From: Nymphaea colorata
Lineage: Eukaryota; Streptophyta; Magnoliopsida; Nymphaeales; Nymphaeaceae
Direction of reading: 5' to 3'
NCBI RefSeq assembly: GCF_008831285.2
Contig: NC_045143.1
Span: 18,627,655-18,691,654 of the forward strand
Length of the DNA stretch: 64,000 bases
Of this stretch, positions 1-64,000 are shown piece by piece. The notes beneath the pieces were generated by a model. It did not search any database, was not told the DNA's origin, and saw nothing but the letters and a program-made list of their open reading frames with translations. Every line of letters starts with the position of its first letter. Position 1 is the stretch's first letter. The position numbers and the translations under genes were made by a program.

Positions 1-108
1 TATTATTATCGTGTCGATATTTTTATTTATGCCATTGATTCTCAGCGAGTATAGTTGAACAGTAGATTTAACGAGAATTTAATAAAAATACTTCATTTGA
101 TGTCGACA

Positions 109-561
109 TTCAACCCTAAAGATTAATATGAGTCATTTAATACACGAGATGTATACACTCTTACACAAAAGTTTTATCCTAAAGATTTTCTAAACTCAGA
201 TTTTATGGGTTTAAATTATCAGTTAAGACATTATAAAAATGATATTTGTCATCATCCAAGTTTTCAAAATTATGGTACACTATCATATGTATGTAAAACA
301 TTGACATGCAGTAGAAAAAGTGAAGGATATCCTTTTGTATACATGTTGCTTAGTCACATTCTAATGCTTCATGTTTTCACTTTAACCACAGAAAGGGCAT
401 TCTCTGCTATGAAACTTACTAAAATAAAGTTGTGTAACAAGATGGATGATGAATTCTTTACAGATTATCTAGTTTTGTATATTGAAAAAGAATTTGCTCA
501 AATGTTTGATTTGGATGGTATTATTGACGTTGTTTACAAAATGAAACTACATAGAGCATAA
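109..561 (+). pseudogene. hAT-family transposase, C-terminal dimerisation region (broken)
   Basis: The reading frame ending at the stop at 559-561 has the C-terminal dimerisation signature of plant hAT transposases: a TTERAFSAMKL block, then KIKLCNKMDDEF, then an IEKEFA segment near the end. The same frame continues upstream of the first ATG (205) back to about 109 but is cut by an in-frame TAA at 124-126. This and the missing 5' part (the window begins here) indicate a relic. In intact elements this domain lets transposase subunits assemble. It may belong to the same BED-finger/DUF659 lineage as the fragment at 51.2-51.6 kb, but the two pieces do not overlap, so that is inference. Confidence 0.75.
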
Positions 562-1020
562 CTGCAATAAGTGAAGTATTTTATTGCATCCTTTTTGTGT
601 TAATATTTATTTGAGTCATTATTTAGTTTCAATAATAAATGAGGTAGTTTTTATTTACATTTTATTGTGTAGGTAAATGAATAATGATATGTAACTATTT
701 TCAATAAAAATAGAGGCAAAAATTGATTGTGTTACATGGAAAGAATACAAAACTGCTTGTTTTAGGTAAGTAACATTATTTTTTTGGTTTTGAAGTTTAT
801 AGATGCATTGGTTTGCTACATTTTGGGTTGTTATATTTGTATGTCCACTTTGTGCTCATACCTACGTCACTGTAATAGAAATAAAACACCCTACCTATTT
901 AGGACAGACTACGTTTTGTGCTAATGACATAAGTAATTATTAAAATGTGTCGTAGAACCTGTCACGCTTTACGTTCATGATGTGGGCAATTGTATACGAC
1001 GTATGTTCAACTGTAGCTGG
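562..1020. other. AT-rich sequence, no gene recognised
   Basis: Follows the hAT relic and may be its 3' non-coding end. No coding frame or clear terminal inverted repeat was seen. Confidence 0.4.
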
Positions 1021-4000
1021 TCGGGCCGATGCCCAAGCCTAGCCTCAATCCTCTTTCCCTAACCTCTCTCTTCTTTCTCTAACCTCCAATGGTTTGTGTC
1101 AATGGTTTTCCAATACAGCCCATCAACACAAAGTGGGATGTCGAGGAAAACCCTGACGATGGCCTTTGTGATGTACAGGGAAACTGTTACGTCTGCCTTT
1201 GTAGAAGCCCAAAATAGCGACCGTAACCTTTCAAGATCTCATGATGACTATTCAAAGTGGCCCAATAATGACCTTACAAAATTTCCTACCCTACTGGACA
1301 CAACCCCAGCTGAAATCCCAAGGGTAAGGATACAAGATAGAGCTTCCCATAGCATACAGAAATTATCTCATGCTCACTCAACATACATCATCCATGCATC
1401 TACAAACCAGTTGTCCATTCATTCATAGGATGCACAAATCATCACCAGCCCTAGGTGGTCTCGTAGAGTGGGTTCGTGTCCTTAGCTCTCTAGCTTTGGA
1501 GGTAACCCGACATCTACCCGCCCTTAGGTAAGGCTGAAGCAAAGGAGCACCCACCCTCGCATCTATAGGGTGATAAGGGTGCTTACCTTGCTGGAGCAAG
1601 TCAGCATACACCATGGCTGAAGGCCGAACGTTGGCAATCAGCACTTCATCTTCATCAAGGGCAGGAACTCGACGTCTCCTTGCTGATTTGAGTCTTCCTT
1701 GATAACATATTAGCAACAAGTCACTGCAATGAATTTCAGCGACTATTAGGGAGAAGGGAAGGCACTTAGCTGGATATGTGTTAACCCCTAGTGCGCTTGT
1801 TGTGTTAGGGGGAAGCAATCGCTGACAAGGTGACAGGGAACACCCTTCTTCTCCCTCGGGTCAGCCTAGCTCACAGCTGCTATGATTGTTTCTTCCTCTC
1901 GACGATGGCTAGCTACATACAGAAAACTGAGAGTTACTGCTCAGTATAGATGAAAACAGTTTATTTCCAATGAGTTAGAGTTCGGCACTGTGAAATATGT
2001 AATCCCCTGTTGATAGACAAATCCGAGAGGGAGGCAAGCACCGACCAGCCCAGCGTAAGCTATGCCTTCTAACTCAGATGAGCAAGCACGAACAGGGATA
2101 GTTCAGGCTCCGCACTCACGAACCAGTTCTTCACCTCTGTCATGTACAGTCCTCCAACCAAAGCACAGCAGTTACCGAAACTTATAAGGAATAAATGCAG
2201 GTAATCTCAAGAGGAGAAGCATCACCAGAAGATGAATGAAACCCCCGAAGTAGACGGAAATGGGGTGGAGCAAGCTTCGAATAACACCAAAGCGGGCGTG
2301 CTGCTGGGCAGCTTTACGCTCCTAGCTCCTCCTTCGTCTCGTCACACTCAGATCAAGAACCAACAAGAACAGAGCATAAAAGACATGTAATAGAACATGA
2401 ATCAACTTGAGAGGGCAGAGATTGTCACCAGATTTGGGTGAGAACCCAAACTAATCAACAGCCTTGGGAAGCATGCGAGAATCCCTCCCGCTGGACTATT
2501 TTGTCCTCACAAGCTTGGTCCGCACTCTAAAATTCACCAAAAATCAATCGTTGCTCAGAATGGGCTGAAAATTTGTCTATATCACCTTGGAATAGTATGA
2601 ATGGACGTCCCAAGTTTCACAGCAATCTGAGATGTCTACAAGAAGGTCATTCGTCTGGAAGGTGCAAAACTGTTACAGGCGTTGGCACAAAATTGGGTTC
2701 TGTTGAAGACAGGGCTGCCGGCTACACTTCTCAGGACTTATCCACCTTTCGAAAATCGCCAAAAATCAACCGCTGCTCAGAATGGACTGAAAATTGGTCT
2801 GTAGCACCTTGGAATAGTTATGAATGGATGTTCCAAAGATGAGCTTCAGCTGAGCTCCCTGTGTGAGACTCGTTGAGCATGAAGGTGCCAAACTGTCGCA
2901 GGCTCCAGTTCTGTTTAGGGATAGGCAAAAAACAAGGGAGTTGTCTGCGATTCACAGGACCAGGCGATCTTCCAAAAATCACCACGGATCACTCCGATCT
3001 CCAAAAATCCTAAAAATCGGTCTGCAAGCTGCTGAGACACCAAGGTAGACACCAAAAGACCAGGTCGAAATATGATTTCCACAAGTGACTCGCACAATCG
3101 TCGGGTTCAACAATGCAGTGGAGGATCTCGTAGATGAACGTCCAGCAATGGCCACCAGTGCCATTCCTCTGGTTGTTCGACTGTAGAACTCATGAAGGCA
3201 CCAAATCCGGCCAACGGCTCACGGAGATGATGATTCCGGCAAGTTGTTCAAGAGGAGTCAATGAAGCTGCCAATTGGTAACCAGACTCCTCACGGGAGAA
3301 ATGAACTCAAAGTTTCATTGATCAAAAAGCTTAGGGTTACTGTACATCATTTAGCTTATATAGCATAAGTGTCTCGAGACGTTTCTGAATCGTCCTGGTA
3401 CAACTACTAAAGCAAAACTGAGACAAACAAAAACAACTGTACAAAGTATTGGTTTGACCGAATCGGTCAACCTAGAAGACCCCGAACTGAGTCTGCAAGT
3501 TAGTCTGAGTCACCGCGGGGCAGTCCTGCCTGGGTCCAAACCCACTTCGCCTAGACTCGATCTAGACGACCTTCAACTCTGCTTGTCTTGGTTCCCTCGT
3601 CTGTCTCAGTCCTAAACTCTTGAATATCTTCTATTCTCGTCCTACGTTTGTCTGTACCGCCTGTCTGTCCTAATCCTGTCCTGAACGCCTGGACATCCTC
3701 TGTTCCTGTCCAATCTGTGGAAGTGTTGTTTGTTCTTCCGAGTCTGGACTGTTCTTGTCCAGAACAAAGTTCCATGGCCTCTTGTGTTGTGTCCTCAGAA
3801 TCTCCAGCGTGCTGAGTCAAGTGTGTCAAGGCTGCATGGCTCGGTTGGAGTGCACCTATCTCGACCTGAGTGAGGGCGATAACCTCACCTCGCTCAAAGT
3901 CTCCTATGCCCGCAACACCATCTGCCGCTGCTTGTGCATTCAGCTGTCGTCGGCCGTGCATTGTCTCGCTCGGCCTTGGACGCCCCTTGCACTCGACGCT

Positions 4001-4260
4001 TGCTGCCATTGCTGTCACGCCTCGCTGGACAGCCTCCCTTGCGCTCGGTTGTCCTTCCTCGCGCGTCTCGTCCAATCTGCAAGAAACATTAGCCTCACAA
4101 TAAAAGTATAGGGTTCGTCAGCGGGCTCTTTCCCCGAGCAACATTGGCACCCAACACTCTCGGCATCACTCTCGGCCGCGGCTAGGGTGATCTCAGTATT
4201 CGTCGGCAGTCTCGAAGGTTGGCCCGTAACAAAAACCCTCTCCGAGGATGAGCGTTTGCC
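1021..4260 (-). repeat. GC-richer repeat-like block, possibly LTR-retrotransposon remains
   Basis: This block is richer in G and C than its surroundings. Read on the minus strand it has LTR-like features: a TATA-like gctatataagc near 3355-3365 followed by an AATGAAA-type signal, and a second stretch near 1965 with an AATAAA-type signal. I found no matching direct LTR pair, no primer-binding site I can name and no pol domain. A minus-strand frame at 3551-4075 (174 codons, polar, with repeated EDxQxFRT-like stretches) is open but matches no family I know. A non-autonomous LTR element (LARD-like) is the best guess; a decayed host sequence is possible. Confidence 0.35.
2531..2842. repeat. Imperfect direct repeat, period about 221 bp
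   Basis: The stretch starting near 2535 (CCAAAAATCAATCG, then GCTCAGAATGG) recurs near 2756 with scattered substitutions over about 85 bp. A weaker third echo (TCCAAAAATC) lies near 2970. This supports a repeat origin for the block. Confidence 0.7.
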
Positions 4261-4261
4261 C

Positions 4262-4555
4262 TCTATTGGATGTGTTTAGAGGTTCATGGTAAATATTTTT
4301 TTTTAAACAAGTGGTGCAAACCATGAAGCCAGCCATCGAAGCAGGCTAGCAACCCGTTGAGACTCCAATGAGCAATTTTCATTCCGGAATTCTTGTTACA
4401 CCCCTCGGTGTGGGACAAGAATTTCAGAATGAAATTTCTGGAATCAGTCTCCAACAGGCAGATTTTCCATCCCAAGTTTGTTGGAAGTGAGATGAAATCT
4501 AAAATTTCAATCTTCTTTCCACTTAAATAGTTCATTTCCTGTGGAGCAAATGCCC
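4262..4555. mobile_element. Small foldback/MITE-like element
   Basis: Two arms of about 50 bp (4354-4403 and 4409-4458) are imperfect reverse complements around a loop of a few bases. Both carry an ATTTCATTC...AATTCTTGT core. Flanking sequence to about 4262 and 4555 may belong to the element: the right edge on the minus strand reads GGGGCATTTGCTCC, typical of plant MITE termini. No clean target duplication was found, so the limits are approximate. Confidence 0.45.
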
Positions 4556-4559
4556 CTTA

Positions 4560-7390
4560 ATGAGTTACCAAGGAGAGAAAAATGAGCAAAATGGCATCAC
4601 CTTCCAAGTGGACCTTAGTCCAAGCGGTGTAAAACGGGGTTAGGACTTAGGATTCAAGGAGTAGGTCACATAATAAATAATGAATCCGATGGGCGCCGCC
4701 AGAAAGTTCTGCCTAAGTGACACTAATTATAAAATTGTAAACTTTTAAGGACACCAATATGTAAACCAAAAATCCTGAAATATCAATATGAAAATCAGCA
4801 TTTTATGTTGGTTTGTATATACAATTGCCCATGCATCCATGCCTGCATCCACCCTTGGTGATTCCTCCAATACCTGCTGGAAACCTGGAGAGAATAGGTG
4901 TGGTATAGGATTTCCACCCCAGCGGAAGATTGCTTCTTTGCATATTTATTAGTTAAAGGCTCCTCACTTTGGATCCATGAAGAAAAATCGAGTGGATATG
5001 GATAATAGATGTTTTGTACTTTGTATGAAGCAGGAAAAGAATGCATTCCACTTCCTATTTACATGTGCATTGGAGATTTATTGTTAATAAGTTGAACTGA
5101 AGGCACATCCCTAACTCTAGATTGTTGGTAGGGAGCTAGGTGTAATGTGTGGTTCAGTTGCAGCTTTAGATGCGGCTGGCAAGAATGAAATAAACTTTTA
5201 ATAACTTCACGTTCAAGAATGAAGGAAACTTTCAAATGTTTACAATGCAGGCCTCAAGCTACACTCAACCAGTCTTTGAGCCATAAACATCTATTTACAA
5301 TAGTAAAACTACAATACAACAAAAATCATAATTGTACATGAATATATGGGCCACAGATCTAGACTGCATTGCCAAGTCTCAGCTACATTTATGATGTATT
5401 GAGACCACCTGAAAAGTAAGAAATTTGAAGTCCTGATTATACAACTATACAGAGTAGGTAGTCCCCTGGTTTGGTTATGTTAAATGAGTTCGTATATGTC
5501 TAGGACTAACTGAAAATAGTCATCATGTCTTAGGTACAACAAACAAGCTTAAGCTAACTCGACATGAACATGATTCACATAAGCATATTAAATTCATTTA
5601 GTTTTTAACCTTGATATTCTGCAAGTCACAGTCATAGGACGTTCCTACTAATTGTTTATTCATGTCACTTCATTAGTTTAGATATTATCTTGCTATAGTA
5701 GTAACTCCCATGGAATATCAAATCATCAGTGTTACCAGTTCCTACCATCCCAGGTATAGGTGGCACATTTAAACTAAGCTCTCAGGGTGGGACGTTGGAA
5801 CCTATTGTGCTGTAAGCCTCAACTAGACCAACACCGAACATCCCGTGCATTTAACTCTGGCCTTTCGACCTTACATTGAACTCTGACTGTACAACCACAC
5901 AGTAAGTCTGATCTTACGACCATACATTACCTCAGAGTTGTGCCTTCCACAGGGGTAACAAGTGTATTTTTAAAAAATGTATGTAGTTAGTACAAAATAT
6001 ATCATCTTCAATAACTTAAATCAAATTAATAAATTTAAGCAACTTTGACTCTCGCCATACATTTAATAAATGTTAATTTTACCCATTGTCGTTACAATTC
6101 AACATTCCTTTGCTGCCCACTCAGCTGAATGTTTGAACTCCATGTAGCAGATTTCATTATCATCCATAGCTTGTGACATATGAGATTCATTATAATAATG
6201 GCACTCAATAGTTCCCAAATGCTGATGGAGAATACTAACGTTTACCAAATGCACAAGCTGAAATAAATATATAAGGTAACATATCCTCATACTATGGTAA
6301 CATGAAGTTTTTCTTTACAATTTCTAATGTAGCACTAAATATTCACTAATTCCAAAAATGAATAAATATGACAATTGATGCCAAGTTGCCTAAGAGCAAC
6401 GATTTAAGAAATCTAAAGAGTGTTCTGGAATGTGGATGCATACACATAAATCAACCATAAAAATACAAACTATATCACACATGTTCAATTAAGTACCTGA
6501 AATAAAGTCTATGTAACACCTCATTAGGTAAAAGCCCACCACACAAGACTTGAATGACCCAGTAGATTCTTCCAAACTATGAAGTTGGAAGTAGGGCAAC
6601 TAAGTTGAACTCATCAATTAATGGATGGTCTGTAAAATCTGCCCATTTAATTGCTGAATTTTAGTTCATATTAGCCTAATCTAACCCATATGAAACTTAA
6701 TGAGCTATGTTAATCTAAACCCTAAGTGTCTAACCTAATTATACAGAGTTCTTTAAATTAAGTAAAATCCCCCAAGTTAATGAATGCAAAGACTGAAACT
6801 AGATGTTTGGAAGGCATGCAACATTCCCAACCCATTCTCGTAATAGAAATCAGAAACTTGGCGCCTCACTTTCGGCTATTTGGAAATGCTGGAAGTGCCT
6901 TTCATATTATTGAGAAACAAAAAAATATACTTACAGTAGTGACTTAATCAAAGACAAAATAAACAAATGATAAGAAGACTAAAAACCACACTCGACTATT
7001 CACTACCATGAGAGGAAACATTAACAGCCTCTAACCACCACGTCTATTCAAGTTTAGGGTAGCAAAGGAGTGACATATGGGCTGATGTAGGCAGTCGCAT
7101 GCATCAGCCCCTCAATGTTTATTTATTTTCACGAAATATTTGTTCTATCATATATATGAGTGCCCCTTCAGATATGAAAATCTATAAATGAGTGCTTTCC
7201 TAGAAAAATTTTCTGGCTCCGCTACTGGGATGAGGCAGACCACAGCGGTGAAAAACAATAAACCCACTTCAAGGGGAACATCAAAATTTTTTAAAGGGCA
7301 AAAATCCTCCTGGTCGGTCCTGTCCTCTTAATCCTCCTTTCCCATCTCCTCTTTCTACTCGCCTCCCTTTCTCTCTCTCACTCACTCACG
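4560..7390. other. AT-rich intergenic DNA, no gene recognised
   Basis: No frame with recognisable protein similarity. A segment at 5750-5960 is slightly GC-richer. A stretch at 7080-7240 ends in TCTGGCTCCGC, a string common at the ends of small plant repeats. Neither could be classified. Confidence 0.4.
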
Positions 7391-7391
7391 C

Positions 7392-7396
<5 letters not shown>

Positions 7397-7438
<42 letters not shown>
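7397..7438. repeat. (CT)n microsatellite
   Basis: About 21 uninterrupted CT units, preceded by CTC-rich low-complexity sequence. Confidence 0.95.
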
Positions 7439-7444
<6 letters not shown>

Positions 7445-8119
7445 CACTGATTGTAAATAAAACAAAGATTGGTTGTCTCTACGTGATATTTGGGAATTGA
7501 GCTTTCAAACAGATGATTCTGCCTTCTTCTAGACATGTTATGGTCATCTCGTTAAACTCCCAAGTTAATTACTTGATCTAGAGGGTCATAGGATAGTGCA
7601 TTCCAAGAACGTATTGGCTCCTTTAATTGGTGAAACATATGAATCTATTTCAAATTAGTTTTGAAATAGATAATTTAAAGAATGAATACCAGACATCGTA
7701 TCAATAGAATAAAAGATTATTGGTGGCTAGCACACTGTCTATAATCCAAGTGTCGAATTGCAAGAAGGCATCCTACAAAGTTGACAAATGAGGTGGAAGA
7801 CGAATGGTCTTTCAACAATTGTTTGAGTTACGGATATTCTTTTGCAATGAAGTTGGGAATAGCTTCTTTACCAAAATCCTTAGCTTGTGTATTTGAAACA
7901 GCATTCACAGAAGTAGCTTTGCTCGTCTCTATGCTGTTGGCACTTGCAAACCTTGTCAATTTTTACTTTTCTCCCTTTGAAATTGGCAAGATACCCATTT
8001 AATTTGAAGCACCATTCTCATGAATGTCCAAAAATATTGCAGTGAGTGCATAAGTACATTTGCTTCCTATTGTAATTAATTATTTTTATGTATTATTTTA
8101 TATTTAAAAATATTTTTTT

Positions 8120-8215
8120 AATGTAATCGGGCCGGGCTCAGGCTTGGGTTTTCCGAGTCGGGCTGGGCCCGGGCCTGAGTTTTAGATGTTGGGCCGGGCC
8201 AGCCCGATGCCCAGA
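8120..8215. repeat. GC-rich GGGCCGGGC-type block
   Basis: Local GC-rich patch with repeated GGGCCGGGC and GGGCTGGGCC strings in AT-rich DNA. Related patches lie at about 22430-22500 and 49610-49775. Such patches are common at the ends of plant hAT-like MITEs, but termini are not resolved here. Confidence 0.4.
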
Positions 8216-9290
8216 CTTTTATTCTTAATTTGATAATTGCATGGAGTACTGTTTTGCATGAATTATTCTTTCAGATCATTCCACACTTTGCTTGTAGAAG
8301 TAACATATATGATGCTGGCATCAAGTTCTTTAGAAATTAAGTTTAGAATCCAAGAGAGTACCATGTGGTTACACTCCTCCAAAATATAAACTCAGCAGAA
8401 AAAATGTCAGGTTGAGGCAAAGTACCATCTTTAAATGTGATATTGTTCTTTGCAAATAATGTTATAGTCATTATTCTAGTCTAGGTTGCTTAGTTGTCAA
8501 CTGTAAGTGGCTAAGGAACTAGCACAACACCTGAATTGTTTGAGTGGAGCAAAAAAATGACATCTCATCGAATTCAAATTTAAATAAGTATATGATCGGG
8601 TTAGGATTCGGACACGGATTTAGTTTTGAATAAATATCGTATATCTAGTACTCATCTACTTTGAAAGTCAGTTGTTAACATATATTTATATAATAATTCC
8701 AAAATCCATATCAGATTCGGTTTGCAAACATGAAAATCAGTTTCGAATATAGCATAAGACTTTTCTTCATTCATATTTGAATCGGAATACGTAAACATCT
8801 AATAAAGCCAGTGCAGTAAAAAGTACACTCAATTTGGGTTCTGGCATGACCTCTACCCACCATTCACTTCCTCGTCGTTGACCGGTGGAAAGTTTTTATT
8901 CTAGTGCGCTCATAGAAGAAGGTTGTGAAAAGAAAAAGGTAAAAGACCTTTTACTTGGAACAAACTCGCTCTCCATAGCCACATGTACTTTGTGTGATCA
9001 TGTTCCTTAGTGATGCCCATGAAATTGAACCATCGATTTATTTCAAAACAGCGACATTCTGACCCATCGTGCCATTCAATTCCTTTGCGTCCATCACTTA
9101 AAAGTAGTTATTCAATTAAAAGCAGCACAGCTAACTTTTTTGGTTATTATATTGGTTCATCACTTTGTTCAACTACCTTTTGATGATGCTATAGACATGC
9201 TATTTAATTATACTATTTAATGTACATTTAAACGATGTACAAACAAGTTGGTTGCTTCTTTAACAATACAAGAATTAGTCAAGTGTGTTT

Positions 9291-9442
9291 CTTTGGGTGA
9301 TGGGAACTTGTTTTCCGTCAATGAATCTCTTCCGAAGATGGAGACAGGTTTATGGGCCACAATGCCACGTGAACCTGTCCTAATATTTGATGTAGAATTA
9401 TGGAACAGTAATAAAATGTTAGTATTGCCAAACGACCTCTTA
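9291..9442. mobile_element. Degenerate MITE-like segment, copy A version
   Basis: Counterpart of 12429-12590 in copy B. The terminal similarity is more eroded here, so the element was present before the segment duplicated. Confidence 0.4.
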
Positions 9443-9995
9443 ATTTTCACACTCGAAACCAATTGGGCATGAGAATTTTCTGGAAGTCACCATGCAGGTT
9501 AATTAATGTTCACTTGCTCACATAGGATTTGCTTTGGAAGGGCTTGGTGAAGTTCATGACCTGGCCGTTAATGAAGCTTTGTTACTAAAAAAAGAAAGAA
9601 AATGGACATGAATTTGACAAATAAATTAAGTACACTATTAAATGTTGCAAAAAAATGTAATGAATTGTTGCATCTGTCACACACAACTCAAAAAGAAAAC
9701 ATGGAATATATATATATATAGTTGATTACCTATACCAAAAGAAATGAAGGCTGCTTCACGTGCGATTACTATTTGGATTCAGATATGATGGGCAGTTCCA
9801 TAACTTAACCCCAATCCAAGCATGATATGTATCCAACTAGGATCCGATCAAGGTCCAACTCAATTTTGTATAAAATTTTATGCTAGTCAGATCCAAAATC
9901 AGCTTTAAAATTAATAGTGCCCAAATTGAAACTCAAATGTGAATCCAAATATTATTAAGTCAAATTCAATAATCGCTTGACCTCTAAGATCTGAA

Positions 9996-10406
9996 TAGGG
10001 ATGTCATCATCTCAGATTTGAATCGGATATTCAACCGATCCATTTTGGAAAAAAATTGGGTATGGTAAAAAAATTAAATATCTGAATATGAAAACAGATT
10101 GGGTTCAGATGTACATAAATATCTGATCAAATTTAGATTCGAATCAGATTTAATTTTGAATAAATATCCTATATCCATTGCTTTTACAATTTGAAAATCG
10201 GCCAATTTGGTTCCAAATTCGAACTCGGATTTGGATATGAATGTACAAATCGGATTCACATTGTGGAATCAGATTTCTGGTTCAGATTTGGATATGACTT
10301 TTCTGTATTCATGTTCGAACCGAATCCAAATTCAAATATGTGAATATTTGAAAAAGCATATACAATTAAGAGATTCAAATTTGAATCTGATTCATTGACA
10401 CCCCTA
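9996..10406. mobile_element. hAT-type MITE, 411 bp
   Basis: Begins TAGGGATGTCA and ends TGACACCCCTA, nearly perfect terminal inverted repeats of the Ac-like hAT type. It is flanked by a perfect 8-bp direct repeat GATCTGAA (9988-9995 and 10407-10414). The interior is AT-rich with many GGATTTGAAT-like strings and no coding capacity. Copy B of the surrounding duplication has a single GATCCGAA at the matching point, confirming insertion and both boundaries. Confidence 0.92.
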
Positions 10407-10893
10407 GATCTGAATGCTTTGAATCCCTACTAATATCCAACCAAAAATGTCATCTGCCAAGAAGAGCTTTCTCCACCAACTTGGGAAATGGACATAAGAA
10501 GTGCAGGGTGAAAGATGGCACATGTGAAATGCGTAGACCTTCAAGCGTGTGTCCTTTTTATTTGGATAATTTCTTAAATATTATTTTAATTAGTTTTAAA
10601 TAAATGATTTTCTTAAATATTTTTTTAATTAGTTTTAAATAACTTACTCTTGAAATAGAAAAGTAGATAGAACCTAGGGCCATATGGCCTTCTATGCTTC
10701 TTGGCTTCCATATCACCAATTATAGAATTTAGAGTTCAAACCCAATGCTGACATCCCTGTAATAAGTACAAAACTGAACCATTCAAAGTTAGATCGTTGG
10801 AACTCTTAAGAGGTGTTTGGTAACAGGAATACTATTCTTGTACCAATGTTTCATAAATCTGTCTAAAAAATTGAAACGGATTTATGGTCCATT

Positions 10894-11465
10894 TACTTAT
10901 TAGCGTATCTTGTTTAATTAATTAACTAATTAAAAAAAAAAATTTACATATCAAAAACCTTACTTGAAGTTCCCTAATTAATGTTGTTTGGATAATTCAG
11001 AACCAGTAACTGGCTTGCGAAGGGTTTTGGTATGCTTTGCTCGGATTTTTGCCATGTTAATTGTGTTCTCGATATTAAGTTTATATTTCTATTAATTAGT
11101 TTTGTTTCCAAGATATTAGTTTTTTTTTTCGTAGTAATGTTATTTTGATATAATTAGTTCTCTCCTACAATATTTTTTTATTTTGAGATGCTTTATATAA
11201 TTTTTAATTATTTGGTAAACCAAACATTTTCTATTTATTTTGAATAATTAACTGGATTAATTAATCTTATTTTAGTTTACTTAATCTAATAATCCAACTA
11301 CTTATTGGAGTATGCTTGTTTAATTAATTTAATTCACTAATTGAAAACTTTGTTTACATAACAAAAAACTTTTTTGAAATTTATTAACTAAACTTGTTGT
11401 GCACAACACAATGCCCACAATCTGCTTACAAAGGGTTCTGGTACATTCTATCTTGTGGTTTATTG
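10894..11465. repeat. Diverged direct repeat pair, period about 405 bp
   Basis: About 155 bp from 10894 (ACTTATTAGCGTATCTTG...) recurs from about 11299 (ACTTATTGGAGTATGCTTG...), including TTTACATA(A/T)CAAAAA and AAGGGTT(T/C)TGGTA. It lies in the AT-rich spacer between duplication copies A and B. No gene seen. Confidence 0.65.
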
Positions 11466-12428
11466 AGTTTTATCTGGGCAAACACTTTCATGTATATTTT
11501 ATGTTCACTACGTATCAGAGCATTAAAGTTGTCACTTTGGCTGTCGGTTTGATGTTCAATTACCAAAACTAATTGAAACGTATTAAGATCGGATATTATT
11601 TCTTAGGATACCATACGGAGCTATTACTTCTAACGATGCTACTCTTCATATTCGGATATCAAAACTCCAGTTATCCACATTTGGATTCGGATCTAGATAT
11701 TAGGTTCGGATACTCATATAATGTGTTAATCATTATCTGATTCAAATTTAGATAAGTATCTGATGGGGTTAGGATTCAGACTCACATTAAGTTTTAAATA
11801 AATATCCTATACCTAATATAAGTCCACTTTGAATGTAGGAGTCTGAATTCAGCTTAAAGGCCACATTCGGCAAATTTGAAAATTGGATTCAGATCATGAA
11901 TTTGGATTCAATTATGGTGTAAGGTCTTTCTTCATTTGTATTTGAATCCTAATATATGAACATCCGATACTTGAATCCGAATATATGAACATTCGCTAAA
12001 GTGGACATAATAAAGAGTACATATTGAATTTGACTCTGACATCTCTACCCACCATTCACTTTCTCTTTACTGGGTAGAAAATTTTTATTCTGTAAAGAAA
12101 AGGTAAAAAGCGGTAAAGATCTTTTACCTTGAACAAATTTGCACTCCATAGCCGCAAGTACATTAAATTGAAAATGCATGAGATCATGTTTCTAAGTATG
12201 CACATGAAACTGAACCATCGATTTATTTCAAAACAGCGACATTCACAAATTGGATCTACAATTAAAAGCTGTATAGCTAACTTTTTTTTGTTATTATATT
12301 GGCTTTTTTACTTTGCCCAACAACCTTTTGATGATGCTCTATGTACATATTACTTAATGTACATTGAAACGATGAACAAACAAGTTGGTTGCTTCTTTAA
12401 CTGAATGCAAATTAATCAAGTGTGTTTC

Positions 12429-12590
12429 TTAGGAACTGTTTGGCGATGGGAACAAGTTATTATTCAATGAATATGTCCCAAAGATTGGGACAGGTTTATG
12501 GACTTACCATGTACTATTAATTTGTTTTAATCTTTGATCTGGATTCATGGAACAGTAACAAAATGTTACTATTGCCAAATGACCTCCTAA
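12429..12590. mobile_element. MITE-like segment with GTTTGG-type inverted ends
   Basis: The left end TTAGGAACTGTTTGGCGATG and the reverse complement of the right end, TTAGGAGGTCATTTGGCAAT, are clearly related, giving a 162-bp element with imperfect terminal repeats. The ends resemble Tourist/PIF-type MITEs; the flanking 3-bp duplication is not clean. It is present in both duplication copies. Confidence 0.5.
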
Positions 12591-13423
12591 GTTTCACAGA
12601 TTCAGAACCAATTGGACATGCGAATTTTCTGAAAGCCAGTATGCAAGTTAATTAATGTTCATTTGCTCACATAAGATTTACTTTGGAAGGGCTTGGTGAT
12701 GTGCATGGTCTGGGCTGTTAATGAAGCTTTCTTTTGCTAAAAGAAAATTTGACATCAATTTGACCAATGAATTGAACTTCCAACAAGCACATAATTAAAT
12801 GTTCATGAAGATGCAAGGAATTGTGACATTTGTCATATACAACACAAGTTTGGAGTTCCCACGAGAATCTTCATGTGTGTGAACTCCCAAATCAAAGAAA
12901 ACATGGAACATTTAAATGGGTCAAATATATATGATACCTATACCAAAAGAAATTTAGGCTTCCTCTGATCTATACTTTATAGTCTTCCCTAATTTCTGCA
13001 TGGTTTCCTTTTGCCTTTTGTGGGTTTCCTCTAATCCCCATGTTTAAGAATGGGGGTGGCTTCTTGTACTCTTTTATTCTTAGGTGGTAGTGAAAACTCT
13101 GTGTGGCCGTGGACATAGGAGAACTTGTCTCTAAACCATGTCAAATTCTTGTGTCTTCTTCTTCATTTTCTTCTTTTGGTGTCATAAGAGAGAGAGAGAG
13201 AACATCGTTCCTAGCTGCAGCCGCATGCATGATTACTATTTGGATTCAGATCTGATAAGTCTGATATGTATCCAACTAGGATCCGATAAAAATCCAACTC
13301 AGTTTCGTCAAAGTTTTTATGGTTGTCAGATTCAAATTCAGCTTTAAAGTTAATAGTGTGCAAATTCAAACTCAAATGTGACTCCAATTGCTAGCTCAAA
13401 TCCAATAATGGCTGGATCTCCCA

Positions 13424-13431
13424 GATCCGAA
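13424..13431. other. Empty target site for the hAT MITE
   Basis: GATCCGAA in copy B sits exactly where copy A has GATCTGAA-MITE-GATCTGAA, and the bases on both sides align (TGG or TTG repeats upstream, CGCTTTGAATCCC downstream). It is the pre-insertion sequence. Confidence 0.85.
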
Positions 13432-14484
13432 CGCTTTGAATCCCCACAAGTATCCAACCGAAAATGCCATCTACCAAGAAGAGCTTTGTCCACCAACTTG
13501 GGAGATGGACTTTGCAGGGTGAAAGAGGGCACCCATGACTGCAACTACTTTGTCTCTTAGCATAATCTCATATGTGAAACACATAGACCTTCAAGCGTGT
13601 TCCCCTTTTGTTTGAACAACTTCTTAAATATTATTCTTAATTAGTTTTTGAATAAAATGCTTTTAAAATGGAAAAGTAGAAGCTAGGGCCATATGGCTTT
13701 CTATGTTTATTGGTTTCCATATTAAGATGGTCAAAATTCACTTTAACAAAAAATAAAGACGTTCAAGTTTGTTAACCAAGGAATGAGTGAGGGTCATATG
13801 GCTTTCTATGTTTATTGGCTTCCATATTACCAAGGAATAAGTGAGAATCCAAAACCAATGCTGACATCATTGTTATAAAAACAAAACTGGCTAATTTAAA
13901 GTCAGATTGTCGGACATGGTTTATGAATCTGCCTCAATCTTCAAGATTGAAAAAAAAAAAAAAACACAATATTCAACCACTTCATACAATATTATAAGAT
14001 GGTCGAAATTCACTTTAACAAGAAAATAAAGACGTCAAGTTTGTTAATAAAGTGGAGTTCATAAATAATGAGTGCAAAAACTTCTTTAAGCTACATGGAA
14101 TTCCACTGCAACTGACCCGTTCAAATACCCCTCAGCAGAATGGCAACTGTGGACATAAGAACAGGCACCTGCTAAATGTCACATGAGCATTAATCTTTCG
14201 CAGTGGCAACTTCATGCTACCTAACCAATATAACAGTGAGGCACTTACTTGGTCAATAATAAGTTCATGCAAAACATATATTAGGTTAATCATTTTTTTT
14301 AATTTCATCATATTTTTATATTAAGTAAAACCGAACAGCTCATATAGTATCAAAACTTTAACCATGGACGGATCCTTATTTTTCAAAGAAACAGCTTAAA
14401 CGAAAGTGCGTTTCATATCAAATTAATTTTTATAAACATATTACAATGTTTTTATCTTGTTTAAAATATTTAATGGTTCTGGCT

Positions 14485-14790
14485 ATATATATATATATAT
14501 ATATAGCCATAGAGAGAGAGAGATCCCACAATGAGTCGCCAAGGTGTTGTTTAGCATGTCTAATTTCTCCTTCACAAATCTAATTTTCAAAAATAGACGT
14601 GGAATATGCAGTTTGTAGAACATCTGAATGGCTTTTACGCACAAGACATGAAACTCTACAACGTGTCGCCAAGGTGTTGCTAACTTGCTTAGCATGCCTA
14701 ATTTCTCTTCCACGAATTTAATTTTCAAAAATAGACTTGGAATGTTTTGTAGAACATCTGAACGGCTTTTTGCGCATATGACGTGACAGC
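14485..14790. repeat. TA/GA microsatellite followed by a 130-bp tandem duplication
   Basis: A (TA)n run at 14485-14506 and a short GA run lead into two copies (14531-14660 and 14661-14790) sharing GTCGCCAAGGTGTTG, TAATTTTCAAAAATAGAC and AGAACATCTGAA. The minus-strand frame across it is open only because of the repeat. Confidence 0.85.
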
Positions 14791-15105
14791 TGCGCGCACT
14801 GAAATTTGTGTATTTAACAGTTTTATCAAATCTAACACCGTCAACATGTTCTTCACGGTTGTTTGGTAGGCAACTGAACCCTCCTTATTTTTATACGACT
14901 TTTGAGGGAAAAATGTTTATGAAAATTTTAATCCACTGATGTCCAGATCCTTCTAAAAGCTTAAGCAATGTAATTAAGCGATCTATGGTACATAAGATCT
15001 TCACCATCACCTTCGGAAAAAGTAGATAGAATCACCAGGTATTTCGATATGCATGTCTATACAGATTGTGTGTGCGTGTATATACAAATAAAAATTTTGT
15101 TCATA

Positions 15106-15177
15106 GATTTTGTACATACATATATAATATGACATTATATATATGTAATGTCATATTATATATGTATGTACAAAATC
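15106..15177. repeat. Perfect 72-bp hairpin (32-bp arms, 8-bp loop)
   Basis: Bases 15106-15137 are the exact reverse complement of 15146-15177, with TATATATG between them. The arms begin GATTTTGTACATACATATAT. Beyond them complementarity stops. No gene is adjacent; it could be a tiny foldback element or a chance-amplified AT palindrome. Confidence 0.95.
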
Positions 15178-15199
15178 TTTTATATGTATATACCAATAG

Positions 15200-16986
15200 G
15201 CAGCACACTTCGCCTATGGCAAGGAACTATAGCATTGTCTGAGTTTAAAATAGGTAGAAATTGACAACTCACAAATGTTTAGCAAAATTGGACAGTTTTT
15301 TGGCTGATAAAATTTTTCAATCAGTGCCCATGGAAAGAACAACTCATCAACAGCGTTCCTAGAGTTTCGATTACTGACAAGCTCCATGGAACTGTGATTC
15401 AAAAACATACAGATGCATCTGCTGCTGATGAAGCATTACCTGAACCTCACCAAGGACCCCTGCAATGCTCCTCATCAAGAGCACCTATGACGTTGGTTGG
15501 TCTGTATGGACCAATAACCCTTGACTTTGACTGCCTAGCATCATCATGATGTTGGTAGCCAAGTTTCAACGTATGAAAAGAAAACTGATACTTCACATTT
15601 AATTGGGCAGCAAGATTATGACAGCTTGTGTTCCAATCAAGCACTCGATCCATGCTAAGGAAAACGCCCAATATTCTCAGGGCATCACTGAACACAGAAT
15701 GTATGGCGTTAATCTTGAGTCATGCAACTAAGGAAATGCTAAACCTGATCATTATATATAATAGTGCTGCAGAAAGGAGAAAAGGAAGATCCGAAACAGA
15801 CAGAACTTTTGTATTTGTACGAGACTAAAAGGCAAAGAAAGCTCTCATAGCGCCAGATCCATCACATACCGAGACAAAACTATATACGATCACAACCTGA
15901 TAAGGTTTGAATTGGACAGAGAACATGGTAGCAGCCAACTTTAGATAAAGCATCTAGTTGAATCAATCTATAGTTCAAACTCCCGTTAGGTAACAAATGT
16001 CACTGTACACAAGAAGCAGAAATTGCATATTATTAGTGAAACTCAAATTTGTATGTAGATGTCAGACTGACTTCTTGCATCAGAATAATCCAAAACCAAC
16101 TTGAACATTTGGAGTCCAAGACTGTATCATTTAGTGAACGATTCTCGTCATGTAGAAACAATGACCAAATTTGCTGGTCTAAGCTATTCACTAGAGTTAT
16201 AAATTGCATCACCTCTCATAAGGTTGCATAGAATCACTATGGCCATGGTAGGACCGTAGTCAATGTGTCACGAAGAGGCCTACAGCCATTCAAGTCCTAG
16301 CTGTCAAAAGAGCCAGACTGTAAAGGAATTGACTATGAAGGTACAAGCAAAACACATCAAGATGTAAAGGTACAAGACTTGTAAAACAATATGATAAAAC
16401 CAGACTCAATGTGGAACAAAGAGGCCAACAGGCAACAGCAATGCATGCCCTAGCTTTCATCGGAAATTCTGGATTCCAGTACAAGGAAATTGACCATCAA
16501 AAATGCTTCAAACATAATGCCTCAAGACATAGAGTATATAATTCATAAAACACTATAATGACCAGCTGAATTTGCTCTATAGATCTGGCCAACAATCAAA
16601 ATTTAGTAGTTTTCAAAAGAATGTGCCTCCTAGTAGAACATTTTAAGGTCAAGCCACTTGTGTATCAGCATAATTAGATCCCAGATGTAGTCACGTACTC
16701 AGCATTAGAAAACAAATCCTAAGCATCTAAGTACCCAAATTTACACTGCCCAGAGTTTGCAGAATCCATGCCGACAAACCATTGGTTTGTGAGTCACATG
16801 CATGTAGCAAAAAACACTATGTACTTGGTACAAGTGTAATGTACGCATCTAACCAACTTCTTCTTGTATTTTGCTGCATTAAAAGTAATGGTGATATTCA
16901 ACTAAGAGATCATTTGTACGGTCACTAGTTACTCAAATGCAATCTCTCTCTCTCTCTCTCTTCATGCTGACATACATACAGATGCA

Positions 16987-17036
<50 letters not shown>

Positions 17037-18440
17037 ATATTATTTATTTTCAAAGAGAAATGGATCAGTATGTCTATGTGACCTCTCAAGATTATTAAAA
17101 CATGAATGCTCTTCATCTTCCCACTCAGTTCACAAAAATACTTCCAGAACATTGCACTAAGACAACCAAATGCACGAGCTGCTGAAGAACTGTATGGTCA
17201 GCAATTGCCACAAATATTGACATTACAGATCAGGCATATGACACAACAAAGGCAGCAGGACCTTCATCCTGGGGTAGAGACAATATGAAGCTGCAGTAAG
17301 CAAAGGAACAGTTAAAGGGTATAGGCCATGAACTAGGTTCTGTTTCCATGCTATAGGGTCGCAAAAGCTTTATATTTCCTTGATCATTACCTTGCCTTTT
17401 TTTATGGGATTAAGACAAACTAAAACACAGTACCTGCAGGTTCTGCATATAAAACATTTGCTACACCCTAAGCTAAATCAAGAAAAGGATAGATCATAGA
17501 AGCCAATGCTAACTGCTACTGCTTAAATCAAAAACAAATTTTGCTTGCACTTGCTCAATAGGTTAAGAATATAAAATGTCAATTAGAAGCTTAAATTAAT
17601 GAACTGAAGCTGTCAGGCATATGCTGAATAGGAATGTGCGCAAGACTCCACCTACAAATGCCTAGCCTTTTCCAACCTTTTCAAGGCATGCTTTGCTGTG
17701 GGCATGATCCACTGTATATATAAATATATATGTATATATTTATATATATATAAAGTACCCTAACAGAGATCAACCAATTCTCCCCTTTCTCCCCAGTCCC
17801 CACTTTAATGGATGGGGGGCCACCAGGTGTGAAGGGCAGGTGACCGAATGATGGGGAATTCAGTAAACTGAAAGTGCACTTGCACTGAGTGCAGATGACA
17901 AGTTCGTGAACTTGAAAGTTGAAACTGTGGGTAACACAAGGATTGGAAACACAGACTTTTAATTATGAAGGAAGTGGCAATATATATGGATCAGATAACC
18001 TCAATAATCAGACTGTCAGCCCAGCAGGCAAAGTTTCAAGATGACATAGCAGCAACCAAGGCCTTGACATCACCATCTGTGTCGAAGTTGTAGAGTAGGA
18101 CAGAGCTGGATAGATGGTTGTATTATAGAGATCAGTGATGTTGGTGGAAGGATGAAATGAATCTAATCTACCAAAAAGGTTACCTTCTGCATCTAAATAA
18201 TGCATATTCTAAAATCTTTTCCATTGGTGGATTAATGTTTTCATCTCTGCCAGTTTATATATAGATATATATATATAATCATGAATTTTCTATAAATCTT
18301 CTCACAGAAACATTGATAGATCTTCAAAATAGCTTTGGCAAGATTATCTTTGGGAACTTCTTTTTAGATGATGATTTTCTCCAAAACAAAAATTCAAAAT
18401 AAGAAAGATGCAACAACAAAGAAAAAAAGAAAGCAAAAAA
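15200..18440. other. AT-rich intergenic DNA, no gene recognised
   Basis: No supported coding frame. An imperfect duplication of about 148 bp period is visible around 16255-16500 (shared AAGAGGCC, TACAAGGAAATTGAC-like strings). AT palindromes occur at 17715-17755. A short minus-strand frame at 15447-15695 matches nothing I know. Confidence 0.4.
16943..17037. repeat. Compound microsatellite (TC)n, (CATA)n, (TA)n
   Basis: A TC run (16943-16961), then CATA units from about 16970, then TA units to about 17037. Confidence 0.95.
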
Positions 18441-18460
18441 TTATGAGCAGTGTTGCATAT

Positions 18461-19040
18461 ACAGTACAATACAGAGGCATATCTTATGATACATATCGTA
18501 TCTATTAGGAAATAAGATATGGTACACCATCCATATCTTCAAAGCATAGCCACAAATATCATTCTCGGGTTTGTATCAGCAAGGCCTTTATCATGCTCCT
18601 TTTGGGAAAAATTGTCTTTTATGGGAAAATGTCAGAGATTTTTAAACAAAATAAAAAAAGCAAAATGTTAGAAAAAAGTACAATTAAATGAGAAACTAAT
18701 AAGAAGACATAAAAAACGCCTAGTTAAAATGATACAAATGTCAAAGTAATAAGCATTCTACCTAAAACAAGAGGAAATAAAACAATGAAAACGTTGAAAA
18801 AAATGAACACAGAAATTGAAATGAAAAATAAATGAACAAATTGCAAAAAAATATAAATTGTTTTTTAACACTTCTTTCAAAAGATCACGATTTTTTCCTC
18901 TTTTCATTTTTTCCATTAATATTGCGATATTTTCACATGTATCACAATATTTGTGGCTATGCTTACAAGATGGTACGTCACATGTGTATCTTATGTATCA
19001 TATGATACATACCACTGTATTATACGATTCAGGGTGATAC
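18461..19040. mobile_element. Diverged inverted-repeat element with GATAC-rich arms
   Basis: The left part (18461-18560) contains AATACAGAGGCATATC and ends GCATAGCCACAAATAT; the right part (18941-19040) contains the reverse complement ATATTTGTGGCTATGC and the complement of AATACAGTGGTATG. About 380 bp of AT-rich DNA separate them. GATAC/GTATC strings are dense, and related strings recur at 19565-19620. It looks like a non-autonomous DNA element; termini and target duplication are not defined. Confidence 0.45.
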
Positions 19041-19930
19041 ACCCCATATCTTACAATATGGGATCAACACACGAAAATGGTGGTCCCAGCCCCACTTTTC
19101 TGAATTGGGATTTAAAACCTTTCTTCCCCTCATTTGCAAACATTTAGGAGTTGAAGGGGAATGAGTTCTTAGCAGTTTCAAGGAGAAATGATCCATTTGA
19201 AAGACAGTCTGAATATGTCGGTGAGGATATTCAAATTTTAAAAAGATGATGTAAATGACAATTAGAATAAAAATGAAGATAAAGGTGATGAATGATTGTG
19301 ATGACATTTCATTCGTTATTTGCACTAAAGAATTTCATCTTATGATGTAGTACACTTTAAGTTATTTTTTGATGTGTTTGGTTTATGACATTAGATTATG
19401 CTATATTAAATACTTAAATTGAGAATGTTCATAGCTACAAATGAGCTTATATTTATGTATGACATGTTTTTCATAGAGAACATATTTTTCTTGATTTTTC
19501 CTGATTTTTTTACTGCATTTTCTTTTTCTTTGTTTGATTTTTTTAATTAAAATGATAAATTTACGATATGTTACAATACATTACGATATGGTGTGTTTAT
19601 TATTCCAACTGATACGGCTATGATGTGCACTTTATGACATCGGTTATGAGATTACAAGCTTTTCCAAGAAATAAGTAGAAAGGCTACTTGGAAACATAAA
19701 AGAAACAAAACAAAAAAGGACAGGGCTTTAAAGTATGAAAAAGCAGATTTTTTGAAAGACTTCAAAAATAAATATCTCCAGACAATATAACAATATTTTT
19801 AGTTTTTCTGTGATGTTCTGAAGATATTATATGTGTGTGTGTATGCATGTGTGTGAATGTTATATTGAAGAAATCTCAGGCAGTTTCTGAAAAGAAACTG
19901 AACTACATAAAAACATAATGATCTCCATTT

Positions 19931-20370
19931 CCCATAGTTTCACATGGTTTAGCTGTAAGCTGTAGTAGCCCTATAACTGTAAAAGGAAACACCCACTCTA
20001 AAAATTGAAAGACCGCAAATACGAAAACTATCATGAAGAAGCAAAGGTTGACATTCCAGTAGACCAGCAAGGGAACCAACTCAGTAGGGGAGATTGCCAA
20101 TACAATTATCTAAAGATGATCATATTAATTGCTTTTTAAACAACCAAGTGAAACCATTAATGCCACAGATATTTGAATCTGCATTAATTTACATGCTATG
20201 CTTGTTAGAATATAGGCACAAATGAAAATTAAACGCAATCCTCACAGTTTTATATGGTTTAGCACTAAGTAAGCCTGTAACCATAACGAAGTGACACGCA
20301 ATCTGCAAATCAGAAAGACCACACTCAGACAAATTATCATGAAGTAAAGGTTGATGTTCCAGTAGACTGC
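19931..20370. repeat. Direct duplication, period about 307 bp
   Basis: 19931-20066 and 20241-20370 share ATGGTTTAGC, a TGTAAC/TAACTGTA stretch, GAAAGACC, ATCATGAAG and AAAGGTTGA..TTCCAGTAGAC in the same order, with many substitutions and small gaps. No coding function seen. Confidence 0.65.
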
Positions 20371-20764
20371 ATTTGCATTTTATGACCAATCTGTACAAAC
20401 TTTTTTTTTTAACTCCAAGAATAAGGACAATGACAATCAGAGAAGCAGTAATATTCGCAAAAAAAACACAAAAACCCAGAAGCAAGAAAATTGTCATCGA
20501 GTAAAGGCACTGTACTGCCTCATAAGAAAGCGACTAACTAAGAAGGTTAATTTCTTTTTTCCAAATGAGCTTGTAAATTGCAGGCTTCATCTGTACTCCT
20601 GACAACAATCACGAGGACATACACTTGTTGGGGTTCAAATGCAGTAGTAGACTGAATAAACTAATGTTTAGTGTACAAACTGATTAAGTCAATGTTCAGG
20701 ATTATTAGAACGCATCATTATACATATCAATGAACTTATGCACGGAATCCATGAAGATACACTA

Positions 20765-20800
20765 GCTGGTTTAGGTGATCACGCTGGTTTAGGTGATCAC
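20765..20800. repeat. Perfect 18-bp tandem duplication
   Basis: GCTGGTTTAGGTGATCAC occurs twice, back to back. Confidence 0.95.
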
Positions 20801-21241
20801 ACAATGCACAGGCAAAGAAGCAGAAATGCAGGAACTGTTAAATACACCAGCTTATGAGTCTCTGCAGATCGATGCAGTGATTCCCTGCTGCATATGAAGA
20901 AATATATCCTTGAGTGCAATGGAGCAGGTTGCCAAATATGAAGTGATGGAAAGAACTAAACGAACAAGAGAAAGAAAAAGAATTATGGTTTATATCTCGC
21001 ATCAAATATATATTGGGACAAAAACAAGGATTCATTTCTGACTTCATAAAAAATCAAAACAGTACATTCTCTGCAAATTCAAGATGAAGCCTCTAAAGCC
21101 AGCAAAAATAGAAATCAAACAAAAGAAAGGAAATATGAAAACAAAACGAAAATGTAATACGAGACTAGGAAACAGCGGACTCAAGCAAAAATTAGGTGGA
21201 GCAAAAGGAGCAGTCAATCCGTATAAGAGCACCACCAACCA

Positions 21242-21646
21242 TCAGTTGCACTCAACAACGGCCTCAGCTGCACGGCGTGGCTTGCTCTTCCGCCTGCTCC
21301 CGTTAAGACGAAAACCATTTGGCTTCACGACGTCGTCCTTGCCCGATCTTGCGTCGCCGTTTTCCTCAGTATTCGGATCCCCGTTATCTTTGATCTGAGG
21401 GAATTTCTTCCTCTTCTTCCCACTCTCTGTAACTGACGGCACCTTCGTCTCTTTGCTCTTACCCAGCGTCTCAGGCTCCTCATCCTCGACCTTCTCAACT
21501 TCGTCTTCTTCAATTTCATCCTTCAGTGGCTTCTGTGGTCTCCCCCTCCTCTTATAAGCAGGGATTGAATCTTCTCCGCCACTCCCTGGATCTTCATGAC
21601 TGCTCACAGTAGTTAGTTTCTTCCCTTTTCCTCTTCCTCTACCCAT
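21242..21646 (-). CDS. Small AT-hook-like nuclear protein (134 aa)
   Basis: Uninterrupted 134-codon frame. I chose the ATG at 21646 because MGRGRGKGKK is the usual start of a conserved but poorly characterised plant protein family as I recall it; the frame is open 10 more codons upstream to another ATG at 21676. In order the protein has a Gly/Arg/Lys-rich start, an AT-hook-like core KRRGRPQKPLKD (about residues 32-43), an acidic run EEDEVEKVEDEEPE, a basic GKKRKKF stretch (likely nuclear localisation), and a basic C-terminus NGSRRKSKPRRAAEAVVECN. The RGRP core in basic context contacts the AT minor groove in known AT-hook proteins, so a nuclear DNA- or chromatin-binding role is inferred, not shown. 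No intron in the coding part. Upstream (right) lies a GA/CT-rich stretch to about 22190 that may be promoter or 5' UTR. Confidence 0.8.
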   Translation of the reverse strand: MGRGRGKGKKLTTVSSHEDPGSGGEDSIPAYKRRGRPQKPLKDEIEEDEVEKVEDEEPETLGKSKETKVPSVTESGKKRKKFPQIKDNGDPNTEENGDARSGKDDVVKPNGFRLNGSRRKSKPRRAAEAVVECN

Positions 21647-21659
21647 AGTCCCGACTAAC

Positions 21660-22430
21660 CAACCACCCAAAAACACAGAAGGAAAGGACTAAGGATGACA
21701 GACGTGAGATATTAATGGTCGCCGAAGTCTACCATTCACCATCCAAAAACAAAATGAAATGACCGAGAAATCGAAGATGGCTATGCTAGACGTAAGATTT
21801 TAATAACTTCTGGATCGTTCTGTCCGGTACCAAGGAGACCAACTCCCGAAAAAACAACAAAAACCGAAAAAAAATTGGGTAGAGAATGAGAATACAGCCA
21901 CAAACAGAGGGAAGAAAACAAGGTGAAAGGGCTAACAGCCCATCTTCCTACTGTGAAAAGGAAACAGAGAAAAGAAGAAGGACTCTATAGAAGACTCGCC
22001 ACAAATAGAACGCTCCCTTCGCTGGATCATGATAGCACAGGAGACATCAGTATTGAGAGAAGCTACTGAACAAAGGAGATCAAAATGGGCACACAATTGG
22101 CATGGTTTTAAGAAGGTGAGAAATCGAGAGTAGAATTTTCATTGCTGAAGCAAACCAAGAAAGGCATCCAGGGAGAGAGAGAGAGAGAGTGGTTGAGATT
22201 GGTTGGATTAAAAGAGCTGAACGGCTTTTCTTCCTTTTACCATTTTCTGTTCTTTATGCCTATATGGCTTATGGTTTCGCATTTTTTTTTTCTTTTTCCA
22301 AAAGAAACATCTTTCGATTATAGAATACCCATTTGCTCTTAATCACTGAAAGGTTCTAAAAATTTTATATTTTCTAATATATGCTTATGCCTTTTTATAT
22401 TACCAATCAGAAGCGTTTAGACAACCTTAA
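21660..22430. other. Probable 5' flank/promoter region of the AT-hook-like gene
   Basis: Upstream of the minus-strand gene. Contains purine-rich sequence and a GA run at about 22174-22189. No TATA box could be assigned with confidence and no other gene is seen. Confidence 0.35.
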
Positions 22431-23500
22431 CTAGGGCCGGTCCGAGGCTCAGACTCGGGCAGGCTTGACTGTGTTGTTGGCAGCCTAAGCCCGCCCATTG
22501 ACTTATGGGCTCAAGTTTGATCATCACCTTCATGTCCATGGAAGATTTGATTTGATGTTTATTTTTATTTAAAACTTTTAATATTTCTTTTACATCAAAA
22601 GTTTTTAACCCACTCGTATTAGGGTTAGCCTGACATAGCGAAACTTTTTTATCGGGCCAATTCAAAGGTCAATTTATCAGTTCAAACCTGACCGATTGCA
22701 TGTTAAGTACCCAACTTACCTATAGAATACCAGGTCTCAGGTGCACCCTTAATCTTATTAACATCTAGTTTTTTCTAAAAGTAGATGCACAAGATCTTCA
22801 ACTTTGGAAGAAGAATCTGCGCCCAGCATTCCATCCGTGTCTCCATGTGGAAGGTTCATTGCAGAAAGGTGCCTTTGGGTTATAGTTATCGGGTATAAAC
22901 AGTTCATCAAAAAATTCAAAAAAGTGAAACCACGTCGTGGAATTATGAAATTAATAGTGCACCTAAATGAAAACTTTCCTCGCGTTGCCGGAGGTAAACT
23001 AAAGTTAGTAAATTTAGCTGAAGTAAAGCGGGGGCAGGTTTGTTCTCTAAACTCCAAATCCCTGGAATAGACCATTCCACCTAAAGACAAAGCAGGTGGG
23101 GCCACGGAAGCGTGTGACCGACCACCCCGCACCCACTATCAGGTGAAGTTGAAGAAACCAGGCCCACCTGGCCTAGTCAGCGTCTCATGCCAGGTTCGAG
23201 CCCACTCTCAAAGCCAAGCCTAGCGCTTTGACCGAGTCCGAGTTGATCCGCTTGGCGCGGTACGCAATCCCACGGCGGCAGCTGCAGCAACGGCCAGGCG
23301 AAGCGAGCGACTTGACCGAGTTTAGGTGGACTAGCAGGGGAAGGAATTAGTTGCGGCTTGACCGAGTTTAGCGGGGGAAGAGGCTTTGAACGCAGCCAGC
23401 TAGCAGCAGCACATGTTGCAGTTTGGGCGTTGACCTCGTAAACCCTTGAGGGGCGTGGGCCCCACGATGAACTTAAAATTGGTGCTACATCTCCAATCCC
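22431..23500. other. Mixed intergenic DNA with GC-rich patches
   Basis: 22431-22500 is a GGGCC/GCCCG-type repeat patch. 23130-23470 is GC-richer and repeats CTTGACCGAGTTTAG (about 23310 and 23358). No supported gene; frames at 22758-23132 match nothing I know. Confidence 0.35.
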
Positions 23501-24392
23501 GATACCTAAGTTTATCTTTGTGCATCGTTCTAACCAAATCTAATTGCACAGAAGTCTTTTCTTTTTAAAAATTTTTGTCCTTTTGTGTACCAATATGCAT
23601 TCGTACGAAGTGAATTGAATTCGATTGAAAAATATTTATGTGAATATGAGATATTGAATGAGGTGGGAAACTTGAGGTGTGACGATATATATATATATAT
23701 TTTTGAAATCTTTCATGCATCGTTCAATCATCACTACTACTTGATGTATTGCATCAAACAGACATGATTAAACATGCAAACCAAATGGTTGGAGGATTTC
23801 TTCATCCAAACCTGAACAAAGAACTCCACAAATTTTATATAATTTGTTCGTATAAGCATATGAACGTGATCTTCGTCCTCAAAGTTTTAGAAATCAAATC
23901 CTACGCTTCATAAGTAACGTGGGAGTGGTTGGGCTGGCAGGGGCTTTACTTAGGGCCTGGCGTCAATAGTTTGGATTTACTTGTGATATTTGATTTGTTG
24001 CATGCTCATGAATTTGGATTTGAATATAAACCACAAAAAAGGGGTTTTTACCATATCCGGATCCGAATTTAAATGTACAATCTCAATCTGGTCCGAATTT
24101 AACTTTTATGTATACAACGGTATTGGAACTCCATTATGATATGGTAAGAGCCGACTTTCAAAATGCATAGGTATTAAATATAGGATGTTTATTTGAAGCT
24201 CAATCAAGTTCGCATCGGATCGGCTTCACCCAAGTCTTATCAATTGTGATTTCTTAAATTTGACGGTTTGGTGGCAGCTGATTACTAGTACTAGCTCGAA
24301 TGACATGGGCAGCTCATCCCTTACATTTGATATAAGGACAGACACTTTGAGGAGACCGAATCCCTCCTCATTTCTCCTATCGAGGTTTAGGA

Positions 24393-24461
24393 TTACTTTA
24401 GAACCCAAATAAGTTTACGGTTAATGGGTTACTTTAGAACCCAAATAAGTTTACGGTTAAT
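24393..24461. repeat. 36-bp tandem duplication
   Basis: TTACTTTAGAACCCAAATAAGTTTACGGTTAAT repeats once with a 36-bp period (starts 24393 and 24429), without mismatch over about 33 bp. Confidence 0.95.
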
Positions 24462-24782
24462 CTTTTCAACTCCAAAGTAGTGTCTGTCAATATTTGCAAT
24501 TAATTAAAAGAATATTGCTCATAGAAATCAAACTAATGACCAAACTTTCATCAGCTACCTGCTTGACGCTATGTCGTTTATGCAAGGATCAACTCCTGAA
24601 TACATAGTTAGTGGGATCAGTTTCCATAATTATTGTTGGGAACAAGAGATATAGAGCATTGCGCAGTTCAGATTAGATCTAGCGGTTCACTTTTCTTCAA
24701 TTTCCCCATTTTTGTCCTTTTCACGTTTCTTTTTGCATAGTGATAGACATTCTCATGAACCGGTCGATTTTATACTTGCACT

Positions 24783-25219
24783 TAGGGATGTCACCGATCC
24801 GATTAGATTTATCATATGTTCAAATATTTGGGTTCAAATTTGGATTTGAATACAAATTATATCTTATACCATATCTGAATGTGATTTTTAAGTTCACAAT
24901 CTGAATCCGACTTTTTCTTTCTAATCCAAATGATTTGAAACGAGTTTAAATATACAAACCGAATTCAAACAGCGTTAACACGTGTTAAGTACTGCCTTTC
25001 AAAATGAACATAAATTGAATATAGAATATTGATTTGAAATTGAATATAAATCCTAATCCGATTCTGATGGATATTGGCTTAAACCGAATCCAAATTAAAT
25101 CACATATCTTTTTCTAAGTTTATATCTATTTCAATATTTTAATCGAATAAACAAATTTTTTTATACCCGGCATTTGTCTAAGCATTTGGGTTAAGATATC
25201 AGATCCATTGACATCCTTA
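24783..25219. mobile_element. hAT-type MITE, second copy of the TAGGGATGTCA family
   Basis: Starts TAGGGATGTCACCGATCC and ends ATCCATTGACATCCTTA. The interior has the same AT-rich GGATTTGAAT-like composition as the 9996-10406 element. The flanks repeat TATACTTGCACT (24771-24782) and TATACTTGTACT (25218-25229), one mismatch, consistent with an old target duplication whose exact edge has shifted by a few mutated bases at the right end. No coding capacity. Confidence 0.75.
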
Positions 25220-25663
25220 TACTTGTACTTGATTCAATGGGGTTGGTGAGCTCCAACCAAACCTCCAGACGAGGAGGTGTAAAATTTTTAGCGCTTAATT
25301 CTTTCAGATTTTATCAAAAGGGCGCGTTTGAATGGTACACCCCATTTTTGATACCCATCAACAGAAAAGGAGCATAATTTTCACCAAAAAATAATCTCAG
25401 TTTTTGTTGGTTTATCTTAAAATGAGAGGGCAAGTTGACCCTAGCTCCATATGTGGAGACACTTTTATTACCCTCAAATAAATAAATAAAAAGTTACCCA
25501 AATGAAACTTCTCTTGGACAAGTTTTCCGATGCAAACATGAGACCAGAATGAGACGATAGACTCTTTCGATCACCCGAGAGGTTTTCCCTTGAGGGACAA
25601 GCGGGATGGGGGAGTATTTGATAAACTTGCACCTCCTAAATCGACAATTCATTGACTGCATCA

Positions 25664-25703
25664 TGACATTTGCAAATGGGTTCTGACATTTGCAAATGGG
25701 TTC
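25664..25703. repeat. Perfect 20-bp tandem duplication
   Basis: TGACATTTGCAAATGGGTTC occurs twice in succession. Confidence 0.95.
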
Positions 25704-26399
25704 ACAGCTATATTCGAGGCCATTTTTGACATCCCAGGCCCCGCTTTGGCCCAATCCGGGCTGGGTACTCGAAAGCCCGTACTTGGTCCGACGCTCACTC
25801 TTATTAATAGCATATATATATATATATATATTAGGCTCTAACTCTTAATCATTTTTTTTTCATATTTTTAATTAATTCTGAACATTATTTCAATTTTTTT
25901 AGAAAAACATTATCGCTCTCTTCCTAATGTTGCTGCCGCTCTTTGTTTATAACCTCTTCATGTATCTAAGTCCCGATACTGCATTTTTTATGAAGATATG
26001 AGAATGAGATGACTTAATTTTATGAAGTTTCCAACATGACTTCTATATAAAACACATAATATAGAAAATAAATCAAATTTGTGTATCTTTGCAACACATG
26101 CTAAAGTTTTCTCACCAATATTTAGTAAAATGCATATCAGTCAAGCCACAGAATTGAGAGAGACAGTAGTGAACTTCACCATCTATCCTGCATTCCGCAC
26201 GTGAGTTGTTACAATCATGCATCCTTAGATGATAGATACTTAGATGGTAGATGAATAACGAACAATCTCAATTTTGGGTCTTTTTCATATTGGTGGTTGA
26301 AAGAAAAATAATGAGAAAAAGGTGGCATGGCATTTTAGTCATCTATTATTAATTCACAATTTTTCTCCTTGTTTTTCTTGTAACCAGATATTAAAAAAA

Positions 26400-26640
26400 A
26401 AAAAAAAAAACATCAAGGGCCTGACAATATTTTTTATTTGTCTATCATCTATTAGTTTCTTATGTATATATATGTGTGTGTGTACGAGAATGAAAAATCA
26501 GGAGGAAAAAACACAAGACACATAAATTTTAATGTGGTTCGGCTAGAGGTCTACGTCCACAATATCTCTCAATCTTTATGATTATCTCACCCACTAGAGA
26601 TTGGACAGTGCCACTATGTAAGCTCTTTAGGTAACATCCA
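26400..26640 (-). repeat. Probable LTR remnant of the decayed copia element
   Basis: On the minus strand, downstream of the RNase H relic, this stretch contains GTGGACGTAGACCTCTAGCC, CCGAACCACATTAAAATTT and TGTGTCTTGTGTTTTTTCC, strings characteristic of the 3' part of many plant copia LTRs. The poly-A run at 26391-26411 is beyond it. Exact LTR limits are not visible because no second LTR was found. Confidence 0.5.
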
Positions 26641-26837
26641 TGGCTACGGTCTCCAGGATTTTAATAGACAATCTCTTGGCTGTTACATTTGATTTGTTTA
26701 TAGATTTATCACAATCATTTCCTTCAATATTGTTGTTCTTGCCGTTATCTCGGTTGGAGAGCGTTACGTTGTAATCACAATCCTTGCCTTCAATATTGTT
26801 ATTCTTGCCATTATCTCTGGTGCCTTCATCCTTATCC

Positions 26838-27221
26838 TTAACATCCAGATCGCCAGTTTTGAATGTGATCACAAACAAAGTGAATGTCTATTTGAATGTG
26901 TTTAGTTTGCTGATGATGTTTAACTGTGTTCTCAGCAAGGTACATGGCACTAATATTATCACAAAAGAGCTGAGGTAGTCGGCAAGTAGGCAAACACAAT
27001 TCGTGTAAGAAATGTGTGGCAGAAAGAATTTCAGCAGTAGCAACAGCTAGAAACTCGGCTTTAGTGTTAGAGCGAGGCGATAGTTTATTTTCAAAATCAT
27101 AGATATTTTTGAAAATAGTAGAAATGAGATAAGTTGAAATTAGCACATTGTGTTTGATTTTTTCCATTTTAAGATGGATCATATTCATGGGTTGAGTAGA
27201 TCCAATCCTTGGTGGAACCAT
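26838..27221 (-). pseudogene. Copia RNase H fragment (decayed)
   Basis: The minus-strand frame shows the C-terminal half of a Ty1/copia RNase H: a SPRSNTKAEFLAVATAEI block, then LPQLFCDNISAMYLAEN and TKHIQIDIHFV, in the family order. In active elements this domain removes RNA from the RNA/DNA hybrid during reverse transcription. The N-terminal part of the frame does not match and no reverse transcriptase is joined to it. Just downstream (26627-26835) is a repetitive acidic stretch with an internal 60-70-bp duplication. Confidence 0.75.
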
Positions 27222-28009
27222 TTTGACAAGGTTGTGAGATCCAATCCATCATACGTTCAAAAGAACATCCATGCTTCATTCCTCTCTCTCTTCGAATTCA
27301 TTCATTCAATCAAGTAGATGAAACGAGGACATTCACACACAAACCATGGTAGTATTCTTTCAATATTGCAAGAATGGGACCTTTTTAAATTAGATTTTGA
27401 AAGTATCATCTTTTTTATTTTTGAAAAAAACAGAATTTTAGTTCAAATGGGTTAAGATGATATTGGGTATGCATTAGATGATATTGGGTATGCATTAACA
27501 TGTATATTTTCTTCATATCATCCCACCTGGACATCATTCCCAGCTGTTTAAAATTAAAAAAAAAAAAAAAAAAATCCTGGCCCAAACCCACGATTCGTTT
27601 GTCATTTCCATCCATCATTCACATGGAGAGGCACTCATGGAAAATAATGCTTAGGAAAATGCCAAAATCATGAAGATTAGAATGAGAAAAATCATGCATG
27701 ACAGTCACTGTTTTAGAATAGTTAGATGGATGCTATTTTGAGTTAAATAGCTTGGCGAAAAACTTCAAACTGTGGGACTGATTAGGGTCTAGATCATGGT
27801 GACGAATCACCACGATTCGGCAAGCTAGAAATCAACTTGTTGAATTTAATTGAAAGCAGAAATGAAACCCATTGATTTAGCTGTTAGGGAGTTAAAAACC
27901 ATGGGTATTCGACTCCGGCCTGGAATTTTTTTGGAAATTTGCAAATTTTCCATTGCAAAAAATTTGGAAAATTTTGGGTGTAAATAAGTTGGGCCCTAAA
28001 CATCAGAAA

Positions 28010-28490
28010 AAATTAAATCTAGAAGTTCTTTAATATCAATCACTACAAAATCAAACGGTTGAGCATGAGCTTTTCCAACCTCTAGAAGATGAGCAACGTA
28101 ATGCAAACCAAATTTTTTCATCACATGCTGAACGATTTTTGAAGGATGGGTGTCCCATCCACTGGTATACATACCTTGCTGTTCATCCTTGACTCCTTGG
28201 TCGGCTTCACATTTGTAGAGACCCCTTTCATTTTTGCCAGTGAGAATAACTTGTCATGTGTTGACATCCTTCATTTTGTTAGGATAAAATTCAAAATTGA
28301 CATCATTACCTTTGGAAAATTTGTGCCCAGACATTACATTTAGTAATAGAAGGAACAACCAACACATTCTTCGTAAACAAATCAGATTTGGGAGAATAAT
28401 TACATTCAGTAATAGAAGGAACAACCAACACATTCTTCATAAACAAATCAGATTTGGGAGAAGAAAGAGTCATATTTCCAGTACCCTTTG
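28010..28490 (-). pseudogene. Copia GAG-pre-integrase region (decayed)
   Basis: On the minus strand, in shifting frames, one reads remnants of the segment between copia protease and integrase: a VILTGKNERGLYK-like stretch, then THPSKIVQHVMKKF and GKAHAQPF followed by LDLIFSDV, matching the usual zinc-finger/pre-integrase order. Several frameshifts and a stop break it. With the RNase H and LTR pieces to its left it outlines one internally deleted minus-strand copia of about 2 kb. Confidence 0.65.
28333..28464. repeat. 66-bp tandem duplication inside the copia relic
   Basis: ATTACATT(T/C)AGTAATAG starts at 28333 and again at 28399; the two units differ at a few positions only. It is a late local duplication within the dead element. 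Confidence 0.92.
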
Positions 28491-28499
28491 ATGCACAAA

Positions 28500-29700
28500 A
28501 AATTGTGCACTACCTTGCTTAATGACCAAATGCCCTTGGTAAAAAAAAAAGGAAAGTTTGTCTATAAAGAGAAAACAAAAGGTAAACCTAACGAAAAGTT
28601 AAAAGTAAAAAAAAAAAAACGTTTATTTTTTTTTTAAAATTCTAAAATTACCCTAACTACCACCTTTTCTTTGAGAGTGCATATATGTCCCATGCACCAC
28701 CCTGGTGCTCTCGTTTCTGGTGGTCTGTAAGATTCTATTTGGTAAAAAAAGACAAAAGATGCTCTTTATAAAGAACAAATAGAGAAAAAAGAAAAGTTAC
28801 CTTTTTACAAAAGATGACGCTACGTTTAACAAAAAATTACCCTGAAATGAAAAGGAAAATGCCCCGAAAGATTGACTTTAGTCCATCAAACATTTTATCC
28901 ACTATGCACTAGAAAGAATTATGTATTTGATTCGCACCAATTTCAATTTTGCATGTGGAATGTGAACTTGTTTGAGCTTAGTGACATAGATGACAACTAA
29001 TAATCTGACATGATGTTGTGAAATAATATACTGATTGCAGCCAATTTTGAGTTCAAATAACTACTTGGATAATTAAAAGGGTGCAAACTGTATGTTGACA
29101 AATGGCTTAAATAGTTAAAACTACAGACAAGCAAAAGCAAGTCAAGGAAAAACGGGAAATATCCCAAAGTAACATGAAATTTTAGTAAGTGAAGAAAGAA
29201 ACTCATGAGATGAGATGTCTTTTTTTTATTATATTACTAATTTTAGTGCATACGTGCACCAAGTATGATGTTTGTGTGCCTTTTCTAACAGTTTTGGAGT
29301 TGTGGAGGTACGAGTACTTGTGCGTTCAATCCACTCAATGAAGTCAGTTTTTAATAAATTAATCTAACGGTCTAAATCTATGTCATATAGGTATGAAGTG
29401 CAGTTGCAGGTGTAGTTGTGGCACATTTAGAAAAAACTTTAAGTGCAAGTGTGTGACCATATGTATGCACATGTGTGAAAGTCAAACATGAAAATAAATA
29501 TTTTTAGAAACTTTCTTTTGTAATAAATGGGAAATATAAAAGTAAAAAGGTAAAATAATTAAAGGAAAATTATGAAAAATAGTATAATAAAGGAAATTAA
29601 AAAATTTAACCCTTTACTTTTAAATGAATATAATGATCTTTAACCCCTTTTCTCTTCCTTTTGTAATACGTGTAAAGCAATTTATCTTCTCTCTAATCTT
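28500..29700. other. AT-rich intergenic DNA, no gene recognised
   Basis: Low-complexity A/T runs and no frame with recognisable similarity. Confidence 0.4.
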
Positions 29701-29739
29701 CCTCTTTCACTTCTCTTTCTTCCTCCTTTTCTTCCCTCC

Positions 29740-29949
29740 TCTGTAACGCTTGGCACGGAAGGTTGGGTCAGATCAAAATCCAAACCCGGAACCGATCTCC
29801 ACTAAAGGGAGGCCCGACGCGGCTCCTTCTTCCACGGCTTCCTCTTCGTCCCTGGCTCTACTACGACCGCAACATAGAGAAGGAACAGGAGGCGAAGGGT
29901 GTGGCAGCGAAGACGGAGGTGAAAACCGCGGTGGCGACGGCGCTCAGGT
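29740..29949 (+). other. GC-rich stretch with a good 5' splice-site look-alike
   Basis: A GC-rich 200-bp block ends CGCTCAG followed by GTGAGC, a strong donor context. Two frames are open but neither has an ATG start, and no second exon could be found beyond the copia insertion (29986-33889) or the CT-rich tract after it. It may be a 5' UTR exon, a captured gene fragment or plain repeat. Confidence 0.25.
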
Positions 29950-29985
29950 GAGCCGTCGGTCTCTCCCTTTGTCTTTTCTTTTTTC

Positions 29986-30453
29986 TGTTAGGATTTCTCT
30001 CCTTCATGCATACACAAACGATATGCCCTAAAACAGGATCATGCTCATGCTAAATCATTGAATTAAACAAAATAAACTTAACTGTAGTGGAAGCGTACCT
30101 GAATCCATTTGAGGAACTGGACGGTAGATCGCGGTAGGATCTTTCAGGGTCTTTGCGGCGCGCTTGAGGTCTCTCTCAGAGGGGAAAAGGAAAACCCTAG
30201 AAACCAACGTTTCAGGCAACCATTGCACGACCTCAGGGACCACTACCATTTTATATTAAGAGCAATTACGGATTCCACCCATCAAAGAGTCCATAATTGC
30301 GTACTGGTATCTATACATTTCAAAATTACCCTATACCATCTAAAATGACGTAATATCTCAAAATGCAATCACTTAAACGGATATTTACCTTAAGACAACC
30401 ATAATGTCTGAAATTCCTCATAGACATATGCCGGCCCACCAAATTATCTTACA
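29986..30453 (-). repeat. Left LTR (3' LTR of the minus-strand copia)
   Basis: 468 bp, TG...CA ends. Adjoins the polypurine tract at about 30454-30465. Confidence 0.92.
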
Positions 30454-30465
30454 ATCTCCCACTTG
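30454..30465 (-). promoter_or_regulatory. Polypurine tract of the copia element
   Basis: Minus-strand AAGTGGGAGAT immediately abuts the 3' LTR, the standard site for plus-strand DNA priming in LTR elements. Confidence 0.85.
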
Positions 30466-30847
30466 AGTTAAATATGTCTTTATACATTCAGACATTACAT
30501 AAAACTTTAGGAGCTCATAACTGTTATCTTATTAAACGTCATTTTCACCAATCTCGTCCATGATCATATCAACATAGAACCAAAGCGGCTTTCGCTATAT
30601 CAAAATTAGCTAAACATTCAATGATCACAAATGTTAACACAACCTATGACATAGATCTAATATGGATGTATAGTATGAGAATTACATGTAATGTGATTAC
30701 AACATGTCTATTCTCAACTGGTCCAACTTTAAAACCTTATGGAGATCAAAAACACATAAATACATAATGGAACCAAAGAACTTTAAACTTTATTCTACAG
30801 AAAACTGAATATGTGTCCATACATAAGAGCAAACAAAATACAAACTC

Positions 30848-31534
30848 TCACTAAACCAGCACATCATCCATGGATAACACTCTCATACGAACAACATGTT
30901 CGTGAAAGACCTTATGTGTTAAATCCTTGGTAAGCGGATCTGCAATCATAGAGTTTGTCCCAATATGCTCTAAAAACACCTGACCATTGTGTATCATCTC
31001 TTTAACAACCAAAAACTTTATGTCGATGTGCTTCGACTTTGACAAACTATAGCTGTTATAAGGGTACATGACTGCTGAATTATTGTCACACAACAACCTT
31101 AGTGACATTTCTATACCACTCACAATGCGCAGCCCCGTGACAAAATTTCACAATCACAAAGCATGATTGGATGCCTCGTAACATGCTATGCTACTATCTT
31201 GACACCCAGCAAAGTCAGAATCTGAATACCCAAGGATCTTCAACTGGTCTGACTTCCTGTATGTGAACATAAAATCTTTTGTTATTTGTAAGTACCTCAA
31301 AACTCTTTTGGCTGCTTTACAATGATCCATACCAGGATCATTTAAGTGTCTGCTTAACATTCCAATGATAAATGCAATATCCGGACGAGTACAAACCTGA
31401 GCATATATAAGGCTTCTCACAACAGACGAATAGGGAATCCTTTTCATTTCCTTAGATTCGATTTCACTTTTAGGGCACTGTTTGAGACTAAACTTGTTAC
31501 CAACTGGAGTATCTCTTGGTTTATAATCTTTCAT
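30848..31534 (-). pseudogene. Copia RNase H and 3' end of pol (broken)
   Basis: Minus strand. The frame at 31154-31534 carries the end of RT and start of RNase H: PYSSVVRSLIYAQVCTRPDI, then KAAKRVLRYLQ and ILGYSDSDFAGCQDS. It then jumps within a few residues to ACYEASNHAL, so roughly 35 residues usual for the family are missing. The next frame (30851-31123) has the RNase H C-terminus: LLCDNNSAVMY, SKSKHIDIKFLVVKE and HIGTNSMIADPLTK, ending normally. Frame breaks separate the pieces, so no functional enzyme is made. Confidence 0.88.
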
Positions 31535-32560
31535 GCTATATTGCTAAAGCACCTTATCAATGTAGGCCTTTTGTGGTAATCCAAGAATACTCCGAGAACG
31601 GTCTCGAAATATTTGGAAATTCAATACAAGAGATGCATCACCAAGATCCTTCATGTCAAACTTTATTGATAAAATTTCTTAGTTTCATGCAATATGCCCA
31701 CATCATTACTTGCCAACAATATATCATCGACATATAAAACCAGAAAGATAAATTTGCCCCACTGAAGTTTTGTAACTTGATAAAATTTGTAATACCATTG
31801 ACGGGAAGCTTGTTTTATCCCATAGATGGATTTCTTAAGTTTGCAGACCATTTTCTTTGCATCTCCTGAAACAAAGTTGTCTGGTTGCACCATATATATC
31901 GTTTCATCAATGTATCCATTTAGAAACGTTATCTTTACATCCATCTGATACAGCTCTAAGTCAAAATGAGTCACAAGTGCCATTATGGTCCTGAAAGAGT
32001 CTTTCGATGAAACTGGAGAGAAACTCTCTGTATAATCAATGTCTTCCTTTTGAGTAAAGCCCTTTGCAACAAGACATGCCTTATACCTTTCGATGTTTCC
32101 TAATGAATCCCTCTTTGTTTTAAATATCCATTTACAACCAATGGGTTTCACACTTTCAGGCAAGGAAACAACTTCCTATACGTTATTATTCATCATAGAC
32201 TTTATTTTCTCATTCATGGCATATATCCACTTATGAGATTTAGAACTCTTTATTGATTGCTGGAAGTTAATAGGATCATCTTCCATTAAGCCCATATCAA
32301 CATCATGTTTTTGGAGATAGAAAAATTCATTTGAAATTGTATTTCTCCTCTCTCTAGTGGATCTCCTCAGTGGCACCTCTACTTGATTTTTTTGAGGTTG
32401 TTGAGTTTGTTCTTCAGTAGAAAAATCGACATCATTGCCTTCTCCTGAATATGTTGATGGAACAATGACAGGAACAAAGACCTGACTATTGCTTACAACA
32501 TCTGTATGAGTGGACTCAGACCCCTCTTCAAAGGCAATGCTCCTAACCTGATCACCTCCC
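31535..32560 (-). pseudogene. Copia reverse transcriptase (broken)
   Basis: Minus strand. From right to left: a linker with VPLRRSTRERR (the usual start of the copia RT region), then KWIYAMNEKI, an in-frame stop just before VSLPESVKPIGCKWIFKTKR, then FTQKEDIDYTESFSPV, DVKITFLNG, KLKKSIYGIKQASRQWYYKF, and the catalytic LYVDDILLASN. Between QWYYKF and the YVDD block about 20 residues usual in the family are missing without loss of frame. After YVDD the frame is lost. The polymerase motif is intact but the enzyme is not. Confidence 0.9.
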
Positions 32561-32574
32561 CAAACTCAATACCC

Positions 32575-33380
32575 TCAAAACTTAAATCGCAAGGATACGG
32601 GTCGGGTCCAACAGGAACCGACCCGATCCGAAAAATTTTAACGCAAGTGGAGCAGCAACGATTTTTTTTTTATAACTGATGGATCCGGATCGGGTCTGTC
32701 AAGACCCGACCCGGTCCGACCCGCGATCACTCGACCGCTCCACCGGCAGGCCACCCAACGCCGTGGGTGGCCGCCAGCGGGTGCCGCCAGGACGACCGAC
32801 CGACGCCACAGCGATGGCCTGCCATCGCCCCCCAGAAACCGGCCGATTCTGGCCGGTTTCCCTTCTTTTACAATCTGCCCCTTTTGCCTGGATTTGGGCG
32901 GTTGCAATGGTGGCCAGAAAGCCGTCGGTAGGCTGTGGGTGGGCACCGGTGGGTCACACGGTGCCGTCTGGCGACGGTGAACCCGCCGGTGGCCTCCCTT
33001 CCCTGCCGTCGCCCTTCAATTGGAAGGCCAATGCCTTCCATCGCCTTCCCCTTTCCCTCTCCCTGTCCTTCTGTTCTGGCTGCGACGAAAGCCCAATGGC
33101 TTCCATCGCTCACAACGGAGGTCCGACGGCCGGTGGGTCGCACACGGTCCCTTCCGGCGACAGCGACCTCACCCACCGTCGCCCCTCCCTTTGCCTCTAT
33201 CTGCTGCTGCGATGGAAGCCGTCGGGCTTCCATCGCCCACTCCTTCGATTGCGGCCTGTCCACGTTCCTCATCATGTGGCTTCAATGGAAGCCCCACGAC
33301 TTCCATCTCCCTTCGCCCACAGCAAGGGACAGGCGTGGAAAATCTGAAAAGGGAAGAACGCACGAAAATTTCACCCAAAA
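32575..33380. other. GC-rich segment replacing gag-protease-integrase
   Basis: About 800 bp, far richer in G and C than the rest of the element. CTTCCATCGC-like strings recur (about 33030, 33100, 33222, 33297) with GATGGAAGCC-like complements (33208, 33284), and a GGGTCTGTCAAGACCC hairpin sits near 32694. Several long frames exist on both strands simply because stop codons are rare here; none resembles gag. It could be captured host sequence or an amplified leader. Confidence 0.6.
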
Positions 33381-33405
33381 ATCCAACGATTTAACAAAGA
33401 ACATG

Positions 33406-33420
33406 AGCTCTGATACCAAT
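33406..33420 (-). promoter_or_regulatory. tRNA-iMet primer-binding site of the copia element
   Basis: Minus-strand TTGGTATCAGAGCT directly follows the 5' LTR (right LTR), matching the complement of the initiator methionine tRNA 3' end used by most plant copia elements. Confidence 0.9.
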
Positions 33421-33889
33421 TGTTGGGATTTCTCCCCTTCATGCGTACACAAACGATATGCCCTAAAACAGGATCATGCTCATGCTAAATCATTGAATTA
33501 AACAAAATAAACTTAACTGTAGCGGAAGCGTACCTGAATCCATCTGAGGAACTGGACGGTAGATCGCGGTAGGATCTTTCAGGGTCTTTGCGACGCGCTT
33601 AAGGTCTCTCTCAGATGGGGAAGAGAAAAACCCTAGAAACTAACGTTTCAGGCAACCATTGCACGACCTCAGGGACCACTACCTTTTTATATTAAGGGCA
33701 ATTACGGATTTCACCAATCAAACAGTTTGTAATTGCGTACTGGTATCTATACATTTCAAAATTACTCCATACCATCTAAAATGACGTAATATCCCAAAAT
33801 GCAATCACTGAAGTGGATATTTACCTTATGACAGTCATAATGTCTGAAATTCTTCATAGACATATGCCGGCCCACCAAATGATCTTACA
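33421..33889 (-). repeat. Right LTR (5' LTR of the minus-strand copia)
   Basis: 469 bp, direct repeat of the left LTR, TG...CA ends. Confidence 0.92.
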
Positions 33890-34370
33890 TCTTCTTCTTC
33901 TTCCTAACCCTTCACCGCACCTTTCTCTCTCTCTCTCTAGACTCTACCCGTCTCTCTCTGCCAGCGCCCTCTCTCTACCAGTGCCCTCCCTCTACCCACG
34001 CTGCTCGACCTCCCTCTCTGTCTATGCTCCTCACTCCCTCTCCCCATTTCCTGTTCTTTTCTTCTTCGACCCGAGTCTTCTCCCCCTCTCCCGAACGTTC
34101 TCTCTCTCTGCATTCCCTCTTGCTCTCTCTATCCGTCGCTTCTCCCTTTGTCTGCACTCTCTCACTCTCTCTTTGCCCATGCTCTCTCTCTGCTCGAGCC
34201 TGTCCCACTCTTTCCTTATCGCCAGCCTCCTCCCACTCACATCTCTCGTGTTTTCTCTCTCATCTTCAACCTCCCTCTCTCTTGTTGTTCCCCGCCTCCC
34301 CCAACCAAACCAATCCCTCTGAGCCAAACTCCTCCTCTTGAACTCATTTTCACTTTTTCTCACTAGTTAG
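33890..34370. repeat. CT-rich low-complexity tract
   Basis: Dense CTCTCT/CCCTCT sequence. The long open frames on both strands encode Ser/Leu/Pro or Arg/Glu runs and are composition artefacts. Confidence 0.8.
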
Positions 34371-34379
34371 TGGCTGTTG

Positions 34380-36600
34380 GATTGGAATTGCAGCTTGGGA
34401 ACACATCTTTCTCTTCCTAACAACAAATAGAAGGTATTGGTCGTGGCGCCATTGCATGATTTTTGCCGCTTGGGAATCAATAGAACATTTGAGGTGGCTG
34501 TCGGGAACATTGCAGGAGTTTGGACATTAAGATTGGGGTGAGCGAGACTTAATCGAGCTTAAATTATCTAAAATTTACTGTTAGTGCATGTATAATTATT
34601 ATTTGAGCATGCTAGACTTATGATTCAATGATTTGAAATGTATATTAACGATGTTGCTATTTTGAGAAAAGCTTATGACTATTTTGAGAAGACGAGGATC
34701 TACGTGTATAATTTGTTTTTTAATATGATGAGTTGATTTTCGAAGCGATTTGGACACATGATAGAGATTTTGATGATGTTGAGAAGGTTTAGAACCGTTT
34801 TAGCGAGCTCGAGAAATATACTTCTATTGATGTGCATATATGTCATATATTGAGAATCTTAATTGCGGGATAGACGTCTTAACTAAGAAAGCAAGGGAAA
34901 AACGGATTGGTGATTGGTTCGAACCGAAAGCGCGGAACTTAAATCATTTGGTGACAACCTCAAAGAGTTGGGAAGAGGCCTATTCAAGGGCTTTGTGGGT
35001 CAACACTACCCATCAACACCCTCTTGAGGTGATGACCTATGCCTCAATGATGATATTTTATACTTGTATAGGTTCTCCCTTCAGGACCGACTAAAACAAG
35101 CTCGTGACTCTAATAGAAACAAACAGTCGATTGTAAAACCGAACGAGTAGAGAACTTATTTCTTGCTTATGTTTGCAGGTACACCGGGCACATCGAATAG
35201 ACCTTGAGCAACAAGACTTGAAGCTCGGGGCATTTTGGGTGTTTTGTTGATGGGCGACAAATATGGCAACATTCCAGGCAAATCCCTGCCTGAGGCCAAA
35301 TTTTGAATGTATGTTTTTAAGATCGTTGGATCCTATGATTGTGATGTGATTGAATGAATGTATGAATGAGAATTGAATGCTTATGTGATTAGTTTTGTTT
35401 TTAAAATTTCTATGCAATTGTATTTGCATGCTAGAATTGATAACTGCTTAAGACAGATGAGGTGGGGTATTGAGTCGAGTATCTCGTCGACCTCGATTGT
35501 GCATTAGAAAGCATTTTAAAATGATAACTGCATAGGACATCTACAAGCCAATCACTGATCGAGACTACTCTCTGTGGTCTCGCTAAGTTTTGAAAGATGT
35601 GATTGATGTGTGTAACTAATGGGAATGTTTTGTGATATGTTGCACATGCATTGTTATGGACATGAATGCAAACGAATGAAATTGAAGGGTAATTGTATCC
35701 GTAATGTTATGACGGCTAGTTAAGAATGTTAACTATATGTGTAACTTTTTTGTGGAGGCAATAGGAGGTATGAGTGCACTCGTGAAGTGAACCAACCTCA
35801 TGAGCCAACTAGTCATTTTGTAAATGTGCTTTCATAATGATACGTAAGAAAAAATAAAAAATGAGAGGTCAGTGGGTTGTGGCAATGTGTTTGGGAGTTA
35901 TCCCGCCTTCGCCACTGGTTTCACCTGCTCGGAGCGCAGGCAGTGCAAGGCCCCACTGGTTAGCTCTGACAAGACTTGGTGAATAGTTATACATTTTTCA
36001 TTAGTTGTTAGTAGGGGTGATGCAAGTCATATCAGTCAATACCATTAGCGAGTTAGAAATTTTGGCTGGTGAGAGCACTAGTTCAATAACCTTAATGTTT
36101 TGAGGGGCACCTATATATATAAACAACCAAATATATGAAATTATTAACATAAAAATAAGTAAAGTTTGTTAGGTTGGTGTGGGCAACTGCCACACTAGCC
36201 ACCATGTGGCTTGGTCAATACCTTGATACTCCACAACTAAGCACATATTAATCTGAAAAATACACTACAAATGATGCCCTCATATAAATTCCTTGATTGA
36301 TCAAGGAAGAGCTACATAACTCCATTCTCGTCAAATTTTCACATATAGTGGCCAGCCTTTTGAAACTCAGTGCTTGGCCATGTGTGATCAACGGTGGTGG
36401 TATATCTTCAAGTTCAAGGGGTGAACACGAGTCAAGCTGCTGATCAGCTCTATGAGTTGGCTAAATGAGTTAAGTTCGAGTCAAAAGCTAAACTGGTATG
36501 CTTCTCAATGAGTTCGAATTTGACTCCCAAATATGTGGACATCCTATAAATAAAATATAATAAAAGACCTTTTAACAAGTTAATTCGAAACGTTATCTAT
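34380..36600. other. Unassigned repeat-like DNA
   Basis: No gene recognised. A GC-richer patch with CCACTGGTTTCACCTGCTCG and CCCCACTGGTTAGC (about 35915-35965) and a GAGTCGAGTATCTCGTCGAC patch near 35472 resemble decayed LTR sequence, but no LTR pair or pol domain was found. Confidence 0.35.
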
Positions 36601-36639
36601 AGTCGTCAAAAGGCGGGCCTAGGCGCTGGGTGCCGTGTG

Positions 36640-36886
36640 TGTCAACCAGCACCTAGTCCCACGCCTAAACCCGTCCGACTAGGCGCCAGGGTTTTGATTC
36701 GAGGGCAATATCGTAAAAGGGAAAAGCTGCTGAACGCGCGTTCTCTCTCATCTTCTCTCCCGCTCTCTGCCGTTTTCTTCCTCGATCTCACTTGTTTGCC
36801 CTGCCTTCCGTTCCCTTTCTTTCTCCCGCCGTCGCTGCCCCTACCGCCTCGATTTCGGCAGCCTTCGTTTCTCGAACCCTCAAAAG
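36640..36886 (+). other. TRM5: Probable non-coding first exon (5' UTR) of TRM5
   Basis: A CT-rich, GC-richer block typical of a plant 5' leader ends CTCAAAAG followed by GTACCT, a plausible donor. The next acceptor (TCTAG at 37511-37515) lies four bases before the TRM5 start codon. The transcription start is not fixed: the left part (36612-36690) contains GCGCC-rich repeat sequence (GGCGGGCCTAGGCGCTGG and its complement) that may be an older element at the promoter. Confidence 0.5.
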
Positions 36887-37518
36887 GTACCTCTCTGTGC
36901 ATGTTTATTTCCCTGCACCAGTTCAAATGAGAACCAATTTAATTCTCTGGCCTTAAGTGCATGCTTGCATCGCAGCACATGAGAAGCAGATTACTTGAGC
37001 ATCTCCAATCTTCTCGTTTTTAATATCACTTTTGTGGAAAAGCTGTCTTAGTTCTCCGACGAGAGACAGATGTTAATTAATTATTAGGGACCTGAGGATT
37101 TTTTACTTCTGCGGTGTTTTATTTTTGTTAGTTCTTTTCCTATAGAAGCGTTATAAAGAGTGATGCGCTAAGCTGTAACATTCAAATCAGTGCTACATAA
37201 GTTCTTTCGTATTGGTTTGAGTTTTTTGATATGAACTCAAGTTAGGTTGGCATGATGTTGGGTATATGAGTATGAATGTGAGGGGACTGCTGGCTTTTCT
37301 TTGAGTGTTGCCATTCCTTTTCATTGGAACTTTTTGTGAACGGAGAGGTATAGTCATCCTTTTGATTAGTTGCCAGAACCTAACAACATTTCACATGGTC
37401 CCATGATACACTCAGTTGCCTATCGAATTTTTTCTGCAGCCGATGCATTTGCTTTTACTGTTGAATTGTGCATTTGTTAACTGATCCTCCACATTGATTC
37501 CATTGTTCAATCTAGAAA

Positions 37519-39844
37519 ATGGATCCACCGCTGACATTTGACAAGAGCAAATTTGATGTGAAACTTCAACTGTTTGCACTGAGAATTCCTCGTGAGCAAT
37601 GCGTCAATGTTGGTCGGGCTTTAAAAGGGTAGGTGATCATTCCTTTTTTTTGTTTTTGTAAAAATGCTCTTTATAGTAAACTCTAGCATTGGGGAGTGGG
37701 GACTGGTGTGGTGCCTTTGTATTGGTTTGACACTCCATGGTTCTCATACTGCAGACTTGAAATCTCAGTTTTACTTTGTTGGAAAAGTGTTCCATCAAAT
37801 GGTTCAGCAGACATTTTTTTTCTAACTGGTTCTCTGTTGAAAGTTCTATTGTTGCCTGTGCAATTTAAGATAATATTCTTTTGAAGTGGTTGTTTCCAAG
37901 TAAAACTGGAAACTGTCATTAGTGATCTTTTTGCATTCAGTTTTGCAGATTTAATTTTGCTTTTCATGGGAAACAATTTGGCCAGAATATATTTTACCAC
38001 TTTTTATTTCCGGTAAAAATTCTCACAAAACAATTACAAAATGGAGAGATGGTTATTCAAAGTGCATTTAACTTTTTCTGGTAGGATTTTCGCGCACTTT
38101 GGTCTTAGAAATAAACTAGAAATTAAAAGGACAGAATGAGATGGAAAGAAATACATGTCATCTGTGTACAAAGCCTCAAAATCTGAGCTTTTTTTGTTTA
38201 TTCTATCTGCCGTATTTTTTTCTTAGTCCTGTTCATTGGCATATTTATTGTTGAAAATAGTAGAAGTGTTGCAAGCGTCAATATCTTCTTGATGTCCCAT
38301 CCTCTTTATTCAACACCAGTCAACAATAATCAATAGAGTTTGCTATAGTTCTTTATTTAGTGATTGCTAAGATGTTGGTCCTCACTAAACAGGTATCTGA
38401 TAGAGAAGGATCGGATAAAACCTATAGCACAAGATCCATCATGTGAAAAAAACCGCTTGATGATCTTGTCAGAAGAGGTTCAGGATTCTGGTAAGATAAG
38501 TTTCACAATATTTGAACTTCAAGATAAATTTTCTGCTTTTCCCTCTGACTATATTTGTATTAGTTGGAAAAGTAATATCTATGTCATAATATTGACTTCC
38601 CATCTGACTTTCTGTTGCTTAGGCTTTTGTCTTGTTAAACCAAGTTTTAAATTCGAAAGTCCCTTTCTAGGTAGGTATAGGTCCTATGATATATGATAGG
38701 ACCCCATGGTTATATAAATGTTTATGCTTATGCATAAAAAATGTTTTTTGTGTATTTTATCAATTCCATCTGTTTGAACATCATGGAATTGTGCTAGATA
38801 TCAATAGCGAATCTTTTACAAAATACAAGTTTTTCCAAGGCCATGCTCCTGTGTGCACTGACAAATTCTTTATGTAGTTGAAACTGTTATGATTTTGTCC
38901 CCCGATGTTATCCAAACCTGAACCTATCTTATTGAACTTTCATGGGTGTTAGACAGCTTTTGTTCATATTTCGAATTTGAAGCCTAGACATCAGCTTGAA
39001 GAAGTGCATCATTGCCTTAAAGCACAGAGAGTCAGTTGGGCTGCACTATATTTTGAGTTGCTGGGTTTTAGTTCTCGGAAGAAGTTGTGGAGTGGCATCT
39101 GTACATGGACCAACCTTACAAATCAGTCATTTGGAAACCACTTGATTGTGGTGCTTGAATAGTCTGATGCAGGAGACTCCTGCTTTCTTTTCTGCCTACT
39201 TCACATTCATAAACCAATAAACAAGCAAAGTAGTAGACATGTACAACTAGCTATAAGCCTATTACCAGGGGTGGTGTAAACTGTAAAGAGTTTTTCTTAT
39301 GGCGACCAAACTATATTTTTCAAGACTTTTATAGGAGCTGAATGCTATTGGTCATAAATTTTTATGGGGGCTAAGTTACAATGAAAAAAAATGTATTAAC
39401 AAATTTTTTCCCCCAAAATGTCATGTGCTGCCGTGGCCTCTGCCAGCACCCCCTGGCTCTATGGCCTTGCCTATCACAGTAACACAAATACATAAAATGA
39501 GCATACATTCACAGCATCAATAGTCAGACTACAGTAATACACAGTCTTAAAAGGATGGCTGTCCAACTGAAATTTATGAAATTACTGGCATGTACTGTCC
39601 AGGACTCTGGGAAAAAGAAAAAATGACTGTGGGCTGCAATGCAAATTTCAACTTGCGACTTGGTTTCAGGGTAAACACTGCGGAAAAAGAAAATGCAGGA
39701 GGGAAGAAGAAAGAATGAAGGAAAATAAATGGAGATTGGAGATCTGGTTGCATCCAGGTCTGCATTTCTCCGCGAGAGAGAAAGAGAGAGAGAGAGAAAT
39801 TCATGTAGGCTAAAAAATGCAGACTTAGTCTGCATTGTGTTTTA

Positions 39845-39915
<71 letters not shown>

Positions 39916-42900
39916 TCCAAATCCTTAGGTGCTAGACCTATAAGAAATCATTTTGGCTGTTCATATTTGTAAGTAGTGTCACAAAAAATGCGTTTTTTTG
40001 TGAAAAAGCGACGAATGAAATTGCCGTTTAAAACTTTTAAAAAACGTTTTTTTTAAGTTAAAAACATTTTTTCTTTGTTTCATTTTTTTCATGTTTTTTT
40101 TAATGCCAAACAGTTTTTTTTTTCATTTTCTATTTTTTATTTGTTGCAAGTCTACTTATTTTTTGATGTTTGTGTAATTATTTTCTCACTTATTTTATTT
40201 TTCCCTCATTTTTAGCTTTTTAAAATTTGTAAAAGTTTACCATATTTTTCCTGCATTCCCCCCTTTTTTTCAAGCTTGCCCTATTATACCCGAGGAAAAC
40301 CTCGCCTTTTAAAATTCCAAAACGTTATTTGTAACTATGTTTCTAAGATGGAGGGTTAAGAGAAAAATGAGATAGCTCTATCTTGGAAAGATTAGCAACC
40401 AAGATGATTCTTTATAGGTCTAGCTATCTGGTAAGAAATTTAATGTAGTAAATTCACATTTACGTGGTGTCCAATGTCCATCTAATTCTTTTAATGATAC
40501 TTTTAGGAATATAATTTTTCAATGTTATCAATATTATAATCTCTTTTGTGGTTTTAAGGCCGTAAATTTCTAACTGCAATTAGCTTCTTGGTTCTAATAT
40601 GTAAAACAGAGCTGCTTGAAATCCCTGGGGAAAAGCTGGATGCTGTGAGGAAGATATGCAAATTTGAAGTCATTCCGTACTCAATGACACTTGGATATTC
40701 TTACTGGGGTGCTGGTTGGTCTTACACCTTTGAAAGCTGTTCCTTTATGCTTATCTTTCAAATCTATATGATTGAAATTTTATGTGCAACTGATGGTAGA
40801 TAAGTGATGTTGATGTTGTTCCCTTTCTTTGCAGTGGTGCTAGGTAAGTGATGCTTGAATTATTTTTAGTTTTATTTACTTGTTTATTATCTTTTTGGGG
40901 TAGGCAAGCTGTGACAGGCTTCTATCAGACCACACTGAAACATCCCAGGTGCTGAACTCTTGACCTTCTTCAACTTGAAGGTCTTCAGTTCAACTCCTTA
41001 GCTAGGTGAATGGAGCTGCTGTTGGCGCTGCTTGATGAATAATACATATAAATTCTTATGTTTAAAATGGAAAATAAACTCTTGAACTCTTGAAGTTATC
41101 AGTTATCACTTACCACTGTATCTGCTTCAGATTAGACAAACTATTTCCACATGCATCGGCACACAACAAGTGTGTTTTTTTGGGGGAGAGGGAGGTGTTT
41201 CTTTTGGTGTGGGATAGGGGTTGTGGGGGTTGGTGGTGGAGGGAGATTTCGTATGGTGTACTTGTGGAGGTATGTATAACCTGCACCCTAGCAGGAGGGT
41301 GTGTAGTTGGTGCATGTGTGAGTATGCCTTGATGCACATATGTTTCACCTGTATGTGTGCACATACAGTTGTGCATACAGTGGATTCAAGTTCTCTCTGA
41401 AGCTTCATCTCTTTTTGAAAACCCTCTAATCAATGATTTTTGTCTTTGATGCTAGATCAAATACTAAAACAGATATTACCTCCTGGAGTAGAAGTTCCTT
41501 CTTCTTTTGAAACAATAGGTAATATCTTGATCTATTATTAGTACTTTATTCTTCTTTTGAATCCATTTTTGAGAGTAGAAGATGTTACATTCTGGACATG
41601 TACTTGACTTGTTTCTATGAACAATTTATTATTCGTTTCAGGCCATATTGCACATCTAAACATTCCTGGTGAACTTCTTCCTTTCAAAGAGATCATTGCA
41701 AAAGTTATCTATGATGTACGTGAAGAGCCTTCATGATAATGCATGAACTTTTTGTGTTCCTGGGAAGGTCTGTGGTTGCTTCATTTCAACAATAAATAAT
41801 CTCATGCATGCACATTGGCACGTAATGATAAATTACCTGCTGGATATAACCTTTGCATTTATTTTTATGCTTTGGCTTAAACATCTATTTTTTCTTATCA
41901 GAGATAATAGATTTCAATACTCCATGCAGTTACATTGTACATCCAGACACTCTAAAAGGACCTTAGGATGTATAATTAACTAAGTTGTCAAAATTGGAGA
42001 AATGGTATGCCCCAAGTTTTATTGTGCCTTAGTGTTCCTGGCCTTAAAACCATCTGATTGAATGATTGGATGTTCGAAGGACACGTGATCTACGTAGTTT
42101 ATATAACAAATAACAAGTTTTGAGTTACTTCATTTCAATGCATAACAAGGAAAATCATGTGCATAAAAAATTCAATAGATTACAATGAATGAAAACCTAT
42201 GTCACACGGATACGGGTACGGGTATCCTATGGATACGGGTACGGGTACGGGGACACGACATTTTCAAAATTTTAGGATACGCGGATACGGCGAATATTAT
42301 ATTCAAAAAAATTAAAAATGATAATAAAGAAAGTCTCAAACAAAACATTGTTCATCACCAATCTCAAAAGTGATAACTACTAAGACATAAGCAAGAAAGT
42401 CTCAAAGAAAGTTACAAAACATTATTCATCAATCATCACAAAACATTGTTCATCATCATTCTAGTCATCATGAACAACAGCTAAGGCAAAATCCCCAAAT
42501 CGGTTATACACCCAAAACGGCAAAATCCCCAAATCCCAAAATCAAACAAAAACAAGAAAACATCGCACATAGCATTGAAGAATATGATTCTAAACCGTCC
42601 AATCTTCAAACCAAAACATCCCCAAATCAGATTTTAATACCCAATGTAAAAAATCCCCAAATAAAAGTTGAAACCCTAACTTCTATTATCGAAAATAATC
42701 GACAAAACACCTACCTGCCTGTCGCTGGCTGCCGCCGGACGCCACCGGAAGTCGCCGTCGATCGCCGGAGCTCGCCGTCGCCCGCCATTGGCTTACTGTG
42801 CTGCCAGCCTGCTGCGTTAGCCGTGGAGGGTAAACGAAGGTCGAGCGTCGAGGGTAGATGTTAGTGCGTAAAACAAAACGCGGGTTAAAAAATCAGTTAT

Positions 42901-45900
42901 ACAAGTGGTTTGGATCGGGTCTGACCCAGACCCGATCCAAAACGTATCCAGCCGTATCGCCGTGTCGGGATCCCCGTGTCCGCGTGTCGACACCGGTACT
43001 CGACCCAGTCTGCCGTATCCGTGTGACATAGATGAAAACTTTAAGGGTCAGAAATTCATGATTTAATTTCTTAAAAATATGATCTAAAACATGATCTTAA
43101 TACAAAGTTCTGTTCAATGGTTCAGTCTATCCATATGTGTAAAATGATTGTGCTTTAGGCTGGGGCAAACAAAGCATGCCAATTGCCAACATTTCAGGGA
43201 CATCATTCAGTTCTCTTATACAAGTATTCGTACACACACAAAATACAACCACTCACATACGCATGTTAGGGCCGGGGCCAAAAATTGGGGTTCTTGATAA
43301 ATCTTAAACTCAAGAAAGGAAAAACAATTTACAAAGATAGGGAGGAAAATAAGACAGAGATGAAAGAGAAGGATTTGGACTTTTATTCATTGGATGCCCT
43401 TTTGAATACAGTTCTACCTATAGGACTTTAAGAATGTTTAAATAATGGCCTAATGGGTTATCTAGTAAACGTTGCTTCATAGGTGGTGTTCTGACCCAAT
43501 CCAGTTGTCTGACCTTTCAGTTTCCTCTACAGAGTTGTATCAGATTCCTCCTTCCTTCAAATGGCATCTTGTCTACATGGTGCAAACTGCAGAAATGCTG
43601 CTCTAAACTCTGAACCTCTTCCCATGTGGCCGACTGTTCATCATCATCACTCCAAAGTCCAAACTACTAGCCACCTTGTTTCCCATGTGCCATTTGGTTT
43701 CCTGCAGTGTTCATGGATAGGATTGAGAACCAAGAACTGGTCATGGATGCTGTAAAGATGACACTGGATTACTTGAAAGGATCTAGGAAGATTTTTTTTG
43801 CTTTTGTTTTTTTTTTTACAAGAAAAGAAGTCAAAATCATGATATACTTCTTCTTGTGGGATATTCAGATGAGGATTGGGTTGAAGATCCTGATGAATGA
43901 AGTATTAGGGAATGGTTATTGCACCATCAAGTACATAAGCAGAATATCATACTACGGCTTCTGTTATGTCTGAATAGTCATGGATCAAATACCTCTAGGA
44001 TGAACTGGAAGATGTTTCGTGAAAACTTATTCTTTTTTTGTGACTGAAATTAAAATTTTCCTGAATTCTATACAATGGAAAAATAAAGCATATTGTGATA
44101 AATCAACATATTACCAGGAAAAAGATTGAAGATACTAAAAAGGCATGTTGGGCTGAAAATAGAATTGCAAATCCTTTCATCAAAGGATTGATATTGAGGA
44201 AGTCTTTGTTTCTTAAGGTCAGGTTAAGCATAATTCAGAAGTATTTGCAACTTGAAGGAGGCTTTTCAAAGGTGTTATTTGGTGTTTTAATGTACCAGGT
44301 CTGGATCTGATATGAACTCAGATCCAGTCATTTTATAAAGAGCCTTTTAGACATTTGGAGTCCCAACGAGTTAATAAGCCTCATTAAGTTAGAGGATTCA
44401 CTCATGGAGAAGAGGCTGCTAGTGCTGCATGACAGAGAATACCCTGGTTTTCCCAATGTTTTTGAAGTTACCATGGTTCTCTTGATCTCTTTCTTTCAAT
44501 TAAGATGTTTGCATATTGCATAGGATATTAACAGTTATCCAATAATGTTTGCTACTAGCAGCTTGTAGTGTGGATTTGTCTGGCTATATCCGATGTCATT
44601 GTGTGTCAATGATTTCTTTTTTCTCTTCATTCTGTTTCAGTCTCTTGTAGACACACATGCAAGATGTGTTTATATATATAGCGACTTATTGCTTTATTCT
44701 CTTTGAATGAGGACAATAGGCATAATTCTCTCTGATATATGACTCATGACATGCTTCTCCTCAAATAGAGACAATAGGGGTTTCTCTCTTTCCCTCACGC
44801 ACATGTATAGTTCCTGTCTGTCTGTTCTATGTTCTTCTATACTCTATGATGTTTATTTATTCTGGATTCATTTTATCTGTTATTGTAAGCAGAAAAACCA
44901 GCCGAGAATCAGAACTGTTGTGAATAAAGTTGGAACCATTACAAATGAGTTCAGAGTGCCAAAGTTTGAAATCTTAGCAGGAACAGATGACTTGGTTACA
45001 GAAATAAAGCAGTATGGGGCCCGATTCAAGCTGGATTATGGCTCTGTTTATTGGAACTCAAGGCTGGAGCATGAACATGTACGCCTCATTTCAAAATTTT
45101 CCCCTGGAGAAACCATCTGTGATATGTTTGCTGGAGTTGGGCCCTTTGCTATCCCTGCTGCACAAAAAGGGTGTATTGTATATGCTAATGACTTAAACCC
45201 TACCAGTGTAGATTACCTGCAAATGAATGCTGTTCTGAATCAAGTGGGTTCACATATTCATGTGTATAACATGGATGCGAGAATTTTCATCCGCCATTTA
45301 GTGTCTCCTGCTTACAAAGAAAATGCAGACAAGGATGCTGTTGCTGGTAGTGCTGATGGAGCAAGTGCCCAGGAAACCATTGGAGAATATTCTGACCGTC
45401 AAGGTGCACATTTTTTATTCAAAATTTAGATGCTCTGTTCTATGGCAGTTCTTTAGTTCCTTAAATTTTTGTTGGCAGGAGCTGTGAAAGGAGCATCATC
45501 AAATGGTAATTGTAGAGATGACAAGAATGAGGTGGAAACGAATCTCCATAGATCAGGTAACTTTAACGGCTGCAAGCTGTTAGGTCTTAACAGTCGACCA
45601 TATTGCAGAAATTGTTCTTTTCAATTTGATTTGAATAAATATGCTTTCCAAATAATGTTAGCTAAATTTTCTGATATCATAATTAGAAACAGTGTTAAGC
45701 TTGCAAGTACAAGATCTTTAAAGATCCAAATACCTCTAAACAAACTTTCCCAGTCGATTTAACACATCATTATTGCTTAAATTCTCTTTGGCAGAAGATT
45801 CAGATGTGAGAACTGCTTTTGGGTCTGGAAAGAGAAGAAGGAAGGAAGCTCCTAAGAAAAAGATGGAAGGATTTAAAGTTCCTAGTTCTAAACCCTGGGA

Positions 45901-48900
45901 ACATATTGATCATATCGTAATGAATTTACCAGCCTCTGCTCTGCAGTTTCTAGGTGGGGTCCAGTTTGCTTAGTTGGTATGCATCTAGTTTATGTTTAGT
46001 CAACTTATGATTTAACAGTCTTCCATATGAATTTCTTTAATCTGGTAGTCGTCATATTTACAACATGATTCATGATCATCTTTTTCCTAACTCACTGCAT
46101 TCATGATTAAATCAATTTGAATTCAAAAACTTTTCTTTTGCAACTTTTGACTTCAATTATGTGCTTCTATTTTTTTGCCATTTTATAAAGATCTGGATTT
46201 GGGTCCTTAATGCTTTGTATGGCTCACAGGGATTAGAGTTCTTTTTTTGCCAAACAATACTGTAGTGATTATGTCTTTTCACAAAATTGTTACACACACA
46301 CACACATATCTTCATGTTAACTTCCTACACAACTCTGATGCTCTAGAACTTTGACCCTATGATTTCCACATTTTGGCGCTTTTCCTATGTGTACAGGCTG
46401 AGCCAGAGAATTTTCTTCTAGAAGGCCATTAGTACTTTTTACAAATTCTAGGGGAGACTGTGGGCCTATTTTCAAAAAATTTATATGACGAGATTTAATT
46501 TTAGAAATCCAGGGAGAGCCAGGTACCCTCTGGCTCTGCCCCTTATTGCCCTTTATTGCATATGCTCAAGTCAAATTGAAATTCATTGTTGTGATGCACT
46601 GCATACTTGTAATTTTGCCTTTGATGTCTCTTAAATAGATGTCTTCAACGGGCTCTTTCAAAGGAGGTACTGGACTGGATTATTGCCATGGGTTCATTGT
46701 TACTGTTTCTTGCGCTCAAGTCAAACTGAAGAATCAATTTTATCTGTAAGTAGAAACCTACTTTTTGGCTCAATCACATTTTGGCAATGCCTCTGCCTAA
46801 TTTTCAGATATTCATAATATGTTTTATGTAGCTATATGTAATATTGAACCATCTTCTCTCGTACTTTTTTTCAAAAAGACAACATTGGTGTATGAACACG
46901 ACCGATATTGGTTACATCACACATTTTACAGCATTGGTTGAACCTACTCGAATTTTACTCTTCATTCCAGAAGCTACTTACAAAAGATTTTGGGCCAAGG
47001 AAGCTCTTGCCTCCATTTCTCCTACAAGTTCACTAACTTTGTAAGCCCTAGACAATATACCACCTTTTCTGGAAGTTCTACAAAATAGTTAGTTACTAGT
47101 TACGAAAGATTTAGAATTTTTAGATATAAATGTTTTGTTTTCATTTATAGACATGGTAGACTTTCACTTAAAACTATAACTTGCGCTATTTTTTATTATT
47201 CTAAAAGTCCAAATGTGTTTAGATGTTACGATATTCTAAATGGTAAATTGTATGCATTTAATCTTTCTAAAGAATGAACTTGAAGAATGTAAACCTCATT
47301 ATTGTGTGGATTATTCTTGATGGAAAATATGATGAAGACAAGGAAATAGAAATAGTATTAATTCTCAAAGCATAGAACCTATGTCACATAGGTACGGGTA
47401 CGGGTGCCGGTGCTGGTATGGGTACAGACCATTTTTAAAAAACTTGGGTACGGGGGTGCGGCCGTACACACACATGCACATATACATATATATGTAAAAA
47501 ATTTCAAACAAAATAACCTATTCGCACATATGTATATCAAAAATTACAAACAGAACAACATATTCATAAGGATATGCAATATTCTTGAAGTTTATGCCTT
47601 CAAGAGCATACAAGAAATCCACACACAAAAATTGTATCAAAAGATTCAAAACATTCAAAATTTAAAGAACTAGCATTATTCTGCTGTATTTTGCATAATG
47701 ACATCTTCAAGCTCAAGAAGAAATTCAAATACAAAAATGTGTATTCTTAAAAATGAGACAACAAAGATAATAAAAGAAGGAAGCACGCAATGACAGAGAC
47801 AAAAGAGTAGGCTCTGGTTGAGCTTTACAATTCTAAAATTGGCAGGAGAAAACAAAAGAGGCATGACACGTATTGCATAAGGAAACAGGGAGACACAGAG
47901 ACAGAGAAGGTCGATCGAAAGGTGAGAGAGGCGACTTCAGTGTGAGGGTTTCGAGCAGTAGGAGAGGGAGACGGCGAGTGTGCAGGAGAGTGAGGCAGCG
48001 AGAGAGACGACTTCCGTGTGAGAGTTTCGAGCAGCAGGAGAGGAAGACTGGCTGGAGACAGAAAAACAAATGTTATTGAAAACAACAAAAGGAAAGAAAC
48101 AAGAAGAACACCGTGAACACAGAAAATAGAACAGGGGTGGCCGTCGTCGCTATCGGCGGTCGTCGCCGACGGCGAAGGCAGGGGTGGAGCCGATGAAAAT
48201 GAAAAGAAAAATGAAAAAAGGAATAAAAAAAACCATGACAGTCGCCTCCTACCGTCTGCAGTCGCCGCTGCCGTCGCTCAGTGAGAGGTAAGAACAGACG
48301 AACGAAAACTTTAAGTTTTAAGGGTTTCGTTTCTTTTTGTTTAACGTTAAAATGGTTTTAAAAGTTAAAATCAAATAATCGTTAAAAATAAAAACAGACG
48401 GATTTGGACTCGGTCAAATTTGACCGTGTCTAAAAATGGATGGATACGACCTCCAGTGCGTTGACCGTACCCGGTACTGTCAACGCCGCACCATCAGCAT
48501 ACCCAAGCCCGTACCCGTACCCGTACCGGTACCGGTGTCGTACCGGTACTGGACGGGTACTTCACCTTTACAGGCATACCCGTGTATCATAGCATAGAAC
48601 ATTATGTCAAATAGGAAAAATCAACGGAATCCATTACCTACACCTAGAGAACTAGAAATACTCTTAATCTATGGCACATAGGTACTCCTTTAATGGAGCA
48701 GTACCTGTACCTATGTTGGGAGTGTTGGGTTACTTGGGTATGGGTATGCCCCGGGTACGGTCAACATACACAGGTCTGTGCCTGTCCTTTTTTGGACTCG
48801 GTCAATGTTGACCAAGTCCATTTCTGTCTAAACATTAGGTTTTCTTTGTTGTGTGTTTTTTTTTTAATTTTTAGTATGTTTGTTATTTTCATACTTTGTT

Positions 48901-48976
48901 CATTAGTTTCTTCTTCATAATATATACATTTTGAATCATGAATGTATTGTTTTGTTTGTCAGAATTCTTACTTTTG

Positions 48977-49033
<57 letters not shown>

Positions 49034-52000
49034 ATACGCAAGTTTTTTAAAAATGGTCCGTACCCATACTGGCACCCGCACCCGTACCTATGTGACATAA
49101 CTCTTAATAGAGGTTTTCAACAAAGTGAATCTTGCCATGGACGTACCCAGATGTCTCAGGCAAGTCACTCGAATTTTCAGAGGTCGGATAGAATTAGGAC
49201 CCCACAATAGGTTTTCCCGTTTGAAATGTTTTTGCTGAAGCTATAAAAGTTAATTAAATGTTATTCTTGGTTATTCTGAATCAATAAACTATGAATTCTA
49301 GAATATTTGTGAACAAAATGATGCCATAGGCGAGGAACCTGAAGCCCTAAATATAGCTACAGTGTGGGAAATACAAAACATACCTATTATAGAGAAACAC
49401 AATTGAATGCAAGTAGGTCTATGAGGTTAAAAGCATAGGTGATGGTTTTCTTGAGATAGAAAGCCTCATTAGCTGCAAAAAGATATTCTTAAGAATATGA
49501 TTATGGTGAGACCTTTGCACCCATAGGTAGGATGGCCATTGTCTATCTCTTATATAGTTGCTTCAAGCCTTCAATAAAGAAGGGGAGTATTTTTCCATAT
49601 GGATGTTTAGAATAATGCTGGGCATCAGCCTGGGTACCTGACCAGGCCAGTTGGGTATTGGGCCCGAATGGGCTGGTTTCGGGCATTGAAATCAGCCTTG
49701 ATGGGCTGAGATTTGTTTGGCTGCGCCTGGCCCAACAAGTTAACGGGCTGGGCCCGATAAGTTTTTTTTCCTTTTTTTAATTTTTTTATTTTTTTTTAAC
49801 TTTGTTGTTCAATATTCAAGTGTTTACCAGCTGCCCCCTTTTTATAACAATTTTTTTGGTTGGCGCTCATAAATTTTCGGTACATGACTATTCTTTTACA
49901 CCCTTTTCAAAAAGTTTCTGCTTTCAACAACAGTACATTGTTCAAGAAATCAAGGTTGGCAACTTTGGAAACTTTACTCCTGTATCGATGGTGTTGAGAA
50001 AGGCTTCCCATGGAGAATGATTATAAAAGGGGCTTGGGTTGGGTGCGGTCCAGTGCTCAAGCCCAAAAATGTCCTTGTTTACGTTTTTTTTCTAGAACTC
50101 CTGATGATTCTTAGGGTATTAGTCGAAGCTAAAATCCTACGTGTCACACCTGCGTCTTCTCTCCATCCCTGCGGTTTCTCTTCTAACAGCGAACGCTGAT
50201 CTCTTTGACGATGACAAATGGCGGTAGCTCCCACGATGACCAGTGATATCTCCGACGACCTCCAATGGCAAGGTTTCCACTTTCCAGAAACAACATCATT
50301 ATTTGTCAGGCGGCAAGGTGTCCAGCAATTGCAGCTCACCGTTCGGCAACTTCTCCTATTGGGTGGCTTCTCCCGTCCAGCGACACATGTCCATCGACAC
50401 GTCCGGCAAGGCCATCTTAACCATTAAATTTAGACAAAAGTTTGGGCGTTTTTCATGATTCACTGTTTTTTCATTATTATTAACTTATTTATGCTTTATG
50501 ATGAAATTGTGTTTGCTTAATCTAGTTTCTTATCGATCTTTCTCAGAAATTTATTTATGCTTCATTTTTTCGTAGTATGCATTTTCATTTTCTGAATGTT
50601 CAGACTTCAGAATGTTTTCGGCTGTCCCGTTAAGATATTTTGTTTTTCACTTCTTCGAATTTTCATTTTTGTTATTTGTTTTTGTTCATTTTTGTTATTT
50701 GTTTCTGTTCGAGCCATGCTTTTTCTGTTGAGTTATTCTATCCGAGCATGTTTTTTCTGTTGAGGAATGCTGCTCTTAGTTATATATTAGTTATTAGTTA
50801 TAGAGTAGTTATTAGCTTTCATGTTTGTGCTTGGTGGAGTTTTAATTTTTAAATCTAGCAACCGTGCAGCTACGAAAGTCATGCCAGATGCTGTCTTTTA
50901 GTTATATATAACATGATTATATTATTTTCTTCAATTTTTTGGTTTTTAAGGAATGTTTTCATTGATTAGTTATGCTTAGATAACTTATATTATAACGTTG
51001 TCAAATTTGAAATTTGAAGGCCAAGGAAAAAGGATAGCTAACAAAGGAAAAGGAATGACTGTTGTTTCAAAATGTTCACCAATAGGATTAGGATCTTCTT
51101 CATCTAGTGTGAATAATGTTTCAGATACACCATCAAGTACAAAGTTTGGTTCACATCCAGGTGCAGTTTTTGTAAGTGAGATTCAACCATTATGAAAAGG
51201 AACTGAAGTGGTCACAAATGATGCAAGCATTGGTGGCAGAATGTACGTTTTGTGTATGCATTTTGTAGGGGTTCATTTGTTGGATCTTATAACATCTACT
51301 GAACATATCAGGATGTGGAATTCGAGCATGCCAAAAAATTCATGCTGACAAACATAAAGAGTTCAAGAAGTTACAAGACTGTGCTGACGCAATTCAAAGA
51401 AAGAAATTGAGTGCTACTACAAGTGAAAGATCTACTTCCATGTCTATTAAGGGCATTGATAAGAAAAGAAAGTCATGTGAGAATATTTTAGAGGCATGTT
51501 TCAAGTCACATCAAGGCAAATTTAGATAAATTGGCTTTTAAGTTTTTCTATTCTAACTGTATTCCTTTTAATGTAGCTAGAAATCCCTATTGGAAGAAGT
51601 TTGTGCTTGCAGTTGTAAATGAACCCCTACAAAATGCATACACAGAATGTACATTTCCGCCACCATTGCTTGCGTCTTTTGTGACCACTTCAATTCCTTC
51701 CATAATGGTTGAATCTCACTTAAAAAAACTGCATCTAGATGTGAACCAAACTTTGTACTTGATGGTGTATTTGAAGTATCATTCACACTAGATAAAGAAA
51801 ATCCTAATCCTATTGGTGGACATTTTGAAACAACAGTTCACTTTTCCTTTGTCAGCCATCCTTTTTCCTTGGCCTTCAAATTTCAAAATTGACAATGTTA
51901 TAATGTAAGTTATATAAGCATAATTAATCAGTGAAAACATTCGTAAGAAACCAAAAAATTGAAAAAAATAATATAATCATGTTATATATAATTTAAAAAA

Positions 52001-55000
52001 AGCATCTTGCATGACTTTCTTAGCTGCTCGGTTGCTAGATTTAAAAATTAAAACTCCTAGAAGCACAAACAAGAAAGCCAATAACTAATATATAACTAAT
52101 ATGTAGCTAATATTTGCATTCCTTAACAGAACAAGCATTCTCGGACAGCATAACTCAACTGAAAAGGCATGGCTCAAGCATAAACAAATGACAAAAATGA
52201 ACGGAAAGAAATAACAAAAATAAGATTCGAAGAAATGAAACAAAATATCTTAACGTGACAGCCGAAAACATTCTAAAATCTGAACATTCAGAAAATGAAA
52301 ATACATACTGCAAAAAAATGAAGCATAAATAAATTTCTGAGAAAGATCGATAAGAAACTAGAATAAGCAAACGTAATTTCATCATAAAGCATAATAAGTT
52401 AATAACAACGAAAAAACAGTAAATCGTGAAAAAGCCCCAAAATTTTGTCTAAATTTAATGGTTAAGATGGCCTTACCGGAGGTGTTGATGGACGTGAGCT
52501 GGTGCCAGAAATGAGCTGTTGTTGCTGGATGGGAGCAGTCGCCGGGACAGAAGTCGTTGGATGGTGAGCTACAAATTGCTGGACACCTTGCTGCCTCACA
52601 AATAATGATGCAGTTTTTGGAAAGTGGAAACCTTGCAGCCAGAGGTCGTTGGAGATATCGCCGGTCGTTGTTGGAACTATCATTCTTTATTCCTTGTCTA
52701 AAAGATCATGTTGTTGTCGGAAGGTAAACCACAGGGGCAGAGAGAAGGCACAAGTGTGAGACGCAGGTTTTAGTTTCGACTCCCTAAGAATCATTGGGAG
52801 TTTTAGAAAAAAAAAAAAGGAAGGACATTAACAAGAACATTTTCGGGCTTGATGCACCGTGACCGCACCCAACTCGCCTTTGACCTGAGTTGGGTATGTC
52901 GCGAAAAGTGGAAAAAAATAGGCCAGTGCAGTCAGCCGCACCAGACTCGTCTCTTGCCACGTTGCTGTCGAGTCGGCAGCGCACCTGCACACGCATGACA
53001 GGGGTGCGGGCACTATTTACACGAGTCTGGGTGACTTAGCCAAATAAGGACCTTGGTGCATGGACTGCACCTGACATGGGGTTGCTGTGTCCTCTGCCAG
53101 TCCAAATTGCCCCCACCTTGGCCATGTAAACATGAGTGTGGTGCTGTCTTAGGCTAGTCACTGTGGCATAGCATGCATATTCTCTTTTGTATGTATTTTT
53201 CTATTGGCTTCTCTTCTATGCTTGTTTGATGATTTTCTGTGTGACCTCTAAGTACCTTATGTGGCTTATATTGGACACTGTTTTCATTAAAACTCAAAAA
53301 CTGAATCTGTTTTGATGGGTTTGTTTTAAGCTTATGTTGATTAATGTTGGATCTAATTCACCATGCATCATCTCCAGCTAAGTCTTTTTGAAATGTGCAT
53401 ACACATTACCACCACAGCCCACCACGCACAGTGCCGCACCACCCCACCTCCCTCCCCCCCCCCACCTTTGAAATGTGCATACACATTACCACCATAGCCC
53501 ACCACGCACAGTGCCGCACCACCCAAAAAAAAAAGAAGCTGCCTCTAACGAGGGATCCCACTCAACTGCTTGCTTATAAAAAGTGACCACACAACGTACA
53601 TCTTGAAAATGCAACTTTCTGACATCTAACCTATGTGAAACCGTGAACTGTTCTTTTGTCATCAACACATGCTTATCAACTGCTTTACGGTGGTAACTTT
53701 TGGATGTTTTTAGGTTCTTTCATAAAATTGGTGCATTGGCTTAATATTTTGTGGCTTGTATTCTCAGTGCATAATTGTCATGAATATCATTCTCTGATGT
53801 TTATCAGCAAGGTTTTCTCTGGCATTAATCAGGAAGTTTGTTTTTCTCAGGAAAGTATTGGGAGTGAAAATGATTGGGAAAATTTGACATTCCTATTAAT
53901 TTTCTTGCAGAAACATTGCCGAAAATTCAAAAATGTTACGACAATATTAAATGAAACATAAAAAAGTACATTGAAGAACATTTTTCTGAAGAAAGGGAAA
54001 AAACATGATAGAATGCAATATTTTCATTTTGAAATTCTTTTCCAATTATCATAATTTTTCAATTCTTTTCTTGTCTTTGCTTCCCTCTTTGTATTTTTTT
54101 GAAGAAAATGGTTCTGCATACAGGCATTGTGACATTATGTTTTTTATGGTCATCTGCTCATGTCTGTTCAAGTTTATTCAATTTAAGTGACAAGGTGAGC
54201 ACTATAAAACGCAGTAGGCTTTGCTGGCATTGGAGTCAGAAAATTTGTAAAGGAAGTACTCACTGTCGAATGCCCTAAAAACTTGTATCAGAACTTGAAA
54301 TTTGAGAGGGAGCCAGGCCGATGCCTTTGCTGTTTTTTAATGTTATGGTTGTAGGTCATGTTTATCCAAAAATGAGTGATCATGCAGTAACAATATGGCT
54401 ATTCTGACTTCTAAGACTAATTTGGTCTAAATTATGGTTTGTCTAAGTGGGTCAAAGATTTATCATGTTACAGGCTTGTTTTATTTGTTCACAGTATTCT
54501 TGGGAGTGATCAATATTTCGCTGGTTGTTGACTAGTTCATTCTTTTGGGATCATACCAATGTCTTTTGAATTAATCACGTGGAGATACTTAACTCTTTAT
54601 TTTGCAAGTACCTCATTGCATTTTGTTTATGTTGCACGTAGGATGCTGAAACTGCTTTGGGAGGTCGAATACAAGATCCAATCATCCATAGGGTTAGGGA
54701 TGTGGCCCCAAATAAGGTATAACTAGCATTCCCTGACATTTACATATATCATTGCCTCAAATTTCCTCCTATGTATAAACTTGAGCTTGAAAATTTTGCT
54801 CTTGTTTGCTGTCAAACATTAAGAACTATCAAGAGCTGCAGTGATAACTGTTGTTGGTTATGTTAAGAACTTCATGTTTTGTACTCCCCTTATTCGTTCT
54901 TTGTTTTTCTTCAAGTCAGATTATCAATATTCAAATCGAATGGGCCCTTCCTGGATGTGTTTTATTTATTGTCTTAACAAATATAAATGGGAAGATTGGA

Positions 55001-55953
55001 GAAGGATCTCGCTTTCTTTGAGTTTATTTTTTCCTGTTACTTACAAAAATAGATGAAGTTGTAGTCTTTTGTTCACAAACTTGAAAGTAGTATTTGAAAA
55101 GAAAGGATGATAACAGGTAGTGATTGTGGTTGTGGTGGTGAAAATTCTGATGATGATGGCGAACATTGAGTGATGATATTGATAAAGTTAATGTTTGAAT
55201 ATGTAATGTGATGGTAATGCTGAAGGGTGGTGGTGATGGTGATGGTGAACAAAAAATAATGATGTTGATGATGATATCATGAAAACGACCTGAACTTATG
55301 TGGACCAGAGAGCAACCATATTTTTGTGCTTTCCATGGCAATGTGGAAAGCAAGACTTATGCTGGTCATAGTTTGTTATTGCATGAGCAAAACGATGCTG
55401 GCTAGAAGTGCTTCTAAAGTAGCATTGAGAGTTACTTTAATCTCAGGAACATCGAGAATAGCTCATCTTTTCTTTCATTTGTTTCTATTGACAAGTGGGT
55501 GAGAACTTGCTTTACTCTCGGTTTGTAATAAATAAATTACAGATATATGGAAAGCCAATCAGAAGCAAAACCATAACAAATGGGAAAACAGGTTGAGTAG
55601 GTTTCTGTCAATTTTGGTTTGGTAAATTATATAAGCTTGTGTAATTTGAGTGTTTTTTTTTTTTTTTTTACAGTACCATGTTCACAATTGGATTACTCTT
55701 CTGAAATTTTTTGTACCAGATGTGCAATCTGAAGAAGTTTGGGTTAGGATACTTTGTCAAATCCATCTATGTTATATGGCCCCAATCATGCTTAAGCATT
55801 CTTTGTTTGTATGCTCAAGAACTAGAAAGCTCTTTTGCATTGCTCTTTCATACTTTTTTTTCCCCTTGGTGGTTGCAGGAGATGATATGTCTAAGCTTTA
55901 GGTTACAGGGAGAAACGTGCTTCCAAGAGGATGAGACTGACCAGCGTGCCTGA
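37519..55953 (+). CDS. TRM5: tRNA (guanine(37)-N1)-methyltransferase, 11 coding exons
   Basis: Coding exons: 37519-37628, 38393-38490, 40610-40714, 41456-41518, 41642-41715, 44893-45403, 45479-45556, 45795-45953, 46639-46745, 54642-54716, 55879-55953. All introns are GT-AG and phases join to 484 residues. The enzyme transfers a methyl group from S-adenosylmethionine to N1 of G37, next to the anticodon, preventing frameshifting. Seen: TRM5/Met-10+ N-terminus ([16 protein letters not shown]), [18 protein letters not shown] (about 195-212), SAM-binding [18 protein letters not shown] (226-243), YANDLNP (247-253), YNMDAR (275-280), and [11 protein letters not shown] (389-399) whose Asn belongs to the catalytic motif. 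A basic KRRRK..KKK run (359-369) suggests nuclear import; no organelle presequence is visible. The exon-8 and early exon-9 linker is poorly conserved, as usual. The donor after 40714 (G/GTTGGT) is weak. Introns hold many transposons; intron 10 is 7.9 kb. All key residues are present, so likely functional. Confidence 0.93.
39849..39913. repeat. (TA)n-(GA)n microsatellite in TRM5 intron 3
   Basis: TA units from about 39849 to 39876, then GA units to about 39913. A shorter GA run lies at 39773-39798. Confidence 0.95.
39931..40424. mobile_element. MITE-like element in TRM5 intron 3
   Basis: The left end GCTAGACCTATAAGAAATCA and the reverse complement of the right end, GCTAGACCTATAAAGAATCA, match over more than 25 bp (TTTTGGCTG vs TCTTGGTTG follows). 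About 490 bp overall, interior T-rich, no coding capacity. No clean target duplication recognised. Confidence 0.65.
40165..40345. repeat. Dispersed repeat shared with 58610-58775
   Basis: TTATTTTCTCACTTATTTTA, then CATTTTTAG, ATTATACCC and AACGTTATTTGT occur in the same order and spacing at both places. It lies within the MITE-like element of intron 3. Confidence 0.75.
42197..43031. mobile_element. Non-autonomous hAT-like element, CTATG family, 835 bp (TRM5 intron 6)
   Basis: Terminal inverted repeats CTATGTCACACGGATACGG are identical over 19 bp at both ends (42197-42215; complement at 43013-43031). A perfect 8-bp duplication ATGAAAAC flanks it (42189-42196, 43032-43039). Just inside the left end TACGGG units repeat. 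The interior has AAACATTGTTCATCA-type repeats and a GC-rich CGCCGG patch (42720-42790). No transposase coding. The 8-bp target duplication points to hAT, although the termini are not the usual CAGGG/TAGGG. Confidence 0.92.
43700..43960 (+). pseudogene. Copia RNase H relic in TRM5 intron 6
   Basis: Plus strand. [15 protein letters not shown] followed about 30 codons later by [13 protein letters not shown] and, after a frame shift, GNGYCTI matches the copia RNase H order (RYLKG ... GYSDADWAGD ... SGYC). A stop and frameshifts are present and no LTRs were found. Confidence 0.55.
46397..46541. mobile_element. Possible short MITE in TRM5 intron 9
   Basis: Begins GCTGAGCCAGAG and ends CTCTGGCTCTGCC, an imperfect inverted pair about 145 bp apart. 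The GAGCCAGAG-type ends resemble common small plant repeats. Target duplication not resolved. Confidence 0.35.
47379..48592. mobile_element. Non-autonomous hAT-like element, CTATG family, 1214 bp (TRM5 intron 10)
   Basis: Left end CTATGTCACATAGGTACGGG; right end, complemented, CTATGATACACGGGTATGCC. A perfect 8-bp duplication CATAGAAC flanks it (47371-47378, 48593-48600). GGTACGGG/GGTACC units are clustered inside both ends (47391-47460 and 48480-48560). The interior holds a purine-rich tract (47870-48070) and GC-rich CGTCG patches; long frames on both strands there are composition artefacts. No transposase seen. Confidence 0.9.
48669..49100. mobile_element. Non-autonomous hAT-like element, CTATG family, 432 bp (TRM5 intron 10)
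   Basis: Left end CTATGGCACATAGGTACTCC; right end, complemented, TTATGTCACATAGGTACGGG (first base mutated). A perfect 8-bp duplication CTCTTAAT flanks it (48661-48668, 49101-49108). The last about 70 bp are nearly the complement of the first 70 bp of the 1214-bp neighbour (GGTATGGGTACAGACCATTT-like). A (TA)n run (48979-49030) has expanded inside. Confidence 0.9.
48979..49030. repeat. (TA)n microsatellite inside the 432-bp element
   Basis: About 26 uninterrupted TA units. Confidence 0.95.
49610..49775. repeat. GGGCC/GGCCC-rich patch in TRM5 intron 10
   Basis: Repeated GGGCTGG, GGGCCCGA and GGCCCAAC strings followed by T runs, like the patches at 8.1 and 22.4 kb. Termini not resolved. Confidence 0.4.
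50035..52885. mobile_element. Giant foldback derived from a hAT transposon (TRM5 intron 10)
   Basis: Left arm about 50035-51292 and right arm about 51616-52885 are reverse complements along their whole length, with scattered substitutions and small gaps. Landmarks: GGGTGCGGTC at both outer ends; CAAGCCC(A/G)AAAATGT; GATATCTCC; TTTAGACAAAAGTTT vs its complement; GAAATTTGAAGGCCAAGGAAAAAGGAT; and TGCATTTTGTAGGGGTTCATTT vs its complement at the inner ends. The unpaired centre (about 320 bp) codes for part of a hAT transposase. Each arm carries what looks like the element's 5' leader, a short first exon and first intron. No outer target duplication was identified. Confidence 0.88.
51180..51612 (+). 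pseudogene. hAT transposase fragment: BED-type finger and start of DUF659
   Basis: Plus strand, in shifting frames. The segment across the left inner arm and loop reads a BED-finger-like order (PLW, then a GG(N/R) stretch, Cys residues and the [20 protein letters not shown] stretch near 51310-51370). Further on, [20 protein letters not shown] then NPYWKKF (51517-51610) is typical of the start of DUF659 in plant hAT transposases. Coding similarity stops abruptly at about 51613, where the inverted right arm begins. Stops and frameshifts break it. Catalytic and dimerisation parts are absent. Confidence 0.75.
53387..53528. repeat. 80-bp tandem duplication with poly-C
   Basis: TTTGAAATGTGCATACACAT...CAGTGCCGCACCACC begins at 53387 and 53467, one or two mismatches, with a C run between. 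Lies in TRM5 intron 10. Confidence 0.9.
55090..55275. repeat. GAT/GGT-rich low-complexity tract in TRM5 intron 11
   Basis: Irregular GATGATGAT and GGTGGTGAT units; the minus-strand open frame across it encodes His/Ile/Ser runs only. Confidence 0.8.
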
Positions 55954-58260
55954 ATTGTAGTGAAGTGGCTATTTAATCAATTTTCTATTGCTTGTAAATC
56001 TAACTTACTAAGTCTCAGTAAACACCTTGGTTCCGTGTTCCATTTACGGATATTTTAACTTAGTTGCTTTCAGATTAAGAAATCAGAAATATGTTATATG
56101 TATATTTTTTGTATGATACTGATTTATGCCAAATTGATCGGCTAACTTTTATTACATAATACATAGTAGACAGAAGAGCTTTGAACGCCCTTTAGAGAAC
56201 CAAAGAGTCAATTGTGCAACCTGATGTTCTAACATCCCCTAGGGGATCTCATTGCCCCTAAAATTTCTTAAATTGGTGGGCGATTGGGGTTATTGTGGTT
56301 AACAAATATTATCAAATTTCTTTTTTGGGATGGTGATTTAGGGTTGGACTTTGAAAGGGATTTTGAAACAACTGTTTGAATTTTGAAGGTTTGTTATGAC
56401 ATCAAAGGTTGATTTGGTTTGATAGAAGGGGTGGTGACCTTAAATCCATGGATCTATGACCCTAAGATTTTAGATCATTGCAGATTTGAGATCTACGGTG
56501 AAACAAATATAACCTTCAACCCTAAATCTATACATATAAAATTTTGATTTGCTTTGAGGTTTGGATGAGATTATGGTACACCTTTCAACTCGAGTGTCGA
56601 ACTAAGCAATGTTTGCAACACAAAAAAAATAAAACATTAGAACATGATATGTTTGAATTTGGGTCAGTTCAAACGTCATTCTCATTTGTATGATTTTGAA
56701 GCTCTTTATAGGCAAACTAGAACCACAAGTGGGTCAACTTGGTTACCAGTCCTAGCCTGAGAAGGGTTACCTTGAGAAGCTTAACAAGGCCATGCTAAAA
56801 ATAGTGTTGGAGCCAATCAGACTCTTGTGGATCCATATCCAAATGATTGACATTTTCCCTTTGGAATTATTGAACTTAGGACTGCATGAGTCGAGCTAGC
56901 TTGAGTTTGACTTGAACTCGCTTGTTAAAACTTGATTAAAAAAAACTTGACTCAAATTGTACTCGTTTATAAATAAGTCGAGCTTGAGTTCCAATGTATG
57001 CTTGAATTGTTAAACTAGTCAGTTGAGCTGTAAAAATTTGACTTGTTTAAACTTAACTGTAAGAACTCGACTTGTTTAAACTTGACTCTGCTTGACTACA
57101 TAATAAATGCGGAAATGCAATGAGAGAATAGTTAAACATGTAGCAACTAAACGAGTTAAGAGAAATGAAACATGCTTAATAAAAACAAGTTATATGAGTT
57201 GAGGTCGAGCTGGCCCAACTTGTGAGGCCTAATTGAACTTGCCAGAGAAATCTGTCATAGTTGATACCTCAACTCCTTCTAATTTCCCTTTTAGTGCACT
57301 TTTTGCAGCCCATACTGAAATGTAGGATCTCTTTTCAGTGAATGACTCAATCATAACAACCAAAAAGGCAGCCCAACCATTAAAATTTCAGTTTGGTTTT
57401 TGTTTTTTAAGTTAATTGGGAACGAAGATTTGGTGCTGCTTAAATTGCACAAAAATTGTTGGGCGAGTTGGCAGACTATTTCATCCTACCCTCCCTCCTT
57501 CTAATCAGCGTATCGGCATGCTTTCAATGGCTTGCCCCTGGTTATGCTACAACTGACATATTGATGTTCTCCCTTTTACAACCTAAACAGTTGATATCTC
57601 CGGAGTTCGAAATACAAACTAGCAATCTACCAGCCCTGCCCCAGCCATTGTGTCAACCTTTTCGGGAATGTAAAATGCACAAAGATGAAGTAATTACACT
57701 TTACAAGTCATTTTTCTTGATTGACTAATCAAGCTTCTAACTGCAAAAAAAAAAAAAAAACGAGCACAGGTTTAAAACTTGCAAATGTAATCAGTTTGGT
57801 AGGTAAGAGCTTGTTATCTATGAATGTGTCAAAATCTTTAGATGGGTTGAAAATTTTGGCAGAGCCTACAAAAACAGATCCAAACAAACCGTCTTGACTA
57901 GATTCCTGGTTTTGACTATCCATGACGTCAGAAATATGAAAGGAAATTAAATGTTTGATCCTCGAACACCCCATGTGGGACATGTGTCATGGTTCCATTC
58001 TCTATCATTTCCAGACATTTCAACCTGTTCAGTTGTGAATGTATGCCTTATTCATGGTTAATGTACTGTTTACACTTTGCATTGAAATAATATTTAACAT
58101 TGTTAGTAAAGATTAGCTTCCATTTTGAGAGGGTTGGCCATGGGAGGACTCACAATGTTCTCAAACTCTCCATAGATTTTTTTGCTCCAAGGGGCATAAT
58201 GTACTGATACGCTTGGGAGATCTGTAAAGTCTAGTCGTTAGTTCGATTTCCACGGGTGCT
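55954..58260. other. TRM5 3' flank and AT-rich intergenic DNA
   Basis: The first few hundred bases after the TRM5 stop should hold the 3' UTR; AATACATAG-type and TATATGTATATTTTTTGTATG sequence near 56095-56165 could serve polyadenylation but none is decisive. 56880-57240 is rich in GAGCTTGAGTT/CTTGACTCG-like strings, a repeat type that recurs at 59820-59960. No gene recognised; a plus frame at 57456-57728 matches nothing I know. Confidence 0.4.
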
Positions 58261-58268
58261 ATTCTTTT

Positions 58269-58614
58269 AGATTGTAAATGGTTGATGTATGATACTCTAG
58301 TCAACAGGTATACCACTTCCGACCCAAGTTTCGAAGCAACCCTGAACCTCAAGGGTTGGGGGGAAAGAGGAAGGGGTTTCGGCTGTCACACCCCAAACTT
58401 TTGACCATCAAAATTTTTTTTTTTTTCTAAACATATTTGTATATAGATTGTAAATGGTTGATGTATGATACTCTAGTCAATAGGTGTACCACTTCCCACC
58501 CAAGTTTCGAAGCAACCCTGAACCTCAAGGGTTGGGGGGAAAGAGGAAGGGGCTTCGGCTGTCACACCTCAAACTTTTGACCCTCAAACATTTTTTTTTT
58601 CTAAACATATTTGT
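58269..58614. repeat. Near-identical 176-bp tandem duplication
   Basis: Two units (starts 58269 and 58445) share AGATTGTAAATGGTTGATGT, AAGTTTCGAAGCAACCCTGA, GGGTTGGGGGGAAAGAGGAA and CTGTCACACC(C/T)CAAACTTTT. Only a handful of differences and T-run length separate them, so it is recent. TGTCACACCCCAAAC resembles the start of some Gypsy LTRs. Confidence 0.93.
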
Positions 58615-58775
58615 ATTATTATTTTCTCACTTATTTTATTTTTCCTCCATTTTTAGTTTTTTTTAAAAATTTTAAAAATTTACTGTATTTTCTCCATATT
58701 TTCCAAGCTCGTCATATTATACCCAAGAAAAACCTCACCATTTAAAACTCTGAAACGTTATTTGTGACTATGATG
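58610..58775. repeat. Dispersed repeat, second copy of 40165-40345
   Basis: See the copy inside TRM5 intron 3. Here it has no MITE-like ends and follows the tandem duplication directly. Confidence 0.72.
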
Positions 58776-58779
58776 TGTA

Positions 58780-59975
58780 GATACTTGTATGTAATTTTAG
58801 ATTTTATGATGGCTTGATTCTGAAATTAGTCTTAATATAAAAGGTAGTGGTCTCCTTAAGTCATGTGGAGAAAAAAGAATTTTCCAGGGTTTTCTCTTTC
58901 TTACTTATGTGAGAGCGACAATGCAATACATGGAGGCACCAGAAGACTCTACCACCAGATTCTATTGCCGCTTTTTTGAAGATGGATTTATGTACACTTC
59001 CAATTGAACTCATATTGTGATTCGATGATTCAGTGTAAACATATGCTGTTTTTGGGAATATTCGGTTCCTTCATTGTATACATAGTTTGGTCGACAGATG
59101 TACGCTAAACAGTCATCCTTATACATGTTAATTTGTTGTTGAAAGGACACCTAAGTAAAATTGCTACATGTTCATGTCGTTAAGTTGCTTTATTTGTCCT
59201 CATGAACATATTACACAAACATATTAATCAATAATCATATGACTAATTACACAAAAATATTAATGAATAACCATATAACAAAGATGACATGATATGGTGA
59301 ATTAGGTGCAAACACAGGGTAGAATTTACATAGCAAAGTATGACACCAACAATTGTTGGGTGAACTAATTTCATACCTACGTTGTAGCATTGAATTTTAA
59401 CGTAATAGCAAAAAAACTGACGTGCACAACAACAATTACATAGTAAAATACATATTGCTCAGTAGCCCCACACTGAATAAAAAAATGATCTATGGAGCTA
59501 AGGAATTAAAGCAACAATTACATGCAACAAGAAAGTGAATCACATGGTGAGGCATATAAAGATATAGCAGTAGTTGCATGACATTTAGTTTACTGAATTT
59601 CGTATTTAGTTTCATGAATTCTATATCTAAGATGAATTAAAGGTGACTTATGTAAGATTGTACTACATGAGACAAATGAACATGTGATACTAGTGTATTA
59701 TGTTAAGGATACAACAAACTATCACATTGCACAAATATCAACTTAATTTTTTTTCCAAACTTATTGCATCAATAACACATTAACCTTCAATGTGTTAAGG
59801 CATGGATGTTTGATAAGATGAGCCAACCTAGACCTGACTAAATCTTGTGCCCACATGAGGTTGACTCATTTAATAAACAAGTCGAGCTCGAGCTTGTATT
59901 AAAACTCTATGTATCAATGAGTCGAGCTCAAGTTACATGAGAGCTCATTTAAACTCAACTTGGCTTGTGTCTTCC
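58780..59975. other. AT-rich intergenic DNA, no gene recognised
   Basis: 59820-59960 is a GTCGAGCTCGAGCTTG-type repeat patch like 56880-57240. TGTTAAGGATACAAC at about 59703 matches the start of the copia LTR to the right in opposite orientation, and may be a leftover LTR end. Confidence 0.4.
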
Positions 59976-59979
59976 CTGT

Positions 59980-60312
59980 TTATTTATAAAGTTTCACACA
60001 CAGAGAAAGAAAAACAGAATGCAAGACTTGATTTAACATGGTTCAACTTTTAGAAGAGTCAATGTCCATGGTGGGAAACATACTCTCAATCTCTCAACCA
60101 TATTCATGTGATTGAGAGGTTTCTTTTAAATATTCTTCTTGCTTTACATTTGGATCAGATACTATCTTTATCAATTTTTTACAGTTGCCAAACTTGTAGG
60201 GATTGACTTTCCTTATTCTGATCCATTTGAAATTGTTTCAATTATCAATAGATTGTTGTCATCATCAAGCTGACACCCTTGATCTTCTTGTATGGTGGTT
60301 GTATCCTTAACA
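59980..60312 (-). repeat. 3' LTR of the right-hand copia
   Basis: On the minus strand the polypurine tract TTTGAGGGGGGA (about 60313-60326) is followed by TGTTAAGGATACAACC, the LTR start at 60312. Within it CTCTCAATCACATGAATATG and CATGGACATTGACTCTTC resemble known copia LTR strings. The far end near 59980 is estimated. Confidence 0.7.
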
Positions 60313-60329
60313 TCCCCCCTCAAATTGAG

Positions 60330-60857
60330 GGGAAGAGGGCAAATGCTCGAATTACTTCTAAGAGTTTCAACTCGTGGAAAGAGGCTCAGTGAACATCAAT
60401 TTCTATGTGCTTAGATCTTCAATGAAACATTGGATTTGCTGAAAGGTAGACTCTGCTGATATTATCTCAAAGAAGAGTGTGCACACATTGAGAAGGAATG
60501 CACAATTCTTGAAGTAAATATGTTAAGGAGATAACTTTGGTGGCTGCAAAAGTGAGAGCTCAATACTCAACCTCACTGTTAGAATAAGCAACAACGGTTT
60601 GCTTTTGAGCATACCATAAGACAAGCAAACAACTAAACAAAACCTCTAGTAGATTTACAATCATCAACACTGCCAGCCCAATCAACATCGGTATAAGCTG
60701 TCAAGGTAGTAGACGAAAAACATGGAAGCCTTTGCCCAAGAATGTGCTTGATATACCGAAAAATTCTTTCAACTGCAACCCAATGCAAATTGCAAAAAGA
60801 ATGCATGAATTGACAAACTTTATTCACCACATAAGAGAGATCAAAATGAGTGAACAT
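60330..60857 (-). pseudogene. Copia RNase H (broken), right-hand element
   Basis: Minus strand. MFTHFDLSYVVNKVCQFM, RIFRYIKHILG and AYTDVDWAGSVDDCKSTRGF are intact in one frame (60633-60857). After a break, AATKVISLTYLLQELCIPSQ and SANPMFH then SKHIEIDVH follow with stops between. Ends just before the polypurine tract. Confidence 0.85.
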
Positions 60858-60859
60858 GA

Positions 60860-61560
60860 GGTACTAAAGTGCACTGGCTACTTGCCAGTAGGGAGTAGGA
60901 TCAGCTAGAGGCTTCCATTAAGAGCAAAGAGGCAAGCACTAGAGGCCATCAGCTTGGATACAGGCTTGACACCAAGCATGTTCTGGTGTGAAAGGAGATC
61001 AAGCATGTACTTCCTTGACAAACAATTACTTGAGAAGTTCGATGCACCTCAATGCCCAAGAAATAATGTAAAGAACCAAGATCCTTGACAGGAAAACAAG
61101 GCCAGCTTAGAAACAAAAGCATCCACCATAGTAATTGGACAAGGAGATAAACAAGGATATCTAGCCAATCATAGACAAAGAGTGAAGTATCAATTTTCAA
61201 ACTAGTGAACTCAAGAGCCTCAAGGAACATAGTGAGTTTATTAAACCACACCAATGGAGCTTGTTTGAGGCTATAGATGGTTTTGTGAAGGCGGCACACA
61301 TAGTCAGGGCATTGGAGATCAACATAGTCTTTTCGGTTGTGACATATAAACAGCTTCAAACAAATCCCCATGTAGGAAAGCATTGTTGATGTCTACCTGT
61401 TGAGTAGGTATGTTGCAACTAAGATCAATCGTGAGCACAAGATGAATGGAGATATGCTTAACCACAAGACTAAATGTTTCAAAGTCGTCAATACCTGCCT
61501 CCTAAATGAAACTCCAGGCAGCTAAGGTTTTGTAGTATCCAATCGATCCATCAGGTTTCT
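60860..61560 (-). pseudogene. Copia reverse transcriptase (broken), right-hand element
   Basis: Minus strand. VDLQCPDYVCRLHKTIYSLK then QAPLVWFNKLTMFLEALEFT, and further VKDLGSLHYFLGIEVHRTSQ are clear RT blocks. The catalytic YVDD is not readable: the frame shifts immediately after ILVYLLV, losing the two aspartates in this frame. Confidence 0.85.
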
Positions 61561-61599
61561 GTTTAAGTTTATGAATCCATTTGGTGTCAACAAGATTAT

Positions 61600-62880
61600 A
61601 ATCATGAGAAGGGGGAACCAACATCTAGGTTTGGCTTTTAAGGAGAGCATGAAACTCATGGTCCATAACTTGACGCCAAGAGTTGTACTTCACGACTTGA
61701 GAAAAACAGGTAGGCTCAATTTCTTGATCCATTTGAGAAAGAATAGCGGTGGGAATTGGGTGCAAGGACAAAGTATATGTTCTGGGTTCAAGAGAGCTGG
61801 TTTGAGACTGGGTGAACATAGGATGAGTTCAAGAGATTGAGGAAGGCGGTGGTGGGGACTGGGAGAGGGAGGAATAGTAGGTTTGGGTGACATTGAAGGT
61901 GGGGAGTCAATTGGCAGAGGAATACTAGTGGAAGATGGAGGGTTTTATAGAGGAGCTTTAGGGGGTAACATAGTAGTAGGAGTAGGTAGGGGAGTGTGAA
62001 CCTGTAGGGTGGGGTTAGACGAGTATGGAGCTGAACTGGGAGAGGTTGGAGCCGCCTTAAAGGAAAAATCTCCTTTACCAAAAATGACGTTCCTATTCAC
62101 CATGAGTTTTTGAGTTTGCCTGTCATAACACAACATTTGTGCTGATTGTTGCAACCCAAGAAAACACATTTAATGGAGCGAAACTACAGTTTGTGATAAG
62201 GTGGCCGTTTAGATAAGTTATAATATAATGAGTGCATCTTGGCGTTTGGACATGATATTCTATTGATAAAATAAACAGCTATAGAGAACGAAAAATCCCA
62301 AAATCATTGTGGTACACCAGCATCAGCAAGAACTGTGAGCTCACTTTCAACCACATGACAATGTTTCGGTTCCACACATCCATTTTGTTCATGAGTATGT
62401 GGATACAAAACCCTACGTCCAATCCCTTGAGTTTTAAGGTAAGAGTTCAAGGGTCGGTATTCCCTATTCCAATCACTTTAGGAAGACTTAATCTTGGCAT
62501 CAAACTTGTTTTCAACTTGCTTCTTGAAAGACTAAAAAGCTGACAGCACATCAGATTTATTTCTTAAAATAAAAATCCAAATATAGAGAGGAAAAACATC
62601 CACAAAGGTAACATAATATGTATAGAATCAACTGGGGCAGGTCCCCAAACATAAAAAAATATCAAATCAAGAGGTTTTTCCATAGTATTCTGAGACAAAA
62701 CAAAAGGAACAACATGACTCTTTCCTAACTAGCATGCTTCACAAAGCTTATTGGAATGTAGATGATGTACCGACAATCCAAACTTAGACAAAACATGTCT
62801 AACTATTTTTATTGAGGCATGTCCCAAACGACTGTACCGAGTATCTATGGTAGTTCTCTCTCCAACTAGGGATGTAGTAT
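61600..62880 (-). pseudogene. Copia integrase/linker remnants, right-hand element
   Basis: Minus strand. Near 61620-61840 the pre-RT linker (PTCFSQVVKYNSWRQVMDHE, family position just before RT). 61790-62100 is a Pro/Leu-rich linker. 62080-62170 reads CFLGLQQSAQMLCYD and KLMVNRNVIFGKGDFSF, the C-terminal integrase region. 62640-62880 has pieces of pre-integrase. The integrase core is largely unreadable, so much is deleted or scrambled. Confidence 0.65.
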
Positions 62881-63066
62881 GCATGACGTCATGTGTTGCT
62901 AGGTGCGATAAAGCCTGTATTCAATTTTTCCATGAAAGAGAGTTCGCCCGGTCTTGTGATCCTTAAGAACACATTTTTCATAGTGAAACTCAAATATGGC
63001 ATCATTATCTTTAATAATAAGTGGAGCCAAAAGTAAATTCTATGAAATAGATGACACAAATAAATT

Positions 63067-63273
63067 TTAGTTTTTATGGAAATCTGAATTGGAAGCTTTA
63101 AAACAGGAATTTCCAATAGATGAGATGAACAAACCTGTGTCGTTACCTATCTTTAGTTGTTCCTTGCCCTTGTAATGTGAACTCATGGATAAGTTGTTAA
63201 AATCAGTAGTGACATGGTGAGTTGCTCTCGAGTCCGAGTACCATGCATTGTCAAGTTCTTCGAAATTGACCAT
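63067..63273 (-). pseudogene. Copia protease remnant, right-hand element
   Basis: Minus strand. WYSDSRATHHVTTDFNNLS corresponds to the copia protease active site, where D-S-G is expected; Arg replaces the Gly, which would abolish activity. GNDTGLFISSIGNSCFKASN follows as usual. A downstream frame break ends it. Confidence 0.82.
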
Positions 63274-63289
63274 TGCTGTATGGGCTTAT

Positions 63290-63990
63290 GGTGTCTCTTA
63301 CTTAAGAAATTGATATTCCTTACAATAGACTGCACTGTGTCTTTAGTGTCAGCAATTTTGACATGTGGTGCGGCTGTTTGCAACAATATGACCTGAATTA
63401 CCACAACCATGGCACACAAATTGACGACTTGCTCCAGCTCATCCTTGAGTGTAGTTCCTATTGTTGCGGCCCTTTTGATATTTGAGTTGGACTTATTTGG
63501 CTACTGGTGGTAATATGCAGTATTAGCAGTGTATTTTGTTTTCATTAGCTTCCAATTCACTTTTATGAATAAAAAGAAGACTAAACAGCTCGACAAGTTT
63601 GATTTGTTCAAGTCTGGCGTTCAACAATGTTCTCACGGCTTCATACTCATGGGCTGGTAAACCAGCAAGAATATATTATATGAGGTCATCTTCCTCCACC
63701 GGTTTAGATGCCAACATCTACTGATGAGCGATATTTTTTGTTTTGTGGAAGTATGCAACAATAGAGTCTGCTCCTTTCTTCATATTTTGAAGTCGGGAAC
63801 GAAGGTGTCGGATCCAAGGTCGAGAGTGGGCAGCATACATGCGTCTCAACGCACTCCAACTCCAGACTTCATAAGATATCTTTAAACCAATGATTTGACT
63901 ATGCACCACATAGGTCAAGGAAGAGATGAGCCACCCAACAGCAACAAATCGATCTTTTCCCATTCTATATATGCTGGATTCAATTTTGCA
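63290..63990 (-). pseudogene. Copia gag remnant, right-hand element
   Basis: Minus strand. The frame at 63718-63963 carries AVGWLISSLTYVVHSQIIGL, then a one-residue-shifted YEVWSWSALRRMYAAHSR and RHLRSRLQNMKKGADSIVAYF, a copia gag (UBN2-type) region that packages RNA in active elements. Between 63400 and 63700 the rest of gag and a Cys-rich knuckle-like stretch (CCHGCGNSGHI-like order) are visible in other frames. Confidence 0.78.
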
Positions 63991-64000
63991 TCCTTGTCGA

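Follow-up and report, generated by a model that had tools for sequence, protein, structure and literature searches.

A decaying kilobase foldback made of hAT transposon 5' ends within a TRM5-like intron of Nymphaea colorata

The presence of a long inverted repeat in an intron of a TRM5-like gene of Nymphaea colorata raises the questions of what the structure was made from, how its arms came to face each other, and whether the hairpin that it could form takes any part in the silencing of related transposons. The intron spans positions 46746-54641 (+ strand; 7,896 bp) of the window, the whole 64,000-nucleotide stretch analyzed, and has a GTAAGT donor and an AG acceptor, both in phase 0; the splice sites were placed by eye from the DNA alone. 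Exon pieces on both sides were recognized with search motifs, and an upstream exon matches Pfam TRM5-TYW2_MTfase (4e-25) and Trm5b in the PDB (1.4e-19). The first-pass annotation had located the structure in a TRM5 intron, and these matches support that location, with the foldback on the coding strand. None of the papers examined in a literature search aimed at this locus mentions TRM5, which does not imply that the locus is absent from print.

Arm A (50038-51278, + strand) contains the 5' part of a hAT element, composed of a leader and first coding stretch with a truncated outer end, and arm B (51617-52873, - strand) is an inverted copy that pairs with it. A continuous anti-diagonal of about 1.2 kb, as first described, is borne out by the alignment of 50038-51278 with 52873-51617, which has a score of 1542 as compared with 25-38 for 20 two-base-block shuffles, and the arms are 88.7% identical over 1,207 ungapped columns. 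When the 64-kb window was compared with itself at E 1e-15 with low-complexity filtering, a single further inverted repeat was seen, of 75 nt. Relative to the interval originally proposed, 50035..52885, transposon material extends further to the right, as far as a TIR whose end lies at 53039, and arm A stops at 50038; the predicted loop is present, but is 338 bp (51279-51616) and not 320 bp in length. Misassembly commonly arises at inverted repeats, and on such general grounds an assembly or cloning artifact might be suspected. However, a chimeric foldback would be expected to have nearly identical arms, whereas the present alignment has 1071 matches, 136 substitutions, and 27 gap openings; the region from 46 to 56 kb is free of Ns, and only arm B has the outer 166 bp, TIR included. 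An artifact is therefore unlikely, to the point of being hardly credible.

The nearest uninverted relative is a copy at C4:2,948,464-2,952,230 (L074:865-4631), which contains Pfam matches to DUF659 (9.8e-29) and Dimer_Tnp_hAT (3.9e-6), has TIRs (CTATGTCACCT), and is flanked by ATGAACAT and ATGCACAT, identical at 7 of 8 positions in a near-8-bp duplication; this copy is itself frame-broken. It is collinear with the exon and loop of arm A in both sequence and order, and is the best other match to the arms or loop among the genome matches scored (85-88%), but its leader aligns poorly with that of the arms and is mostly unlike it. The domains, TIRs, and collinearity of this relative support the hAT origin that had been proposed for the arms, and the collinearity of the arms with uninverted hAT relatives supports the arrangement of two hAT halves, 5' end to 5' end. 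The loop (+ strand) is a collinear continuation of arm A, as in the uninverted relatives. Its best genome match after the window itself was again the C4 copy, with 87% identity over query positions 14-337, among 43 listed matches from a search in which 40 of 128 candidates were scored. The DUF659 and BED-finger sequences originally assigned to the loop are not borne out. By comparison with the C4 copy, in which the Pfam DUF659 match begins about 32 bp beyond the position of the breakpoint between loop and arm B, the loop stops just short of DUF659, and Pfam detected no BED finger either in the loop ORF or in the corresponding part of the C4 copy; scans for a BED-finger pattern gave no match in 24 loci and one, unrelated, in 23 loci. 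The hAT domains are thus present in a relative of the same lineage, whereas the foldback itself has neither DUF659 nor Dimer_Tnp_hAT and, with a TIR at only one end, is best regarded on its sequence as a hAT relic and not a complete element.

The outer 5' end of the arm B element (52874-53039, - strand) ends in the TIR CTAAGTCACCCAGACT, which was recognized in a by-eye alignment with the C4 element, whose own 5' TIR reads CTATGTCACCTGAGT. The right terminus was at first placed at 53002-53015 (TAGTGCCCGCACCC, with target duplication TTTACACG), a position that was dropped since the C4 element shows that the TIR lies further out. This outer 166 bp is missing from arm A, has no second copy within the window, and no exact left TIR was found. 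The 8-bp target duplication would be expected at 53040-53047 (CCAAATAA); between 46.0 and 50.1 kb there is no exact copy of it, only three 8-mers with one mismatch, as expected if the left partner was deleted. Short overlaps mark both breakpoints of arm A: at the inner junction (51617-51619) the continuation of arm A and arm B have AAA in common, and at the outer junction (50038-50044) arm A overlaps an unrelated repeat by 7 bp, GTTGGGT. That repeat, of another family (49627-50044, + strand), is broken at the start of arm A, and its relatives at four places in the genome (L080, L081, L082/L083, and L085/L086) lose similarity at 50039-50044, where the homology with arm A begins. The truncation of arm A, the single TIR, and the microhomology at the breakpoints indicate that the foldback is a rearranged composite and not a mobile element.

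Nor does the foldback correspond to a foldback or MITE transposon, in the sense of a multi-copy mobile unit with inverted arms. By inspection of two lists of genome matches (46 matches, with 40 of 71 candidates scored, and 47 matches, with 40 of 46 scored), no second place was seen with both strands close together, and no other low-complexity-filtered inverted repeat of at least 150 nt was present in 86 loci, except in those that cover the foldback locus. With the filter off, near-palindromes of 148, 123, and 219 nt appear in L004, L007, and L043, respectively; these are not kilobase arms.

The structure had been described as a duplication of one transposon end, but this is not established, and two sibling elements, tail to tail, with one deletion fit about as well. 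The possibility that one hAT 5' end was duplicated locally in inverted orientation, for example through template switching in gap repair or through aberrant transposition of a hAT element, and then decayed over a long time, is tentative but genuine. It is favored by the leader, which among the scored genome matches is common in its entirety only to arms A and B and is elsewhere represented by fragments of about 90-130 bp, and by the microhomology at the join. The two arms also group, weakly, in a tree of a 208-bp repeat segment (84/74) and in a 13-row exon tree (78/76); a 6-row exon tree does not separate the branching order of the arms and the C4 copy. The 208-bp tree excluded 10 loci that cover the window or repeat a place represented by another row, together with copies that span <75% of the segment. 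The 13-row tree excluded L052 and L053, which likewise repeat places represented by other rows, and copies matched over <180 bases of the exon query, but retained L037 and L067, which are identical and come from neighboring places. Within the 208-bp segment (K2P between arms 0.173), none of 18 other copies is closer to arm B than arm A is, but 9 of the 18 lie closer to arm A than arm B does, which argues against a duplication, as does the exon divergence between the arms (0.093), almost as large as their divergences from the C4 copy (0.130 and 0.109).

The K2P distance over the arms is 0.124, or 0.097 without CpG columns. Sibling copies are favored by the exon p-distances, 0.086 for A-B, 0.115 for A-C4, and 0.097 for B-C4, with A-B the smallest in 1331 of 2000 bootstraps; by the polarized shared changes, 7 for A+B, 7 for B+C4, and 2 for A+C4; and by a TGA that is common to A, L003, and L006 where B has TGG. 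Raw two-against-one exon sites favor A+B, with 17 as compared with 14 for B+C4 and 9 for A+C4, and topology tests, which also count against siblings, disfavor the grouping of A with C4 (p-AU 0.038) and do not reject that of B with C4 (0.244). Because arms A and B and the C4 copy diverged from one another at nearly the same point, these data do not discriminate between one duplicated end and two fused siblings.

The predicted fold of the sense RNA has an MFE of −1705 kcal/mol, as compared with −642 to −673 kcal/mol for five shuffles, and 1116 of the 1241 bases of arm A are paired with arm B, with 17 helices of at least 21 bp. The very long hairpin that had been envisaged in TRM5 pre-mRNA is thus supported as a prediction. 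In plants, hairpins with a 200-bp stem and one mismatch in four still gave silencing in all of 33 lines, strong in 10 and weak in 23 (PMC9263138); in view of this and the strong predicted fold, dicing of the intron hairpin is plausible. It might be supposed that read-through hairpins from TRM5 are diced and that the resulting siRNAs silence related hAT elements, as with maize Mu killer, whose geometry as described (PMC3440606) is the same; exact 21-mers match the C4 copy from both arm A (37) and arm B (36). However, this copy is frame-broken, none of 10 DUF659-rich loci examined, out of 1131 DUF659 candidates, shares a 21-mer with the arms, and pair-keeping transitions are not in significant excess over pair-breaking ones (55 versus 40, p = 0.15), so that selection for pairing is not seen; 29 of 45 CG sites differ between the arms as CG versus TG or CA. 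Furthermore, in the Mu killer study, plants that failed to silence had read-through sense transcripts, which were judged to be uninvolved in silencing (PMC3440606). The proposed small-RNA role against related hAT elements thus lacks positive evidence, and a silencer of this type is improbable. It is slightly more doubtful still that siRNAs from a TRM5-driven hairpin helped to extinguish this hAT subfamily, leaving only relics with long exact matches such as the C4 copy; if this were true, the absence of intact targets would be a result of success.

We give about an even chance to a history in which two sibling hAT copies, tail to tail, were joined by a microhomology deletion and rearranged a second time to leave a largely inert hairpin. 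The order of events that we infer is as follows. Two siblings would have come to lie tail to tail in the TRM5-like intron, by two insertions or a local hop of one, and a single microhomology-joined deletion would have removed both 3' halves to give the 5'-loop-5' arrangement; in a second microhomology rearrangement the outer end of arm A would have been lost and the remainder joined to the other repeat. On transcription of TRM5, the intron could fold as a hairpin of about 1.2 kb, which most probably would leave with the excised intron, with at most low-level processing to siRNAs by Dicer-like enzymes. The composite has kept a TIR at just one end and lacks a transposase core, so it should be unable to move. 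The foldback has the look of an accident of a familiar type, now in decay, and nothing points to maintenance of the hairpin; it illustrates clearly how a kilobase hairpin could be built within a gene from transposon copies lying tail to tail and one microhomology deletion.

Among known systems, the foldback resembles hAT elements with DUF659, exemplified by the C4 copy, in the type of TIR and the sequence and order of exon and loop, but it has lost the 3' halves, the transposase core, and one TIR, its 5' part is doubled in opposite directions, and its leader is mostly different. The foldback arms of miRNA genes are far shorter than those of the hAT foldback, and Rfam gave no match at gathering score between 44 and 56 kb. 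There is nevertheless a likeness, in that inverted copies of one transposable element, juxtaposed within transcribed non-coding DNA, have been proposed as the origin of plant miRNA genes derived from such elements (PMC3086885). The closest parallel in geometry is Mu killer, of the MuDR family, which, as described (PMC3440606), has two facing TIR-side ends, an inverted part of the transposase gene of about 1.3 kb, and adjoining host transcription; in both, DNA-transposon ends face each other with transposase-gene sequence inverted. Unlike Mu killer as described there, the foldback is a hAT and not a Mutator derivative, retains only one TIR, has arms that are about 11% diverged, is intronic, and is known from DNA and a predicted fold, with no 21-nt matches in the 10 DUF659-rich loci. 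Our verdict is of a fossil, inert or weakly siRNA-producing, that is Mu killer-like in geometry, with a Mu killer-like function unsupported; were its RNA to be made and diced, it would amount to a hAT equivalent of Mu killer driven by the promoter of a host gene, in which one could ask how long such hairpins outlast their targets.

Within the window, positions 50038–51278 (arm A, plus strand) pair with 52873–51617 (arm B, minus strand) as a single unbroken match when the left half is aligned to the right half in reverse-complement form, so that the continuous anti-diagonal claimed in the first-pass annotation is present. The alignment contains 1071 matches, 136 mismatches (95 transitions and 41 transversions), and 27 gap openings, an identity of 88.7% over ungapped columns, and has a score of 1542, compared with 25–38 for 20 shuffles; a separate repeat search recovered the same match as gap-free blocks. 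The loop (51279–51616) lies between the arms, there are no Ns in the 46–56-kb region, and the only other inverted repeat in the 64-kb window, at an E cut-off of 1e-15 with the low-complexity filter on, is one of 75 nt. A plus-strand exon matches the TRM5-TYW2 methyltransferase family (Pfam, 4e-25), its best match among solved structures being Trm5b (1.4e-19), and motif searches located further exon pieces at 46.7 kb and 54.7 kb. As judged by eye, these pieces are in phase 0 across a GTAAGT donor at 46746 and an AG acceptor that ends at 54641, giving an intron of ∼7.9 kb that encloses the whole foldback; TRM5 pre-mRNA would contain arm A, then the loop, and then arm B. The intron also holds a 1.72-kb element (47379–49100) with TIRs of ∼75 nt that are 85% alike (TATGTCACATAGGTACGGG...), a long (TA)n run inside, and no clear target duplication by eye. 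A 58-nt unit occurs twice at 53387–53524 (98% identical, starts 80 bp apart), and a decayed minus-strand copia-type retrotransposon at 60952–63285 has an RVT_2 match (1.4e-11, 60952–61392) and a sub-threshold Pol_BBD match (63070–63285).

In the genome searched (407.8 Mb, 783 contigs), the closest uninverted relative among the scored matches is a copy at C4:2,948,464–2,952,230 (locus L074, 865–4631), which resembles arm A (85%, query 910–1248), arm B (88%, query 1101–1401), and the loop (87%), and whose leader is mostly unalignable to that of the arms. This C4 copy is bounded by CTATGTCACCT-type TIRs, has flanks ATGAACAT and ATGCACAT that are identical at 7 of 8 positions, and has separate open pieces coding for DUF659 (9.8e-29) and a hAT dimerisation region (3.9e-6), features that assign the lineage of the arms to hAT. 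The loop is collinear with the C4 copy and other relatives (43 matches, window included, with 40 of 128 candidates scored). Because the breakpoint lies ∼32 bp ahead of the DUF659 match, the earlier labeling of the loop as DUF659 finds no support, and the BED finger also placed there was not detected. A separate hAT-like element of 835 bp at 42197–43031 has the TIR CTATGTCACACGGATACGG, and its 8-bp target duplication (ATGAAAAC) is exact. Genome-wide, 1131 first-look DUF659 candidates were found; all 150 scored were above the cut-off and several have open frames of 640–650 aa with tied scores, which suggests that this hAT group is large and may have been active recently. A segment of ∼208 bp at 50702–50909, which has a counterpart in arm B, recurs at a minimum of 18 other places in the genome; its tree is star-like, which suggests an old burst, and at 16 of the 18 loci in that tree ten hAT ORFs of the same genome detected no coding match within ∼1.5 kb.

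Arm B runs outward 166 bp past the paired part to CTAAGTCACC at 53039, which agrees by eye with the C4 TIR, and no arm A counterpart of this outer part exists anywhere in the window. The left flank of arm A is a different repeat, whose copies at four other genome places cease matching at 50039–50044, and because arm A homology begins at 50038, the two overlap by 7 bp (GTTGGGT); at the inner join, 51617–51619, the overlap is 3 bp (AAA). With microhomology-type joins at two places and one TIR absent, the structure is a rearranged remnant, not a unit capable of moving. By inspection, none of the 46 matches listed for arm A and 47 for arm B (40 candidates scored in each case, out of 71 and 46, respectively) places opposite strands side by side elsewhere. 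No further filtered inverted repeat of at least 150 nt occurs in 86 loci (290,700 bases, overlapping); with the filter off, near-palindromes of 123–219 nt appear at three places among 48 loci examined.

The arms are either siblings of one burst or, as the first-pass annotation proposed, the product of duplication of a single hAT end, which would have been local and very old. The latter accords with the long leader, which among the scored matches is common only to the two arms, fragments of ∼90–130 bp aside. Exon p-distances (278 columns) are 0.086 for A-B, 0.115 for A-C4, and 0.097 for B-C4, A-B being smallest in 1331 of 2000 bootstraps, and two-against-one sites number 17 (A+B), 14 (B+C4), and 9 (A+C4), with 7, 7, and 2 shared derived changes, respectively, when L006 is the outgroup. 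A 13-row exon tree joins the arms (78/76 support), and on the same rows p-AU is 0.038 when A is constrained to group with C4 and 0.244 when B is; a 6-row tree does not separate A, B, and C4. A TGA is common to arm A, L003, and L006; at this position arm B reads TGG, with 1 bp deleted. The 208-bp segment tree groups the arms (84/74); in this segment, 9 of the 18 other copies lie closer to A than arm B does (K2P 0.173 for A-B, 0.136 for the nearest copy), and none lies closer to B than arm A does. We lean slightly toward two tail-to-tail sibling copies, from which a single internal deletion would suffice to give the arm–loop–arm arrangement.

The sense RNA of 50038–52873 has a predicted minimum free energy of −1705.2 kcal/mol (−642 to −673 for five dinucleotide shuffles), with 1116 of the 1241 arm A bases paired with arm B; 17 helices reach 21 bp or more, up to 50 bp. 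In results given in PMC9263138, a plant hairpin of 200 bp carrying one mismatch per four bases still silenced in all 33 lines (strongly in 10, weakly in 23), so the divergence of the arms should be no bar to dicing of the predicted hairpin. There is no sign that the hairpin is kept: on the sense strand, 55 transitions retain a G-U pair and 40 break the pair (p = 0.15), and of 45 CG sites, 29 differ between the arms as CG versus TG or CA, as would be expected from decay of methylated, unselected DNA. The C4 copy contains 37 of 1221 arm A and 36 of 1237 arm B 21-mers, and none occurs in ten DUF659-rich loci drawn from the 150 scored of 1131 candidates; the 208-bp segment supplies exact arm A 21-mers in many other loci.

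The nearest known system, as described in PMC3440606, is Mu killer, which has two TIRA ends and an inverted mudrA part of ∼1.3 kb, and PMC3086885 gives inverted TE copies placed together as a source of plant foldbacks; the present foldback thus belongs to a known kind, and its particular interest is that it lies within an intron and that the history of its joins can still be read. According to the same account of Mu killer (PMC3440606), plants that failed to silence accumulated read-through sense transcripts, which weakens a simple analogy with read-through from the host gene.
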